This document shows, piece after piece, positions 1 through 64,000 of a stretch of DNA of 64,000 nt (the stretch's first letter is position 1; every line of letters starts with the position of its first letter). The DNA is from Mycolicibacterium diernhoferi. Lineage in GTDB: Bacteria > Actinomycetota > Actinomycetes > Mycobacteriales > Mycobacteriaceae. The position numbers and the translations under genes were made by a program. Location of the stretch: the NCBI RefSeq assembly GCF_019456655.1, contig NZ_CP080332.1, positions 4,526,001-4,590,000 of the forward strand, written 5' to 3'. The notes below the pieces were generated by a model. That model did not search any database and was not told the origin of the DNA. It worked only from the letters and a program-made list of their open reading frames with translations.

Positions 1-470
1 CCCGCGAGTCGGGCAGCATCCTGTGGCTGATCCTGCTGCTGTCGGTGTTCAGCTGGATGATCAGTTCGCGCATCGTCCGGGGTATGACCATGAGCCTGCG
101 GGAACGCGAATTCGTCGCCGCGGCAAGGTACATGGGGGTCTCGAACCGGCGCATCATCGTCCGCCACATCCTGCCCAACGTGGCGTCCATCCTGATCATC
201 GACACCGCGCTGAACGTCGGCATGGCCATCCTGGCCGAGACCGGATTGAGCTTCCTCGGTTTCGGGGTGCAACCCCCGGACGTGTCGCTGGGCACCTTGA
301 TCGCCGACGGCACCCGGTCGTTGACGACGTTCCCCTGGGTGTTCCTGTTCCCGGCCGGGGTGTTGGTGTTGATCGTGTTGTGTGCCAACCTCATCGGCGA
401 CGGGCTTCGCGATGCCCTGGACCCGGCGGCGCGCCCCGGCCGGCGCCTGCCCCGGCGGGGCCGATCATGA
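1..470 (+). CDS. oppC: Peptide ABC importer permease (OppC/DppC family), 5' end outside window
   Basis: Inner-membrane permease subunit of a peptide ABC importer. The frame is open from base 3 at the window edge, so the N-terminus is missing and about 156 residues are visible. The cytoplasmic EAA loop that docks on the ATPase is present ([10 protein letters not shown], about 20 residues after the internal Met at 105), followed by two hydrophobic segments and the DppC-type motif [11 protein letters not shown]. The stop overlaps the start of the next gene by ATGA, so it is translated with the ATPase. Order oppC-oppD-oppA matches Rv1282c-Rv1280c of M. tuberculosis (from memory). Substrate specificity cannot be read from this fragment. 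Confidence 0.93.
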
Positions 471-2302
471 CCCTGTTGGAGGTCCGCGACCTGCGGGTCG
501 AATTCCCGACCGATACCGAGACCGTCGCCGCGGTGCGCGGATTGAACTATCACGTGGACTCCGGCGAGGTGGTCGCCCTGGTCGGCGAATCCGGTGCCGG
601 TAAGTCCGCCGGCGCGATGGCCGTCGTCGGGCTGCTTCCCGAGTTCGCCGACGTCTCCGGTTCGGTGCGCCTGCAGGGCGACGAACTCATCGGGTTGCCG
701 GACGCCCGGATGTCGCGGATCCGCGGGACCCGGATCGGCACCGTGTTCCAGGACCCGATGTCGGCGCTGACCCCGGTCTACACCGTCGGCGACCAGATCG
801 CCGAGGCCATCCGGATCCACCACCCCGACGTCGGTGCCCGAGCGGCCCGGACCCGCGCGATCGAACTGCTCGAACTCGTCGGGATCCGCCGGCCCGAGCA
901 ACGCGCCCGCGCCTTCCCGCACGAGTTGTCCGGCGGGGAGCGCCAACGCGTGGTCATCGCCATCGCCATCGCCAACGATCCGGACCTGCTGATCTGCGAT
1001 GAGCCGACGACCGCGCTGGATGTGACCGTGCAGGCCCAGATCCTCGACGTGCTGCGCACCGCACGCGATGTCACCGGGGCCGGGGTGCTCATCATCACCC
1101 ACGACCTCGGGGTGGTCGCCGAGTTCGCCGACCGCGCGCTGGTGATGTACGCCGGCCGTGCGGTCGAGGCGGCGCCCGTCGCCGAGTTGTACCGCAACCG
1201 CCGGATGCCGTACACCGCAGGGCTGCTCGGGTCGGTACCCCGCCTCGACGCGCCGCGCGGTGAACGGCTGGTGCCCATCCCGGGGGCGCCCCCGTCGCTG
1301 GCGGCACTGCCGCCGGGCTGCCCGTTCGCACCGCGCTGCCCGCTGGCGATCGACGCCTGCCGCGCCGCCGAACCGGAACTGCTCACCGTGCGGCCGCGCC
1401 ATCAGGTCGCCTGCATCAGACACGATCAGGTCGACGGGCGCAGCGCCGCCGACATCTACGGCGTGCCGACCGCGCCGGCGGCCGAACCCGCCGACACCGC
1501 GGGCGAGGTGGTGCTGAGGGTCCGGGATCTGGCCAAGACCTACGCGCTCACCAAGGGTGTGGTGTTCCGCCGGCGCGTCGGCGAGGTGCGCGCGGTCGAC
1601 GGGGTGAGTTTCGACCTGGAGCAGGGCCGCACCCTGGGCATCGTCGGCGAATCGGGGTCGGGTAAGTCCACGACACTGCACCAGATCCTGGACCTGAGCA
1701 CGCCGCAGGCGGGGACGATCGAGGTCCTCGGCACCGACGTCGCGACCCTGGACCGCCGGGGCCGCCGGGCGCTGCGCGGCGACCTGCAGGTGGTCTTCCA
1801 GGACCCGGTCGCCTCCCTGGACCCACGGCTTCCGGTGTTCGACGTGCTCGCCGAACCGCTGCGCGCCAACGGGTTCGACAAATCCGCCGCCGGCGACCGG
1901 GTGGCCGAACTGCTCGGCCTGGTCGGTCTGCGCCGCGAGGACGCCGGCCGCTACCCGGCGGAGTTCTCCGGTGGGCAGAAGCAGCGGATCGGCATCGCCC
2001 GGGCGTTGGCCCTGCAGCCGAAGATCCTGGCCCTCGACGAACCGGTGTCCGCACTGGACGTGTCGATCCAGGCCGGGATCATCAACCTTCTGCTCGATCT
2101 GCAGGAGCGGTTCGGGCTGGCCTATCTGTTCGTCTCCCACGACCTGTCGGTGGTGCGGCATCTGGCTCATCGGGTGGTGGTGATGCACAAGGGCAAGGTG
2201 GTCGAACAGGGCGACAGTGAGCAGGTGTTCGGCGCCCCTGGGCACGAGTACACCCGTCGCCTGCTGTCCGCGGTCCCCCGCCACCGGCCCGAAGGCGGTT
2301 AG
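467..2302 (+). CDS. oppD: Fused double ATPase of peptide ABC importer (OppD)
   Basis: Cytoplasmic ATPase that drives peptide import; 611 residues holding two nucleotide-binding domains in one chain, as in mycobacterial OppD (about 612 aa). NBD1: Walker A GESGAGKS near residue 40, signature LSGGERQR, Walker [16 protein letters not shown]2: Walker [10 protein letters not shown] near residue 394, signature FSGGQKQR, Walker [13 protein letters not shown]. Between them is the Cys/Pro-rich OppD tail motif ([11 protein letters not shown]). The ATG at 467 is chosen because it overlaps the permease stop (ATGA) and begins directly on the NBD; an open frame extends upstream to base 23 but is antisense-like in composition and unneeded. 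Confidence 0.95.
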
Positions 2303-2313
2303 AGTCTGAGCGC

Positions 2314-3981
2314 ATGAGTGCGATATCGCGTCTGCTCGCGATGGGTGCAGCGGTGGCGCTGACCCTGACCGGTTGTTCCAGCCCGGATACCTCGATCCCG
2401 TCGGCCGGGGGTAATGCCGAGATCGGGGCGACCGCCGATATCAACCCGCAGGACCCGACCACCTTGGCGCAGGGCGGCAACCTGCGTCTCGCGCTGACCG
2501 GTTTCCCGCCCAACTTCAACTACCTGCACGTCGACGGCAATCTCGCCGAACTGGGCCGGATGCTGCGCGCCACCCAGCCGCGCGCCTTCGTCATCAAGCC
2601 CGACGGTGAGATGACGGTCAACAGCGACTACTTCACCAGCGTCGAACTCACCAGTACCGACCCGCAGGTCGTCACGTACACGATCAACCCGAAGGCGGTG
2701 TGGTCGGACGGTTCGCCGATCACCTGGGAGGACATGGCCGCCCAGATCAACGCCACCAGCGGTAAGGACGAGCGGTTCCTGTTCGCCTCCCCGAACGGCA
2801 GCGAACGCGTCGCCTCGGTCACCAAGGGTGTCGACGACCGGCAGGCCGTCATCACCTTCGACCGGCACTTCGCCGACTGGCGCGGCATGTTCGCCGGTAA
2901 CGCCATGCTGGCCCCGAAAGCGGTGACCACCGATCCCGAAGCGTTCAACAAGGGCTTCCTCAGCAGGCCCCCGGTCTCGGCCGGCCCGTTCGAGATCACC
3001 ACCGTGGATCGTGGCGCACAGCGAATCATCTTGACCCGCAACCCGAAATGGTGGGGCACGCCGCCGCTTCTGGACTCGATCACCTACACCGTGCTCGACG
3101 ACGCGGCCGTCATCCCGGCCCTGCAGAACAATGCCCTGGATTCGGCCGGAATCGCCTCCCTGGACGATCTGGAGAACGCCCGGCGCACCCCCGGCGTCAC
3201 CATCCGCCGCGCACCGGCGCCCAACTGGTACCACTTCACGATCAACGGCAACGAGGGTGCGATCCTGTCCGACCCGGGCCTGCGCACCGCGGTCATGAAG
3301 GGCCTGGACCGCCAAGCCATCGCCGCGGTCACCCAGCGTGGGCTCGCCGACAAACCGACCGCGCTGAACAACCACATCTATCTGGCCGGCCAGGAGGGCT
3401 ACCAGGACAACAGCGTCGGTTTCGACCCGGAGGCCGCCAAACACGAACTCGACGAGCTCGGCTGGGTGCAGAACGGACAGTTCCGGGAGAAGGACGGCAA
3501 GCAACTCAAGATCCGCAACGTCTTCTACGACGGGGCGAGCACTCGCGCGGTCGCCCAGATCGCACAGAACCAGCTGGCCCAGATCGGCATCAACCTGGAG
3601 CTGGTCCCGGCTGCAGGCGGGGCGCTGTTCCCCGACTACGTCACGATCGGCAACTTCGACATGGCCCAGTTCGCCTGGGGCGGTGACGCATTCCCGTTGG
3701 CCAGCCTGACTCAGATCTACGCCTCGCAGGGCGAGAGCAACTACGGCAAGGTCGGCAGCGCCGAGATCGACGCCAAGATCGAGCAGGTGCTGTCCGAACT
3801 GGAGCCGGCCAAGGCACGCGAACTGGCCAACGAGTTGGACACGATGATCTGGGCCGCGGGGCACAGCCTGCCGCTGTTCCAGGCGCCCGGCAACGTCGCC
3901 ATCCGCAGCAATCTGGCGAATTACGGGCCCACCGGCATCGGCGACATCAACTATTCGACGATCGGCTTCATGAAACCTTGA
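2314..3981 (+). CDS. oppA: Peptide-binding lipoprotein of ABC importer (OppA, SBP family 5)
   Basis: Extracytoplasmic solute receptor that captures peptides for the OppCD permease. 555 residues. The N-terminus is a short lipoprotein signal with lipobox LTGC (Cys at about residue 21), predicting a lipid-anchored protein; the rest is an SBP-bac-5 fold (NPKWWGTPPLLD, conserved hinge region). It lies 11 nt after oppD. A TANNNT element (TAGAGT, 2300-2305) sits 8 nt before the ATG, so a second, near-leaderless promoter inside the operon is possible. The 3' end overlaps the convergent hydrolase gene by 14 nt. Ligand unknown; glutathione and other peptides have been linked to this family in mycobacteria. 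Confidence 0.93.
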   Translation: MSAISRLLAMGAAVALTLTGCSSPDTSIPSAGGNAEIGATADINPQDPTTLAQGGNLRLALTGFPPNFNYLHVDGNLAELGRMLRATQPRAFVIKPDGEMTVNSDYFTSVELTSTDPQVVTYTINPKAVWSDGSPITWEDMAAQINATSGKDERFLFASPNGSERVASVTKGVDDRQAVITFDRHFADWRGMFAGNAMLAPKAVTTDPEAFNKGFLSRPPVSAGPFEITTVDRGAQRIILTRNPKWWGTPPLLDSITYTVLDDAAVIPALQNNALDSAGIASLDDLENARRTPGVTIRRAPAPNWYHFTINGNEGAILSDPGLRTAVMKGLDRQAIAAVTQRGLADKPTALNNHIYLAGQEGYQDNSVGFDPEAAKHELDELGWVQNGQFREKDGKQLKIRNVFYDGASTRAVAQIAQNQLAQIGINLELVPAAGGALFPDYVTIGNFDMAQFAWGGDAFPLASLTQIYASQGESNYGKVGSAEIDAKIEQVLSELEPAKARELANELDTMIWAAGHSLPLFQAPGNVAIRSNLANYGPTGIGDINYSTIGFMKP

Positions 3982-5251
3982 TCCGGGACACGATCCGCGG
4001 CACCGCCGCGGGCAGCGTCGATTCGACGGCGGCTGCGGCGGTGATCACCGTGATCGCAGCCCGCACAAGCGGATTGACGGGCAGCCGGTCGAGTTCGGCG
4101 CCCCGCTCGGCCAGGGTGTCCAGCAGCCCGATCCGCAGCGCCCCGATGACCTCGAGTGCGGCCCGCTCCCGGGTGTCCAGCACGCTGTGACCGGCCGACG
4201 GCAGCGTCACCAGGGTGGCCCCGGGAATCAGGTCGACCACCTGCTGTGCCACCGCGGGCGGCGTGGTGAGATCGCGGCCGCCGGACAACACCGCGGTGGG
4301 CCAACCGAAACCGGGCATCTCGGCGGTCAGATCGAAGGGCTCCTTCTCGAATTCCACTGACGGATCGTGGATGTCACGCATCACCACCGATGGGTCCAGC
4401 GGGAGACCGTCCGGTTCCCCGGCGAAGTTGAGTTCGCGGAAAGCGATTCGCGACACCAGGTCGTCCTCGTGCCGGTAGGGGGCCTTGCGCAGGCTGATCC
4501 GCAGCGCGCGGCTCAGGCCCTGCCACAGCAGTGTCCGACCGCGCAGCAGCAACTCCAGCTGACGGTCGAGCAGGCGGGTACCGCCGTACTCGTAGACCAG
4601 GCTGGCGACCTGGGCCGACCCGTCCAGCCGCATCCCCTCGCCGGCCAGCTTGCGCACCTTCAGCGCCAGATCCGGGCTCTGGTCGTCGGCGCCGTCGGTG
4701 CTCTCGGCATCCTCGGTGCCATCCCAGAGCAGCCCGCGGATGGCCGTGCGCATCTCGTCGATGTCGCCGGCCGAGTGCACCGGGGAATCCAGCACCATGC
4801 CGGCGACCCGGTCGGGATGGCGCACCCCGACCCCGGCGGCGATATAGGAACCGTAGGAACTGCCGTAGATGTGCGCGGTCTGCACGCCGGCGTCGTCGAG
4901 CACCGCCGCGATGTCGTCGACCACCTGCTTGACGGTGATCGCCTCGGGCGGCAGGTCCGCGCCGTCGTCGTCGTGCCGGGACAACCCGACGCCCCGGTGC
5001 TCGACCATGATCACGTCGTACCCGGCCGCCGCCGCATGCCTACGGAAGGCCCGGTAGGGCGCTACCGAGGCCAGCCCCGGCCCGCCCGGGATGACCACCA
5101 CCGGATGCGCCGATTTCCGGCCGACCCGCACGTAGAACAGGTCGAACATCCGATCTCCGCCACGGGTCACCGGCCGGCGGACGGGACGGACGCCGGGCAG
5201 GGCAGCCAGTTTGTCGTGCGCCCGGCGACGTTTGGCGGACATGGTCATCAC
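3968..5251 (-). CDS. Alpha/beta hydrolase, proline-iminopeptidase-like
   Basis: 427 residues with an alpha/beta hydrolase fold. Visible catalytic elements: oxyanion-hole motif PGGPG (residues 55-59), nucleophile elbow GSSYG with Ser132, acid loop LSGGRDLTTPP and the C-terminal His in PSAGHSVLD. The layout (PGGPG, then EHRGVGLS) is that of the prolyl iminopeptidase/tripeptidyl hydrolase group, so a peptidase acting on peptides is reasonable, and its position next to oppA fits peptide use; neither is proven. No signal peptide is seen. Start is uncertain: GTG 5251, ATG 5248 or ATG 5242 are in frame and none has a clear ribosome binding site. Confidence 0.85.
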   Translation of the reverse strand: MMTMSAKRRRAHDKLAALPGVRPVRRPVTRGGDRMFDLFYVRVGRKSAHPVVVIPGGPGLASVAPYRAFRRHAAAAGYDVIMVEHRGVGLSRHDDDGADLPPEAITVKQVVDDIAAVLDDAGVQTAHIYGSSYGSYIAAGVGVRHPDRVAGMVLDSPVHSAGDIDEMRTAIRGLLWDGTEDAESTDGADDQSPDLALKVRKLAGEGMRLDGSAQVASLVYEYGGTRLLDRQLELLLRGRTLLWQGLSRALRISLRKAPYRHEDDLVSRIAFRELNFAGEPDGLPLDPSVVMRDIHDPSVEFEKEPFDLTAEMPGFGWPTAVLSGGRDLTTPPAVAQQVVDLIPGATLVTLPSAGHSVLDTRERAALEVIGALRIGLLDTLAERGAELDRLPVNPLVRAAITVITAAAAVESTLPAAVPRIVSRIKVS

Positions 5252-5351
5252 CGCTCATTGTGCCCCGCGCGCCCGGCCGGGGCACTGCCAGATTGCTCTT
5301 AGGTTCGCGGTGATCGCAAGCAGTGCGCCCAGCGGACCGTGATCAGTAGAA

Positions 5352-6563
5352 ATGGTCGATATGACAACCGTCGAGAATACGAACAGAATCCTGCCCGGAA
5401 CACCGGAGTGGAAGGATCTACTGCGCACCATCGGATCTGGATCCAAAGATCGAGATCTCAACGACGAGAACCCTTTTGACCAGGTCGCCGCGCTCAAACG
5501 CGCCGGTTTCGGTACCCTGCGGCTGCCTGCCGAGTTCGGCGGCGCAGGACTGACTGTGCCGCAGCTGTTTTCCGCGGTGATCGACGTCGCCCAGGCCGAT
5601 CCGATCGTCGCGCACATCTTCCGCGCGCACTTCTGGTTCGTCGAGGAGCGGCTGCGCTCACGCTCGCACAAGTGGCTGGACCTGGTGTCCGACGGCAAGA
5701 TCTTCGGCAACGCGTTCAGCGAGAAGGGCTCGGCGGCCGTCGGTAGCCTGGTGTTCAACACCCGGCTGCTGCCCAGCCCGACCGGGGGGTTCCGGCTGGA
5801 CGGCGAGAAGTTCTACAGCACCGGCACGCTGTTCTCCGACTACCTGACCACCACCGCGACCACCGACCACGACTCCGCGGCCGTCGTGGTGGTGCCCGCC
5901 GACCGTGCCGGGGTGAAGATCATCGACGACTGGGACGGGTTCGGGCAACGGCGCACCGGCACCGGGACCACCACCTTCACCGCGGTGGCGGTGGCCGAGG
6001 ACGAGGTGCTCAGCGACAGCCCTTATGACGCCGATCCGGTTCCCACCGTCCAGTACGCCTCACTGCAGCTCTACATCCACGCCGTGGTGGCCGGCGTCCT
6101 GGCCAACGTCGTCGACGACGGCGTCGCACTGCTGCGCTCGCGGGAACGCAGCTTCAGCCACGCCCTGGCCGAGCGGCCCACCGACGACCCGCTGCTGCAG
6201 CGTCAGCTCGGTGAACTGGCGTCGGTGGCCTACATCGCCCGGACCGCGGTGCTCGACGCCGCCGAGGCCGTCGCCGCGGCCACCGACTCCGAGATCGACG
6301 GCGTGCCGGACGCCGACCTGGCGGCCGAGGCACAGTTGAAGGTGTCCAAGGTCAAGGTGCACCTCGACGACGTGGCGCCGGTCGCGGCCACCCGGCTGCT
6401 CGAGCTCGGCGGGGCCAGCGCGTCCAGCCGGCAACGCAACCTGGACCGGCACTGGCGCAACATCCGCACCATCACGTTGCACAACCCGGTCGGCCTCAAG
6501 GCGCGGGTGATCGGGCAGAACCTGCTGCACGGCACCGCGATTCCGGCGAACGCCTACTTCTGA
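5352..6563 (+). CDS. Acyl-CoA-dehydrogenase-fold flavoprotein, DszC/SfnB-like
   Basis: 403 residues with the acyl-CoA dehydrogenase fold, but the C-terminal signature (RHWRNIRTITLHNP) is that of the reduced-flavin monooxygenase branch (DszC, SfnB) rather than that of true acyl-CoA dehydrogenases; the catalytic Glu of the latter is not evident. These enzymes oxidise sulfur or other heteroatom substrates with FMNH2 from a separate reductase. No reductase or sulfur-assimilation gene is adjacent, so the substrate is open. Start may be ATG 5352 or ATG 5361; the second begins MTTVEN and is equally plausible. A palindrome at 6573-6621 closes the transcript. Confidence 0.82.
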   Translation: MVDMTTVENTNRILPGTPEWKDLLRTIGSGSKDRDLNDENPFDQVAALKRAGFGTLRLPAEFGGAGLTVPQLFSAVIDVAQADPIVAHIFRAHFWFVEERLRSRSHKWLDLVSDGKIFGNAFSEKGSAAVGSLVFNTRLLPSPTGGFRLDGEKFYSTGTLFSDYLTTTATTDHDSAAVVVVPADRAGVKIIDDWDGFGQRRTGTGTTTFTAVAVAEDEVLSDSPYDADPVPTVQYASLQLYIHAVVAGVLANVVDDGVALLRSRERSFSHALAERPTDDPLLQRQLGELASVAYIARTAVLDAAEAVAAATDSEIDGVPDADLAAEAQLKVSKVKVHLDDVAPVAATRLLELGGASASSRQRNLDRHWRNIRTITLHNPVGLKARVIGQNLLHGTAIPANAYF

Positions 6564-6572
6564 TCCTGCTCC

Positions 6573-6621
6573 GATCTGCGCACATGCACCGGCGCTCACC
6601 GCCGCTGCATGTGCGCAAATC
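6573..6621. terminator. Palindromic dispersed element A, copy 1, between convergent genes
   Basis: Arms GATCTGCGCACATGCACC.. and ..GCATGTGCGCAAATC pair with about two mismatches over 22 bp around a CTCACC-containing loop. It fills the 61-nt gap between two converging stop codons and would act as a bidirectional terminator. The same element, including the loop text GGCGCTCACCGCCG, recurs at 27274-27322, so it is a repeat family and not just a local hairpin. Confidence 0.7.
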
Positions 6622-6624
6622 CGC

Positions 6625-9237
6625 CTAGGCGGACAGTTCGATGAGCTGGGCGTCACCGATCCCGGCGTAGCGGTCCGGGCTGCAGGTCAGCACGATGACC
6701 TGCCCGTCACCGCCGACGGTGTCGAACACCGCGGACATCCGGGTCAACCGTTCCGGGTCGGTGAACCCCAGCGCATCGTCGATGACCACGGGCACGGTGT
6801 CCTCCTTGGCCACCAGCGAGGCGCACGCCAGCCGGGCGACGATGCCGATCTGTTCCTTCGCCCCGCCGGACAGCGATTCGTAACCCACCGTGCGGCCGTC
6901 CAGGGTGCGGCTGCGGATGGTCAGATCGGAGTCGATGTCGACCTCGAAGTCGGCGCCGAACACAATGCGGCCCAGCCGTTCGATCTCCCCGCGGAACGGG
7001 GCGACGTAGCGGGCGCGGGCGGAGTCGCGGTGCCGCAGCATCACCTCGCGCAGCGTCTGCGCCGCGCGGGCCCGGCGCTGCACGCGCTGATGCTCACCGT
7101 GGGCGTGCTCACGCTCGGTGAGGGCGGCATCGAGGGCGCCCTTGCGCCCCTGGGTGCCGTAGACCTTGAGGGTGGCCGACAGTTCGGTGAGCGCCGCGGC
7201 AGCGGCCTCGCGTTCGCGCAGCAGGGCCTGCGCCGCGCGGGCCGCCGCGTCGAGTTCCGCGGCGACCGCGTCCGGCTGGGCGGCGGCCAGTTCGGCGTCC
7301 AGGCGGGCCAGCTCCGCGGCGGCCCGGCCGGACCGCTCGGCCTCGGCCTCGGCCGCCACGCTCAACGCGTCATCGGCCGCGGTGCGCCGTTCGGCGGCCA
7401 GCCGGTCGTTGGCCGCGGCCAGTTCGGCCTGGGCGGCGCCCAGCTTCTCCCGCTGCACCCCGGCGGCGACCGCGGCGTCGTTGCACCTGGTGACCGCCGC
7501 CGCGGCGAGCGCACGCTGCGCTTCGGCGTGCTGGGTGGCGGTCCGGTGCGCCTCCTGGGCGGCCTCCAACGCCGCCCGCGCGCCATCGGTGTCACCATCG
7601 ATATCCGGTTGTCCGGCAGTCAGTTCCGCGTACCGCGCGCGTAGCTGCTCCGGGCTTTCGTCCCCGGCGAGCGCGCCGATGGTGGACTGTAGCCGGCCCT
7701 GCTCCGAGCGCAGTTCCCGACGGCGGGCGTCCTTGTCGCGGGCCTGCTCGACGGTCTCGGCTCCGGCCCGCCGCAACGCCTCGGCCAGAACCTGCTGTGC
7801 GGCGACGAGTTGGGCGTGGGTATCCAGGGCGTCGGCCCCGGGCACCACCCGGGCCCGCAGCAGCCCGGGCAGTTCGATCTCGGTCGGGGCACCGGCACTC
7901 AGCGACCAGTCCCGGCCGGCGGCAAGGTCGACGTCCTCGTCCCCGACGCGCAGCCGGATATCGGCCAGCGCCACCAGTTCGATGTGCGCGGAGGCGAGTT
8001 CGGCCTGATCGGCGGCCCGCTCGACGGCCCGCGCGGCGTTCTCGATCTCGCGCATCAGCGCGTCGGTCATGGTGTTGCCGAGCAGTTCGCGCTGCACCTC
8101 GGCGAGCGCGGCGGTGGCCTCCTCGAGCCTGTCGATCCGGACGGTGAGCCGGGCGGCCTCGTCACGGGCGACCAGCGCGGCCAGCGTGGTGCGCGCCTCC
8201 TCCACCGCGGCCGCGGCGACCTCGGCGGCGGTGCGCGCCTGATCGGCGGCCGCCTCAGCGGACTCCACGGCTTGCCGGGCCGTCGTGTGCGCCTGCGCCG
8301 ACTCGGCGGCGACGGCGATCAGATCGGCAGCAGACGTGGACCTTTCCTCGATCTCGGCGCGCAACCGGCGCCGTTCGTTGACCGCCGCGACGGAGGCGGC
8401 GTGTGTCGCGGTGGCGGCGTCGGCCACCACGCGGGCGGTGTCACGTTGCCGGGTCAGCTGCGCCACCGCGTCGGAGGCCTGCTGCGCGGCGGCGAGCCGG
8501 GCCCGCGCCGACTCGACCCGGGTGGCGGATTCGGCGAGTTCGGCGGTCAGCGTGGCGTGCCGCCGCACCGCCTGCTCCACCTCGGCGACCGCCTCGGTGG
8601 CGATCTTCACCTCGGCCTCGGCCGCCTTCAGCCGGGTCCCGGCCACCGCCCATTCCCCGGTGGGGCGGCCGGTGGGGGTGAAGTACTTCAGGTACTCGCC
8701 CTCGATCCGGTCGACCAGCAGCGGGTCGGCGTCCCCGGCATCGCCGGCGCCGTCCCCGGCCGCCACGTCGAGTGCCCGCGACAATGCGTCGCACCCGGAC
8801 AGGTCGACCGGGGAGGTGGCCGAGGCCTGCAGCACCCGCTGCGCCTCCCACAACGCGGTGTCCACCGTCTCGGACAGGATGGCCAGCACCCGGTCGTGCG
8901 CTTCGTCCCCGGTGAGCTGCTCACGCTTGGGCTCGGTGATGGTCAGCTCGGTCTCGGCGCGCTTGTGGAAGCGCTTGCGGTACACGAAACGGTAGGGGCC
9001 CGTGGAGATTTCGGCCAGCACCTCGGCACCCACATCGGCGTGGGTGGGTTTGACGGCCTTGACCTCCTTCTTGGTGGACCGGTCCTTGATCGTCAGCAGC
9101 AGATCCAGCGCCTCGATCATCGACGACTTGCCGATCTCGTTGGCGCCACTGATCACCACGACCCCGCGCTCGGGAAACGCGATGTCGCGGTGGGCGACTC
9201 CGCGATAGTTGGTGAGTACCAACCGGTGCAATATCAC
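6625..9237 (-). CDS. SbcC/Rad50-like ATPase with coiled coil (Rv1278-like)
   Basis: 870-residue SMC-type ATPase, likely cytoplasmic and involved in DNA end handling with the adjacent phosphoesterase. Walker A is GANEIGKSS (residues 31-39), just after an N-terminal NYRG motif typical of RecF/Rad50 heads. The middle is a long Ala/Glu/Arg-rich coiled coil with a possible hinge near its centre but no clear CxxC zinc hook. The C-terminal head carries signature LSGGAKEQ and Walker B VPVVIDDALGFTD. GTG 9237 is chosen as start because it overlaps the stop of the phosphoesterase gene (GTGA), marking an SbcDC-like pair. Matches Rv1278 in length and position. Confidence 0.88.
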   Translation of the reverse strand: MILHRLVLTNYRGVAHRDIAFPERGVVVISGANEIGKSSMIEALDLLLTIKDRSTKKEVKAVKPTHADVGAEVLAEISTGPYRFVYRKRFHKRAETELTITEPKREQLTGDEAHDRVLAILSETVDTALWEAQRVLQASATSPVDLSGCDALSRALDVAAGDGAGDAGDADPLLVDRIEGEYLKYFTPTGRPTGEWAVAGTRLKAAEAEVKIATEAVAEVEQAVRRHATLTAELAESATRVESARARLAAAQQASDAVAQLTRQRDTARVVADAATATHAASVAAVNERRRLRAEIEERSTSAADLIAVAAESAQAHTTARQAVESAEAAADQARTAAEVAAAAVEEARTTLAALVARDEAARLTVRIDRLEEATAALAEVQRELLGNTMTDALMREIENAARAVERAADQAELASAHIELVALADIRLRVGDEDVDLAAGRDWSLSAGAPTEIELPGLLRARVVPGADALDTHAQLVAAQQVLAEALRRAGAETVEQARDKDARRRELRSEQGRLQSTIGALAGDESPEQLRARYAELTAGQPDIDGDTDGARAALEAAQEAHRTATQHAEAQRALAAAAVTRCNDAAVAAGVQREKLGAAQAELAAANDRLAAERRTAADDALSVAAEAEAERSGRAAAELARLDAELAAAQPDAVAAELDAAARAAQALLREREAAAAALTELSATLKVYGTQGRKGALDAALTEREHAHGEHQRVQRRARAAQTLREVMLRHRDSARARYVAPFRGEIERLGRIVFGADFEVDIDSDLTIRSRTLDGRTVGYESLSGGAKEQIGIVARLACASLVAKEDTVPVVIDDALGFTDPERLTRMSAVFDTVGGDGQVIVLTCSPDRYAGIGDAQLIELSA

Positions 9238-10403
9238 GCGACGTTTCCTTCCAGGGCGCCACCGGACAGGCGCAGCAGCAGCGCGAGCGCGGAGCGCGCA
9301 TCCTCGGCCTCGGCACCGTCTGCGCGCGCGGCGGACACCAGTTCTGCGACCGCACCGGCGGCGAACCCCCCGATCGGCAGATCGTCGAACTCCCCGTCGG
9401 CCGGCAGCACCACGATGTCGGAATGTCGCTCCCACAACCGCAGCGAGGCGAACACCCGGGCGTACCGGTCCAGGCACAGGTCCAGCTTGGCCTTGTCGGT
9501 GACGGTCAACGAACCGGTCAGCACCAACCGCACGACGGTGCATTCCTTGTCCGGCAGCTGATCCAGGTTGACGTCGAGACCGGCGATGTCGCGGTCGTCG
9601 TTCACATCGTGGCGCAGGGTGAGAAAGCGCCACCGCCCCACCCGGCGGGCGGACACCTGCACCGGATGCGCCGGATCCTGTTCGTCGATGTCGACGATCA
9701 GCACGTGGCCGGGATCGGCTTCGATGTCGTCGTAATTGGTGACCTCGGGCGAACCCGAGTACCACACCCGGCCGGTGTCGCCCACCTCGGTACGAGAATG
9801 CTTGTCGCCCAAGGCGACATAGTGCACGGCGCCCCGTTCGAGGGTGGCCGCCAGCCCGGCCAGCCGGATCAGTGAGGGCTTCCCGGGATCCGGGTCGAGG
9901 ATGTCGACGCCGCCGTGTGCGACCAGGATGCGCACCGTTCCGTCGGCGGGCAGATCAGCGGTCACCGCGGCCGCCAGGTCCGTGGTCGGCGACTTGGAAC
10001 GCCAAGGTGCGGCGACGATTTCCAGCCCCGGCCGCACCTCGAAGACCCCATCGGAGTCCAGCACGGTGACGTTGTCCGGGCACTCGGCGAGAAACAGCGT
10101 GCTGGTGTACACCGACCCGGCGTCGAGCTGATCATGGTTGCCGGGCAGCAGATATACCGGAACCCGGATCGCGCGGATGGCCTCCAGCGCCAGGCTCACC
10201 TCGCGCGGGGCCAGCTGGTTGTCCTCGAAGACGTCGCCGGCGACGACGACGAACTCGGCACCCACCTCATCGGCGAGTGCACCGAGCCCGGAGACGGCCT
10301 CCCGGCGCGCCGCCGAATAGCGCGATTGTGCCTCACCGCCCCCGACACTGAGGAAGTGCCGTGTCATACCGAGCTGCCAGTCGGCGGTATGCAGAAAGCG
10401 CAT
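9234..10403 (-). CDS. SbcD-like metallophosphoesterase / DNA exonuclease (Rv1277-like)
   Basis: 389-residue calcineurin-like phosphoesterase, presumed nuclease partner of the downstream SbcC-like ATPase. Motifs: HTADWQ at residues 5-10, VVAGDVFEDN, LLPGNHDQ, VAHGGVD and ALGDKHS. Motif I reads D-W-Q where SbcD/Mre11 has D-x-H, so one usual metal ligand is Gln; this appears to be a family trait (Rv1277 has it too, from memory). ATG 10403 is chosen over ATG 10433 because GGAAGGGAG lies 7 nt upstream and the protein then begins directly at the first beta strand. It is transcribed first, with a 4-nt overlap into the ATPase gene. Confidence 0.87.
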   Translation of the reverse strand: MRFLHTADWQLGMTRHFLSVGGGEAQSRYSAARREAVSGLGALADEVGAEFVVVAGDVFEDNQLAPREVSLALEAIRAIRVPVYLLPGNHDQLDAGSVYTSTLFLAECPDNVTVLDSDGVFEVRPGLEIVAAPWRSKSPTTDLAAAVTADLPADGTVRILVAHGGVDILDPDPGKPSLIRLAGLAATLERGAVHYVALGDKHSRTEVGDTGRVWYSGSPEVTNYDDIEADPGHVLIVDIDEQDPAHPVQVSARRVGRWRFLTLRHDVNDDRDIAGLDVNLDQLPDKECTVVRLVLTGSLTVTDKAKLDLCLDRYARVFASLRLWERHSDIVVLPADGEFDDLPIGGFAAGAVAELVSAARADGAEAEDARSALALLLRLSGGALEGNVA

Positions 10404-10512
10404 CTGCGCACTCCCTTCCGGGTCGGTGGTCATCGTTCGTGGCGGGTTGCCGCTTGTTCGTGGAGTCTAGGTCCGGTGTCCGACAAGTCCCGGGACGTGC
10501 CCCGGCATGGCC

Positions 10513-10518
10513 TAGCCT
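10513..10518 (+). promoter_or_regulatory. -10 element of sixA, leaderless type
   Basis: TAGCCT lies 7 nt before the ATG at 10526, the spacing that makes the start codon the first transcribed bases. No ribosome binding site is present upstream of the ATG. No good -35 box is seen. Confidence 0.5.
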
Positions 10519-10525
10519 GATCGAG

Positions 10526-11017
10526 ATGAGAACCCTTGTGCTGCTGCGGCACGCCAAATCGGACTATCCGGGCGGGGTCGCCGACCATGACCGGCCGCTC
10601 GCGCCGCGCGGTGTCCGCGAAGCCGGGCTCGCCGGCGACTGGTTGCGCGCAGAGCTGCCCGCCATCGATGCGGTGTTGTGCTCCACGGCCACCCGCACCC
10701 GGCAGACGCTGGAACGCACCGGGATCGAAGCCCCGGTCAGCTTCGTCGACCGGCTCTATGACGCCACCCCGGGCATCGTGCTGGCCGAGATCAATGCCGT
10801 CGCCGACGACGTGCAGACGCTGCTGGTGATCGGGCACGAGCCGGTGATGTCCGGGCTGGCGCTGGCCCTGGCCGACGACAGCAGTGACGCCGAAGCGGTG
10901 TCCGGCATCGAATCGAAGTACCCGACCTCGGCGCTCGCGGTGCTGCGGGTGCCGGGATCGTGGGCTGAGCTCGAGTTGGGCGGCGCACGGCTCACCGCGT
11001 TCCACGTGCCGCGCTGA
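10526..11017 (+). CDS. sixA: SixA-type histidine phosphatase (Rv1276c-like)
   Basis: 163-residue member of the histidine phosphatase superfamily (branch 1, SixA type), which removes phosphate from phosphohistidine or related substrates in the cytoplasm. The catalytic RHG-like motif is LLRHAKSDYP (His9 would be phosphorylated), followed by DRPLAPRG and, near the C-terminal half, VIGHEPVMSG with the second catalytic His. The short length without extra domains is typical of SixA. ATG 10526 is chosen because it starts on the first strand and has a leaderless-style -10 box; longer upstream frames run through the divergent promoter region. Physiological substrate unknown. Confidence 0.88.
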   Translation: MRTLVLLRHAKSDYPGGVADHDRPLAPRGVREAGLAGDWLRAELPAIDAVLCSTATRTRQTLERTGIEAPVSFVDRLYDATPGIVLAEINAVADDVQTLLVIGHEPVMSGLALALADDSSDAEAVSGIESKYPTSALAVLRVPGSWAELELGGARLTAFHVPR

Positions 11018-11037
11018 GCCACACGCCGTGAGATCGA

Positions 11038-11607
11038 CTACGAGTTGGTGGCCAGCGTCAGCTCCATCAGCTTGATCGCCATCGCGCAGGCGTCGATACC
11101 GGGCGCCTGCGGGTTCACCCACCAGCCGACGACGCCGCTGGCGTCGCTGGCCACCCCGCACGCCCCGTTGGCCGCCGGGTTCTTCATCACGATCGACTGC
11201 ACACCGGCGACCCGGCGTTCCTCGATCGGGAACTTCATCTCCTCGGCGACGGCGCGCTCGGTGTCCAGGCTGCCCAGCTCGAACCAGAACCGGGTGATGT
11301 CGACCAGGCCCGACGGGTTGGCGGCCTGCCAGCGGCACACCGCGCCGACGAAGGTGCTCTGGATGTCGAGCGGGTCGGCCCCGACCGTCTCGGCCAGGAT
11401 GTCCTCGGTCAGGACGTCGCATTCCTTGAGCAGGTTCGGGTAGGTCTTCTCGGAGTCGTTGTTGCGCGGCCCGGCGCTGCCGGAGCCCGCCTTCGCCGCC
11501 GTCCCGTCCACCGAACGGGAGCAGCCCTGCACGCCGAGCACCATGGTCAGCGCCGCCAGCAGCGCGATCACCACGGTCAGCGGACGTTTCACGGCGCGGC
11601 CCATCAT
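11038..11607 (-). CDS. lprC: DUF3558 lipoprotein, LprC-like
   Basis: 189-residue secreted lipoprotein. A basic N-terminus (RAVKRP) precedes a hydrophobic stretch and the lipobox-like GVQGC (Cys near residue 31); the mature part is a DUF3558 domain with Cys residues that could form disulfides. It follows the LprB-like gene on the same strand; tandem ATGs (11607 and 11604) overlap that gene's TGA, so the two are translationally coupled paralogues. Equivalent to Rv1275 by position. Function unknown; DUF3558 lipoproteins are actinobacterial cell-envelope proteins. Confidence 0.83.
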   Translation of the reverse strand: MMGRAVKRPLTVVIALLAALTMVLGVQGCSRSVDGTAAKAGSGSAGPRNNDSEKTYPNLLKECDVLTEDILAETVGADPLDIQSTFVGAVCRWQAANPSGLVDITRFWFELGSLDTERAVAEEMKFPIEERRVAGVQSIVMKNPAANGACGVASDASGVVGWWVNPQAPGIDACAMAIKLMELTLATNS

Positions 11608-12209
11608 TTGGCGTTCACAATCGATTGGCGGGTCAGTTCCTTGGCGACTTCGCAGGCATCCGGGTACGGCTTCTGAGCGAAGCTGACCGACCATTCGATG
11701 AAGTCGTCGTCGAACTGGATGCCGATCTCGCACAGGCTGGGCCCGAGCACCATGTCCTCGCCGATCGCGATGAACCCGTCGTGGCCCTCGATGTTGATGT
11801 CCTCGACGCTGGCGCGGGACAGTTCCTCGGTCTTGCGTTCCCGCCCGATCGGGCTGCCACGGAAGTGGGTGAACGAGAAGTGCGGGCCGACGATCCCGCC
11901 GCCGGCCAGCCACTGGCAGCCCACCGAGGTGCGCGCCGTGTTCACCAGCCCGACGACCTCGGTCAGCTGCGAGACGGTCTGGTCGCTGATGCCGCCGCAT
12001 TCCGGGAACACCGGGCCGTGCTGGGCCTCGGGCGCCGCCTCGACACTCGGGGGCACCGACGGGGCACTCGGGCTCTCGGAATCGGAGCAGGCCGCCAACA
12101 CGGGGAGCACCGCAACGGCGGTCACCAGCATCTTCGCCGCACGACCGATCCGGCCGTGGGCAATCGCAGGTCCGCTTCTGGGAATCACGACATGCACTGT
12201 AGCCGCCAC
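11604..12209 (-). CDS. lprB: DUF3558 lipoprotein, LprB-like
   Basis: Lipoprotein of about 201 residues, first gene of the lprB-lprC pair. The signal peptide ends in lipobox LAAC (..AVLPVLAAC), followed by a Ser/Pro-rich linker and a DUF3558 domain (CGGISDQTV, VGCQWLAGGG, DACEVAKEL). The start is uncertain: GTG 12209 gives a long N-terminal region, and GTG codons 12-24 nt downstream would give a more normal signal sequence; no ribosome binding site decides it. It is divergent from the ABC exporter genes. Corresponds to Rv1274. Role in the cell envelope is unknown. Confidence 0.8.
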   Translation of the reverse strand: MAATVHVVIPRSGPAIAHGRIGRAAKMLVTAVAVLPVLAACSDSESPSAPSVPPSVEAAPEAQHGPVFPECGGISDQTVSQLTEVVGLVNTARTSVGCQWLAGGGIVGPHFSFTHFRGSPIGRERKTEELSRASVEDINIEGHDGFIAIGEDMVLGPSLCEIGIQFDDDFIEWSVSFAQKPYPDACEVAKELTRQSIVNAK

Positions 12210-12301
12210 CCGCTGAGGAACCGCTGAATTGCGGATTGACCTGCATTTTCGTGTCCCGGTCCGGAACCGCGGCCTGCAGGTGGGTGTGCGACAGTAGCCA
12301 G

Positions 12302-14026
12302 ATGCTGCTCGCCCTGCTGCGCCGTTACGTGCAGCCGTACCGCGGGCTGCTCGCCGTGGTCGCGGCCCTCCAAGTGGTCAGCACGCTGGCGTCGCTGTAC
12401 CTGCCGACCGTCAACGCGGCGATCATCGACGAGGGTGTCGCGGTCGGGAACACCGGACGGATCGTGCACCTGGGCCTGATGATGCTGGCGGTGACGGCCC
12501 TGCAGGTGGTGTGCGCCGTCGGCGCGGTGTTCTTCGGGTCCCGGGCCGGCATGGGGTTCGGCCGCGATCTGCGGGCGGCGATCTTCACCCGGGTGCTCGG
12601 CTTCTCCGCCGTGGAGACGGCCCGGTTCGGCGCCCCCACCCTGCTGACCCGCACCACCAACGACGTCCAGCAGATCCAGCTGCTGGTTCAGATGACGGCC
12701 ACCATGCTGATCACCGCGCCCATCATGGGCCTCGGCGGCATCGCCATGGCCATCCACCAGGACGCCGGGCTGTCCTGGCTGCTGCTGGTCAGCGTGCCGA
12801 TCCTGGCGCTGGCCAACGGGTTGCTGGTGTCGCGGCTGATGCCGATCTTCCGGACCATGCAGCGGGTGATCGACAACATCAACCGGGTGATGCGCGAACA
12901 GCTCGCCGGTATCCGGGTGGTGCGCGCGTTCGCCCGGGAGTCGCTGGAGCGCAGCCGGTTCGAGGAGGCCAACCGGGCGCTGACGGACACCGCCCTGACC
13001 GCCGGGCGCTGGCAGGCGCTGATGTTGCCGGTCACCACCCTGGTGATCAACGTCTCCAGCGTCGCGCTGATCTGGTTCGGCGGGCAGCGCATCGACGCCG
13101 GGCAGATGCAGGTGGGTTCGCTCATCGCCTTCCTGGCGTATTTCATGCAGATCCTGATGGCGGTGCTGCTGGCCACCTTCCTGGTGGTGCTGCTCCCCCG
13201 CGCGTCGGCGTGCGCCGAACGGATCACCGAGGTGCTGGGCACCGAACCGGAGATCACCGCACCGCCGGACCCGGTCGCGGTCGGTGCCGTCACCGGCGAG
13301 GTCGGCCTCGACCGCGCCACCTTCAGCTATCCGGGCGCCGACCGGGCGGTGGTACAGGAGGTTTCGTTCACCGCCCGGCCCGGCACCGTCACCGCGATCG
13401 TGGGCAGCACCGGGTCCGGCAAGTCCACGCTGCTGTCGCTGATCAGCCGGCTCTACGACGTCACCGACGGCGCTGTACGGCTCGACGGTCTGGACGTCCG
13501 CTCCTTCGATCCGGAAGAACTGTGGGCGGCAATCGGATTGGTGCCTCAGCGCGGCTATCTGTTCTCCGGGACCATCGCCGACAACCTGCGGTACGGGAAG
13601 GCCTCTGCCACCGAGGACGAGATGTGGGACGCGCTGAGGGTGGCCGCCGCCGACGATTTCGTGCGCGCGCACCCCGACGGCCTGCAGATGCGCGTCGCGC
13701 AGGGCGGTGTCAACTTCTCCGGTGGTCAGCGCCAGCGGTTGGCCATCGCCCGTGCGGTGGTCCGCCGCCCGGCGGTGTACCTGTTCGACGATGCCTTCTC
13801 GGCGCTGGACGTGCACACCGACGCCCGGGTCCGCACGGCACTGCGGGACGTCTCGGCGCAGGCGGCGGTGATCATCGTGTCGCAGCGGATCTCCACGGTC
13901 GCGCAGGCCGATCAGGTGCTCGTACTGGAGGACGGCCGGGTGGTCGGTGCGGGCACCCACGAATCGCTGCTCGCGGACTGCCCGACCTACATCGAGTTCG
14001 TGGACTCCCAGTCGGTGCACGCGTGA
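12302..14026 (+). CDS. ABC exporter half-transporter with degenerate ATP site (Rv1273c-like)
   Basis: 574-residue type IV ABC exporter subunit: six transmembrane helices (about residues 15-300), then a nucleotide-binding domain with Walker A VGSTGSGKST, canonical signature FSGGQRQR and Walker B VYLFDDAFSALD. In the Walker B the catalytic Glu is Asp (DD instead of DE). The partner encoded next has a canonical Glu but a non-canonical signature, so the pair should form a heterodimer with one consensus and one degenerate ATP site, as in TM287/288. ATG 12302 starts directly on the first membrane segment. Substrate unknown; lipid or drug export is typical. Confidence 0.9.
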   Translation: MLLALLRRYVQPYRGLLAVVAALQVVSTLASLYLPTVNAAIIDEGVAVGNTGRIVHLGLMMLAVTALQVVCAVGAVFFGSRAGMGFGRDLRAAIFTRVLGFSAVETARFGAPTLLTRTTNDVQQIQLLVQMTATMLITAPIMGLGGIAMAIHQDAGLSWLLLVSVPILALANGLLVSRLMPIFRTMQRVIDNINRVMREQLAGIRVVRAFARESLERSRFEEANRALTDTALTAGRWQALMLPVTTLVINVSSVALIWFGGQRIDAGQMQVGSLIAFLAYFMQILMAVLLATFLVVLLPRASACAERITEVLGTEPEITAPPDPVAVGAVTGEVGLDRATFSYPGADRAVVQEVSFTARPGTVTAIVGSTGSGKSTLLSLISRLYDVTDGAVRLDGLDVRSFDPEELWAAIGLVPQRGYLFSGTIADNLRYGKASATEDEMWDALRVAAADDFVRAHPDGLQMRVAQGGVNFSGGQRQRLAIARAVVRRPAVYLFDDAFSALDVHTDARVRTALRDVSAQAAVIIVSQRISTVAQADQVLVLEDGRVVGAGTHESLLADCPTYIEFVDSQSVHA

Positions 14027-14028
14027 CA

Positions 14029-14079
14029 CCAGCGAGTAGCGGAGCGGGATCGCGCATCAGCCCAGCGAGTAGCGGAGCG
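14029..14079 (+). repeat. Two 18-bp direct repeats spaced 33 bp, carrying the downstream RBS
   Basis: CCAGCGAGTAGCGGAGCG occurs at 14029-14046 and 14062-14079, exactly 33 bp apart, and fills the gap between the two exporter genes. The second copy supplies the purine-rich GGAG about 10 nt upstream of the ATG at 14088. Both copies contain an in-frame-capable TAG. Similar AGCGAG-rich words occur in the 77-bp repeat at 20941-21113. Confidence 0.8.
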
Positions 14080-14087
14080 AATCGCCT

Positions 14088-15977
14088 ATGACAAGGCCCA
14101 TCCGGGGTATGGCCGAACCACCCAAGGCGCGCTCTCGCGATTTCCGGGGCTCGGCGATCCGCTTGCTGAAAAGGCTGGCCCCGCAACGCCGCCTGACCGC
14201 GCTGGTGATCGCGCTGGCCGTCGGCGGCATCGCGATCGGGGTGATCGGGCCGCGTATCCTCGGCCACGCCACCGACCTGCTGTTCAACGGTGTCATCGGA
14301 CGCGAACTACCGGCCGGGCTGAGCAAGGAGCAGGCCATCGAGGCCGCCCGGGCCCGCGGTGAGGACACCTTCGCCGATCTGCTGTCCGGCATGAACGTGA
14401 CGCCCGGCCAAGGTGTGGACTTCACCGCCGTCGCGCACACACTGTTGCTCGCACTGGGCCTGTATCTGATTGCCGCACTACTGGTCTGGATGCAGGCACG
14501 CATCCTCAACGTGGTGGTGCAGCGCACCATGGCGGACATGCGCACCGAGGTCGAGCACAAGGTGCACCGGCTTCCGCTGTCCTACGTCGACGGCCGGCAG
14601 CGCGGCGAACTGCTCAGCCGGGTCACCAACGATGTCGACAACGTGCAGTCCTCCCTGGCCATGACCATCAGCCAATTGCTGACCTCGCTGCTGACGGTGG
14701 TGGCGGTGCTGGTGATGATGGTGACGATCTCGCCGCTGCTGGCGCTGATCACGGTGGTGACGGTGCCGGCCTCGCTGCTGGCCACCCGGGCCATCGCCCG
14801 CCGCTCGCAGAAGCTGTTCGTCGCGCAGTGGACCAACACCGGGCGGCTCAACGCCCACATCGAGGAGACCTACAGCGGTTTCACCGTGGTGAAGACCTAC
14901 GGACACCGGGCCGCCGCCGTCGAGAAGTTCGGCGAACTGAACGGGGAGGTGTACCGGGCCAGCCTGGGCGCGCAGTTCCTGTCCGGGCTGGTGTCCCCGG
15001 CCACCACGTTCATCGGCAATCTGAGTTACGTCGCGGTCGCGGTCGTCGGCGGCATCCAGGTCGCCACCGGCCAGATCACGCTGGGCAGCATCCAGGCCTT
15101 CATCCAGTACGTCCGCCAGTTCAATCAGCCGTTGACCCAGGTCGCGTCGATGTACAACTCGCTGCAGTCCGGGATCGCCAGCGCCGAACGCATTTTCGAC
15201 CTGCTCGACGCACCCGAGGAATCCGCGGCACCGGCCGCGGCCACTGTCCCGTCCACGGCGGCGGGCCGGGTGGCGTTCGAGCACGTGTCGTTCTCCTACC
15301 AGCCCGGCACCCCGGTGATCGAGGACTTGTCGCTGGTCGCCGAACCCGGGGCCACGGTGGCCATCGTGGGCCCCACCGGCGCGGGTAAGACCACGCTGGT
15401 CAACCTGCTGATGCGGTTCTACGACATCGATGCCGGACGGATCACGCTCGACGGCGTGGACATCGCGGCCATGCCACGTCAGGCCCTCCGATCCCGGATC
15501 GGGATGGTGCTGCAGGACACCTGGCTGTTCGGCGGCACCATCTACGACAACATCGCCTACGGCCGGCCCGACGCCACCGCCGAGGAGGTGTACGAGGCCG
15601 CCCGGACCGCACACGTCGAGCGGTTCGTGCAGACCCTGCCGGAGGGCTACCAAACCCGGGTCGGCGATGACGGCGGCGCGATCAGCGCCGGGGAGAAACA
15701 GTTGATCACCATCGCCCGGGCGGTCCTGGCGCAACCGCAGTTGCTGATCCTGGACGAGGCGACCAGCTCGGTGGACACCCGCACCGAACTGCTGATCCAG
15801 CAGGCGATGGCCGAATTGCGGCGGGACAGGACCAGTTTCATCATCGCGCACCGGTTGTCGACCATCCGCGACGCGGATCAGATCCTGGTGATGGAGGCCG
15901 GGCGCATCGTCGAGCGGGGTACGCACGCCGAACTGCTGGAACGCCACGGCGAGTACTGGGCGATGTCGCGAGCGTAA
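14088..15977 (+). CDS. ABC exporter half-transporter with canonical Walker B (Rv1272c-like)
   Basis: 629-residue ABC exporter subunit, partner of the preceding gene. An N-terminal extension (about 40 residues, Arg/Lys-rich) precedes six transmembrane helices with a long first extracytoplasmic loop, then a nucleotide-binding domain: Walker [11 protein letters not shown], signature ISAGEKQL (not LSGGQ), Walker [13 protein letters not shown] with catalytic Glu, H-loop IIAHRLSTI. The altered signature pairs with the degenerate Walker B of the first subunit. The start could also be ATG 14109 (MAEPPK). Together they form a two-gene operon, equivalent to Rv1273c-Rv1272c. Confidence 0.9.
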
Positions 15978-16040
15978 TCAAGCGGTCTGCTCAATCCCAA
16001 TTGCCAGACAGTGTCGGATCGGTGTTGACAGGATCACGAT

Positions 16041-18221
16041 ATGACTGCGGCGACGGTGCACACCTTCTGCCGGTACTGCCTGGCGTCATGCGGCGTGGAG
16101 GTCACCGTGCAGGACAACCGGGTCCGCAGGATCGCCGCCGACAAACTCAACCCGCACAGCTGGCACGACTTCTGCGCCAAGGGCCGCACGGCCGCGGAGG
16201 TGGTCGAACATCCCCGCCGCATCCTGGCGCCGATGCGCCGGGTCGGCGACGGGTATGTCGAGGCCGACTGGTCAGAGGCGTTGCGGGACATCGCCGACCG
16301 GATGAACCGGCTGATCGGATCGGACGGCCCGGAGGCCGTCGGCGCCTACTACGGGAACCCGGCCGGGTACTCGTCGTCGAACCTGATCTTCATGAACGGC
16401 TGGCTGGACGCGATCGGCACGCACAACCGGTACGCGGTCGGCTCGGTCGACCAGAACGCGGTGCACGTGGTGGCCCAGGCGATGTACGGGTCACCGCTGA
16501 TGGTGCCGGTCTCCGATATCGACGACTGCGACTTCTTCCTGCTGGTCGGGGCGAATCCCGCTGTCAGTGCCTGGAATTGGCTGGAGTCCGCACCGGGCGG
16601 ATGGCGCCGGGCGCTGGAGCGGCAACGTGGCGGGGCACGGATCGTGGTGGTCGACCCGGTGCGCACCGAGTCCGCGGACAAGGCCGATACCCATCTCGCA
16701 GTGCGCCCGGGCCAGGACTGGGCGCTGCTGCTGGCGATGGTGAAAGTCATCCTGGACGCCGGCCTGCAGCACCGCGACTGCACCGAACTGGCCACCGGAA
16801 GTGCCGAGGTCCGCGCCCTGGCGGCGGCGGCAGACCTGGACGACCTGGCCGCCCGCTGCGATATCCCCCGCGATGGGATCGAGTGTTTGGCAAGGGATTT
16901 CGCGGCTGCCCGGACGGGTATGGTGATCACCCGGACCGGTGTGTCCCTGCAGGAGTCGGGGACCGTCGCCGAATGGCTGGGCCATGTGCTCAACGTGATC
17001 ACCGGCCGGATGGACCGCCCCGGCGGGCGGCGCTTCGAGCCCGGTTATGTCGATACGCTGCGCCTCGCCGGTCTGGCGCAGACACCGCCGCACCGCAGCC
17101 GGGTCGCCGGGCGCGAGATGGTGGCCGGCGCGCACGCGCTGGCCGAGCTGCCCGATGAGATCACCACCGGCGGGCCCGGCCGGCTCCGGGCGTTGGTGAT
17201 CAATTCCGGCAACCCGGTGATCGCCGGGCCGGACGGGTCCCGGCTCGATGCGGCGCTGGAGCAGCTGGATCTGTTGGTGGCCATCGACTTCGTGCAGCGG
17301 GAGAGTCACCGCCACGCGGATTGGCTGCTACCCGCCGTGCACTGGCTGGAGCGCGAGGACCTGCTGGCGTTCACCAGCGGCATGCACGACGAGCCGTTCG
17401 CCCAGTTCGGCGCCCGCGCCGTGGCCCCGCCGCCGCAGGCCCGCGAGGAGTGGCGGATCTTCGTCGACCTGGCGTTGGCCATGAAGCGTCCGCTGTTCGG
17501 CGCACGGGCCGTGAACGGGTTCATCCGGGCCAGCCGCCGAGTCGCGGCGTGGTCGGGGCGACCGGGGCTGGAGTTCAGTCCCCGCTGGATCGACCGGTTG
17601 ATGATCGCAACATCACGGAAGGTCAACGGCCGCAGGCTCAGATGGCGGGATCTGCGCGACAATCCGCACGGTCTGGTGCTCGGCCCCCGCGAGTTCGGAC
17701 GCTTCCGGAACGCGTTGCGTACCGAGGACAAGTTGGTGCGACTGGCCCCGCCGGAGTTCCTGGCGCGGGCACGCGATCTGCTGGCCGCGCCGGCCACCAC
17801 GCCCAGCGCGGACTTCCCGTTCCTGCTGGGCAACCGACGCAACCGCCATGCCATGAACTCCTGGCTCAACGAGTTGCCCGGGCTGCATCCGTCGGGCAAG
17901 CGCAATGTCGTGTTCATCCATCCCGAGGACGCGTCCATGCTGGGCGTCGAGGACGGCGACCAGGTGCGGGTGTGCTCTGCGAGGGGGTCGGTACAGACCG
18001 TCGCGGCGCTCTCGGACCGGCCCCGCCGCGGGCTGGTGATCATGGAACACGGCTGGGGCTCAAGGGTGTTCGATCCGCGCGGCGGCGCGGCGCCAGAGGT
18101 CTACGGCGTCAACCGCAATCTGCTGGTCGGCGCCGCCGCGATGGACCCGCTGTCGCAGACCTCGGCGCTGGGGGGCGCGCACGTCCGCATCGAGCGACTC
18201 GGGCGCGCTCACGTTCGTTAA
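16041..18221 (+). CDS. Molybdopterin oxidoreductase (FdhF/NarB-like), orphan
   Basis: 726-residue Mo/W-bis-MGD enzyme of the DMSO reductase superfamily. The N-terminal [4Fe-4S] site is complete: C-x2-C-x3-C in HTFCRYCLASC, with the fourth Cys in HDFCAKGR about 27 residues on. A molybdopterin-binding core and a C-terminal dinucleotide-binding domain (FLLGNRRNRHAMNSW; LSQTSALGG) follow. At the usual metal-ligand position the sequence is YAVGSVDQNAVHVV, with no obvious Cys or selenocysteine codon. No signal peptide is present, so it is cytoplasmic. No electron-transfer or maturation subunit is adjacent, so the redox partner and substrate are unknown. Confidence 0.87.
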   Translation: MTAATVHTFCRYCLASCGVEVTVQDNRVRRIAADKLNPHSWHDFCAKGRTAAEVVEHPRRILAPMRRVGDGYVEADWSEALRDIADRMNRLIGSDGPEAVGAYYGNPAGYSSSNLIFMNGWLDAIGTHNRYAVGSVDQNAVHVVAQAMYGSPLMVPVSDIDDCDFFLLVGANPAVSAWNWLESAPGGWRRALERQRGGARIVVVDPVRTESADKADTHLAVRPGQDWALLLAMVKVILDAGLQHRDCTELATGSAEVRALAAAADLDDLAARCDIPRDGIECLARDFAAARTGMVITRTGVSLQESGTVAEWLGHVLNVITGRMDRPGGRRFEPGYVDTLRLAGLAQTPPHRSRVAGREMVAGAHALAELPDEITTGGPGRLRALVINSGNPVIAGPDGSRLDAALEQLDLLVAIDFVQRESHRHADWLLPAVHWLEREDLLAFTSGMHDEPFAQFGARAVAPPPQAREEWRIFVDLALAMKRPLFGARAVNGFIRASRRVAAWSGRPGLEFSPRWIDRLMIATSRKVNGRRLRWRDLRDNPHGLVLGPREFGRFRNALRTEDKLVRLAPPEFLARARDLLAAPATTPSADFPFLLGNRRNRHAMNSWLNELPGLHPSGKRNVVFIHPEDASMLGVEDGDQVRVCSARGSVQTVAALSDRPRRGLVIMEHGWGSRVFDPRGGAAPEVYGVNRNLLVGAAAMDPLSQTSALGGAHVRIERLGRAHVR

Positions 18222-18238
18222 GTGAATGCGAGCGCGCC
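18202..18238. terminator. Hairpin with the stop codon in its loop, between convergent genes
   Basis: GGCGCGCTCACGTTC (18202-18216) pairs with GAATGCGAGCGCGCC (18224-18238) at 13 of 15 positions, with a 7-nt loop GTTAAGT that holds the TAA of the molybdoenzyme gene. The opposite gene stops at 18243. It can terminate from both sides. Confidence 0.6.
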
Positions 18239-18242
18239 GAAA

Positions 18243-18773
18243 TCACTGGAGGTCGGGGCCGTCGGCGCGGACGTCGTCGACCGCGGTCATCGCCTCGCGC
18301 AGCCGGGACAGCCAGTCCTCGGTGTGCTGCCCGACCAGCTTGACCGACCAGGCCAGCGCGTCCGAGCGGGACCGGGCGACACCGGCGTCGACGAGGGTGT
18401 CGAGTACCTGTCGTTCCGGCTGTTTGAGTCTGGTCATCACCGGCACGGCGATATGGGTGAACAGGGTGCGTTCGGCGCCGGCCTGCACACCCCAGGACAC
18501 CTTGCGGCCGAACCTGTCCTGAGCCTCGTCGGCGATGCGCATCCGCTCGCCGCGCGTCTCTTCGCGGAACTTCGCGACCCGACCCGAGGTCCGGGCCGCG
18601 CTCTCCTCTTCGGCGGCCTCGGGCAACTGCCCGATGACCGTGATCTCTTCGCGGTCGACCACGACGGTCGGATCGCCGGTGAACCAGGCGTCGGGCAGGC
18701 GCCCGGCGAACCAGTCGGCGATATCGGTGGCGGCGTCGTCTGTGCTGCGCCGCCCGTGCTGATGGCGTTTCAT
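18243..18773 (-). CDS. Conserved actinobacterial protein of unknown function
   Basis: 176 residues, soluble, no signal peptide or membrane segment. Charged and Arg/Glu-rich, with a conserved-looking core (WFAGRLPDAWF; DREEITVIGQLP; RMRIADEAQDRFGRKVSWG; VMTRLKQPERQVLDTLV; ARSRSDALAWSVKLVG). I recall similar proteins across mycobacteria but no assigned function. The C-terminal part (about 110-165) looks like a small helical, possibly nucleic-acid- or membrane-associated domain; this is only a guess. The start region carries an 8-bp tandem repeat CATGATTA (18771-18786), which creates an extra upstream ATG followed at once by TAA. Confidence 0.75.
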   Translation of the reverse strand: MKRHQHGRRSTDDAATDIADWFAGRLPDAWFTGDPTVVVDREEITVIGQLPEAAEEESAARTSGRVAKFREETRGERMRIADEAQDRFGRKVSWGVQAGAERTLFTHIAVPVMTRLKQPERQVLDTLVDAGVARSRSDALAWSVKLVGQHTEDWLSRLREAMTAVDDVRADGPDLQ

Positions 18774-18840
18774 GATTACATGATTACACCGTTACAGGAC
18801 CGTGCGGGCGCGTTCACGCACGGCGTAACCGACACCGCCG

Positions 18841-19044
18841 CTACTTCTTGCGGAGCAGGACCAGTCCACCGCCCAACACCAGGGCCACCAGCAGCAATCC
18901 CGCCCAGCCGGGGCCGGCCAGCCACCACACCGCGGCGAGGGCGATGATCCCGGGCGAAGCCAGGAACAACACCATGCCCGGATGCTGTTTGACCACGTCA
19001 AGCGCGCTCTTGGCCCGCACGCGGTCGATTTCGTCACCTGCCAT
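18841..19044 (-). CDS. Small membrane protein with two predicted helices
   Basis: 67 residues: a charged N-terminus (MAGDEIDRVRAKSALDVV), then two hydrophobic segments (about residues 24-43 and 46-63) separated by GPGWAG, and a C-terminal RKK. This fits a small double-spanning inner-membrane protein. It is transcribed towards the 18243-18773 gene with a 67-nt gap and divergently from the AIM24-family gene. Coding potential is supported by composition and a clean start-stop frame; no function is recognised. Confidence 0.6.
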   Translation of the reverse strand: MAGDEIDRVRAKSALDVVKQHPGMVLFLASPGIIALAAVWWLAGPGWAGLLLVALVLGGGLVLLRKK

Positions 19045-19112
19045 AGGACCCAGGATGCCAGCCTATGGTGGTGCTGTCCGGGATGAATCGACGTCACAGT
19101 TGAGGAGCGCAC

Positions 19113-20000
19113 GTGAGTGGTCAATGGTTGCGGGATCCCGAAGGGCGCTACGAGTACCGCTGGTACGACGGCCAGAACTGGACCGATCAGGTGTCCCACC
19201 AGGGCCAGATCGGCCAGGTACCGCTGAGCGGCGCGCCCGCCGGTGGACCCCAGTCCCATGACGCACCGCCCCACGCCCAGGCCTACGCCGCACCGCAGCC
19301 CGAAAACCCGGCGCCGGCCCCCGGTGACGGTTTCGCCGGGATCACCGGCGACCTCATCGACGGCCGATTCAGCGAGAAGGAATCCGCCGCGATCGCCAAC
19401 CAGAACGAGAAGCTACTGCGGGTGCGCCTCGGCGAGCCGTTCATGGCGCGGCAGGGCTCCATGGTGGCCTATCAGGGCAATGTGGACTTCGCCTTCGAGG
19501 GCGGCGGCGCGGGCCGATTTCTGAAGAAGGCCTTCACCGGCGAAGGACTGCCGTTGATGCGCTGCCAGGGCCAGGGCGACGTCTTCCTGGCCGATCAGGC
19601 CAACTACGTGCACCTGTTGCACCTGAACAATTCCGGGCTGTCCATCAGCGGCAAGAACGTGCTCGCGTTCTCGGCGAGCCTGGACTGGAACATCGAGCGG
19701 GTCCGGGGCGGCAGCATCGCCACCGGCGGATTGTTCAACACCACGTTGCGGGGCAGCGGGTGGGTCGCGCTGACCACCGACGGCCCGCCGGTGGTGCTCA
19801 ACGCCGCCGAGGCGCCGACCTACGCCGACACCAATGCGGTGGTGGCGTGGTCGGCGAACCTACAGACCCAGCTCAAGACCAGCTTCAAGGCCGGCGCCCT
19901 GATCGGGCGCGGGTCCGGCGAGGCGCTGCAGGTCGCCTTCCACGGTCACGGCTTCGTGATCGTGCAGCCCTCCGAAGGCGTCGCGGTCCCGGTCCAATAG
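19113..20000 (+). CDS. AIM24-family protein with N-terminal DUF2510
   Basis: 295 residues. The first 30 residues form a DUF2510 module (GQWLRDPEGRYEYRWYDGQNWT), a Trp-rich motif common at the ends of actinobacterial membrane-associated proteins, followed by a Pro/Ala-rich linker (to about residue 75) and an AIM24/DUF124-like beta-rich domain (QGSMVAYQGNVDF; GSGEALQVAF). The family is of unknown function and assembles beta-sheet rings. GTG 19113 is preceded by GAGGAG at 8 nt. Its stop lies 3 nt from the stop of the convergent DUF305 gene, with no room for a separate terminator. Confidence 0.85.
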   Translation: MSGQWLRDPEGRYEYRWYDGQNWTDQVSHQGQIGQVPLSGAPAGGPQSHDAPPHAQAYAAPQPENPAPAPGDGFAGITGDLIDGRFSEKESAAIANQNEKLLRVRLGEPFMARQGSMVAYQGNVDFAFEGGGAGRFLKKAFTGEGLPLMRCQGQGDVFLADQANYVHLLHLNNSGLSISGKNVLAFSASLDWNIERVRGGSIATGGLFNTTLRGSGWVALTTDGPPVVLNAAEAPTYADTNAVVAWSANLQTQLKTSFKAGALIGRGSGEALQVAFHGHGFVIVQPSEGVAVPVQ

Positions 20001-20003
20001 CCG

Positions 20004-20636
20004 CTAGAGCGACTCCAGAATCTGCTTCATCTCGTCGATCTCGCGCTGCTGGCTGTCGATGATCGCGCGGGCCATGGCGATCGCCGGTTCGTGCTGACCA
20101 TCGTCGATCTCGGTCTGCGCCATGGTGATCGCACCCTCATGATGACCGATCATCTGGGTCAGGAACAGCCGGGCGGCCTCGGGGCCCGGCGCCGACCGCA
20201 GCTTCTCGATATCGGCCGGCGCGACCATGCCTTCCATCGAGCCGTGGTCCATATCGGGCATGGGCGGGTTGCCCCAGCTGGTCAGCCAGCTTTGCATCTG
20301 CTCGATCTCGGGCGCCTGGGCCGCCTTGATCTCTTCGGCGAGCTTGCGAACCCGCGGGTCCACGTCCTGTTTGAGCAGCAGGATGTCCGACATCTCCACG
20401 GCCTGACGGTGGTGCGGGATCATGTGCTGCGCGAACATCACGTCCGCGCCATTGTGGGCGCCGTCGTGGGCGCCGTCGACCGGGCCGGGACTCGCTCCGC
20501 TGCCGCTGTGATGGCTGGTTCCGTGGTCATGGTCGGTGTGTCCGTCGTCGCTGGTCTCGGCGGACTGGTTGGTACAGCCCGCCGCGATCAGGGCGGCGAC
20601 CGCCGCCGTCGCGACCATGATGGCCGGTTTGCGCAT
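20004..20636 (-). CDS. DUF305 lipoprotein, copper-associated
   Basis: 210-residue secreted lipoprotein: signal peptide with lipobox IAAGC (Cys near residue 21), a His/Asp-rich stretch (DDGHTDHDHGTSHHS) that could bind metal, then a DUF305 four-helix domain with the family motifs FAQHMIPHHRQAVEM and QMIGHHEGAITMAQ. DUF305 proteins often lie next to copper genes and have been tied to periplasmic copper binding. Here it is divergent from the copper chaperone gene across 61 nt containing a CsoR/RicR-like operator (20670-20686), so co-regulation by copper is likely. GAGGAGAG precedes the ATG. Confidence 0.87.
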   Translation of the reverse strand: MRKPAIMVATAAVAALIAAGCTNQSAETSDDGHTDHDHGTSHHSGSGASPGPVDGAHDGAHNGADVMFAQHMIPHHRQAVEMSDILLLKQDVDPRVRKLAEEIKAAQAPEIEQMQSWLTSWGNPPMPDMDHGSMEGMVAPADIEKLRSAPGPEAARLFLTQMIGHHEGAITMAQTEIDDGQHEPAIAMARAIIDSQQREIDEMKQILESL

Positions 20637-20669
20637 TGTGTCTCTCCTCGCACCCGTGGACGTTTACCC

Positions 20670-20686
20670 ATACCCCCTACCGGTAT
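20670..20686. promoter_or_regulatory. CsoR/RicR-type copper operator overlapping copZ -10 region
   Basis: ATACCCCCTACCGGTAT is an inverted repeat (ATACC-N7-GGTAT) and fits the RicR-type box TACCC-N5-GGGTA with one mismatch (TACCC-CCTAC-CGGTA). It overlaps a TATATC -10 element (20684-20689) that is 8 nt before the chaperone ATG, so bound repressor would block RNA polymerase. It lies between two divergent copper genes. The repressor gene is not in the window. Confidence 0.6.
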
Positions 20687-20697
20687 ATCATGGCGGT

Positions 20698-20907
20698 ATG
20701 AGCATCGTTCTCAAGGTCCAAGGTATGAGTTGTGGGCACTGCGTGTCGACGATCACCGCCGCCGTCAGCCCACTGGCCGGTGTCAGCGGGGTCGAGGTCG
20801 ACCTGGCCGCCGGGCAGGTCACGGTGGACGGCACCCCCGACAGCGCGGCCGTCACCGCGGTCATCGAAGACGCCGGTTACGACGTGAGTCCTGCGGTATC
20901 GGCCTGA
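20698..20907 (+). CDS. CopZ-like copper metallochaperone (HMA domain)
   Basis: 69-residue cytoplasmic heavy-metal-associated domain protein. The metal site is GMSCGHC (Cys12 and Cys15) in the usual first loop of a ferredoxin-like fold; the length is that of stand-alone CopZ. It would carry Cu(I) to the CPx-ATPase encoded 200 bp downstream. ATG 20698 is preferred: the preceding TATATC -10 element predicts a transcript starting at or just before the ATG, and the longer upstream frame reads through the operator. Copper-induced expression is inferred from the operator. Confidence 0.9.
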   Translation: MSIVLKVQGMSCGHCVSTITAAVSPLAGVSGVEVDLAAGQVTVDGTPDSAAVTAVIEDAGYDVSPAVSA

Positions 20908-20954
20908 GCGCACACCGCCCCGGCCCACATCTCATATTGAACGGGAGGCAAGCC

Positions 20955-21035
20955 ATGAGCCCGCGCAGCCGACCGCAAGTGAGGATCGCAGCGAGGTACG
21001 AGCGAGGACCGGAACGAACGGGAGGCAAGCCATGA
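20955..21035 (+). CDS. 26-residue leader peptide 1, translationally coupled
   Basis: ATG 20955 follows GGGAGG by 6 nt and opens a 26-codon frame (starts [10 protein letters not shown], ends ERTGGKP), rich in Arg (7 of 26) and Pro, with no Cys or His. Its TGA (21033-21035) overlaps the ATG of the second identical leader (ATGA at 21032-21035). Coding status is inferred from the RBS, the start and the exact coupling; there is no direct proof of translation. It could set the translation level of the ATPase or sense ribosome speed at Arg/Pro codons. Confidence 0.5.
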
Positions 21036-21112
21036 GCCCGCGCAGCCGACCGCAAGTGAGGATCGCAGCGAGGTACGAGCGAGGACCGGAACGAACGGGA
21101 GGCAAGCCATGA
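21032..21112 (+). CDS. 26-residue leader peptide 2, identical to leader 1
   Basis: Second copy of the 26-codon frame, with the same GGGAGG ribosome binding site upstream. Its stop TGA (21110-21112) overlaps the ATG of the copper ATPase (ATGA at 21109-21112), so ribosomes that finish this peptide are placed on the ATPase start. Identity of the two copies at nucleotide level indicates a recent duplication or gene conversion. Confidence 0.5.
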
Positions 21113-23361
21113 GCACCGTCACCCTCGATGTCGGCGGCATGACCTGCGCATCCTGCGCGGCGCGGATCGAGAAGCGGCTCAACCGCATCGACGGCGTGCA
21201 GGCCAGCGTGAACTTCGCCACCGAACAGGCCCGCGTCGACTTCCCCGACACCGTCTCCCCCGAGGAATTGGTGGCCGCGGTGGAGGCCACCGGGTACACC
21301 GCGGCACTGCCCGCGGAGGCCGCGTCCGACACCGCGCCCGAGGACGACGAACCCGACGAGTCCGCGCCGTGGCGCCAACGCCTGACGATCTCCGCGGCAC
21401 TGTCCATCCCGGTTGTGCTGCTGTCGATGATCCCGGCGCTGCAGTTCAACAACTGGCAGTGGCTGGCGTTCACCCTGGCCTCCCCCGTGGTGGTGTGGGG
21501 CGCCTGGCCCTTCCACCGGGCCGCCTGGGCCAATCTGCGCCACGGTGCGGCGACGATGGACACCCTCATCTCGGTCGGCGTGATCGCCGCGTACGCCTGG
21601 TCGGTGTGGGCGCTGTTCTTCACCCACGCCGGCATGCCCGGCATGAAGATGCCCTTCGAGCTGATCTCCACCAGCTCCGAGCCGCACCTGTACCTGGAGG
21701 TGGCGGCGGCCGTCACCACCTTCCTGCTCGCCGGCCGCTACTTCGAGTCCCGCGCCAAACGCCAGTCCGGCGCCGCGCTGAAGGCGCTGCTGCACATGGG
21801 CGCCAAGGATGTCGCGGTACTGCGGAACGGGGCTGAAACACGAGTTCCGATAAGCCAACTCGCCATCGGCGACGTATTCGTGGTGCGCCCCGGCGAGAAG
21901 ATCGCCACCGACGGGGTGGTCACCGCCGGCACCTCGGCCGTCGACACCTCGATGCTCACCGGTGAGCCGGTGCCCGTCGAGGTCGGCGAGGGTGACACCG
22001 TCGTCGGCGCGACGGTGAACGTGGGCGGTCGGCTCCAGGTGCGGGCCACCCACATCGGCGCCGACACCCAGCTGGCCCAGATGGCGCGGCTGGTCACCGA
22101 GGCACAGAGCGGCAAGGCCGAGGTGCAGCGGCTCGCCGACCGGGTGTCGGCGGTGTTCGTGCCCATCGTGATGGCGTTGTCGGTGCTGACCCTGCTGGGC
22201 TGGTTGTTCCTCGGGGACGGTTCGGTCGCCGCGGCGTTCACCGCCGCCGTCGCCGTCCTGATCATCGCCTGCCCGTGCGCACTCGGGCTCGCCACCCCGA
22301 CCGCGCTGCTGGTCGGTACCGGCCGGGGCGCCCAGCTCGGCATCCTGATCAAGGGCCCGCAGGTGCTGGAATCCACCCGGCGGATCGACACCGTGGTGCT
22401 GGACAAGACCGGCACGGTGACCACCGGGCGGATGTCGGTGGTCGACGTGCACGTGGCCGGCGGTGAATCCCGCCCGGACATCGTCCGGCTGGTCGGCGCG
22501 CTGGAGCACGGCTCCGAACATCCGATCGCCCGCGCGATCGCCGGATACGCCGCCGCACAGGGATCGTTGCCGGAGGTCACCGACTTCCGTAATCACGGCG
22601 GGCTCGGCGTCGCCGGTATGGTCGACGGCCACCCGGTGGCCGCCGGACGGGTCGCCTGGTTGCGTGACGACTGGTCGCTGACGCCGCCCGAGGACCTACT
22701 CGCTGCCGCCGATGCGGCTGCCGCACAAGGACATACACCGATCTGGTTTGCCTCCGACGGTCAGATCCGCGCCGTCGTGGTGGTGGCCGACACCATCAAG
22801 GACACTGCCGCCGAAGCCATTTCGGGTTTCCGTGCGCTGGGCCTCACGCCGGTGCTGCTCACCGGTGACAACCGCCGCGCCGCCGAAACCGTGGCCGCCG
22901 TGCTGGGGATCGAGCGGGTGGTCGCCGATGTGCTGCCCGCAGGCAAGGTCGACGAGATCAAACGGCTGCAGGCCGACGGCCGGGTGGTCGCGATGGTCGG
23001 TGATGGCGTCAACGATGCCGCGGCACTCGCGCAGGCCGACCTGGGGTTGGCCATGGGCACCGGTACCGACGTCGCCATCGAGGCCTCCGACCTGACGCTG
23101 GTGCGCGGCGATCTGCGGGCGGCGGTCGACGCGATCCGGTTGTCACGCGCGACGTTGGGCACCATCAAGGGCAACCTGTTCTGGGCGTTCGCCTACAACG
23201 TCGCGGCACTTCCGCTGGCCGCGGCCGGGCTGCTCAATCCGCTGATCGCCGGCGCCGCGATGGCCTTCAGTTCGGTGTTCGTGGTGACCAACAGCCTTCG
23301 GCTGCGGCGGTTCTCGTCTACTGCGTCCGGCGGGCCCGGAACAGCTTCACCTCGTCCTTGA
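21109..23361 (+). CDS. Copper-exporting P1B-type ATPase (CopA/CtpA-CtpV-like)
   Basis: 750-residue inner-membrane Cu(I) exporter. One N-terminal HMA domain with GGMTCASC (Cys13, Cys16), then eight expected membrane helices; the membrane metal site is [12 protein letters not shown], the phosphorylated Asp is in DKTGTVTTG, followed by the SEHPIARAI motif and the [10 protein letters not shown] hinge. CPC plus the CopA-like helices 7-8 indicate copper rather than zinc. Its translation starts on the last unit of the 77-bp repeat, coupled to two leader peptides. The 3' end overlaps the convergent cyclase gene by 44 nt. Likely co-transcribed with the chaperone gene under copper control. Confidence 0.93.
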
Positions 23362-24433
23362 TGCCCTTGAGTCGTTTGGCGCCGGCAAAGGACCATTCGA
23401 CGCCGGTGTCTTCACCGACCTCCGCGCGCACCGTCTCGGTCACCAGCACCGCACCGGGCCGAGCCGCGCCGGTCACCCGGCTGGCCAGATTGACCGGGCT
23501 GCCGAACCAGTCACCGCCCCGGCTGACGGCCATCCCGGAGGCCAGGCCCACCCGCAACCGGGGGAAGTCCTCGTCCGCGGCGGCCGCGTCCAGCAAGGCC
23601 AGCGTTGCGGTCAACAACGGTTCGGCCTCCGGGCTGACCAGCATCACCGCGTCGCCGATCGATTTGATGAACCGGACCGGCGGGGCCACCACCTCGTGGG
23701 TGAGCTCGACGAGGTGATTGGCCAACCCCTCCAGTTCCTCGGGCGGCACCGCCTCCCCCAGCCTGGTGAAGCCCACCAGATCCGCGAACGCCACGCTGAC
23801 CTGCCGGGCACCCGGCAGCGGCAGTCCCTCGGCGCGCTCCCCCGCGGTGACCGCCTCGGTCTCCATGGTGCGCCGCAACTCGAGGCGCAGCATGTCCTCG
23901 ATCATCGGCCCGAGCAGTGGATTCACCCGTTGCAGAAGCGCTTCGGAGGAGGCCGCCACCTCCAGTTCGGTGACACCGGGCGCCATCACCGCCGACATCG
24001 AGGTGAACCGCATCGCCTCGGCGGTCTTGGCCAACCCGTCGGCCAGGGCGCGCACCACCATCACCAGGTTGTCCTCATCGATGCCAATCTCGACGAACTG
24101 CTGTGCGTACCTGGCGATCTCACCGTCGACCCGGAGGTGTACGGGCTCATCGGGATCATCCACCCGGGGCAGCCCGAGCACCCGCTGAATACGCTGCAGC
24201 AGAGCCAGATCGATTCCGGTGTTCGCGCTGATCTGCCGCGCCGAGACGTACTCGCCGTCATCGCCGAGGATGCGCCGCGACGCCAGCAACACCGGCGTAT
24301 AGGACTCCCGGATCTGCTCGATGGTCACACCGTGTGCCAGCAGCCACGGGATGAGTTCGGCGCGCTCGGCTCTGGCCTGGCCCTCGAGCCCGTCGAGCAG
24401 CCCGGATGACTCGATGTCGAAGTCCGCACCCAC
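23318..24433 (-). CDS. Class III adenylate cyclase, Rv1264-like (pH-regulated type)
   Basis: 371-residue soluble cyclase making cAMP from ATP. The N-terminal half (about residues 1-205) is the helical regulatory domain known in Rv1264 to inhibit the enzyme and relieve it at acid pH; the C-terminal half is a class III catalytic domain: [10 protein letters not shown] (first metal Asp), [13 protein letters not shown] (second Asp), [13 protein letters not shown] (Asn and Arg of the transition-state pair). GTG 24433 begins right after a leaderless-type -10 box. Its 3' end overlaps ctp ATPase by 44 nt. Assignment to Rv1264 rests on domain order and synteny with the HIT and Ddn-like genes. Confidence 0.88.
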
Positions 24434-24439
24434 CGGGCC

Positions 24440-24445
24440 AACCTA
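24440..24445 (-). promoter_or_regulatory. -10 element of the cyclase gene, leaderless type
   Basis: On the minus strand TAGGTT ends 6 nt before the GTG start at 24433, so the transcript should begin at the start codon. No ribosome binding site is present in the gap. The divergent glycosylase gene starts 26 nt away on the other strand. Confidence 0.45.
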
Positions 24446-24470
24446 TACCGGCGGCGGGCATCATCGATGT

Positions 24471-24962
24471 GTGACCGACCTTCTGCGCGGGCTGCCGCCG
24501 CTCATCGGGCCGGCGCCGCGCACGCTGATCCTGGGCAATATGCCCAGCGTGTTGTCGCTGGCCTCGGGGCAGTACTACGGCAATCCACGCAATGCGTTCT
24601 GGCGGATCGCCGCCGACATCCTGGGATTCGACCCGCAGGCCGCCTACGCCGACCGGGTCGAGGCGCTGACCGCGCACGGTCTGGCGGTCTGGGATGTGCT
24701 GGCGGCCTGCCGCCGGATTGGCAGCCTGGACTCCGCGGTGGAGCGGGACAGTATGGTGCCCAACGACTTCCGCGCCTTCCTGACCGAACACCGGCAGATC
24801 CGACTGGTGGTGTTCAACGGTGCCGCGGCCGAGACGAACTACCGGCGACTCGTCCGGGACGCGCCCTCGATCACGAGCGTCCGGCTGCCCTCGACCAGTC
24901 CGGCCCAGACCATGGCCTACGCCGACAAACTCGCGCACTGGCGCACGGCGTTGAGCGGTTAG
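24471..24962 (+). CDS. Mug-like DNA glycosylase (hypoxanthine/uracil-DNA glycosylase family)
   Basis: 163-residue base-excision-repair enzyme of the uracil-DNA-glycosylase superfamily. The N-terminal motif LILGNMPSVLSLASGQYYG followed by NPRNAFW matches the deoxyinosine (hypoxanthine) glycosylase branch, where Asn of the GxMPS/N-x-FW region orients water; the second motif is RLPSTSPA. So removal of hypoxanthine, or uracil in G:U pairs, from DNA is expected. GTG 24471 starts just ahead of the fold, in a divergent arrangement with the cyclase. The stop overlaps the next, opposite-strand gene by 4 nt. The exact base specificity is not determined by sequence. Confidence 0.8.
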   Translation: MTDLLRGLPPLIGPAPRTLILGNMPSVLSLASGQYYGNPRNAFWRIAADILGFDPQAAYADRVEALTAHGLAVWDVLAACRRIGSLDSAVERDSMVPNDFRAFLTEHRQIRLVVFNGAAAETNYRRLVRDAPSITSVRLPSTSPAQTMAYADKLAHWRTALSG

Positions 24963-25240
24963 GCCAGCCCGTCGACCACATCCTTGGCCTCGCGCAGGCC
25001 GAGGCCGGTCTCATCGCGCAGCAGCTTGATGGCCGCGATCTTGTCACCCCGGATCGCCAACTGCCGCACCAGATCGCTCACACCGGACTGCGGCTTCAGG
25101 ATCTCCACCCCGGGCGCCTCGGTGAGCTCACCGGTCGGGCGCGGCCCGCTGCCGAGCGCCCGTTCCAGCGCAATGACCCGGCGCTCCAACTCCTGCACCC
25201 GCCGCCGCAGATCCTCGTCCGAGCCACCGAACAGTCCCAT
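24959..25240 (-). CDS. Ribosomal L7/L12 C-terminal-domain-like protein
   Basis: 93 residues. The N-terminal 30 residues are a predicted coiled coil (DEDLRRRVQELERRVIALERAL); a short linker leads to a domain like the L7/L12 C-terminal fold (VRQLAIRGDKIAAIKLLRDETGLGLREAKDVVD), the surface that recruits translation factors on the ribosome stalk. A true L7/L12 has a different dimerisation domain, so this is a stand-alone, probably dimeric or oligomeric paralogue. Found widely in actinobacteria; role unknown. Its stop overlaps the glycosylase stop in a convergent layout. Confidence 0.8.
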   Translation of the reverse strand: MGLFGGSDEDLRRRVQELERRVIALERALGSGPRPTGELTEAPGVEILKPQSGVSDLVRQLAIRGDKIAAIKLLRDETGLGLREAKDVVDGLA

Positions 25241-25268
25241 GACCGCACAGTAGAGGACCGGCAGCCGC

Positions 25269-25274
25269 TACCGT
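25269..25274 (+). promoter_or_regulatory. -10 element of the HIT gene, leaderless type
   Basis: TACCGT ends 6 nt before the ATG at 25281, the spacing for a leaderless transcript; there is no ribosome binding site between. Confidence 0.45.
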
Positions 25275-25280
25275 GGCCTG

Positions 25281-25718
25281 ATGTCCTGCGTGTTCTGCGC
25301 GATCACCGCCGGTGACGCCCCCGCCATCCGTATCTACGAGGATGAGGATCTGCTGGCGATCCTCGACATCCGGCCGTTCACCCGCGGCCACACCCTGGTG
25401 TTGCCCAAACAGCACACGGTGGACCTGACCGACACCCCACCGGAGACGGTGGCCGCGATGGTCACCCTGGGGCAGCGCATCGCGCGGGCCGCCCGGATCT
25501 CCGGCCTGCACGCCGACGGCAACAACATCGCCATCAACGACGGCAAGGCCGCGTTTCAGAGCGTGTTCCACATCCATCTGCACGTGGTGCCCCGGCACAG
25601 CGGCGACAAGCTGTCCTTCGCCAAAGGCATGCTGGTGCGCCGCGACGCCGACCGCGAGGAATCCGGGCGCCTGCTCCGTGAGGCACTGGCGCAACTCGAC
25701 GAAGCCACGCAGGATTGA
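25281..25718 (+). CDS. HIT-family nucleotide hydrolase (Rv1262c-like)
   Basis: 145-residue histidine-triad protein, a nucleoside phosphoramidate or dinucleotide hydrolase of the HINT/Fhit type. The triad is HIHLHVVPR near residue 97, and the N-terminus has the family's CVFCAIT zinc-like Cys pair. Length and motifs match Rv1262c. The gene is followed 5 nt later by the Ddn-like gene, probably one transcript. Natural substrate not known. Confidence 0.9.
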   Translation: MSCVFCAITAGDAPAIRIYEDEDLLAILDIRPFTRGHTLVLPKQHTVDLTDTPPETVAAMVTLGQRIARAARISGLHADGNNIAINDGKAAFQSVFHIHLHVVPRHSGDKLSFAKGMLVRRDADREESGRLLREALAQLDEATQD

Positions 25719-25723
25719 CCGGT

Positions 25724-26179
25724 ATGAGCATGCCCCCGTGGGAGAAGTACATCGGACTGCCGTTGCTGCTGCTGCACGACAAGGTCTACAAGGCGACCGA
25801 CGGACGGATCGGGCACACCATCCCGTTCGGTCCGCCGGCGCTGATCCTGCACACCGTCGGCGCCAAGACCGGCCTGGCCCGGGCGAACTCGCTGACCTAT
25901 GCCCGCGACGGGAAGAACTACCTGGTGGTGGCCTCCAAGGGCGGTGAGCCCACCGCCCCGGGCTGGTACCACAACCTGAAGAAGAACCCGCAGGTGGAGA
26001 TCAACGTCGGCCCCAGACGCTTTCCGGTGACCGCCAGGGCGGTGTTCCCCGACGACCCGGAGTTCCCGCGGCTGTGGGAGCTGGTGAACAACATGCGCGG
26101 CAACAAGGACCGCTACATCGGATACCAGAAGCGGACCACCCGGCCGATCCCGGTCATCGTGCTGACGCCCAACGACTAG
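25724..26179 (+). CDS. Ddn-like deazaflavin (F420)-dependent nitroreductase family protein (Rv1261c-like)
   Basis: 151-residue split-beta-barrel flavin/deazaflavin enzyme of the Ddn/FDOR-A family, expected to bind coenzyme F420 and reduce enones or quinone-like compounds. Family motifs: VYKATDGRIGH, LHTVGAKTGLAR, LVVASKGGEPTAPGWYHNLKKNP. ATG 25724 is chosen; a TTG at 25715 overlapping the HIT stop is in frame but adds only three residues. The gene ends overlapping the stop of the opposite LLM gene by 4 nt. Substrate not known; these proteins activate nitroimidazoles in some mycobacteria. Confidence 0.88.
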   Translation: MSMPPWEKYIGLPLLLLHDKVYKATDGRIGHTIPFGPPALILHTVGAKTGLARANSLTYARDGKNYLVVASKGGEPTAPGWYHNLKKNPQVEINVGPRRFPVTARAVFPDDPEFPRLWELVNNMRGNKDRYIGYQKRTTRPIPVIVLTPND

Positions 26180-27228
26180 AGCAGTTCCTTGGCCAGCAGT
26201 TCCAGCGTCTGATCCCGGCCCGGCGCACTGCGCGCGTCGGTGCCCCGGAACGCCGAGGCCACCGGTGAGACCATCACCTCGTCGACATCGAATTGCGCTG
26301 CCACCGAACGGATCTGATCGGCCGCCTGGGCCGGGTCGCCGACCACGGTGCGGGCCAGCCCGGAGTCCACGATGAGTTGTTCCTGAGCGGACAGGTCGGC
26401 GGCCTCGGCGTCCTCGACGAGGTCGAGCGGGCCCAGCGGGCGACCGGTCCGCAACCGGGCCATCATCTGCAGGTTCGGCAACAGCAACCGCAGCGCTTCT
26501 TCCCGGGTGCCGGCCACCGACGCGTTGATGGTCATGAAGGTGACCGGTTCGGCGGTGAGCGCACTGGGCCGGAACTCGCTGCGGTAGGTGGCCAGCGCCT
26601 CGGCGGTGCCCTGGCCGGAGAAGTGGTTGGCGAACACGTAGGGCAGCCCCTTGGCGGCGGCCAGGTGCGCGGAGTACATCGAGGATCCCAGCAGCCACAA
26701 CCGGGGCTCGCCGACCGCGGCGGGGGTGGCCTTGAGGACGTAGTCCTGCTGGGCGAGCCTGCCGCCGGACAGGGCCACGTGCGCCCCGTCGGCACTCATC
26801 AGCGCGGCGACATGATCCAGATACTCCGGGAACCGCTCGATGTCCTCGTCGTTGTGGGCGCGGACCCCACGCAGCGCCATGGAGGTCACCGGGTCGGAGC
26901 CGGGCGCACGACCGATGCCCAGGTCGACCCGGCCCGGCGCGGCGGCCTCCAGCAGGGCGAACTGTTCGGCGACGGCCAGCGGCGCGTGGTTGGGCAGCAT
27001 CACCCCGCCCGAGCCGAGGCGTACCCGGGAGGTCTGGGCGGCCAGGTAGGCCAGCAACACCGGTGGGCTGGTGGCCGCCACCGAGGCCATGTTGTGGTGC
27101 TCGGCCACCCAGTACCGGGTGTATCCGAGCCGGTCGGCGGTCTGCGCGAGGCGCACCGTGGCCGCCAGCGCATCCGAGGTGGTCTGGTCGGTACGGACCG
27201 GAACGAGGTCGAGGACAGAGAGGCGCAC
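26176..27228 (-). CDS. LLM-class (luciferase-like) flavin oxidoreductase
   Basis: About 350 residues, luciferase-like monooxygenase fold (FMN or F420 dependent), MsnO8-type. Recognisable features: WVAEHHNM near residue 46, GSGGVMLPNH, the GRAPGSDP cofactor-binding loop and a C-terminal VDEVMV element. The start is uncertain; GTG 27228 begins on the first strand (VRLSVLDLVPVR), while longer frames continue upstream to 27300 through a palindrome. A close upstream neighbour is the uracil glycosylase gene. No obvious ribosome binding site decides the start. Substrate unknown. Confidence 0.78.
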   Translation of the reverse strand: MRLSVLDLVPVRTDQTTSDALAATVRLAQTADRLGYTRYWVAEHHNMASVAATSPPVLLAYLAAQTSRVRLGSGGVMLPNHAPLAVAEQFALLEAAAPGRVDLGIGRAPGSDPVTSMALRGVRAHNDEDIERFPEYLDHVAALMSADGAHVALSGGRLAQQDYVLKATPAAVGEPRLWLLGSSMYSAHLAAAKGLPYVFANHFSGQGTAEALATYRSEFRPSALTAEPVTFMTINASVAGTREEALRLLLPNLQMMARLRTGRPLGPLDLVEDAEAADLSAQEQLIVDSGLARTVVGDPAQAADQIRSVAAQFDVDEVMVSPVASAFRGTDARSAPGRDQTLELLAKELL

Positions 27229-27273
27229 GACGGGAACAACGCCGGCTCCGGCGTGTTCGTTCCCTCGCGCCGC

Positions 27274-27322
27274 GATTTGCGCACACCTAGCGGCGCTCAC
27301 CGCCGGTGGATGTGCGCAAATC
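27274..27322. terminator. Palindromic dispersed element A, copy 2
   Basis: GATTTGCGCACA... and ...TGTGCGCAAATC are perfect inverted 12-mers around a core with three mismatches; the loop text GGCGCTCACCGCCG is shared with the copy at 6573-6621. The stop codon of the uracil glycosylase gene (27297-27299) sits in the loop, so the arm encodes the last residues of that protein. It separates it from the LLM gene on the same strand. Confidence 0.7.
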
Positions 27323-28148
27323 CCGCGGCGGTGGTGAACACGTCATCGAGCATCGCCGGGGTGAGCCGGCCGGTGAACATGTTCTGCTGGCTGGGGTGAT
27401 AGCAGCCCAGCAGGGTCAGCCGCGGGTCCAGCCGGTACTGCGCGGCGTGCCCGAACACCGGTCTGGGTTGCCCGACGAGCCGGTCGGCCAGCAGCCCGAG
27501 CACCACCTGCCAGGCGAACCCGCCGAGCGCCACGATCACCCGCACATGCGGGGACATCAGCCGCCATTCGGCCTGTAACCAAGGTGCGCAGGTGGCCCGC
27601 TCGGCGGGTGTCGGTTTGTTGGCGGGCGGGGCGCAACGTACCGGCGCGACGATGCGAACCCCCTTGGCGCGCAACCCATCCGCGGCGTCCACGCTCAGCG
27701 GCGAGTTGACCAGTCCGGCCCGGTGCAGGGCGGCGAACAGCTGGTCGCCGGACCGGTCCCCGGTGAACACCCGCCCGGTCCGGTTGGCCCCGTGCGCGGC
27801 GGGCGCCAACCCGACGATCAGCACCTTCGGCCGCCGCGCGCCCCAGCCGGCGATCGGCCGCCCCCAGTACGGTTCGGCGGCGAAGGCCCGCCGCTTGGTG
27901 ACCGCAACCTCCTCTCGCCAGTCGACCAGCCGTGGGCAGGCGCGGCACACGCTGACCTCGGCGTCCAGGCCGGCGACGGTGTCCAGTCGACTCGCCAGCC
28001 CCGCCACCTCGTCGGCGTCGTGGGCCACCGGGGTGTCCGGCGTGGCCGGGTCCCCCGGCCATCCCGAGCCCGGCGGCACCGGCGAGGGAAACAGCCGTCC
28101 GGTCCTGGGGTGCGGCAGGCGGGCGGCGCCTCGCGGTTCCGAGTCCAC
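27297..28148 (-). CDS. udgB: Family 5 uracil-DNA glycosylase UdgB (Fe-S)
   Basis: 283-residue base-excision-repair glycosylase of family 5. Iron-sulfur Cys are visible: C-x2-C in [10 protein letters not shown] and two more in [11 protein letters not shown] and ERATCAPW. Active-site motifs are [19 protein letters not shown] and [13 protein letters not shown], matching UdgB, which removes uracil and other deaminated bases. Equivalent to Rv1259. GTG 28148 is chosen because the frame upstream of it overlaps the tap promoter region and is not conserved in character. The stop lies inside the loop of palindrome 27274-27322. Confidence 0.86.
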
Positions 28149-28224
28149 CGATCCATCCTGCCGGGTTGGGTGAAATTCGCTCGCCGAGTGGCGGAATCCG
28201 CTGCTAGATTCGCCGCGACAGCCC

Positions 28225-29448
28225 ATGAACACACGCAGCCGCGGTCCGGCGTTCCTGATTCTGTTCGCCGCACTGATGGCCGGTGCGGGCAACGGCATCT
28301 CGATCATCGCGTTCCCCTGGCTGGTGCTGCAACGCAACGGCTCCGCGATGGAGGCCTCGGTGGTGGCGATGGCCGGCACGCTGCCGCTGCTGGCCTCCAC
28401 GGTGATCGCCGGCGCCGCGGTGGACTACATCGGACGACGCCGGGTGTCGATGATCTCCGACATGCTCTCGGCGCTGTCGGTGGCCGCCGTCCCGCTGACC
28501 GCGCTGGCCTTCGGCGCCGACGCCATCAATGTCGCGGTCCTGGCCACGCTGGCCGCATTCGGGGCGGCCTTCGACCCGGCCGGGATGACGGCCCGCGAGA
28601 CGATGCTGCCCGAAGCCGCCAAACGTGCCGGCTGGACGCTGGATCACGCCAACAGCGTGTACGAGGCGGTGTTCAACCTGGCCTACATCGTCGGCCCCGG
28701 CATCGGCGGCGTGCTGATCGCCACCCTGGGCGGCGTGCAGACCATGTGGGTGACCGCGGCGGCCTTCGGTTGCTCCATCGCCGCGATCTCGGTGCTGCGG
28801 CTCGAGGGCGTCGGGAAACCCGACCGCAGCGAGCTCCCGGACCGGGTGTGGGCCGGGGTGGTCGAAGGCCTGCGGTTCGTGTGGAACCTCAGGGTGCTGC
28901 GCACGCTGGCGATCATCGACCTGTCCGTCACCGGCCTGTACATGCCGATGGAAGCCGTACTGTTCCCGAAGTACTTCACCGACCGCGACGAACCCGCCCA
29001 GTTGGGTTGGGTACTGATGGCGCTGTCGATCGGCGGGCTGATCGGGGCGCTGGGGTATGCGGTGACCGCCAGGTTCATCAAGCGGCGGACCACCATGCTG
29101 ATCGCCGTCATCACCCTCGGCGCGGCGATGACGGTCATCGCATTCCTGCCGCCGCTACCGGTGATCCTGTCGCTTTCGGTGGTGGTCGGACTCGTCTACG
29201 GGCCGATCCAGCCGATCTACAACTACGTCATGCAGACCAATGCGCCGCAGCACCTGCGCGGCCGGGTGGTCGGGGTGATGGGCTCACTGGCGTATGCGGC
29301 CGGACCGCTGGGCCTGCTGCTGGCCGGGCCGCTGGCCGATTCCGCGGGGTTGCAGACCACCTTCCTGGCGCTGGCCGTCCCGATGCTGGTGCTGGGAATT
29401 ACGGCGATCGGCCTGCCGTCGCTGCGCGATCTGGACCGTGACCGCTAG
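28225..29448 (+). CDS. tap: Tap-family multidrug efflux pump (MFS), Rv1258c-like
   Basis: 407-residue major facilitator with twelve expected helices. The N-terminus ([19 protein letters not shown]) and stretches such as [13 protein letters not shown] and [19 protein letters not shown] follow the mycobacterial Tap protein closely (from memory of Rv1258c), which exports tetracycline and aminoglycosides. A TAGATT -10-like element (28205-28210) lies 14 nt upstream. WhiB7 control is known for tap in other mycobacteria; the AT-rich WhiB7 element is not convincing here. Divergent from udgB. Confidence 0.9.
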
Positions 29449-29486
29449 AACTCGGCATTTGGCCTGCGCACCGTCGCCCCCGCTCC

Positions 29487-29492
29487 TACCCT
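29487..29492 (+). promoter_or_regulatory. -10 element of the LuxR-type regulator gene, leaderless type
   Basis: TACCCT is followed after 6 nt by GTG 29499. A TTG at 29493 in the same frame would sit on the transcript start region and is less likely to be used. Confidence 0.45.
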
Positions 29493-29498
29493 TTGGAC

Positions 29499-32084
29499 GT
29501 GCGCGTGAGTTGGCCGCTCGTGGGGAGGGCGGCAGAGGTCCACACCCTGCGATCGGCGGTGTCGGCCCCGGGGCTGAGCGGGATCGTGGTGTCCGGGGTC
29601 GCCGGTATCGGCAAGAGCAGGGTCGTCCGGGAGGCCCTGGCCGGCGCGAACCCGCACTGGATCGTCGGGACGACCGCGGCGCGCGGTCTGCCGCTGGGCG
29701 CGTTCGCCGCCTGGGCCGACCATCTCGACGGCGACCGTCTGCAGCTGGTGCGCGGGGTGATCGACGCGATCACCGCCACCCCGACCGGCGGTCCGGCGTT
29801 CCTCGTCGTCGATGACGCCCAACTGCTCGATGACCTGTCGGCGTTCGTGCTGCACCAGATCGTGCAGCGCCGCGCGGCCCGGGTGGTCCTGACGGTGCGC
29901 GACGGTGACCCGGTCCCCGACAGCGTCCGTGAGATCTGGAAGGACCACACCTTCGACCGGCTGGACCTGCGGCCGCTGCGGGAGCAGGAATGCGCCGAGT
30001 TGCTCAGCGCGGCGCTGCAGGGACCCGTCGACGCCGACGCCGCCCACCGGCTCTGGCAGTTGACCCGCGGCAACGCCCTCTACCTGCGCAACATCGTCGA
30101 ACAGGAACTGACCGACGGCCGGCTGCAGCAACACGACGGCGGCTGGCAGTGGGTGGGCCGGCCGGTGCTGCCGACCGGCCTGGTCGAACTCATCGAGTCG
30201 CGGTTCGGCGATCTGAGTCCCGCGGTCGGCGATGTGGTGGACGCGCTCGCCGTGGCCGAGCCGCTGGAACTGTCGATCCTGCAGCGGATCACCTCCATCG
30301 AGGCGGTCGAGGAGGCCAACGTGCGCGGGCTGATCACGCTGCAGGAGACCGGCCACGGGATCGAGGGACGCGTCTCGCATCCGCTCTACGGGGAGATGCG
30401 CCGGACCCGGACCCCGGTGGCCAGGCTGCGCAGGCTGCGCGGCCGGATCGCCACCGAACTGTCCGCCCTACCCAATGCCGACGACCTGCGGGTGTCGGTG
30501 CGTCGGGCCTCCCTGGGCATCGACTCCGATCTGGCACCGGACCCGGCGCTGCTGGTGCGGTCCGCGCAGGGCGCCACCCGACTGGCCGATCTGGCCCTGG
30601 CCGAGCGGTTGGCCACCGCCGCCGGCGCGGCGGGGGCGGGCCCGGAGGCCACCTACCTGCGGGCCCATGCGCTGTCCTGGTCGTTCCGCGGCCAGGAGGC
30701 CGAGGAGGTGCTCGCCGGGTTCGACACCACCGGGCTCAGCGACACCGAGCGCGCCCGGTTCGCCCATCTGCGCGCGAGCAACCTGTTGTGGGCGCTGGGC
30801 CGCCCGGCCGACGCCAAGAGCCACATCGACGACATTTCCGACGAGCTCGGACCCGAGGGACAGCATTGGCTCGACGCGTTCCTGACCGTCTACTGGTTCG
30901 CCATGGACCAGCCCACCGAAGCCGAAGCCTCCGCAAAACTTCTTTCGCTACACGACCTTCCGGAGTTCGTCGGGACCGAAGCCGCCTGGGCGCTGGCCAC
31001 CGTCGCGGCGGAGGCCGGCCGCACCGCCCAGGCGCTGGAACTCACCGCGACGGGGTACCGGACGTCGACGCACGCCTTCGACACACCACACATCCGGTTC
31101 AATCTGGCCGACACCGAGGTGACGGCGTATGCCCTGGCCGGCTGCCTCGCCGATGCCGAACGGGTCACCGAGCGGGTCCGGCTGGAGGCCACCGATCTGC
31201 CCGGCGCGGCCCGGTGGCTGGCCACCGCGATCGCCGCCCGGGTAGCGCTGGCCCGGGGTGAAGCCGACTCCGCAGCAACCCTTTTCGATCAGATCGCGGC
31301 ACCGATGGCCGATCACGCCAACGGCTGGGGGTTCCGGTACAACGTGGCCCGCGCGACGACGGCGGCGATGCGCGGGTGCACCGCCGAGGCGGCCGAGATC
31401 CTGGACAGCCTGGACGCCATCAAACGCCCGTTCCGGTCCCTGGACCACGAACGCAGCCTGGCCCGGGCCTGGGTATCGGCCGGCGAGGGTGCGGTCGGCG
31501 AGGCCATCGGGATCCTGGGCGAGACCGCCGCGAAGACCGCGGCCGACGGTCAGTACGCGGCCGAGGTGCTGTGCCGGCAGCTCGCCACGCAACTCGGCGA
31601 CCGCACGCACGCGGACCGCTTGAGTGAGTTGGCCGACCTGGTGGAAGGCCCCCGGGCCACCCTGGCCGCCCGGTTCGCCGCCGCGCTGCGTGACCACGAC
31701 GCGCACGAATTGAGTTCGCTGGCAGACGCATTCGAATCCATCGGTGATCGCGTCGCCGCAATGGACGCGTGTGCGCACGCCGCGATCGTCTACCGGCAGC
31801 AGGACCGGCGGGGATCGGCGCTGACCTGCTCCACCCGCGCGGACGCACTGGCCGCCGAGTGCGGCGTGATGACCCCGGCGGTGGATCAGGCCAGCGAACG
31901 CATCCCGCTCACCCCGCGCGAACGCGAGGTGGTGGCGCTGATCGAGTCGCCCAACCGGATCATCGCCGAACGGCTCAACCTGTCCACCCGCACGGTGGAG
32001 GGCCACATCTACCGAGCCATGGGTAAGACGGGCACCACCAGCCGGGAGGAACTGGCCCAACTGTTCAAGAGGCGGCGACCCTAG
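29499..32084 (+). CDS. LuxR-type LAL transcription regulator
   Basis: About 861-residue cytoplasmic regulator of the large ATP-binding LuxR (LAL) family. N-terminal ATPase: Walker A GVAGIGKSR near residue 35 and Walker B FLVVDDAQLL; a long Ala/Leu-rich helical repeat (TPR-like) region follows; the C-terminus is a LuxR helix-turn-helix (LTPREREVVALI, AERLNLSTRTVEGHIYRAMGK). Such proteins activate target operons on binding a ligand. It sits between tap and the FAD oxidase gene; either could be a target, but no operator is identified. Start GTG 29499 is favoured by the -10 box spacing; GTG 29505 is also possible. Confidence 0.85.
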   Translation: MRVSWPLVGRAAEVHTLRSAVSAPGLSGIVVSGVAGIGKSRVVREALAGANPHWIVGTTAARGLPLGAFAAWADHLDGDRLQLVRGVIDAITATPTGGPAFLVVDDAQLLDDLSAFVLHQIVQRRAARVVLTVRDGDPVPDSVREIWKDHTFDRLDLRPLREQECAELLSAALQGPVDADAAHRLWQLTRGNALYLRNIVEQELTDGRLQQHDGGWQWVGRPVLPTGLVELIESRFGDLSPAVGDVVDALAVAEPLELSILQRITSIEAVEEANVRGLITLQETGHGIEGRVSHPLYGEMRRTRTPVARLRRLRGRIATELSALPNADDLRVSVRRASLGIDSDLAPDPALLVRSAQGATRLADLALAERLATAAGAAGAGPEATYLRAHALSWSFRGQEAEEVLAGFDTTGLSDTERARFAHLRASNLLWALGRPADAKSHIDDISDELGPEGQHWLDAFLTVYWFAMDQPTEAEASAKLLSLHDLPEFVGTEAAWALATVAAEAGRTAQALELTATGYRTSTHAFDTPHIRFNLADTEVTAYALAGCLADAERVTERVRLEATDLPGAARWLATAIAARVALARGEADSAATLFDQIAAPMADHANGWGFRYNVARATTAAMRGCTAEAAEILDSLDAIKRPFRSLDHERSLARAWVSAGEGAVGEAIGILGETAAKTAADGQYAAEVLCRQLATQLGDRTHADRLSELADLVEGPRATLAARFAAALRDHDAHELSSLADAFESIGDRVAAMDACAHAAIVYRQQDRRGSALTCSTRADALAAECGVMTPAVDQASERIPLTPREREVVALIESPNRIIAERLNLSTRTVEGHIYRAMGKTGTTSREELAQLFKRRRP

Positions 32085-32088
32085 ACTG
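32083..32088 (+). promoter_or_regulatory. -10 element of the FAD oxidase gene, leaderless type
   Basis: TAGACT ends 6 nt before GTG 32095 and overlaps the stop codon of the regulator gene. No ribosome binding site precedes the GTG. Confidence 0.45.
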
Positions 32089-32094
32089 GCGGCC

Positions 32095-33455
32095 GTGAGT
32101 TCCGCGCTGGATGACCTGTTGGCCGCACTACCCGAGGGCACGGTCGTCACCGATCCCGACATCGTGGCGTCCTATCGCCAGGACCGCGCCGCCGACCCGA
32201 ACGCGGGTACCGCGCTGGCCGTGGTGCGTCCCCGGCGCACCGAAGAGGTGCAGACCGTGATGCGCTGGGCCACCGCCAACCGCGTCGCGGTGATCCCGCG
32301 CGGCGCGGGCACCGGGCTCTCCGGTGGTGCGACGGCCCTCGACGGCGCCGTCGTGCTCTCGACCGAACGGATGCGCGACCTCACCGTCGACCCGGCGACC
32401 CGCACCGCCGTCGCCCAACCGGGTCTGCTCAACGCCGAGGTCAAGAAGGCGGTCGCCGAGTACGGGCTGTGGTATCCGCCGGACCCGTCCTCGTTCGAGA
32501 TCTGCAGCATCGGCGGCAATATCGCCACCAACGCCGGCGGGCTGTGCTGCGTCAAGTACGGCGTGACCACCGACTATGTGCTCGGCCTGCAGGTGGTGCT
32601 GGCCGACGGCACCGCCGTGCGCCTCGGCGGACCTCGACTCAAAGACGTTGCGGGACTGAGCTTGACGAAACTCTTCGTGGGCAGCGAGGGCACCCTCGGG
32701 GTGATCACCGAGGTGACGCTGCGGCTGTTGCCACCCCAGCACACCCCGTGCACGGTGGTGGCCACCTTCGCCTCGGTGCAGGCCGCCACTGAAGCTGTAG
32801 TTGCCGTGACCTCCCGGATCCGGCCGTCCATGCTGGAGTTCATGGACGCCGCGGCGATCAACGCCGTCGAGGACAAGCTCAAGATGGGCCTGGACCGCAA
32901 CGCCGCCGCGATGATGGTCGCCGCGTCTGACGACCGTGGGCCGGCCGGCGCCGAGGATGCCGAGTTCATGGCCCGGGTGTTCACCGAGGCCGGTGCGACG
33001 GAGGTGTTCTCGACCTCCGACCCGGCCGAGGGTGAAGCGTTCGTGGTGGCGCGGCGCTACGCGATCCCGGCGGTGGAGGCCAAGGGGTCGCTGCTGCTGG
33101 AGGATGTCGGTGTGCCGCTACCGGCGTTGTCGGCACTGGTCGCGGGCATCGAGAAGATCGCCGCGAGCCACGATCTGCTGATCTCGGTGATCGCGCACGC
33201 CGGCGACGGCAACACCCACCCGCTGATCGTGTTCGATCCCGCCGACGCCGAGATGGCGCGGCGCGCCGAGGTGGCGTTCGGCGAGATCATGGACCTCGCG
33301 GTGTCACTCGGGGGCACCATCACCGGTGAGCACGGCGTCGGCCGACTCAAGAAGCCTTGGCTGGCAGGCTATCTGGGGCCCGAGGCGATGGAGTTGAACC
33401 GCCGGATCAAGACGGCGCTCGATCCGGACGGCATCCTCAACCCCGGGGCCGGCTT

Positions 33456-33459
<4 letters not shown>
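32095..33459 (+). CDS. FAD-linked oxidase, GlcD/D-lactate dehydrogenase family (Rv1257c-like)
   Basis: 454-residue flavoprotein of the VAO fold. FAD-binding elements PRGAGTGLSGG and NIATNAGGLCCVKYG are clear, and the C-terminal cap has the metal/substrate motifs IAHAGDGNTHP and TGEHGVGRLKK. This places it with glycolate/D-lactate oxidases (GlcD), oxidising a 2-hydroxy acid and passing electrons to the respiratory chain. It follows Rv1257c by synteny (next to Tap and Cyp130). The stop overlaps the opposite aldehyde dehydrogenase gene by 4 nt. Exact substrate unknown. Confidence 0.88.
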
Positions 33460-34883
<1,424 letters not shown>

Positions 34884-34932
34884 GGTGACAACCTTCCTCA
34901 ATCAACCCGGTTTGCGGACGGAATCGCCGGGA

Positions 34933-36672
34933 TCAGCCCGTGATCTGCCAGTCGGCCGCCGCGTGCTGCTGGCTCCAGAACTCCCGGAACCGGTGGTGCG
35001 GGCCGTCTTCGGCGAGCAGTTCGGGGATCGTGCCGTCCTCGACGATGCGGCCGCCGTCGACGAACAGCACCCGGTCGGCATGCCGGATGCTGGCCAGCCG
35101 GTGCGCGACGATGACCCGGGTGCGGGGGCGGAGGTCGGCGGTCAGCGCGTCGACCACGGCGGATTCGTTCTCGGTGTCCAGCGCGCTGGTGGCCTCGTCG
35201 ACCAGCAGCACCGGCGCCGGTTTCACCAGCGCCCGGGCGATGCTGACGCGCTGACGTTCACCGCCGGACAGCGCCGAGCCGGCCTCCCCCACCGAGGTCT
35301 GCTCGCCGTCGGGCAGCCGGGCCGCCAGTTCGTCCACCCGCGCCAGCCGGGTGGCCCCGGCCAGGGTGTCCGGGGCCGCGGCCGGGTCCCCGACGAGGAT
35401 GTTGTCGCGTAGCGACCCGTCGAACAGGTAGGGATGCTGGAACACCATGCTGACCGCGGCCCGGCGGGCGTCCGGGTCCAGCGTCGCCAGGTCGACGTCC
35501 CCGAACAGCACCCGGCCGTGGTCGGGTTCGTGCAGCCCGGCGATCAGGCCCAGGATGGTGCTCTTGCCCGATCCGGACGGTCCGACGATGGCGGTGGTGG
35601 TGCCCGGCTCCAGGGCGAAGCCGACCCCGTCGAGCACAGGGTCTTCGCCGTAACCGAAGGTGACGTCCTCGAAGGTGATGCGCGGTGCCGCAGCGGGATC
35701 CGGCAGCGCCGCGGCCCCGGCCGAGCGGGTGGGGGCATCGAGCACCTGCTGGATGCGGGCCAGCGTCGCGCGGGTGGACTCCAACGCACCGGACAGGTCG
35801 CTGAGCACCGAGAACGGCTCGAGGTAGCGGGCGATGACGACGATCAGCGCAATGGCTTCGGGCACCGCGAGTTCCCCGCGCACGGTCAGCAACGTGGTGG
35901 CGCCCGCGGAGACGATCAGGGCGAGCTGGCTGGCCAGGCTGAACAGCAGCTGCCCGGGGATCTGCATGGTCAGCAGGCGCAGGCTGGCCCCGTGCTGGGC
36001 CGCCAGCGCACCACCCACCAGGCTGCGGGCCGGTTCGACGCGCCGCGCCGCCCGCAGCGCCTGCTGGGTGCGCGCGAACTCGATGAGACGTTCGGTGAAG
36101 GCGCTGTTGGCCTCCCCTGCGCGGTGGTCCGCGGTGCGGGTCAGCCGCCCGGACAGCCACAGCGCGCCGAGCAGCACCACCACACCGGCGAAGGCCGCCA
36201 GCCCGAGCGGCACCGACACCACCAGCAGCGCCGCCGCGATGGCCGCGGGCAGCAGCACCGCACCGATCAGCGGGGTCAGCAGATTCACCACCAGGCCCAC
36301 GATTTCGGGCCCGGTCGCGGCGATCGCCTGCCGCGTGGTCGCGGTGTTCTCGTGGGTCAGCCAGTCCAACCGGATGTTCGGCAGCCGGTCGGCCATATCG
36401 TGCTGGGTGCTGTCGAGCACCGCGAACCCGATGTCGAAACCCAGCCGCGCGGTGCTGGTGTCGACCACCCAGCCGGCGACGGTCAGCACGGTCAGCCAGC
36501 CGAGCCAGGGCCACGCGTCGGCCGGGGTGCCGCTGAACAACGCGGCCACCAGCGGCACCAGCAGCACGACGCCGACGGCGCGCAGCAGCACCGATGCGAC
36601 GGTGAGCACGGTGTAGAGCCACACCCGGCCGCGCCGGTCGTCGGGGATGAGGGCCAGCAGTGTGCGGATCAT
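34933..36672 (-). CDS. irtB: IrtB, ABC subunit of carboxymycobactin importer
   Basis: 579-residue half ABC protein, the length of Rv1349. N-terminal membrane domain with six helices ([19 protein letters not shown]), then a nucleotide-binding domain: Walker [11 protein letters not shown], signature [14 protein letters not shown], Walker [13 protein letters not shown]. With IrtA it imports Fe-mycobactin/carboxymycobactin and releases iron by reduction. Its ATG overlaps the irtA stop (ATGA at 36669-36672), so it is translated with it. Expected to be iron-repressed through the box at 39318-39336. Confidence 0.93.
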
Positions 36673-39272
36673 CGGAGCGCCTCCTGACCGGCCGGCGCCG
36701 TACCGGACTGCCACAGCGCGCGGTAGCGCCCGTCGGCGGCCAGCAGTTGGTCGTGGGTGCCGAGCTCGGCGATCTCGCCGTCGTCGAGCACCACGATCTG
36801 GTCGGCGTGGGTGATGGTGTGCAGCCGGTGCGCGATGACGAGCACGGTGCGGTCCCGGGTCAGGCGGTTCAACGCCTGCTGGACAAGGTATTCCGACTCC
36901 GGGTCGGCGAAAGCGGTGGCTTCGTCGAGGATCAGGACCGGGGTGTCGGCGAGGATGGCCCGGGCGATGGTCAGGCGTTGCCGCTCGCCGCCGGACAGTC
37001 CGGAGCCCGCGCCGAGCACCGTCTCGTAGCCGTCGGGCAGCCGTTGGATGCGTTCGTGGATCTGCGCGTCGGTGGCCGCGGCGGTGATGGCGTCGGCGTC
37101 GGCGTCCGGGCGGGCCAGCGCGATGTTCTCGGCGGCGGTGCCGTGCACCAGCTGAGTCTCCTGCAGCACGAAGCCGATTCGACGGTACAGCTCGTCGGCG
37201 GTCAGCGCGCGGATGTCGGCACCGCCGACGGTGATCGCGCCCTGCTGCACATCGTGGAACCGGGCCAGCAGCGCGGCCAGCGTGGACTTGCCCGACCCGG
37301 ACGGCCCGACCAGCGCGGTCACCGTGCCCGGCCGCAGGGTCAGGTCGATGTTCTTGATGACCGGGACCTCGGGGCGGTAGCCGAAGGTGACGCCGGAGAA
37401 CACCACGGTGCCGTCCTCGGTGGCGGGCCGGGTCTGGTCGCGCACCGTGAGTTCGGGTTCGTCGAGCGCGCTCTGCACCCGCCGGGCGGCCAGCATGCCG
37501 CCCTGGATGCCGGCCAGGCCGTAGCCGATGCCCAGCAGCCGGGCGCCGAAGGTGGTGCCCAGCAACAGGAACGGCAGCAGATCGACCGGGTCCATCCGCC
37601 CGCTGACGATCAGCGGGGTGCCGACGACCATGATCAGCCAGAGGAAGGTGGTCGGCCGGGTCACCAGGTCCATCAGGGTCTTCTTGCCGACGAACGGGCG
37701 CTGCCAGTCGACCAGGAAGCCGATGTACTCGTCGAGCCGGTTGCGGAAACTCGAGGAGGCGGCCCCGCCGAAGATCCGCACCACCGGCTGGCCTTCGAGG
37801 TAGGCGCCGGCCTCGCCGTTCATCCGCTCGGCCCAGCGCGGCGCGGCGACGATCTTGGAGCCGGACTGGATCGACATCACCGACATCAGCACCAGGTAGG
37901 CCAGCACCGGGCCGAACAGGGCCAGCGCGATGCGCCAGTCGACGATGAACAGGTAGACCAGCACCGCGACGGGCGCGATGACCGCGGCCACCGCGTCCGG
38001 GATGGCGTGCGTGATCAGGTAATGCAGGGACAGGGTGTCGTCGGCGACGAGCTGTTTTATCGATCCCGACCCGCGGGCGGTGAACCAGCCCAGCGGCAGT
38101 CGGGACATCTTGGTCAGCAGTTGGCCGCGGAGTTCGCGGGCGAAATGCGCGTCGACCCGGTGCAGCCAGAATGCCAGCGCGGCGGTCAGGAAGGTGCCGG
38201 TGCCCAGCAGGGCGACGGCGGCGATCCCGAGGTCCCACAACCGGTCCGCGTCGGCACCGATGAGCAGCAGCCGGGCCAACTCGACCAGCAGCACGAACGG
38301 GGCGAGTTCGATCAGGGTGATCAGCGCCTGCAACACCCCGGAGATGATCAGTTTCTTCTTCAGCGGCGCCAGCAACCGGCCGGCGGCCTGCGCGCGCCAG
38401 GTCCCCGACGGTGCAGCGGAGGCAGCGGTTTTCGCGGGCGCCGGCGCAGCCGTGTCCTTCGGTTTGGGCGTGGTGTTCGGCTTGGGCGCCTGCGCCTTCT
38501 TCTCGCCGGCCTTCTCGTCGCCGCGCTTGCTGCCCATGGCACGGCCCTCGGTCCAGTAGGCCTGGGCGTGGATCTCCTGTTTGGGGAAGCCGAACTCGTC
38601 GCGCAGCCGGGTGCGCAGGTGCTTGAGGGCACCGGCCTCCGGTCCGGCCCACGCGTACCAGTTGGACCAGTCACGGGTTTCGATGGCGGCGGCCAGCGAC
38701 GCCTCGTCCTCGCGCGGCACCCGGTGCACCCTGAGCCGGGGATGTTCGGCGAGCGGCAGCAGCACATCGTCCTCGTGGTGCTGCTCGAGATAGACCTCGA
38801 TCGGGATGTCGTGCGGGACAGCCCCGATGATGCTGTTGATGGCGGGCTGCGAAGCGCCGTCACCGATCAGCAGGTAGCCGGCCGGCCGGTCCTCGGGGGC
38901 CTCGGGCACCGAGAATCCGCGCGACCCCATCACCATGACGGCGATGGTCGCCCCCGGTTGCACGGTCGCCGCCCAGACCGACGCCGGCCCGGCCGGTTCG
39001 TGCAACAGGACGTCGACGGCGAAGTGCCCGGTTCGTGGATCGGCGTCCACCAGGGTGTAGGCCCGCTGGAATTCGGTGTCGCTGCCCTCGGGGTCGGGGA
39101 ACCAGAACCGCAGCCATGAGGTCGGGTCGGTGTTCGAGTCCTCGAACACCGTGGGTGAGACCATGCGGATACGCAGGCAGTGCGGAGCCAGCCGCTCGGT
39201 GCCCAACACCGTGACCTGGTGATCCCGCGCCCCGAAACCGCGCATCATCACGCCCTGGAGTCCGCGTGCCAT
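36669..39272 (-). CDS. irtA: IrtA, ABC subunit with N-terminal siderophore-interacting FAD domain
   Basis: 867-residue fusion: an N-terminal siderophore-interacting flavoreductase domain (about residues 1-245; FRIR-type [34 protein letters not shown]), a Lys/Ala/Pro linker, six membrane helices and a nucleotide-binding domain with Walker [11 protein letters not shown], signature LSGGERQR and Walker [13 protein letters not shown]. The FAD domain reduces Fe(III) held by carboxymycobactin. Start ATG 39272 has AAAGGGGGA upstream. First gene of the irtA-irtB operon; the iron box is 46 nt upstream. The order irtA-irtB is as in other mycobacteria, but this location in the Cyp130 neighbourhood differs from M. 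tuberculosis. Confidence 0.93.
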
Positions 39273-39317
39273 CGGCGTTCCCCCTTTTCTGTCCAGCAGA
39301 TGCTTCGACGTTCTGAG

Positions 39318-39336
39318 CAAGGTTAGCCTTACTTGC
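39318..39336 (-). promoter_or_regulatory. IdeR-type iron box upstream of irtA
   Basis: Minus-strand GCAAGTAAGGCTAACCTTG matches TTAGGTTAGGCTAACCTAA at 13 of 19 positions, including the TAAGGCTAACCT core. It overlaps a TAACCT -10-like element (39325-39320), the usual place for IdeR repression. It may also affect the divergent secreted-protein gene at 39457. Confidence 0.6.
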
Positions 39337-39456
39337 CTTTCGGGCGGGTGGTCAGGTGAGCGACGGACAGACACGGAGCCGTTCGCACAGCTAAGCTCCC
39401 TGTGCCGTAGATCACTCGGACGGGCGGGGTCCACTCCGTCAAAGGGGATGGACGTG

Positions 39457-40671
39457 ATGGCTGCGAAGAGACGCGACACGAGGTATGCCAGGTCTCTGGC
39501 GGTTCGGATCTGGATCTGCGCGGTCCTGGTCGGTGGCACCGCCCTGGCCGGGGCGGGCGTGGCATCCGCCAAGGGTCCCGCGGACAGTGGGACGACGAGT
39601 GCAAGCTCGCAGGAGTCGTCATCCTCGTCGGCCCCATCGGGGACCGGATCGGCCACCGCGCGGGACGCTGCGGACAGCGCACCGAACTCACTGCGCAAAC
39701 CCAAGACCCGTCCGTCCGGGCCGTTGTCGGTGCGTGAATCCCGCTCCCGCGCCGATCTGCGTGCCGCGGCCACCGAGATCCGCCGACCGGGGCTGCGGAC
39801 GGCGTCGGCTCGAGCCGATGCGGACCCGGCACCGGAAACCGGTGCCGCAGTGCAGCGGGCCGAAGCCGCGGTCACCGCCGAGGCGGCACCCCCGACCCCG
39901 TCCCCGGCCGATGCGGCCCCGACGCCGTACGGCGAGATCGGGAAGTGGATGTTGAAGGCGGGCGGCCAGATCGCGAACTGGGGCGGCAAACGCGTCGGCG
40001 GCAAGACGCTGCTGGAGGCCGTCAATGTCATCATCGTGGACCCGCATTCGACGACGCCCGGGCAGGCCGCGCGCAATGTCAACAATGCGATGCTGCGGTC
40101 CGGTTTCCCGGCGCAGTATCTGCACAGTTTCGGCTTCCGGGGCCGCATCGACGGTGCGACCTACGGGCAGAAGCCGACCGGGCCGCTGCTGGCCTACTCC
40201 AACAATTTCTTCCTGTTCCCCAACGATCACGGCCGGCTGTTCGGTCCCGCCCCGATGCAGACCGAGGCCGGGTACGTGTGGACCGGCGCGTTCAGCACCG
40301 AGAAGGTGGGTTTCTCCGGGCTGCTGCCCGGCCACGTCTACGTCTCGTCCAACCAGGCCCGGGACGCGTTGGTACAACAGCTGATCTCCAGCGGTCAGGC
40401 CACCTACGGCGGGCTGGTGCCGCTGGAGAACGCCTACAACACCGCGTCCACCACGACCGGTGATCATGACGGGTTCGCCGTGGTGCTGGTGCTGACCGGC
40501 AATGCCCCATTGGTCCGCCGCGAGGCGGTGCTCGGGGAGTTGCCGCGCTCGGCCGCCGAGACCGGTGATCAGCGGTGTCTCGCGGGTGCCGGTGCCGCGG
40601 TGCAGCGGCCGCACGAGCCGGGGCCGTTGACGCTGTGCGGCGCCGGCCGGCCGGCCTCTATTGACAGTTAG
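39457..40671 (+). CDS. Secreted protein of unknown function, low-complexity linker
   Basis: 404 residues. A Sec signal peptide ([24 protein letters not shown]) ends near AxA at about residue 37. Then comes a Ser/Ala/Pro-rich low-complexity segment of about 130 residues, and a folded C-terminal domain with conserved-looking text ([64 protein letters not shown]). The C-terminal two Cys ([15 protein letters not shown]) may pair. I recall no named domain. ATG 39457 is preferred to ATG 39448 because AAAGGGG lies 9 nt before it. It is divergent from irtA, sharing the iron-box region. Confidence 0.72.
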
Positions 40672-40717
40672 CCAAGAGTGTCGTACTCATGAGACATGAC
40701 GACGCAGATGTCTCATG
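40661..40717 (+). promoter_or_regulatory. cyp130 promoter with palindromic operator over the start codon
   Basis: TTGACA (40661-40666), 17-nt spacer, TACTCA (40684-40689), then 6 nt to ATG 40696: a strong sigma-A-type promoter with a leaderless start. A perfect 10-bp inverted repeat CATGAGACAT / ATGTCTCATG (40688-40697 and 40708-40717, 10-nt spacer) covers the end of the -10 box, the start codon and the first codons. It is a fitting operator for the TetR protein encoded just downstream. Confidence 0.7.
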
Positions 40718-41934
40718 ACTCGGAGCCGGTGTTCCGGCTGGGTAGCGCAGAAACCTGGCCCGACCCGTTCGGCATGTACCGCGCGCTGCGCGACCACGAC
40801 CCGGTGCACCACGTCGTCACCGGCGACTCCGCCCATGACTACTACGTGATGAGTAGGCACGCCGACATCTGGGCCGCGGCCCGCGACCATCAGACGTTCT
40901 CCTCGGCCCAGGGTCTGACCGTCAACTACGGCGAACTGGAGATGATCGGGCTGGCCGACAATCCGCCGATGGTCATGCAGGATCCCCCGGTGCACACCGA
41001 GTTCCGCAAGCTGGTGTCGCGGGGATTCACGCCCCGGCAGGTGGAATCGGTCGAGCCGAAGGTCCGCGAGTTCGTGGTGGAACGGATCGAGGCGATCCGC
41101 GCCAACGGCGGCGGGGACATCGTGGCCGAATTGTTCAAACCGCTGCCGTCCATGGTGGTGGCGCACTACCTCGGCGTACCCGAGCAGGACCGCGATCGGT
41201 TCGACGGATGGACCGACGCGATCGTGGCCGCCAATACCGCCGAGGGTGGGATCGGCGGGGCGCTGGAGACGCTCGGCGATGCGCTCGGCGGGATGATGTC
41301 CTACTTCACCGCGCTCATCGAACGCCGCCGCGTCGAACCGGCCGACGACACGGTGTCGCATCTGGTGGCGGCCGGGGTGGGCGCCGACGGCGATATCGCG
41401 GGCGTGCTGTCCATCCTCGCGTTCACCTTCACCATGGTGACCGGCGGCAACGACACCAGCACCGGAATGCTGGGCGGCACGGTGCAATTGCTGCACCGCA
41501 GCCCCGATCAGCGCCGCAAGCTGGTCGACGATCCAGGGCTGATCCCGGACGCGGTCGACGAGTTCCTCCGGCTCACCTCGCCGGTGCAGGGATTGGCCCG
41601 CACCGCCACCCGCGATGTCACGGTGGCCGGCACCGTGATTCCGGAGGGCCGCCGGGTGCTGCTGCTGTACGGCTCCGGCAATCGCGACGAGCGCCAGTAC
41701 GGGCCCGACGCCGCCGACCTCGACGTCACCCGCCGGCCGCGCAACATCCTGACCTTCAGCCACGGTGCGCATCACTGCCTGGGCGCCGCCGCGGCCCGCA
41801 TGCAGTCCCGGGTGGCGCTGGAGGAATTGCTCACCCGGATACCGGATTTCGAGATCGACGAGGACCACATCGTATGGGCCGGCGGCAGCTATGTACGACG
41901 GCCGTTGTCGGTGCCGTTCACCGTGAGGACCTAG
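40696..41934 (+). CDS. cyp130: Cytochrome P450 CYP130
   Basis: 412-residue P450, very close to M. tuberculosis CYP130 in recalled sequence (DHQTFSSAQGLTVNYGELEM and LVSRGFTPRQVE). Heme-thiolate motif FSHGAHHCLGAAA with Cys361; I-helix VTGGNDTSTG; ExxR region EFLRLTSPVQ. A monooxygenase needing ferredoxin and reductase encoded elsewhere; physiological substrate not known. The start ATG 40696 sits at the predicted transcript start; ATG 40708 is an alternative inside the operator. Forms a transcript with the TetR gene (TAGTG overlap). Confidence 0.93.
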   Translation: MTTQMSHDSEPVFRLGSAETWPDPFGMYRALRDHDPVHHVVTGDSAHDYYVMSRHADIWAAARDHQTFSSAQGLTVNYGELEMIGLADNPPMVMQDPPVHTEFRKLVSRGFTPRQVESVEPKVREFVVERIEAIRANGGGDIVAELFKPLPSMVVAHYLGVPEQDRDRFDGWTDAIVAANTAEGGIGGALETLGDALGGMMSYFTALIERRRVEPADDTVSHLVAAGVGADGDIAGVLSILAFTFTMVTGGNDTSTGMLGGTVQLLHRSPDQRRKLVDDPGLIPDAVDEFLRLTSPVQGLARTATRDVTVAGTVIPEGRRVLLLYGSGNRDERQYGPDAADLDVTRRPRNILTFSHGAHHCLGAAAARMQSRVALEELLTRIPDFEIDEDHIVWAGGSYVRRPLSVPFTVRT

Positions 41935-42524
41935 TGGGCGCCGACTGGCTGGCCGAGCGGCGCACCGAGGCCGCCGCCGAACGCATCCTGGACGCGGCCG
42001 CCGAGCTGTTCACCCGGCGCGACGCCGCTTCCGTCGGGATGAACGACATCGCTTCCGCCGCAGGGTGTTCCCGGGCGACGCTGTACCGGTACTTCGAAAA
42101 CCGCGATGTGCTGTTCAGCGCGTACGTGCACCGGGAGACCCACCGGGTGTTCGCCGAGATCGGCAGTCAACTGGCCGGCGTCACCGACCCGGGCCGCCGC
42201 GTCGTCGAGGGCGCGCTGGCCGCCCTGCACAAGGTCCGTGAAAACCCGGCCCTGGCATCGTGGTTCGCCAGCACCACCCGGCCGATAGGCGCCGAGTTGG
42301 CCGAACGCTCGGAGGTCATCGCGACGCTGGTGCAGGCGTTCCTGGCGTCGCTGGGCGACGGGACCGAACTGGAGTTACGGGCGCGCTGGCTGGTGCGGGT
42401 GCTGATCTCGTTGCTGCAGTTCCCCGGTCGCGATGACGGCGAGGAACGCCTCATGCTGGAGAGGTTCGTGGCGCCGCACGTCGCCCCGTCCGTGCGTACA
42501 GACCAATCTCAGGCCGCCCAGTAG
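41934..42524 (+). CDS. TetR-family transcription regulator (Rv1255c-like)
   Basis: 196-residue TetR regulator. N-terminal helix-turn-helix ILDAAAELFTRRDAASV, DIASAAGCSRATLYRYF, then a helical ligand-binding domain. The GTG start shares its G with the stop of cyp130 (TAGTG), so the regulator is co-translated with the P450; that and the palindrome over the cyp130 start suggest it represses cyp130 and itself in response to a P450 substrate. This control loop is inferred. The 3' end overlaps the opposite SIP gene by 16 nt. Confidence 0.88.
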   Translation: MGADWLAERRTEAAAERILDAAAELFTRRDAASVGMNDIASAAGCSRATLYRYFENRDVLFSAYVHRETHRVFAEIGSQLAGVTDPGRRVVEGALAALHKVRENPALASWFASTTRPIGAELAERSEVIATLVQAFLASLGDGTELELRARWLVRVLISLLQFPGRDDGEERLMLERFVAPHVAPSVRTDQSQAAQ

Positions 42525-43210
42525 GCGCGCGCCTTCACCGCACGCCGCGGGATCTTGTAGTCCTCGCGCAGTACCCGGGCCACCTCGCGGGTGGTGCGGT
42601 TGTCGCACGCCACCCAACCGAAGTGATCGGTGGCCTCGAATGCCGCTGCGGCCACCGCATCGACGAGCGCACCACCGTTGTCCGCCCGGTCCACCCAGGT
42701 GACATCGTCGCGGACGGTGGGCAATTCGCGGTCGTCGTCGTGCGCGGACTCCAGGAACACCCGCGCCGGTGCATCACCGATCGCGTCCAGCAGCGAGTTG
42801 ATCGCCGGCAGCGAGGCGGCGTCACCGACGATGACGTATCCGGCCGGAGCCGGCGCCGGGATGGCGAAATCGCTGCCCAGCACCGTGACTTCGAGGACGT
42901 CACCGGGCCGGGCGGCCCGCGCCCAGCGGGTCGCGACGCCGTCGTGCATGGCGAAGTCGATGTCCACCGTGCCCGCGTCGGGGTCCGGGTTGACCAGGGT
43001 GTAGCCGCGCTGATGTGAGCGCGCGCCATCGGGGAACCAGCCGCGGATCCACATCGTCGGGTGGATCGGCTGCTCGGCGAGCAGCCGGGCCCCGGCGAAG
43101 TGCACGCGCAGATAGTTCGGGGTGATCTCGGTTCGGCCGGTCACCGTGAGTTCGTAGTCGCCGCCCCGCCAGAGTTTGACGAGCATGCCTTCCAGACCGC
43201 GTGTAGCCAT
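42509..43210 (-). CDS. Siderophore-interacting protein, ViuB-type flavoreductase
   Basis: 233-residue stand-alone siderophore-interacting (ViuB/SIP) FAD reductase; releases iron from imported siderophores by reduction. FAD motif RGYTLVNPDPD, glycine-rich VGDAASLPAINS, and NAD(P)H-side C-terminal YKIPRRAVKARAYW. It resembles the N-terminal domain of IrtA in the same window. GGAGG precedes the ATG. An iron box lies at 43227-43245, so it is probably repressed by IdeR under iron-replete conditions. Not present at this place in M. tuberculosis (from memory). The 3' end overlaps the TetR gene. Confidence 0.9.
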   Translation of the reverse strand: MATRGLEGMLVKLWRGGDYELTVTGRTEITPNYLRVHFAGARLLAEQPIHPTMWIRGWFPDGARSHQRGYTLVNPDPDAGTVDIDFAMHDGVATRWARAARPGDVLEVTVLGSDFAIPAPAPAGYVIVGDAASLPAINSLLDAIGDAPARVFLESAHDDDRELPTVRDDVTWVDRADNGGALVDAVAAAAFEATDHFGWVACDNRTTREVARVLREDYKIPRRAVKARAYWAA

Positions 43211-43226
43211 CAGCCACCTCCATTAC

Positions 43227-43245
43227 CCAGGTAAGGCTACCCTAA
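43227..43245 (-). promoter_or_regulatory. IdeR-type iron box upstream of the SIP gene
   Basis: Plus-strand CCAGGTAAGGCTACCCTAA matches TTAGGTTAGGCTAACCTAA at 15 of 19 positions, better than the irtA box. It overlaps the TAGCCT -10 element on the minus strand (43239-43234), 23 nt before the ATG. Confidence 0.7.
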
Positions 43246-43265
43246 TAATGCGAGTCTGACTGTGG

Positions 43266-44420
43266 TCACTCCCCCCGGACCCGGGTGAACCGGTGCAGCA
43301 CCCAGGCGAGCGGAATCGTCACCACCATGGTGGCGATGAACAGGCCCATCATCGAGCCGGTGTAGACCGGCTTGCGCAGCACCTCCACCATCACCAGCTC
43401 CATGACGATCAGGTGGATCAGGAAGATCTCGTAGGAGATCTCACCGAGGAACACCATCGGCCGGCTGGCCAGCAGCCGCGAGTACCAGGACCGGTCCCCC
43501 GCCCGGGTCGGCCCGGGCAGCGCCAGCGGCGCCACGATCAGGGTCGCGATGGCCGCATAGAAGATCGTCTTGACGATGGCCTCACTGAGCAGCGCCGGCG
43601 AGGTGGTGGGCTCCCCCGCGATCGGGGTCGACGCGATGAAATAACTGACCACCGCCAGCGGGATGCACACCAGGGCGTAGGCCCGGGCGCCGGTGGTCTC
43701 CAGCACCGCCAGCAGCATCCCGCCGACGAACCAGGCCAGATAGGTCGGCAGCCACAGCCGGGCACCGTCGGGCAGGAAGTCGGTGGTGTGCACCAGCGCC
43801 AGCCAGGCCGGGCTCACCGCGAACAGCACGGCCAATCCCAGGTACAGCAGACCCGGACGCCAACGACGCCGGCACAGCAACACCAGCAGCAGCCAGGCCA
43901 GTGCCGGCAGCGCCACGTAGAACGCCGCCTCGACCGCCAGGCTCCACATCTGGGTGAGGCCCTGATGCAGGAAGGAGTAGACGTAGTTGTCGGCGTAGAT
44001 CTGGGTCAGAGACAGGTTGCGCAGCAACCCCTCCCAGGTGTGGCCGGGGTTCGGCCCGGCCTCCCGGAAGTGGTAGATCGCGTAGGCGACCAGCACGGTC
44101 ACCACATAGGCGGGCATGATCCGGCGCACCCGGTGCCAGGCGTACCGACGCACCGACGGGGCCGACCGCCCCGCCGCGGAAGCCTTCACCCAGGGCCGGA
44201 ACAACAGGAAACCGGACAGCACGAAGAAGATCGGCACCCCGATCTCCGCGCGCGAGAGGGTCAGCCCGTAGTAGCCCTGCGGGTACTTACCCGTGGTGTA
44301 CGCGGCGTGGGTGAGCACCACCAACAGCGCCGCGACGGCACGGACACCGGTGAGCGCGGCGACCCGACCGGTGGTGGAAACGGACTCCAGGCCTCCCTGG
44401 ACGTCACGTTGCAGCGTCAC
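43266..44420 (-). CDS. Acyltransferase 3 family membrane protein (Rv1254-like)
   Basis: 384-residue integral membrane acyltransferase with about ten helices, of the OafA/NodX type that transfers acyl groups to sugars or lipids on the envelope. N-terminal GVRAVAALLVVLTH and the catalytic-loop region LTLSRAEIGVPIFFVLSGFL, plus FLGEISYEIFLIHL near the end, mark the family. Its start overlaps the deaD stop (ATGA), so it is co-translated downstream of it. Acyl acceptor unknown. Confidence 0.9.
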   Translation of the reverse strand: MTLQRDVQGGLESVSTTGRVAALTGVRAVAALLVVLTHAAYTTGKYPQGYYGLTLSRAEIGVPIFFVLSGFLLFRPWVKASAAGRSAPSVRRYAWHRVRRIMPAYVVTVLVAYAIYHFREAGPNPGHTWEGLLRNLSLTQIYADNYVYSFLHQGLTQMWSLAVEAAFYVALPALAWLLLVLLCRRRWRPGLLYLGLAVLFAVSPAWLALVHTTDFLPDGARLWLPTYLAWFVGGMLLAVLETTGARAYALVCIPLAVVSYFIASTPIAGEPTTSPALLSEAIVKTIFYAAIATLIVAPLALPGPTRAGDRSWYSRLLASRPMVFLGEISYEIFLIHLIVMELVMVEVLRKPVYTGSMMGLFIATMVVTIPLAWVLHRFTRVRGE

Positions 44421-46096
44421 GAGTCCTTGCGGCGGGGCTTCTGTCCGCCGCGATCCGGCTGCAGGTTGATCAGGATGCCCTGGATACGGGTCTTTTCGAG
44501 GGCCTTGTAGACCTTGGGGGGCAGATTCGCGGGCAACTCCACCAACGAGTGATCGACCCGGATGTCGATGTGCCCGAAGTCGCTGCGGTTGAGGCCGCCC
44601 TCGTTGGCGATGGCGCCGACGATCGCGCCGGGGGCCACCTTGTGCCGCTTGCCCACGGCGATGCGGTAGGTCGCCAGATCGCTGCGGGTGCTGTGCTTCT
44701 TGTTCGGGGGCCGGTCCTCGCGGGTCCGCTCGGTGCGCTCCTTGCGCTTCTCCGGCGGCGGCTCGGTCATCAGGAAGGCCTCACCGTTGCGCGACTGCAC
44801 GGCCAGCGCCGCCGCGATATCGGCCAGCGGCACGTCGTTGTCGCGTTCGTAGTCCTCGATGAGCCGGCGGAACAGTTCCACACCCGGCGCATTGAGCGCC
44901 TCACTGATCGAATCCCGGAACTTCTCCACCCGCTGGGCGTTCACATCGTCGACCGAAGGCAGCTGCGACTCGACGAGCTTCTGCCGGGTGACCCGTTCGA
45001 TCGAGCTGAGCAGGTGGCGTTCTCGCGGCGTGACGAACAGGAACGCGGTGCCCGAGCGACCCGCGCGGCCGGTGCGACCGATGCGGTGCACATAGGACTC
45101 CGGATCGTGCGGGATGTCGAAGTTCACCACGTGTGAGATCCGCTCGACGTCCAGGCCGCGGGCGGCGACGTCGGTGGCGACGAGGATGTCGATCGACCCG
45201 TCCTTGAGCTGGGCGATGGTGCGCTCACGCTGGGCCTGGGCGATGTCGCCGTTGATCGCCGCGGCCGCGAATCCGCGGGCGCGCAGCTTCTCGGCGACCT
45301 CCTCGGTGGCCTGCTTGGTCCGGACGAACACGATCATCGCGTCGCCCTGCTCGACCTCCAGCAGCCGGGTCAGCGCATCCATCTTCCGCGGGTAGGACAC
45401 CTGGAAATAACGCTGGGTGATGTTCTCGGCCGTCTGGGTCTTCGACTTGACCATGACCTCGACGGGATCGTGCAGGTACTTGGCGGTGATCTTCTTGATG
45501 GCCGGCGGCATGGTCGCCGAGAACAGCGCCACCTGCTTGTATTCGGGGGTGTCGGCGAGGATGCGCTCCACATCCTCGGCGAAGCCCATCTGCAGCATCT
45601 CGTCGGCCTCGTCGAGCACCAGGTAGTCCAGGTGCGAGAGGTCCAGGCTGCCCTTCTCCAGGTGATCGATCACCCGGCCGGGGGTCCCGACGACCACCTG
45701 TGCGCCGCGGCGCAGGCCGGACAGCTGCGGGCCGTAGGACGAGCCGCCGTAGATCGGCAGCACGTTGACATTGAGGTGCGACCCGTAGCGGCCGAACGCC
45801 TCGGCGACCTGCAGCGCGAGCTCGCGGGTGGGCGCCAGCACCAGGGCCTGGGTGGTCTTGCTGGTGGTGTCGATCTTGGACAGGATCGGGATGGCGAAAG
45901 CCGCGGTCTTGCCGGTTCCGGTCTGGGCGAGGCCCACCACATCGGAGCCGTTCAGGATGGCCGGGATGGTCTTCGCCTGGATCGCCGACGGTGACTCATA
46001 GCCGACCTCGGTGACGGCTTGTAGCACCGCCGGGTGAATTTGCAGGTCAGCGAAGGTCAGCTCGGCAGCGGGGGTGGATTCATCAGGCAACGTCAT
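44417..46096 (-). CDS. deaD: DEAD-box RNA helicase DeaD/CsdA (Rv1253-like)
   Basis: 559-residue RNA helicase unwinding structured RNA in ribosome assembly and cold adaptation. Motifs: Q-motif region (VGYESPSAIQAKTI), AQTGTGKTAAF, DEAD in VLDEADEMLQ, SAT in FSATMPP, and HRIGRTGRAGR. C-terminal DbpA-type RNA-binding domain (TYRIAVGKRHKVAPGAI) and a basic Arg/Lys linker. A TAGACT -10-like element on the minus strand (46111-46106) lies 9 nt before the ATG, giving a very short leader. Acyltransferase gene follows with ATGA overlap. Divergent from lprE. Confidence 0.93.
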   Translation of the reverse strand: MTLPDESTPAAELTFADLQIHPAVLQAVTEVGYESPSAIQAKTIPAILNGSDVVGLAQTGTGKTAAFAIPILSKIDTTSKTTQALVLAPTRELALQVAEAFGRYGSHLNVNVLPIYGGSSYGPQLSGLRRGAQVVVGTPGRVIDHLEKGSLDLSHLDYLVLDEADEMLQMGFAEDVERILADTPEYKQVALFSATMPPAIKKITAKYLHDPVEVMVKSKTQTAENITQRYFQVSYPRKMDALTRLLEVEQGDAMIVFVRTKQATEEVAEKLRARGFAAAAINGDIAQAQRERTIAQLKDGSIDILVATDVAARGLDVERISHVVNFDIPHDPESYVHRIGRTGRAGRSGTAFLFVTPRERHLLSSIERVTRQKLVESQLPSVDDVNAQRVEKFRDSISEALNAPGVELFRRLIEDYERDNDVPLADIAAALAVQSRNGEAFLMTEPPPEKRKERTERTREDRPPNKKHSTRSDLATYRIAVGKRHKVAPGAIVGAIANEGGLNRSDFGHIDIRVDHSLVELPANLPPKVYKALEKTRIQGILINLQPDRGGQKPRRKDS

Positions 46097-46153
46097 TTCA
46101 TAAGCAGTCTAGAGTGTGTGCGGCGCCACGCCAGAACCGATCGCCGTGCCGGG

Positions 46154-46159
46154 TACGGT
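46154..46159 (+). promoter_or_regulatory. -10 element of lprE, near-leaderless
   Basis: TACGGT ends 8 nt before GTG 46168; no ribosome binding site is seen before the GTG. The divergent deaD -10 box is on the minus strand at 46106-46111, so the two promoters lie back to back in about 50 nt. Confidence 0.4.
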
Positions 46160-46167
46160 TCGATCTC

Positions 46168-46737
46168 GTGAGGTGCCCTGCGTTGCGATTTCGAGTTCTG
46201 GCGTCCGCTCCCCTTCTGGCACTGGCATTGGTCTCCTGCGGGTCCAGCGACTCGACCGTCTCCAAGACCCCCGACGCGCGCACCACCGAGCCTGCACCGG
46301 TCAGTCAGAGCGTCGCGCCCCCCGCGCCGACGGCCCTGCCTGCCGAGACGCCGGCACCCGATCCGTGCGCGGTGAACCTTGCCGCGCCCGAGATCGCCCG
46401 GGCGGTGTCCGAGCTGCCGCGGGATCCGCGCAGCAACCAGCCGTGGAACCCGGAGCCGTTGGCGGGCAACTACAACGAGTGCGCGCCGCTGTCGGTCGTG
46501 ATCGTCAAGGCCAACAGCAACGCCTCCAACGCCAACACCCGTGCGGTGATGTTCCACCTCGGCAAGTTCATCCCCACCGGGATTCCCGACACCTACGGAT
46601 TCAACGACATCGACGAGACCGTCAGCACCGGCGACACCGTCGCGCTGAAGTTCACCAACGGGGTGCCCGGCCTCGACAGCGTCGTGCGCTTCCGGTGGAA
46701 CGGCGCCGGCGTCGAACTGATCGGCAACACCGGCTGA
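46168..46737 (+). CDS. lprE: Lipoprotein LprE-like (Rv1252c-like)
   Basis: 189-residue secreted lipoprotein. The signal peptide ends in lipobox LVSC (ALALVSC, Cys near residue 24); a Thr/Pro/Ala-rich linker (about residues 30-65) precedes a LppP/LprE-type domain (CAVNLAAPEI; NQPWNPEPLAGNYNEC; TGIPDTYGF) with two Cys that could pair. Function unknown; the family is mycobacterial. GTG 46168 gives a normal short signal peptide and has the -10 box. A hairpin at 46754-46817 ends the transcript. Confidence 0.85.
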   Translation: MRCPALRFRVLASAPLLALALVSCGSSDSTVSKTPDARTTEPAPVSQSVAPPAPTALPAETPAPDPCAVNLAAPEIARAVSELPRDPRSNQPWNPEPLAGNYNECAPLSVVIVKANSNASNANTRAVMFHLGKFIPTGIPDTYGFNDIDETVSTGDTVALKFTNGVPGLDSVVRFRWNGAGVELIGNTG

Positions 46738-46753
46738 CACCCCACCCCTGCGC

Positions 46754-46817
46754 TGGCGAAACTCGCGTACCCGTCGTGCGCCGGCGCGGAAAAGCAACCG
46801 GTACGCGAGTTTCGCCA
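46754..46817. terminator. Hairpin after lprE with perfect 18-bp arms
   Basis: TGGCGAAACTCGCGTACC (46754-46771) and its exact reverse complement (46800-46817), separated by a 28-nt loop. It starts 17 nt after the lprE stop; no gene on the other strand needs it. There is no U-tract, as is usual in mycobacteria. Confidence 0.6.
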
Positions 46818-46865
46818 CGATCAGGTGGGCCGCGATAGATGGGCCGCGGTGTCGGTCCTCTCCCC

Positions 46866-46871
46866 TAGCCT
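46866..46871 (+). promoter_or_regulatory. -10 element of the nuclease-helicase gene, leaderless type
   Basis: TAGCCT ends 6 nt before GTG 46878. No ribosome binding site precedes the GTG, as at several other genes here. Confidence 0.45.
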
Positions 46872-46877
46872 GGGTGC

Positions 46878-49800
46878 GTGTTTGTCGCCGAGGGACGGGT
46901 CATCTACAGCGCTTCCGATCTCGCGGCCGCGGCGCGTTGCGAATACGCGCTGCTGCGCTCCTTCGACGCGCACCTGGGCTGGGGCCCGAAGGTCAGCACC
47001 GACGACGATCTGCTGGCCCGCACCGCCGACCTCGGCCAGGACCATGAGCAGCGCCACCTCGACGAGATCCGGGCCCGCACCGACGTCACGGTGATCGGCC
47101 GGCCCGCCTACACCGTGGCCGGGCTGACCACCGCCGCCGACCAGACCATGGAGGCGGTGCGCCGCGGTGACCCCGCGATCTACCAGGCCGCCATGTTCGA
47201 CGGCCGGTTCGCCGGGTTCGCCGACTTCCTCACCCTGGAACCCGGCCCGGACGGGCAGCGCTACCGGCTGCGCGACACCAAACTGTCCCGATCGGTGAAG
47301 GTGGAGGCGCTGCTGCAGCTGGCCGCCTACGCCGACACCCTGACCACCGCGGGGGTCCCGGTCGCCGACGAGGTCGACCTGGTGCTCGGCGACGGCGCGG
47401 TCTCCAGTTACCGCGTCGACGAGTTGCTGCCGGTGTACCTGCCGCGCCGCGCCGCGCTGCAACGCCTGTTCGACGAGCACCTGGCCGGCGGCGCCCCGGT
47501 GTCCTGGGCCGACGAGCGGGTGCGGGCCTGCTTCCGCTGCCCGGAATGCAGCGTCCAGGTCAAGGAGACCGACGATCTGCTGCTGGTCGCCGGCATGCGG
47601 ACCAGCCAGCGCGCCCGGCTGCTCGACGCCGGCATCACCACCGTGCACGAGCTGGCCGCCCACACCGGGCCCGTCCCCGAGCTGCCCAGGCGCACCGTCG
47701 CCGCCCTGACCGGTCAGGCCCGGCTGCAGATCGCCGACCGGGTGGACGGCCGGCCGCCGTTCGAGGTCGTCGACCCGCAGCCGCTGATGGTGTTGCCAGA
47801 CGCCGACAAGGGTGATCTGTTCTTCGATTTCGAGGGCGACCCGCTGTGGACGGTCAACGGCCACGAGTGGGGCCTGGAATACCTGTGGGGCGTACTGACC
47901 GTCAACGACGAGTTCACCCCGTACTGGGCGCACGACCGGGCCAGTGAACGCCAGGCCCTCATCGACTTCCTGGACATGGTGCGCAAGCGGCGCAGGCGCT
48001 ACCCGCGGATGCACATCTACCACTACGCCGCGTATGAGAAGAGCACGCTGCTGCGGCTGGCCGGCCGCTACGGCGTCGGCGAGGACGCGGTGGACGACCT
48101 GCTGCGCAACGGGGTGCTCGTCGATCTGTACCCGTTGGTGCGCAAGAGCATTCGGGTGGGTACCGAGAGCTACAGCATCAAGTACCTGGAACCGCTCTAC
48201 ATGGGCAACGAGTTGCGCAACGGTGAGGTCACCACCGCCACCGACTCGATCACCCAGTACGCCCGCTACTGCGCGTTGCGGGAGCAGGGCCGTATCGACG
48301 ATGCGGAGGTGGTGCTCAAGGAGATCGAGGACTACAACCGCTACGACTGCCGGTCGACCCGCCGGCTGCGGGACTGGATGGTCGCCCGCGCCATCGAATC
48401 CGAGGTGCCGCCGCGTGGCCCTCAGCCGGTGCGCCTTGCCGAACCCGGCGGCGCCGCAGAGGTATCCGACGCTCTGCACCGCAAGCTGATGAAGTTCGCC
48501 GGTGACGGGGTCGAGGAACGCACGGTCGAGCAGAGCGCGGTCGCGATGATCGCCGCGGCACGCGGATTCCACAAACGCGAAGATAAACCGTTCTGGTGGA
48601 GCCACTTCGACCGGGTGAACAACCCGGTCGACGAATGGTCGGACAACTCCGGTGTTTTCGTCGCCGATGCCGCCGAGGTGGTCAACGACTGGCATCAGCC
48701 GCCGCGCGCCCGCAAGCCGCAACGGCACGTGCGGCTGACCGGCGAGTTGGCCAATGGTGAACTCGCCCATGACATGTACGCGCTCTACGACCCGCCCGCA
48801 CCGGCCGGCCTGTCCGACGACCCGGACCGCCGCGCGTTCGGCTCGGTGGCGGTGCTGGAATGCGATGACCCCGAGGTGCCCACCGCGGTGCTCATCTGTG
48901 AGCGCCAACCCAAGGACGGCGAGGTGTTCGAGCAGTTGCCGTTCGCGCTGGCCCCCGGCCCGCCGATCAACACCCGGCCGCTACAGGTTTCCATCGAGGC
49001 CACCGCGGCCGTGATCGCCGCCGCCCTGCCCGCCCTGCCCGCCGACGCGGTGACCGATGTGCTGCTGCGCCGGGCACCGCGCACGCGCAGCGGCGCCCCG
49101 CTGCCCCGCCCGCAGTCCCCGGCCGACAACGCCGAGGCCATCACCGCCGCACTGCTGGACCTGGATGGCTCGTATCTCGCCGTGCACGGGCCGCCCGGCA
49201 CCGGCAAGACGTTCACCTCGGCGAAGGTGATCGCCGGACTGGTCGACGAGCACGGCTGGCGGGTCGGCGTGGTGGCGCAGTCGCACGCCGTGGTGGAGAA
49301 CCTGCTCGACGGGGTGGTCGCCGCCGGGGCCGACGCGGCGCGGGTCGGCAAGAAGAAGGCCCGCGACGGCGTGGCGTGGAGCCAGGTCGCCGAGAAGGAC
49401 TACCCGGCCTTCATCGCCGAAGACGGCGGCTGCGTGATCGGCGGCACCGCATGGGATTTCGCGAACGACGGCCGGGTGCCCCGGCAGAGCCTCGACCTGC
49501 TGGTGGTCGAGGAGGCCGGGCAGTTCAACCTGGCCAACACCATCGCGGTGGCATCCGCGGCGCGCAACCTGCTGCTGCTCGGCGACCCGCAGCAACTGCC
49601 CCAGGTCAGTCAGGGCACCCACCCGGAGCCGGTCAACGAGTCCGCGCTGGGCTGGCTGGTCGAAGGCCACCACACGCTGCCGCCCGAACGCGGGTATTTC
49701 CTGGAGGTGTCCTTCCGGATGCATCCCGCCGTGTGCCGGCCGGTGTCCCGACTGTCCTACGACGGCCGGCTGCAACCCTATGAGAAGGTCAGTGCCGCAC

Positions 49801-50312
49801 GGCGTCTGGACGGGGTCGCGCCCGGCGTGCGGGTGCTGGCCGTCGAGCACAGCGGTAATTCGACGGAGAGCCCCGAGGAAGCCGATGCGATCATCGCCGA
49901 GATCGGCGCGCTGCTGGACACCCCGTGGACCGACGAGGACGGCACCGTCGCGCTGGCGCAGCGCCATATTCTTGTGGTGACGCCCTACAACGCACAGGTG
50001 GTTCTGCTGCGCCGCCGCCTCGACGCGGCCGGACTGCCCGATGTGCAGGTCGGCACCGTCGACAAGTTCCAGGGCCGGCAGGCCCCGGTGGTGTTCGTGT
50101 CCATGACCGCGTCCTCGATCGACGACGTCCCGCGCGGGATCGGCTTCCTGCTGAACCGCAATCGCCTCAACGTCGCGATCAGCCGCGCCAAGTACGCGGC
50201 GGTGCTGGTGCGCTCCGCGCAGCTCACCGACTACCTGCCCGGCCAGCCGGACGGGCTGATCGACCTCGGCGCGTTCCTCGCGCTCACCGCATGTGATACA
50301 CCACCGGGGTGA
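46878..50312 (+). CDS. Fused Cas4/RecB-like Fe-S nuclease, RNase H-like exonuclease and SF1 helicase (Rv1251c-like)
   Basis: 1144 residues (Rv1251c about 1139). Order: (1) PD-(D/E)xK nuclease, residues 10-235: GFADFL (Asp), RDTKL (Asp-x-Lys) and QLAAYA, with Cys in ARCEY and a C-x2-C-x2-C cluster in ACFRCPECS, the Fe-S pattern of Cas4/AddB; (2) short helix-hairpin-like region (GMRTSQRARLLDAGI); (3) DnaQ/RNase H-like exonuclease starting at LFFDFEGDP; (4) SF1B Upf1/Dna2-like helicase: VHGPPGTGKTFTSAKVI, VVEEAGQF, GDPQQLPQV, TVDKFQGRQAPVVF, RNRLNVAISRAK. This is the TM0106-type nuclease-helicase. DNA end-processing or replication repair is likely; role not established. GTG start with leaderless -10 box. 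Overlaps the next gene by GTGA. Confidence 0.85.
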   Translation: MFVAEGRVIYSASDLAAAARCEYALLRSFDAHLGWGPKVSTDDDLLARTADLGQDHEQRHLDEIRARTDVTVIGRPAYTVAGLTTAADQTMEAVRRGDPAIYQAAMFDGRFAGFADFLTLEPGPDGQRYRLRDTKLSRSVKVEALLQLAAYADTLTTAGVPVADEVDLVLGDGAVSSYRVDELLPVYLPRRAALQRLFDEHLAGGAPVSWADERVRACFRCPECSVQVKETDDLLLVAGMRTSQRARLLDAGITTVHELAAHTGPVPELPRRTVAALTGQARLQIADRVDGRPPFEVVDPQPLMVLPDADKGDLFFDFEGDPLWTVNGHEWGLEYLWGVLTVNDEFTPYWAHDRASERQALIDFLDMVRKRRRRYPRMHIYHYAAYEKSTLLRLAGRYGVGEDAVDDLLRNGVLVDLYPLVRKSIRVGTESYSIKYLEPLYMGNELRNGEVTTATDSITQYARYCALREQGRIDDAEVVLKEIEDYNRYDCRSTRRLRDWMVARAIESEVPPRGPQPVRLAEPGGAAEVSDALHRKLMKFAGDGVEERTVEQSAVAMIAAARGFHKREDKPFWWSHFDRVNNPVDEWSDNSGVFVADAAEVVNDWHQPPRARKPQRHVRLTGELANGELAHDMYALYDPPAPAGLSDDPDRRAFGSVAVLECDDPEVPTAVLICERQPKDGEVFEQLPFALAPGPPINTRPLQVSIEATAAVIAAALPALPADAVTDVLLRRAPRTRSGAPLPRPQSPADNAEAITAALLDLDGSYLAVHGPPGTGKTFTSAKVIAGLVDEHGWRVGVVAQSHAVVENLLDGVVAAGADAARVGKKKARDGVAWSQVAEKDYPAFIAEDGGCVIGGTAWDFANDGRVPRQSLDLLVVEEAGQFNLANTIAVASAARNLLLLGDPQQLPQVSQGTHPEPVNESALGWLVEGHHTLPPERGYFLEVSFRMHPAVCRPVSRLSYDGRLQPYEKVSAARRLDGVAPGVRVLAVEHSGNSTESPEEADAIIAEIGALLDTPWTDEDGTVALAQRHILVVTPYNAQVVLLRRRLDAAGLPDVQVGTVDKFQGRQAPVVFVSMTASSIDDVPRGIGFLLNRNRLNVAISRAKYAAVLVRSAQLTDYLPGQPDGLIDLGAFLALTACDTPPG

Positions 50313-51679
50313 CCGAACCGCCGTCCGCTGCGCTGATCGGGGCGCTCGCCGCGATCGTCGGCGCAAGCCAGGTGAGCACCGATCCCGATGTGCTGGCCGG
50401 CCGCGCGGTCGATTACACCGGGCGCTACCGCGGCACCGCCGGCGCGCTGGTGCGCCCCGGCTCGGCCGATGAGGTGGCCGCGGTGCTGCGCGCCTGCCGC
50501 GACGCCGGGGCGTATGTGACGGTGCAGGGCGGGCGCACCTCCCTGGTGGCGGGCACCGTGCCCGAACGCCAGGATGTGCTGTTGTCCACCGAGCGCCTCA
50601 CCGCCATCGAGGCGGTCGACACCGTCGAGCGCCGGGTGCGGGTGGGCGCCGGGGCGACCCTGGCCGCCGTGCAGCGCGCCGCGGGCGAGGCCGGGCTGCT
50701 GTTCGGGGTCGACCTGGCCGCCCGGGATTCCGCGACGGTGGGCGGCATGGCCTCCACGAACGCCGGCGGTCTGCGCACGGTGCGCTACGGCAACATGGGC
50801 GAACAGGTCATCGGGCTGGACGTGGCGCTGCCGGACGGGACAGTGCTGCGGCGGCACAGCGAGGTCCGCCGCGACAACACCGGTTACGACCTGACCTCGT
50901 TGTTCGTCGGCGCCGAGGGCACCCTCGGCGTCCTCACCGCACTCGATCTGCGGCTGCATCCGGTGCCCGCGCACCGGGTGACCGCGGTGGCCGGTTTCGC
51001 CGACCTGGACGCGCTGATCAGCGTGGGACGCCGGTTTCGCGACGCCGACGGGATCGCCGCGCTGGAACTCATCGACGCCCGCGCCGCGGTGCTGACCGCC
51101 GAACACCTGGGCATCGCGGCCCCGGTGACCGGGGCCTGGATGCTGCTGATCGAACTCGCCGGCGACACCGACCACACCGAGAGCCTCGCCGCGGCGCTCG
51201 AGGACGCCGATCTGGCCGCCGAACCGGCGGTCGGCATGGACGCCGTCGCCTCCCAGCGACTGTGGCAGGTCCGCGAATCCGTCGGCGAGGTGCTGGGCGC
51301 CTACGGGCCGCCGCTCAAATTCGATGTGTCGCTGCCGCTGGCCGCGATCCCCGGGTTCGCCGGCGCTGCGGTGGATCTCGTCGCCGGGCACGCCCCGGAG
51401 GCGATTCCGGTGCTGTTCGGTCACATCGGTGAGGGCAATCTGCATCTGAACCTGGTGCGGTGCGCGCTGGACGGGGACGCCGAGCATGCGCTGTACTCGG
51501 CGATGATGGCGCTGATCGCCGAGCACGGCGGCAACGTCAGCTCCGAGCACGGGGTGGGCACCCGCAAAAGGGACTACCTGTCGATGGCCCGCACCGAGGC
51601 CGACATCGCGGCGATGCGCGCGGTCAAGGCCGCGCTCGATCCGAGCGGATATCTCAACCCGGCTGTGCTGTTCGGCTGA
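50309..51679 (+). CDS. FAD-linked oxidase, D-2-hydroxyglutarate-dehydrogenase-like
   Basis: 456-residue VAO-fold flavoprotein. FAD motifs TVQGGRTSLVAG and GGMASTNAGGLRTVRYGN; C-terminal motifs FGHIGEGNLHLN and SSEHGVGTRKRDYL with ALDPSGYLNP. These match the D-2-hydroxyglutarate/D-lactate dehydrogenase group more than the first oxidase at 32095, from which it clearly differs. A D-2-hydroxyglutarate oxidase would return 2-oxoglutarate, which Kgd 5 kb away uses; that link is a guess. GTG 50309 overlaps the helicase stop (GTGA). Electron acceptor unknown. Confidence 0.87.
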   Translation: MTEPPSAALIGALAAIVGASQVSTDPDVLAGRAVDYTGRYRGTAGALVRPGSADEVAAVLRACRDAGAYVTVQGGRTSLVAGTVPERQDVLLSTERLTAIEAVDTVERRVRVGAGATLAAVQRAAGEAGLLFGVDLAARDSATVGGMASTNAGGLRTVRYGNMGEQVIGLDVALPDGTVLRRHSEVRRDNTGYDLTSLFVGAEGTLGVLTALDLRLHPVPAHRVTAVAGFADLDALISVGRRFRDADGIAALELIDARAAVLTAEHLGIAAPVTGAWMLLIELAGDTDHTESLAAALEDADLAAEPAVGMDAVASQRLWQVRESVGEVLGAYGPPLKFDVSLPLAAIPGFAGAAVDLVAGHAPEAIPVLFGHIGEGNLHLNLVRCALDGDAEHALYSAMMALIAEHGGNVSSEHGVGTRKRDYLSMARTEADIAAMRAVKAALDPSGYLNPAVLFG

Positions 51680-51691
51680 GAGCCGGCGGCC

Positions 51692-51697
51692 TAGCCT
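51692..51697 (+). promoter_or_regulatory. -10 element of the toroid-protein gene, leaderless type
   Basis: TAGCCT ends 7 nt before ATG 51705, in the 25-nt gap after the oxidase stop. A separate promoter inside the operon is therefore possible. Confidence 0.4.
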
Positions 51698-51704
51698 CGC
51701 AGGT

Positions 51705-52553
51705 ATGGCTATCGACGTTCCCGCCGCGCGTCGCTTCATCTACCTGTCCGCCCGGCTGCTGGACCGGCACCGCATGGCCGCGCTGCTGGACGACGGCCCG
51801 GTCGAGCCGGTGCTGAAAGCCCTTGCCGCATATCGCAATCCCGACGGCGGTTATGGTCACGCACTGGAGCCCGATGTCCGCGGGCCCAACAGCGAGACGA
51901 CCTCGACCCTGCACGCCCTGGAGGTCCTCGACGAGGTCGGCGCGCTGTCCCATCCGCTGGCCGCCGTATCGGACTGGGTCACCGCGGTGGCCGACGCCGA
52001 CGGGGGTGTGCCGTTCGCGTTGGCCGGCTCGGCCGACTACCCGACGGCCCCGTGGATGGCGCCCATCGGCGGTTCGCACCTCACCTTCGGCCTGGCCGCG
52101 CTGCTCGGTGCGGCCGGGGACGATTCGACGTGGCTCCGGGCGGCCACGCACTGGTGCTGGCGCAGAACCGAGGACGTCGGCAATCTCGGTGGTTACACGC
52201 TGAAGTTCGCGTTGTCTTTTCTGGACCGGGCCGCCGACGCCGACCGCGCGGCGCGGGTGATCGAGACGCTGCGGCCGCTGGTGCGCCCCGACGGTTCGGT
52301 GCCGGTACAGGGCGGCACGCCCGACGAGGCGCTGTCCGCGCTGACGCTCTCCCCGCAACCCGGTCTGCGCAGTCGCGCGCTGTTCAGCACCGAGCAGATC
52401 GAGACCGGACTCGACGCGTTGGCGGCCGGCCAGCAGGACGACGGCGGTTGGCTCTTCGACTGGGCCGCATGGGCCCCCGCGCAGTCCACCGAGTGGCGTG
52501 GGCTGGTGACGTTGCGGGCGCTGCAGACACTGCGGGCCAACGGGCGGATCTGA
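51705..52553 (+). CDS. Alpha/alpha-toroid protein, prenyltransferase/terpene-cyclase-like
   Basis: 282 residues with repeats like those of squalene-hopene cyclase and prenyltransferase beta subunits: YRNPDGGYGHALEPD near residue 43, DADGGVPFAL near 103, QQDDGGWLFDW near 245, each a DGG/W turn between helix pairs. No DxDD class II cyclase motif is seen, so cyclase activity is unlikely; it may be a catalytically inert or differently active toroid. Soluble. Its stop is 3 nt from the convergent MFS stop. Function unknown; I do not recall a studied homologue. Confidence 0.7.
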   Translation: MAIDVPAARRFIYLSARLLDRHRMAALLDDGPVEPVLKALAAYRNPDGGYGHALEPDVRGPNSETTSTLHALEVLDEVGALSHPLAAVSDWVTAVADADGGVPFALAGSADYPTAPWMAPIGGSHLTFGLAALLGAAGDDSTWLRAATHWCWRRTEDVGNLGGYTLKFALSFLDRAADADRAARVIETLRPLVRPDGSVPVQGGTPDEALSALTLSPQPGLRSRALFSTEQIETGLDALAAGQQDDGGWLFDWAAWAPAQSTEWRGLVTLRALQTLRANGRI

Positions 52554-52556
52554 GGG

Positions 52557-54524
52557 TCAGTCGCCGCGGGAGTGCCGGCCGCGGGTCCGGCGGGTATGCG
52601 AGCCCGCGGGCAGGTCATCCTCGGTGACCGAGGCCGGCGGTTCCGTCGGCTGCAGCCAGCCCTGCTGATCGCTGTGGAATCCGGTGCGGACCGGCTGTTG
52701 CTGCTGCGGGCCCAGCCAATCGTCGAGCATGCCGCGCCAGGCCGGCTCCGGTTCGGGTTCCGGTTCCGGTTCCGGTTCCTCGGTGGGGTGTGACCAGGTC
52801 TCCACCGGGCCCGGATGCCAGACCTCGGCCGGGGCGTGCAGCGGATGCTCGACGTGGTCGTAGATCCGGTCGGTGATCGGGTCGTCGGTGACTGCCCGGA
52901 CGATGTCGGTGGGCGGGTCCGCGGCAGGGAGCACGGGCTCCCAGTCGACGGTGTACTCGATGTAGTCGTCCTCTTCGTCCCAGGTTTCGTCGAGGGAATG
53001 CTGTTCCTCGACGGGCGGGACCCGCGCCGGCACCGGGGCCGAGGGCGTGGCGAACCCACGCAGGAAGATCGCGCCCGCCACCCCGAACAGCGCGACGAAG
53101 GCCGGCAGCAGCAGGGATTGCGACAAGGCCTCGGAGAACGGGCCGAACAGGAAGCGCGGCAGCTCGGGGACCGGCCCCTCGCCGCGCACCGGCGCCCCCG
53201 CAGCGGACAGTTCCGCGCCGATCCGGCTGGTCATGAACGCGGCCATGGCCGCGCTGCCGAGCACCGCGCCGACCTGCCGGGTGGTGTTGTACACCCCGGA
53301 ACCGGCGCCCGCCGACTCCGGGGGCAGGTTGCGGGTGGCGGTCGCCGCCAGCGGCGACCAGACGAACGCCATGCCGACGCCCATGAAGATCAGCGGCAGC
53401 ACCAGCCGCCAGATCGGGGTGGCCGGCGTCAGGTCGATGGACAGCCACGTCAGCCCGATGGCCAGCATGGAGAACCCGAATCCGATGATGGGTGCGGGAT
53501 GGGCGCGGTCGACGATCCGGCCGACCAGCGGGGCCAGCGCGCCGGAGGCGATCGCCATCGGCGCGGTCAGCAGCGCCGAACGGGTGAAGGACAGTCCCGC
53601 CACGATCGGGGCGAAGAACATCACCGGCAGGATCATCGCGGTGACGGCGAAGCTGATGACCGCCACGCCGACGGTGGACAACGTGAAGTCGCGGTCGGCG
53701 AAGATGCCCAACGGGATGAGCGGCTCGCGCGGGTTGACCGACTGCCAGTAGACGAACACCACCATGAGCGCGGCCCCGGTGGCCAGCACCGCCCAGATCC
53801 ACGGCGCCCAGTCGTGCGACTGACCCTCCTGCAGCCCGAACACGATCAGGAACATCGCCAGACCCGACAGCGCCACCCCGAGGATGTCGAAATGGTGGTT
53901 CGTGGTGGGCAGTGCCGGCACCAACCAGTACGCCAGTCCCAGGCCGATGATGCCGATCGGGACGTTGACGAAGAAGATCCACTGCCAGCCCAGCCCGTCG
54001 ACCAGCAGGCCACCGGCGATCGGGCCGACCAGCGTCGCGACGCCCGCGGTCGCACCCCACACGCTCATCGCCACACCGCGCCCGGCGGCCGGGAAGATCC
54101 GGGTGATCAGCGACAGCGTCTGCGGGGTCAGCAGCGCGGCGCCGAACCCCTGCACCACCCGCGCCGCGATCAGCATCTCGATCGACCCGGCCAGCCCGCA
54201 CCACAGCGAGGCGGCGGTGAACACGGCCAACCCGATCAGGTACAGGTTCTTGGGCCCGAACCGGTCGCCGAGCCGGCCGGCCACCAGCAGCGGGACGGCG
54301 TAGGCGAGCAGATAGGCGCTGGTCACCCAGATGACACCGTCGTAGTCGGTGTTGAACACCTCCATGATCCGCTTGTTGGCGACGGCCACGATGGTGGAGT
54401 CGACGAGGATCATGAAAAACCCGATCAGCATCGCCCACAGGGCGTGCCAGGGGTTCGCTGAACCGGCCCCTCCGGTCAGCCGGGGAGCCGCGGGCGCGGG
54501 TCGATCAGAGCGGTACTCGGACAT
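52557..54524 (-). CDS. DHA2-family drug:H+ antiporter (EmrB/QacA-like), Rv1250-like
   Basis: About 655-residue major facilitator of the 14-helix DHA2 family: motif A region [13 protein letters not shown], motif C around [27 protein letters not shown]-terminal [13 protein letters not shown]. After the last helix (about residue 500) follows an acidic and Pro-rich cytoplasmic tail of roughly 150 residues with an EPEPEPEP stretch, longer than the 579-aa M. tuberculosis protein by memory. ATG 54524 is chosen because it opens shortly before the first helix; ATG 54536 and 54566 are in frame. Drug or toxin export is inferred. Next MFS gene lies upstream on the same strand. Confidence 0.88.
52750..52779. 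repeat. Five GGTTCC-type hexamers encoding a Pro-Glu repeat
   Basis: Five tandem 6-bp units (first GGTTCG, then GGTTCC four times) on the plus strand encode alternating Glu-Pro in the C-terminal tail of the transporter. Unit length is a multiple of three, so copy changes would keep frame. Confidence 0.9.
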
Positions 54525-54641
54525 CAGCTTCGTCATCGGGGAGATCGGCGTGATCGGACAGATCAAGGATCTGCCCGACGGTACGGACCCGCCCGAATCC
54601 CGACAAGTCAGAGCCGGTCACATCCCGGCCGCGAAACGCAC

Positions 54642-55919
54642 TCAGGCAGGTTCGGCCAGCGGGTCGCCGAGCGCCTCGGCCTCCGCGAGCTCCTCGGCCG
54701 CGTGGGCCGGACCGGAGGAGGTGCCGACGAACAGCATCGCGGCCAATGCGATCCCGGAGCCGACCAGCATCACCAGGGCCAGCGCGAACTCGTCATTGCC
54801 CAGCACGCCGACCACCGGCGCGGTCACCGCGCCCAATCCGAACTGGGCCGCGCCCAGCAGGGCGGCCGAGGTGCCTGCGGCGTCGTGGTGCCGGGACAAC
54901 GCCACCGCGGACGCGTTCGGCAGCACCAGGCCCATCGCGCCCAGGATGACCATCACCGGCGCCAGGAAACCGGCCAGACCGCCGAAGCCGGTGAGTGCGA
55001 GCACCACGAAGCCGGCGCCGGCGATGACCGAGACGATCAGCGCCACGCGCAGCACCGCCTGCGGTGAGAACCTGCGCAGCAACACCACATTGGACTGCGT
55101 CGCCCCGATCAGGACGATCGCACCGGCGGCGAACACCAGCGCGAAAGCCTGTTGATCCATCCCGTAGTCGCCCTGCAGCACGAACGGGGCCGCGGAGATG
55201 TAGCCGAACAGACCGGCCATGCTCAGCGCCGCCACCAGCACCAGGGTGACGAACCGGAGGTCGCGCAGCAGTTCGCCATAGGTCGAGACGATGGAGCCCA
55301 TGTGCAACGGCCGCCGGCGGGCCACCGGTAGCGTCTCGGGCAGCGCCAGCGCTGCGAGCAACAGCAGCAGCCCGGCGAGCACCACCAGCACCGCGAACAC
55401 CCAATGCCAGGACGCCTTGAGCAGCACCACCGCACCCAGCGACGGCGCGATGACGGGGGCGATCCCGAGCACCAGGATGAGCCGTGACATCACGGTGGCC
55501 GCCGCGGTGTCCACGTAGAGGTCGCCGACGACGGCGACTGCCACCACCGCGGCCGCGGCGGCGCCGAAGCCCTGCACCACCCGGCCCGCGCCGAGCACCT
55601 CGATGTTGGGCGCGAACAGGCAGACCAGTGAGGCCACCATGTGCAGCACGATGCCGGCCATCAACGGCAGGCGCCGGCCCAGCGAATCCGACAGCGGCCC
55701 GATCACCAGCTGGCCGAACGCCAGCCCGGCGAGGGTCCCGGTGAGCGTCAACTGCACCACCGACGACGAGACCGCGAGGTCCTCGGCGATACGCGGCAGC
55801 GCGGGCAGATACATGTCGATGGTCAGGGGGCCGAGCGCGACCATCAAACCCAGAACGGTGATCATCCGGAGCCTGCTGGGCGCCGCTGGCTCGCTCGTCA
55901 CGCCCAGGGATGTTGCCAC
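54642..55919 (-). CDS. Bcr/CflA-family drug resistance transporter (MFS)
   Basis: 425-residue, 12-helix major facilitator of the Bcr/CflA type: GPLTIDMYLPALPRIAEDL at the start, LSDSLGRRLPL (motif A), and [22 protein letters not shown]. Exports chloramphenicol-like or bicyclomycin-like compounds in other bacteria; substrate here unknown. An Ala/Glu-rich C-terminal tail (AHAAEELAEAEALGDP) follows the last helix. It stands upstream of the DHA2 gene on the same strand with about 117 nt between, and is divergent from the 56100 gene. Confidence 0.88.
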   Translation of the reverse strand: MATSLGVTSEPAAPSRLRMITVLGLMVALGPLTIDMYLPALPRIAEDLAVSSSVVQLTLTGTLAGLAFGQLVIGPLSDSLGRRLPLMAGIVLHMVASLVCLFAPNIEVLGAGRVVQGFGAAAAAVVAVAVVGDLYVDTAAATVMSRLILVLGIAPVIAPSLGAVVLLKASWHWVFAVLVVLAGLLLLLAALALPETLPVARRRPLHMGSIVSTYGELLRDLRFVTLVLVAALSMAGLFGYISAAPFVLQGDYGMDQQAFALVFAAGAIVLIGATQSNVVLLRRFSPQAVLRVALIVSVIAGAGFVVLALTGFGGLAGFLAPVMVILGAMGLVLPNASAVALSRHHDAAGTSAALLGAAQFGLGAVTAPVVGVLGNDEFALALVMLVGSGIALAAMLFVGTSSGPAHAAEELAEAEALGDPLAEPA

Positions 55920-56038
55920 GCCTAGGCGCAGCGTCGCACACCGGTTTTTTCTTCCCGGATCGCGCCGTGACCACCGTCACCCCAAGAGGGGTTGACGGCC
56001 GGGCACCCGGAGTGGGTACCCGCTCGTTGACGGAGCAC

Positions 56039-56044
56039 TAGCCT
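56039..56044 (+). promoter_or_regulatory. Candidate -10 element for the Rv1249c-like gene
   Basis: TAGCCT lies 55 nt before ATG 56100 in the 180-nt divergent gap; no -35 box with right spacing is convincing. The rest of the gap shows no other recognised feature, apart from a TTTTTT tract near 55947. Confidence 0.3.
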
Positions 56045-56099
56045 GGGTAATCAGGATGCGCCGTGGGAGCCGATCCCGGGGCCGCGAGGGGAGATCGCC

Positions 56100-56849
56100 A
56101 TGAACGCTCGTTCCAGCAGGAAGAACCTGCCCGCGGTACGCGACGGGGCCGACGAGGACCCCAGCGCGGTCGCCAGGCTGTTGTCCCACGTCCTCGAGCG
56201 CAGTACCCGACTGCAGGGGCCGGCGGTCACCGCCTACATCAACCGGCTGCGCGCCGGCCGGCCCGATGCCACCCCGGCCGACATCACCACCGCGCTGGAG
56301 AAGCACTACCTGGCCGCGGTGATGGCCAGCGGGGCGGCGGTGGGTTCGGCCGCGGCGTTCCCGGGCATCGGCACGCTGGCCGCCATGTCCGCGGTCGCCG
56401 GGGAGACCCTGGTCTTCCTGGAGGCGACGGCGGTGTTCGCGCTCGCCGTCGCCGAGGTGCACGGCATCCCCGCCGATCATCGCGAGCGCCGCCGCGCGCT
56501 GGTGCTGGCCGTGCTGGTCGGCGAGGACAGCAAGCATGCGGTCGCCGATCTGCTCGGCACCGGCCGCACCAGCGGGGCGTGGATGGCCGACGGCGCCGCG
56601 ACGCTGCCGCTGCCCGCGGTCGCGCAGCTGAACAACCGGCTTGTGCGGTACTTCGTGAAGCGCTACACGCTCAAGCGTGGCGCGATCGCGTTCGGCAAGT
56701 TGCTGCCGGTCGGCGTCGGCGCGGTCGTCGGTGGCGTCGGGAACCGGTTGATGGGTAAACGAATCATCTCGAATGCCCGCCTGGCGTTCGGCAACCCACC
56801 AACGAGATGGCCGTCCAGCCTGCACGTGCTGCCGTCCGTGCAGCCATGA
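56100..56849 (+). CDS. Rv1249c-like membrane protein of unknown function
   Basis: 249 residues. A basic N-terminus is followed by two strongly hydrophobic, Ala/Gly-rich segments (AAVMASGAAVGSAAAFPGIGTLAAMSAV and ETLVFLEATAVFALAV, about residues 75-120) that could be a re-entrant or membrane-inserting pair, and a later Gly/Val-rich segment (LLPVGVGAVVGGVGNRLMG). This pattern resembles EcsC-like or membrane-remodelling proteins, but no domain is certain. GGGGAG precedes the ATG. By position it equals Rv1249c, next to kgd. Confidence 0.78.
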   Translation: MNARSSRKNLPAVRDGADEDPSAVARLLSHVLERSTRLQGPAVTAYINRLRAGRPDATPADITTALEKHYLAAVMASGAAVGSAAAFPGIGTLAAMSAVAGETLVFLEATAVFALAVAEVHGIPADHRERRRALVLAVLVGEDSKHAVADLLGTGRTSGAWMADGAATLPLPAVAQLNNRLVRYFVKRYTLKRGAIAFGKLLPVGVGAVVGGVGNRLMGKRIISNARLAFGNPPTRWPSSLHVLPSVQP

Positions 56850-56904
56850 GAGACGCCCGCTCACGTTCACCTATCTAGATATGTCGGCCGGTAGCTCGAG
56901 GCGT

Positions 56905-56910
56905 TAGCCT
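56905..56910 (+). promoter_or_regulatory. Candidate -10 element for kgd
   Basis: TAGCCT lies about 94 nt before GTG 57004, giving a leader of roughly 87 nt; no clear -35 box. The leader region is not obviously structured by eye. Confidence 0.3.
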
Positions 56911-57003
56911 TAAGCGGCCGAGTGCGGAAAAACAACAACCAGCGGCGGGTGTGTGTCAGACGAGGATCTGCCGCGACGGACGGAATCGAGGCGAAAAGCT
57001 GCT

Positions 57004-60765
<3,762 letters not shown>

Positions 60766-60774
60766 CCACGCTCC

Positions 60775-60827
60775 AAAGTGAAGAAGCTCGCGAGATTTCG
60801 GTGAAATCTCGCGAGCTTCTTCACTTT
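60775..60827. terminator. Perfect 25-bp hairpin after kgd
   Basis: A 25-nt arm (60775-60799, beginning AAAGTGAAGAAGCTCGCG) and its exact reverse complement (60803-60827) with a 3-nt loop GGT. It starts 10 nt after the kgd stop and ends 11 nt before the stop of the opposite DUF732 gene, so it can terminate both. No poly-U. Confidence 0.75.
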
Positions 60828-60837
60828 CGGCGGGGAT

Positions 60838-61194
60838 TTAGAAGCCCAGCAGCCCCAGCGGGATCGGCGACTCGCCGTTGGCGATCGAGGCCACCGCGCC
60901 CGGGCAGAAGGCCGAGATCGCGAAGCCGGTGAACATGGTGGCCGGTCCGAGCGGGCGGCCGATGGTGTCGGCGACGCGGCCGGCGACGTCGGCGGCGTCC
61001 TGTCCCCCGTCGGCCAGCATCGGGCACACAGACTGGCCGGCGGAGATCGCGTCGGCCGGGTTGATACCGCTCAGGACGGTGCCGTCGAGGGTGTTCAGGA
61101 AGTCACCGGCGGGGTCCGCCTGGGCCGGGGCCGCGGCGAGCAGGCCAGCGGAGAGCGCCGCAGCCGCGGTCACCATGAATCGCATACGCATCAT
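60838..61194 (-). CDS. Secreted DUF732 protein
   Basis: About 118 residues: a Sec signal peptide (MVTAAAALSAGLLAAAPAQA, cleavage after AQA) and a mature DUF732 domain (DPAGDFLNTLDGT; DAISAGQSVCPML; AISAFCPGAVASI) with two Cys likely forming a disulfide. This small exported family is widespread in mycobacteria with no known function. Several ATGs (61194, 61191, 61185) could serve as start; no ribosome binding site separates them. The longer frame to 61254 adds a non-signal-like stretch. Convergent to kgd across a hairpin. Confidence 0.8.
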   Translation of the reverse strand: MMRMRFMVTAAAALSAGLLAAAPAQADPAGDFLNTLDGTVLSGINPADAISAGQSVCPMLADGGQDAADVAGRVADTIGRPLGPATMFTGFAISAFCPGAVASIANGESPIPLGLLGF

Positions 61195-61354
61195 GCTCGG
61201 TAAATCGGCCCGCACGCTCGGTCCGTTACCGGGGGTGCGCACACAGTGCACCATCGGGCAGGCAACCCGGTGCGGACATCACTGGCGACCGGGGAGATCG
61301 TCGTCACATGATGGTCGACGGGACCCGACCTGTCCCGATACCGGCGGTAACGGC

Positions 61355-61360
61355 TAAGGT
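61355..61360 (+). promoter_or_regulatory. Candidate -10 element for the SDR gene
   Basis: TAAGGT lies 41 nt before ATG 61402; predicted leader of about 35 nt includes GGAGGAG. The 207-nt gap to the divergent DUF732 gene shows nothing else recognisable. Confidence 0.3.
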
Positions 61361-61401
61361 CGATGGCAATCGAGCAACCAGTACGTCATGGAGGAGTGTG
61401 C

Positions 61402-62226
61402 ATGGAGGGCTTTGCCGGAAAAGTTGCCGTCGTCACCGGGGCGGGATCGGGCATCGGGCAGGCGCTGGCCGTCGAGCTGGGGCGCTCGGGCGCCAAGCTG
61501 GCGATCAGCGACGTCGACACCGACGGTCTGGCGGTCACCGAGGAACGGCTGAAGGCCATCGGCGTCCCGGTCAAGGCGGACCGCCTCGACGTCACCGAGC
61601 GCGAGGCCTTCGAGCTGTACGCGGCCTCGGTGAAGGAACACTTCGGCAAGGTCAACCAGATCTACAACAACGCCGGCATCGCGTTCAGCGGCGACGTGGA
61701 GGTCACCTCCTACAAGGACCTCGAACGGGTGATGGACGTCGACTTCTGGGGCGTCGTCAACGGCACCAAGGCGTTCCTGCCGCACCTGATCGAATCGGGT
61801 GACGGGCACGTCGTCAACGTGTCCAGTGTGTTCGGGCTGTTCGCGGTGCCGGGCCAGGCCGCCTACAACTCGGCGAAGTTCGCCGTCCGCGGGTTCACCG
61901 AGGCGCTGCGCCAGGAGATGGCACTGGCCAGGCATCCGGTCAAGGTGACCTGTGTACATCCCGGCGGCATCAAGACCGCGATCGCGCGCAACGCCACCGC
62001 CGCCGAGGGCATCGACGTGGCCGAGATGGCCAAGGCCTTCGACACCAAGCTCGCCCGCACCAGCCCGGAGCGCGCCGCCCAGATCATCATGGAAGCGGTC
62101 CGCAAGGACCGGGCCCGCGTGCTCGTCGGCGCCGATGCCAAGATCCTGGACGTGATCATCCGGATCACCGGCGCCGGCTACCAGAAGCTGTTCTCGACGG
62201 TGGCCAAGGGTCTGATCCCGAAGTAG
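61402..62226 (+). CDS. Short-chain dehydrogenase/reductase (Rv1245c-like)
   Basis: 274-residue SDR. NAD(P)-binding TGAGSGIGQ (residues 12-20), NNAG in IYNNAGIAF, catalytic Ser in NVSSVFG and YxxxK as AYNSAKFAVRGF. Length and C-terminal tail (GAGYQKLFSTVAKGLIPK) fit the mycobacterial Rv1245c group. ATG 61402 is chosen because GGAGGAG lies a few bases upstream. Substrate unknown; it may act on lipid or steroid-like ketones. Next gene on the other strand begins on the base after the stop. Confidence 0.93.
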   Translation: MEGFAGKVAVVTGAGSGIGQALAVELGRSGAKLAISDVDTDGLAVTEERLKAIGVPVKADRLDVTEREAFELYAASVKEHFGKVNQIYNNAGIAFSGDVEVTSYKDLERVMDVDFWGVVNGTKAFLPHLIESGDGHVVNVSSVFGLFAVPGQAAYNSAKFAVRGFTEALRQEMALARHPVKVTCVHPGGIKTAIARNATAAEGIDVAEMAKAFDTKLARTSPERAAQIIMEAVRKDRARVLVGADAKILDVIIRITGAGYQKLFSTVAKGLIPK

Positions 62227-63054
62227 TCAGTGCCCCAGCGGGTTGGCGTCGAGCCAGGCGGTGGCGACCGCCCCGGGCTCGGCGCCGGCCGCCACCGCGG
62301 CGCGCATCTGCGCCAGCGCATCGGTGTCGAGCACCCCGGCCAGCTCGTTGAGCGACCGTAACTGCATCTGGTTCAACGTGTTCCGGCGGAACACCGGCAC
62401 CACGTTCTCGGCCCGGATCAGTGCGGTCCGGTCCGAGAGCATGGTCAGGTCCTCGGGAAAATCCGGTGCCGCCGTCGACGTCCAGGCGATGTCGACCTTG
62501 CCGCTGCGCAGCGCCGCCCACAGCGCGCCGGCGTCGGCGAACTCCCGTGCCGGCCGCGGGGTGCAGGTGCCGAACGACTCCGGTACCCGCGTCCCTTCGG
62601 CCGCACCGGGTGTCAGAGCGGCGCACCGCTCGATCAGTGCCGTCACATCACCGGCCTGCCAGTCCCGCGCGGTGCCGGTGGTGACCGCCACGGCGGGCTT
62701 GTCCGAGGTGCTGTCGGCGTAGTCACCGGCGCCCAACCCCTCGGGCAGCGCCCCGATCATGGCGCGGTACACCTGCGCCGCCGATCGGGCCGCGGAGTCG
62801 GGGGCGAACCGGGTGAGCACCTCGCCGGTGAACGCCGGGGCCACATCGACGTCACCGGAATCCAACGCGCCCAACGGATCCGGGGTGTCCCGCACATGCG
62901 CAGGGCTGCCGTAGTAGCGCAGCGCGGCGGCATACAGGTGAGCCAGCAGCACCGACTCGGCGTCGGCGCCGACCACCACCGACGCCGGCACCGGCGGGGA
63001 CCCGCCGCAGCCGGCGATCAGCAGCGCGGCGAGTACCACCGCCAGCCGGCGCAT
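62227..63054 (-). CDS. lpqZ: LpqZ-like ABC substrate-binding lipoprotein (OpuAC/ProX fold)
   Basis: 275-residue lipoprotein. Signal peptide with lipobox LIAGC (Cys about residue 16), then a glycine-betaine/osmoprotectant-type binding fold (VVVGADAESVLLAHLYAAAL; DVAPAFTGEVLTRF; KVDIAWTST; RNTLNQMQLRSLNELAGVLD). No permease or ATPase gene is adjacent, so it is an orphan receptor, as in M. tuberculosis (Rv1244). ATG 63054 is taken because it puts the signal peptide at the N-terminus; the frame upstream belongs to the antisense of malic enzyme. The malic-enzyme gene upstream ends 13 nt away. Confidence 0.88.
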   Translation of the reverse strand: MRRLAVVLAALLIAGCGGSPPVPASVVVGADAESVLLAHLYAAALRYYGSPAHVRDTPDPLGALDSGDVDVAPAFTGEVLTRFAPDSAARSAAQVYRAMIGALPEGLGAGDYADSTSDKPAVAVTTGTARDWQAGDVTALIERCAALTPGAAEGTRVPESFGTCTPRPAREFADAGALWAALRSGKVDIAWTSTAAPDFPEDLTMLSDRTALIRAENVVPVFRRNTLNQMQLRSLNELAGVLDTDALAQMRAAVAAGAEPGAVATAWLDANPLGH

Positions 63055-63067
63055 CGTGGTGCGAACC

Positions 63068-64000
63068 TCAGACCCCGGACGCCTCGGCCACGGCCTTGGC
63101 GACGGCCGGGCCGACCCGCGGATCCAGCGCGCTGGGCACAATGTGGTCGACGGCCAGGTCGTCCCCGACCACCGAGAAGATGGCATGCGCGGCAGCGACT
63201 TTCATTTCCTCGGTGATGCGGCGTGCACCGGCGTCCAGCGCGCCCCGGAAGACGCCGGGGAAGGCCAGCACGTTGTTGATCTGGTTCGGGAAGTCGCTGC
63301 GGCCGGTGGCCACCACCGAGGCGTACTTGCGTGCGGCATCGGGATGGATCTCCGGATCAGGGTTCGACAGCGCGAAGACGATGCCCTTGGGCGCCATCGT
63401 CGCGATCAGCTCCTCGGGCACCAGGCCGGCGGACACCCCGAGGAAGACATCGGCACCGTTGAGCGCCTCGGCCACCCCACCGGACAGGCCGCGCGGATTG
63501 GTGCGCTGCGCGAGTTCGGCCTTGAAGGAGTTCAGGTCGCTGCGACCGGTCTCCACGATGCCCTTGCTGTCCAGTACGACGATGTCGTTGATCCCGCTGT
63601 TGAGCAGGATGTTGGTGCAGGCGACGCCGGCGGCACCGGCACCGGACACCACCACCTTGAGCGAGGCGATGTCGCGGTCGAGCGCCTTGACCGCACCGAG
63701 CAGGGCGGCGAGCACCACGATGGCGGTGCCGTGCTGATCGTCGTGCATCACCGGGCAGTCCAGCGCCTCGATGACGCGGCGCTCGATCTCGAAGCAGCGC
63801 GGCGCCGAGATGTCCTCCAGGTTCACCGCACCGAAGGTCGGGCGCAGCCGGATCAGGGTCTCGACGATCTCGTCGGGGTCCTTGGTGTCCAGCACGATCG
63901 GGATGGAGTTCAGCCCACCGAAGGTCTTGAACAGTGCGCTCTTGCCCTCCATCACCGGCAGCGAGGCGGCGGCGCCGATGTCGCCGAGGCCCAGCACGGC
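63068..64000 (-). CDS. Malic enzyme (malate dehydrogenase, oxaloacetate-decarboxylating), 5' end outside window
   Basis: The C-terminal 310 residues of a short bacterial malic enzyme (MaeB-type, without the phosphotransacetylase domain), converting malate to pyruvate with NAD(P)H. Visible: GLGDIGAAASLPVMEGK, metal-binding NLEDISAP and DDQHGTAIV, NAD(P)-binding VVSGAGAAGVA, and SNPDPEIHPDAARK with the C-terminal DHIVPSALDPRV. The frame continues beyond base 64000, so the N-terminus is missing. It is transcribed towards lpqZ with a 13-nt gap and may form an operon. NAD or NADP use cannot be decided. Confidence 0.92.
   Translation of the reverse strand, partial: AVLGLGDIGAAASLPVMEGKSALFKTFGGLNSIPIVLDTKDPDEIVETLIRLRPTFGAVNLEDISAPRCFEIERRVIEALDCPVMHDDQHGTAIVVLAALLGAVKALDRDIASLKVVVSGAGAAGVACTNILLNSGINDIVVLDSKGIVETGRSDLNSFKAELAQRTNPRGLSGGVAEALNGADVFLGVSAGLVPEELIATMAPKGIVFALSNPDPEIHPDAARKYASVVATGRSDFPNQINNVLAFPGVFRGALDAGARRITEEMKVAAAHAIFSVVGDDLAVDHIVPSALDPRVGPAVAKAVAEASGV

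Follow-up and report, generated by a model that had tools for sequence, protein, structure and literature searches.

Among described systems, the repeat studied here comes closest to the MIRUs (mycobacterial interspersed repetitive units), which show a like architecture in the accessible part of a review (PMC12548453), and whose definition (Supply et al. 1997; type locus senX3-regX3) we take from excerpts of papers that cite it. According to an excerpt of PMC4213456, the MIRUs of senX3-regX3 are restricted to M. leprae and the tuberculosis complex. This range, as far as that excerpt gives it, contrasts with the distribution of a classic MIRU model, which matched 64 of 98 genomes of the genus in our searches (loci L155-L171 were examined). 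Here we describe two identical units that lie exactly where a gene for a predicted copper ATPase begins, in a 64,000-nucleotide stretch of Mycolicibacterium diernhoferi DNA, hereafter the window (Table 1). Probably, they belong to a dispersed MIRU-like element that is present in tandem at the ATPase start codon, each copy being predicted to relay the ribosome via an ATGA-overlapping mini-ORF, such that insertion likely leaves the ATPase translated.

Table 1. Features at the copper ATPase locus, in window positions.
Feature	Position	Strand	Basis or remark
CopM-family / DUF305 protein, divergent	20004..20636	-	domain/family match
Small CopZ-like ORF, 69 aa, GMSCGHC motif	20700..20907	+	upstream of ATPase
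GAACGGGAGGCAAGCC preceding unit 1, equal to the 3' end of each unit, RBS-like	20939..20954	+	GGGAGG at 20943-20948
Unit 1, 77 bp, ATGA border to ATGA border	20955..21031	+	sequence, TRF
Unit 1 mini-ORF, 26 codons	20955-21035	+	TGA overlaps next ATG at 21032-21035
Internal GTGA of unit 1, in frame	20979..20982	+	restart point in two-ORF copies elsewhere
Unit 2, identical to unit 1	21032..21108	+	sequence, TRF
Unit 2 mini-ORF, 26 codons	21032-21112	+	TGA overlaps ATPase ATG at 21109-21112
Internal GTGA of unit 2	21056..21059	+	sequence
Copper-type heavy-metal P1B ATPase, 750 aa	21109..23361	+	TIGR01511/TIGR01525 above cut-offs; HMA domain

The tandem repeat spans 20939-21114 with a period of 77, 2.3 copies and 100% matches (TRF score 352, compared to 147 for the next-best repeat in the window), and this perfect period across 176 bp far exceeds chance. 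Both units open with ATGAGC, and GGGAGG (at 20943, 21020 and 21097) lies 6 nt upstream of all three ATGs. The original prediction had described the perfect 77-bp period, the GGGAGG motifs, the 26-codon ORFs and both TGA/ATG overlaps, all of which are confirmed by the sequence and by TRF, and its idea of an amplified cassette fits the tandem state. It overlooked that the unit recurs elsewhere, and that unit 1 does not overlap the copZ-like stop. The latter (TGA 20905-20907) lies 47 nt ahead of unit 1, which means that unit 1 is not overlap-coupled to copZ and that tight coupling is not expected. Initiation on unit 1 would instead start from the RBS-like GGGAGG directly before it. The 16 bp GAACGGGAGGCAAGCC in which this motif is embedded may be the native RBS, because a comparable GGGAGGCAAACGC is located ahead of the ATG of the related locus L174, or else a truncated copy of the unit.

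The copZ-like ORF itself is without a match in Pfam or NCBIfam, and we take its GMSCGHC motif to be CopZ-like. A consensus scan of 20600-21200 returned one promoter-like site just ahead of copZ (20663-20691) and another on the opposite strand (20714-20687). The ATACCCCCTACCGGTAT stretch at 20670-20686, directly before copZ, presumably resembles a copper-repressor (CsoR/RicR) operator, and together with the promoter-like site it would suggest a nearly leaderless, copper-controlled transcript. Elsewhere in the window, TRF reports a degenerate 15/30/45-bp repeat of the CCAAGAAGGCCGAGC type at 57228-57351, possibly encoding a Lys-rich protein tail.

BLASTN places the element at six sites in its own genome (5,998,503 bases, one contig), and R1, a sequence-only model built from 20 units, returns eight units at the identical six loci. 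Judging by protein names, other own-genome loci are presumably zwf-opcA, rapZ-yvcK and ilvB-ilvN, and another unit precedes what we take to be an acyl-CoA-dehydrogenase-like gene. The zwf-opcA-like locus holds two 76-nt units (L002 1496-1651, reverse complement), in each of which an 8-codon ORF hands over at GTGA to another short ORF. The comparison with mycobacterial genomes for which the original prediction had called was also productive beyond the own genome: within the genus, 31 of 98 genomes carry the element by BLASTN and 36 of 98 by R1. Both searches scored part of each genome's candidates and copy numbers are therefore lower bounds, the highest tally being at least 21 R1 matches in G033. 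The element is present in 12 of 14 genomes comprising the own and 13 relatives. Among the ten genomes behind named loci, Mycobacteriaceae bacterium 1482268.1 (seven matches) and Mycolicibacterium sp. CBMA 247 (one) are the two carriers, and M. septicum, M. nebraskense and six Nocardia, Rhodococcus and Tsukamurella genomes are without it. Tandem copy number varies between species, with four matches in L087 (one unit holds N) compared to one in L003 of the same flank cluster.

Several window-family copies (L236, L240, L241, L243, L249, L250, L259 and L273-L276) carry a 24-nt-type insert around GGTGGGCCCACGCCCGCAGGGCAGGGGACGAG, which mostly follows GAGGACC and lies elsewhere in L259 and L273. Among the matches listed, a stretch resembling this insert is also found within the 101-bp classic MIRU of L167, and the insert may be a separate mobile module.

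How strictly do these copies maintain the phase seen in the window? From the compared loci 112 distinct copies were collected (nhmmer E<=1e-6), 19 of which were left out because one or both borders were missing or because they held N. Borders were set at the DTGA nearest to the expected position, a rule biased towards the detection of a TGA but not towards any phase. In 86 of the 93 bordered copies an unbroken ORF chain runs through to the right-hand ATGA: 64 are a single ORF from border to border, and in 22 a first ORF passes to a second at an internal GTGA within GTGAG[GC]ATC (GTGAGGATC in 16, GTGAGCATC in 6). The other seven fail to close on the right border. Reading in the third frame served as a control, in which 21 of 93 close; the second frame is no control, as it runs straight into the border TGA, where the relay follows immediately. 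Copies share descent and tandem copies were counted singly, hence 86 of 93 overstates the independent evidence. By distinct unit sequence, 79 of 85 close, and for the 49 junctions obtained by flank clustering the chain is kept in all copies at 43, in some at two and in none at four.

The family ranges from 64 to 102 bp, and the 93 copies take 16 different lengths, only two of which (75 and 102) are multiples of three; 67 copies are 2 mod 3 in length, 24 are 1 mod 3 and two are 0 mod 3. Read in frame from the right border, 76 of 80 array ends lead into a downstream ORF that stays open for 100 codons or more, compared to 0 and 26 of 80 in the two remaining frames. On the left side, the TGA terminates a frame of this minimum length in 54 of 81 cases (8-28 of 81 at neighbouring offsets). 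The right-hand start codon is ATG in 90 of the 93 copies, and GGAG or GAGG lies ahead of it in 85. As such, the stop/start overlap that the original prediction noted in the window is borne out as a recurrent, phase-kept design. Its counter-scenario of a general intergenic element with random phase applies in part, since the element is indeed general, but its phase is not random. The internal GTGA would provide a second relay point, with two of the three frames of the 5' arm still reaching the right-hand ATGA. An internal DTGA/GTGA is kept in 23 of 24 copies of 1 mod 3 and in 55 of 67 copies of 2 mod 3; this difference is not significant (Fisher p = 0.17), which speaks against the relay reading.

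Across the order, R1 matches are found in 31 of 101 genomes, 29 of these 31 being outside the genus, with E-values that are mostly weaker off-genus except for G120 (1.5e-20). Off-genus arrays were viewed in 15 stretches (L311-L325) and at the R1-matched loci, and border patterns were typed by eye after viewing (13 of 21 loci), so that these arrays are illustrative and not a test. In G115 (L311), six 77-bp units run from GTGA to GTGA in the same phase, each with a 26-codon ORF, and G480 (L315) holds two 80-bp units. In L312 and L313 the inner units measure 84 or 81 nt, and a final 83-nt unit restores the -4 phase. Of the 24 off-genus units delimited in this way, 18 close and six do not (in L312, L313, L316 and L308); L318 yielded no unit under the typed border patterns.

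The region upstream of the ATPase was viewed in 54 loci, from which 24 comparable copZ-ATPase junctions were chosen for a tree. The 30 omitted loci differ in upstream context or are less closely related; a bare ATGA overlap is also seen in at least two (L136 and L142). In 17 of the 24 junctions the stop of the copZ counterpart overlaps the ATPase start as a bare ATGA, i.e. an empty site, and in five the two are separated by a unit-free spacer that includes an RBS-like sequence. Units are thus present in two junctions and absent from 22, the site holding 0, 1 or 2 units depending on the species. Such unit-free junctions fit insertion of an element that we infer to be mobile and that would land exactly at start codons. 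The site is free of units in the nearest relative found (L174; G364; 93% ATPase identity), with which the window groups in the tree (support 100/99). The single-copy L178 falls in a neighbouring group (94/94) together with two empty ATGA and two spacer loci, a placement that requires either that units were gained twice or that they were gained once and lost several times. The L178 unit and the window unit are alike at 73 of 78 positions, compared to 57 to 64 of 77 for five other own-genome units set beside the window unit, and this closeness leans towards a shared origin with losses.

L178 (G235) also differs in its border. Its 78-nt unit (1417-1494), of a third length divisible by three and outside the 93 bordered copies, has no right-hand DTGA, and the mini-ORF is continuous in frame with the ATPase, with ATT standing in place of the native ATG. 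Here the ATPase start seems to be supplied by the element, a possible natural case of start-codon takeover.

Could the mini-ORFs be a leader dedicated to copper? The original prediction proposed a copper-specific translational rheostat, or a peptide sensing Arg supply, by which the mini-ORFs would attenuate or tune translation of the ATPase. The site immediately ahead of a Cu-type ATPase and the Arg-rich peptide would agree with this, but the element also precedes unrelated genes in its own and in other genomes, which counts against the rheostat, as does the lack of any unit in most of the compared junctions. With regard to the peptide, entropy averages 0.64, 0.62 and 0.625 at the first, second and third codon position over 33 distinct 77-nt units (values given without a significance test). 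The codon positions are thus equally variable, giving no sign of protein-level selection on the 26-mer, and the idea of Arg sensing finds no footing in these units; nor do the 33 contain a conserved peptide or codon run as in an amino-acid-sensing uORF attenuator. The 26-mer has no family match in NCBIfam or Pfam. Furthermore, a consensus fold of 20 units gave no supported RNA structure (covariation term 0.22, two-sided change in 3 of 15 pairs), which likewise weighs against a copper leader, and no Rfam match reaches the gathering score across 20600-21400. We reject the copper-specific leader on the distribution of the element, and consider it very improbable.

Equal variability of the codon positions also suits a neutral, VNTR-like repeat, in which the insertions would lie at ATGA simply because this is the preferred target, and the ORF chain would have arisen incidentally and be ignored by ribosomes, the ATPase being translated from its own RBS. 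Since every unit supplies GGGAG next to the right-hand ATG, such independent initiation is conceivable. Conversely, the phase has been maintained through many indels that rarely gave lengths divisible by three, and the L178 copy lacks a native ATPase ATG, so that we regard neutrality as unlikely. Some MIRU/VNTR loci provide a precedent for action on transcription, either from an internal promoter or through an effect on mRNA that grows with the number of repeats: the senX3-regX3 MIRUs can drive senX3-independent regX3 expression according to an excerpt of PMC4213456, and fpg mRNA increases with repeat length in the part of PMC2734929 available. The consensus scan, by which mycobacterial promoters are poorly covered, found no promoter-like site inside the units, and we judge a transcriptional role here to be quite improbable. 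By analogy with the fpg report (PMC2734929, in part), repeat number could shift ATPase output.

Returning to a ribosome relay by a MIRU-like element, the mini-ORFs would be translated, and coupling, aided by the GGGAG motif at the 3' ends of the units, would feed the ATPase. The second copy would stem from tandem duplication, and copy number would affect output modestly at most. Insertion is thus likely to be harmless to the pump gene. If this holds true, a mobile repeat can occupy the start codons of operon genes, in metabolism as well as in copper export, without silencing them. MIRU-type biology would then extend beyond the typing repeats of tuberculosis, both to another family of sequences and to further families within the order. 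Moreover, the coupling proposed for MIRUs in 1997 would become testable, since natural one- and two-ORF chains, an in-frame fusion and empty sites coexist. More tentatively, and with slightly less than an even chance in our estimation, MIRUs could belong, as a single branch, to a superfamily of selfish ‘ribosome relay’ elements that spans the order. Within it, several sequence families would insert at ATGA/GTGA with a phase-locked ORF chain, here with the internal GTGA as a frame corrector, that keeps the host gene translated, some copies donating a new start codon and N-terminus, as in L178.

How does the window family relate to known systems? The 77-bp unit falls in the size class of MIRUs (40-100 bp by definition; 53 and 77 bp in the excerpts consulted), and copies of the classic MIRU of 53 and 101 bp are present in relatives. 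Both have ATGA-to-ATGA borders with an ORF that closes on the next ATG in a -4 overlap, both sit intercistronically at start codons, and both are dispersed, here over the six own-genome loci, with variable tandem copies, which in the window family were compared between species. The longer variants of both families hold a similar insert. Homology of the window unit to the senX3-regX3 repeat was not detectable in a comparison made without the own genome's junction, and identity with the classic MIRU by homology is rejected for the base unit, a remote shared ancestry being conceivable. The two families are abundant in different genomes. A literature search that included core sequences of the element yielded no publication that we recognised as describing this sequence family. 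The window repeat looks like a known type of mycobacterial repeat with a novel sequence and not like a copper sensor. With the MIRU-VNTR/ETR-D typing loci it has in common the tandem 77-bp copies at an operon junction, the copy-number variation known here being that between species at the copZ-ATPase site. With translational coupling by leader ORFs, as presented in the accessible part of PMC12548453, it shares the stop/start overlap that leads from a short ORF to a gene. Unlike in those systems, however, the leader described here is a multi-copy, dispersed element that is not bound to one regulated gene.
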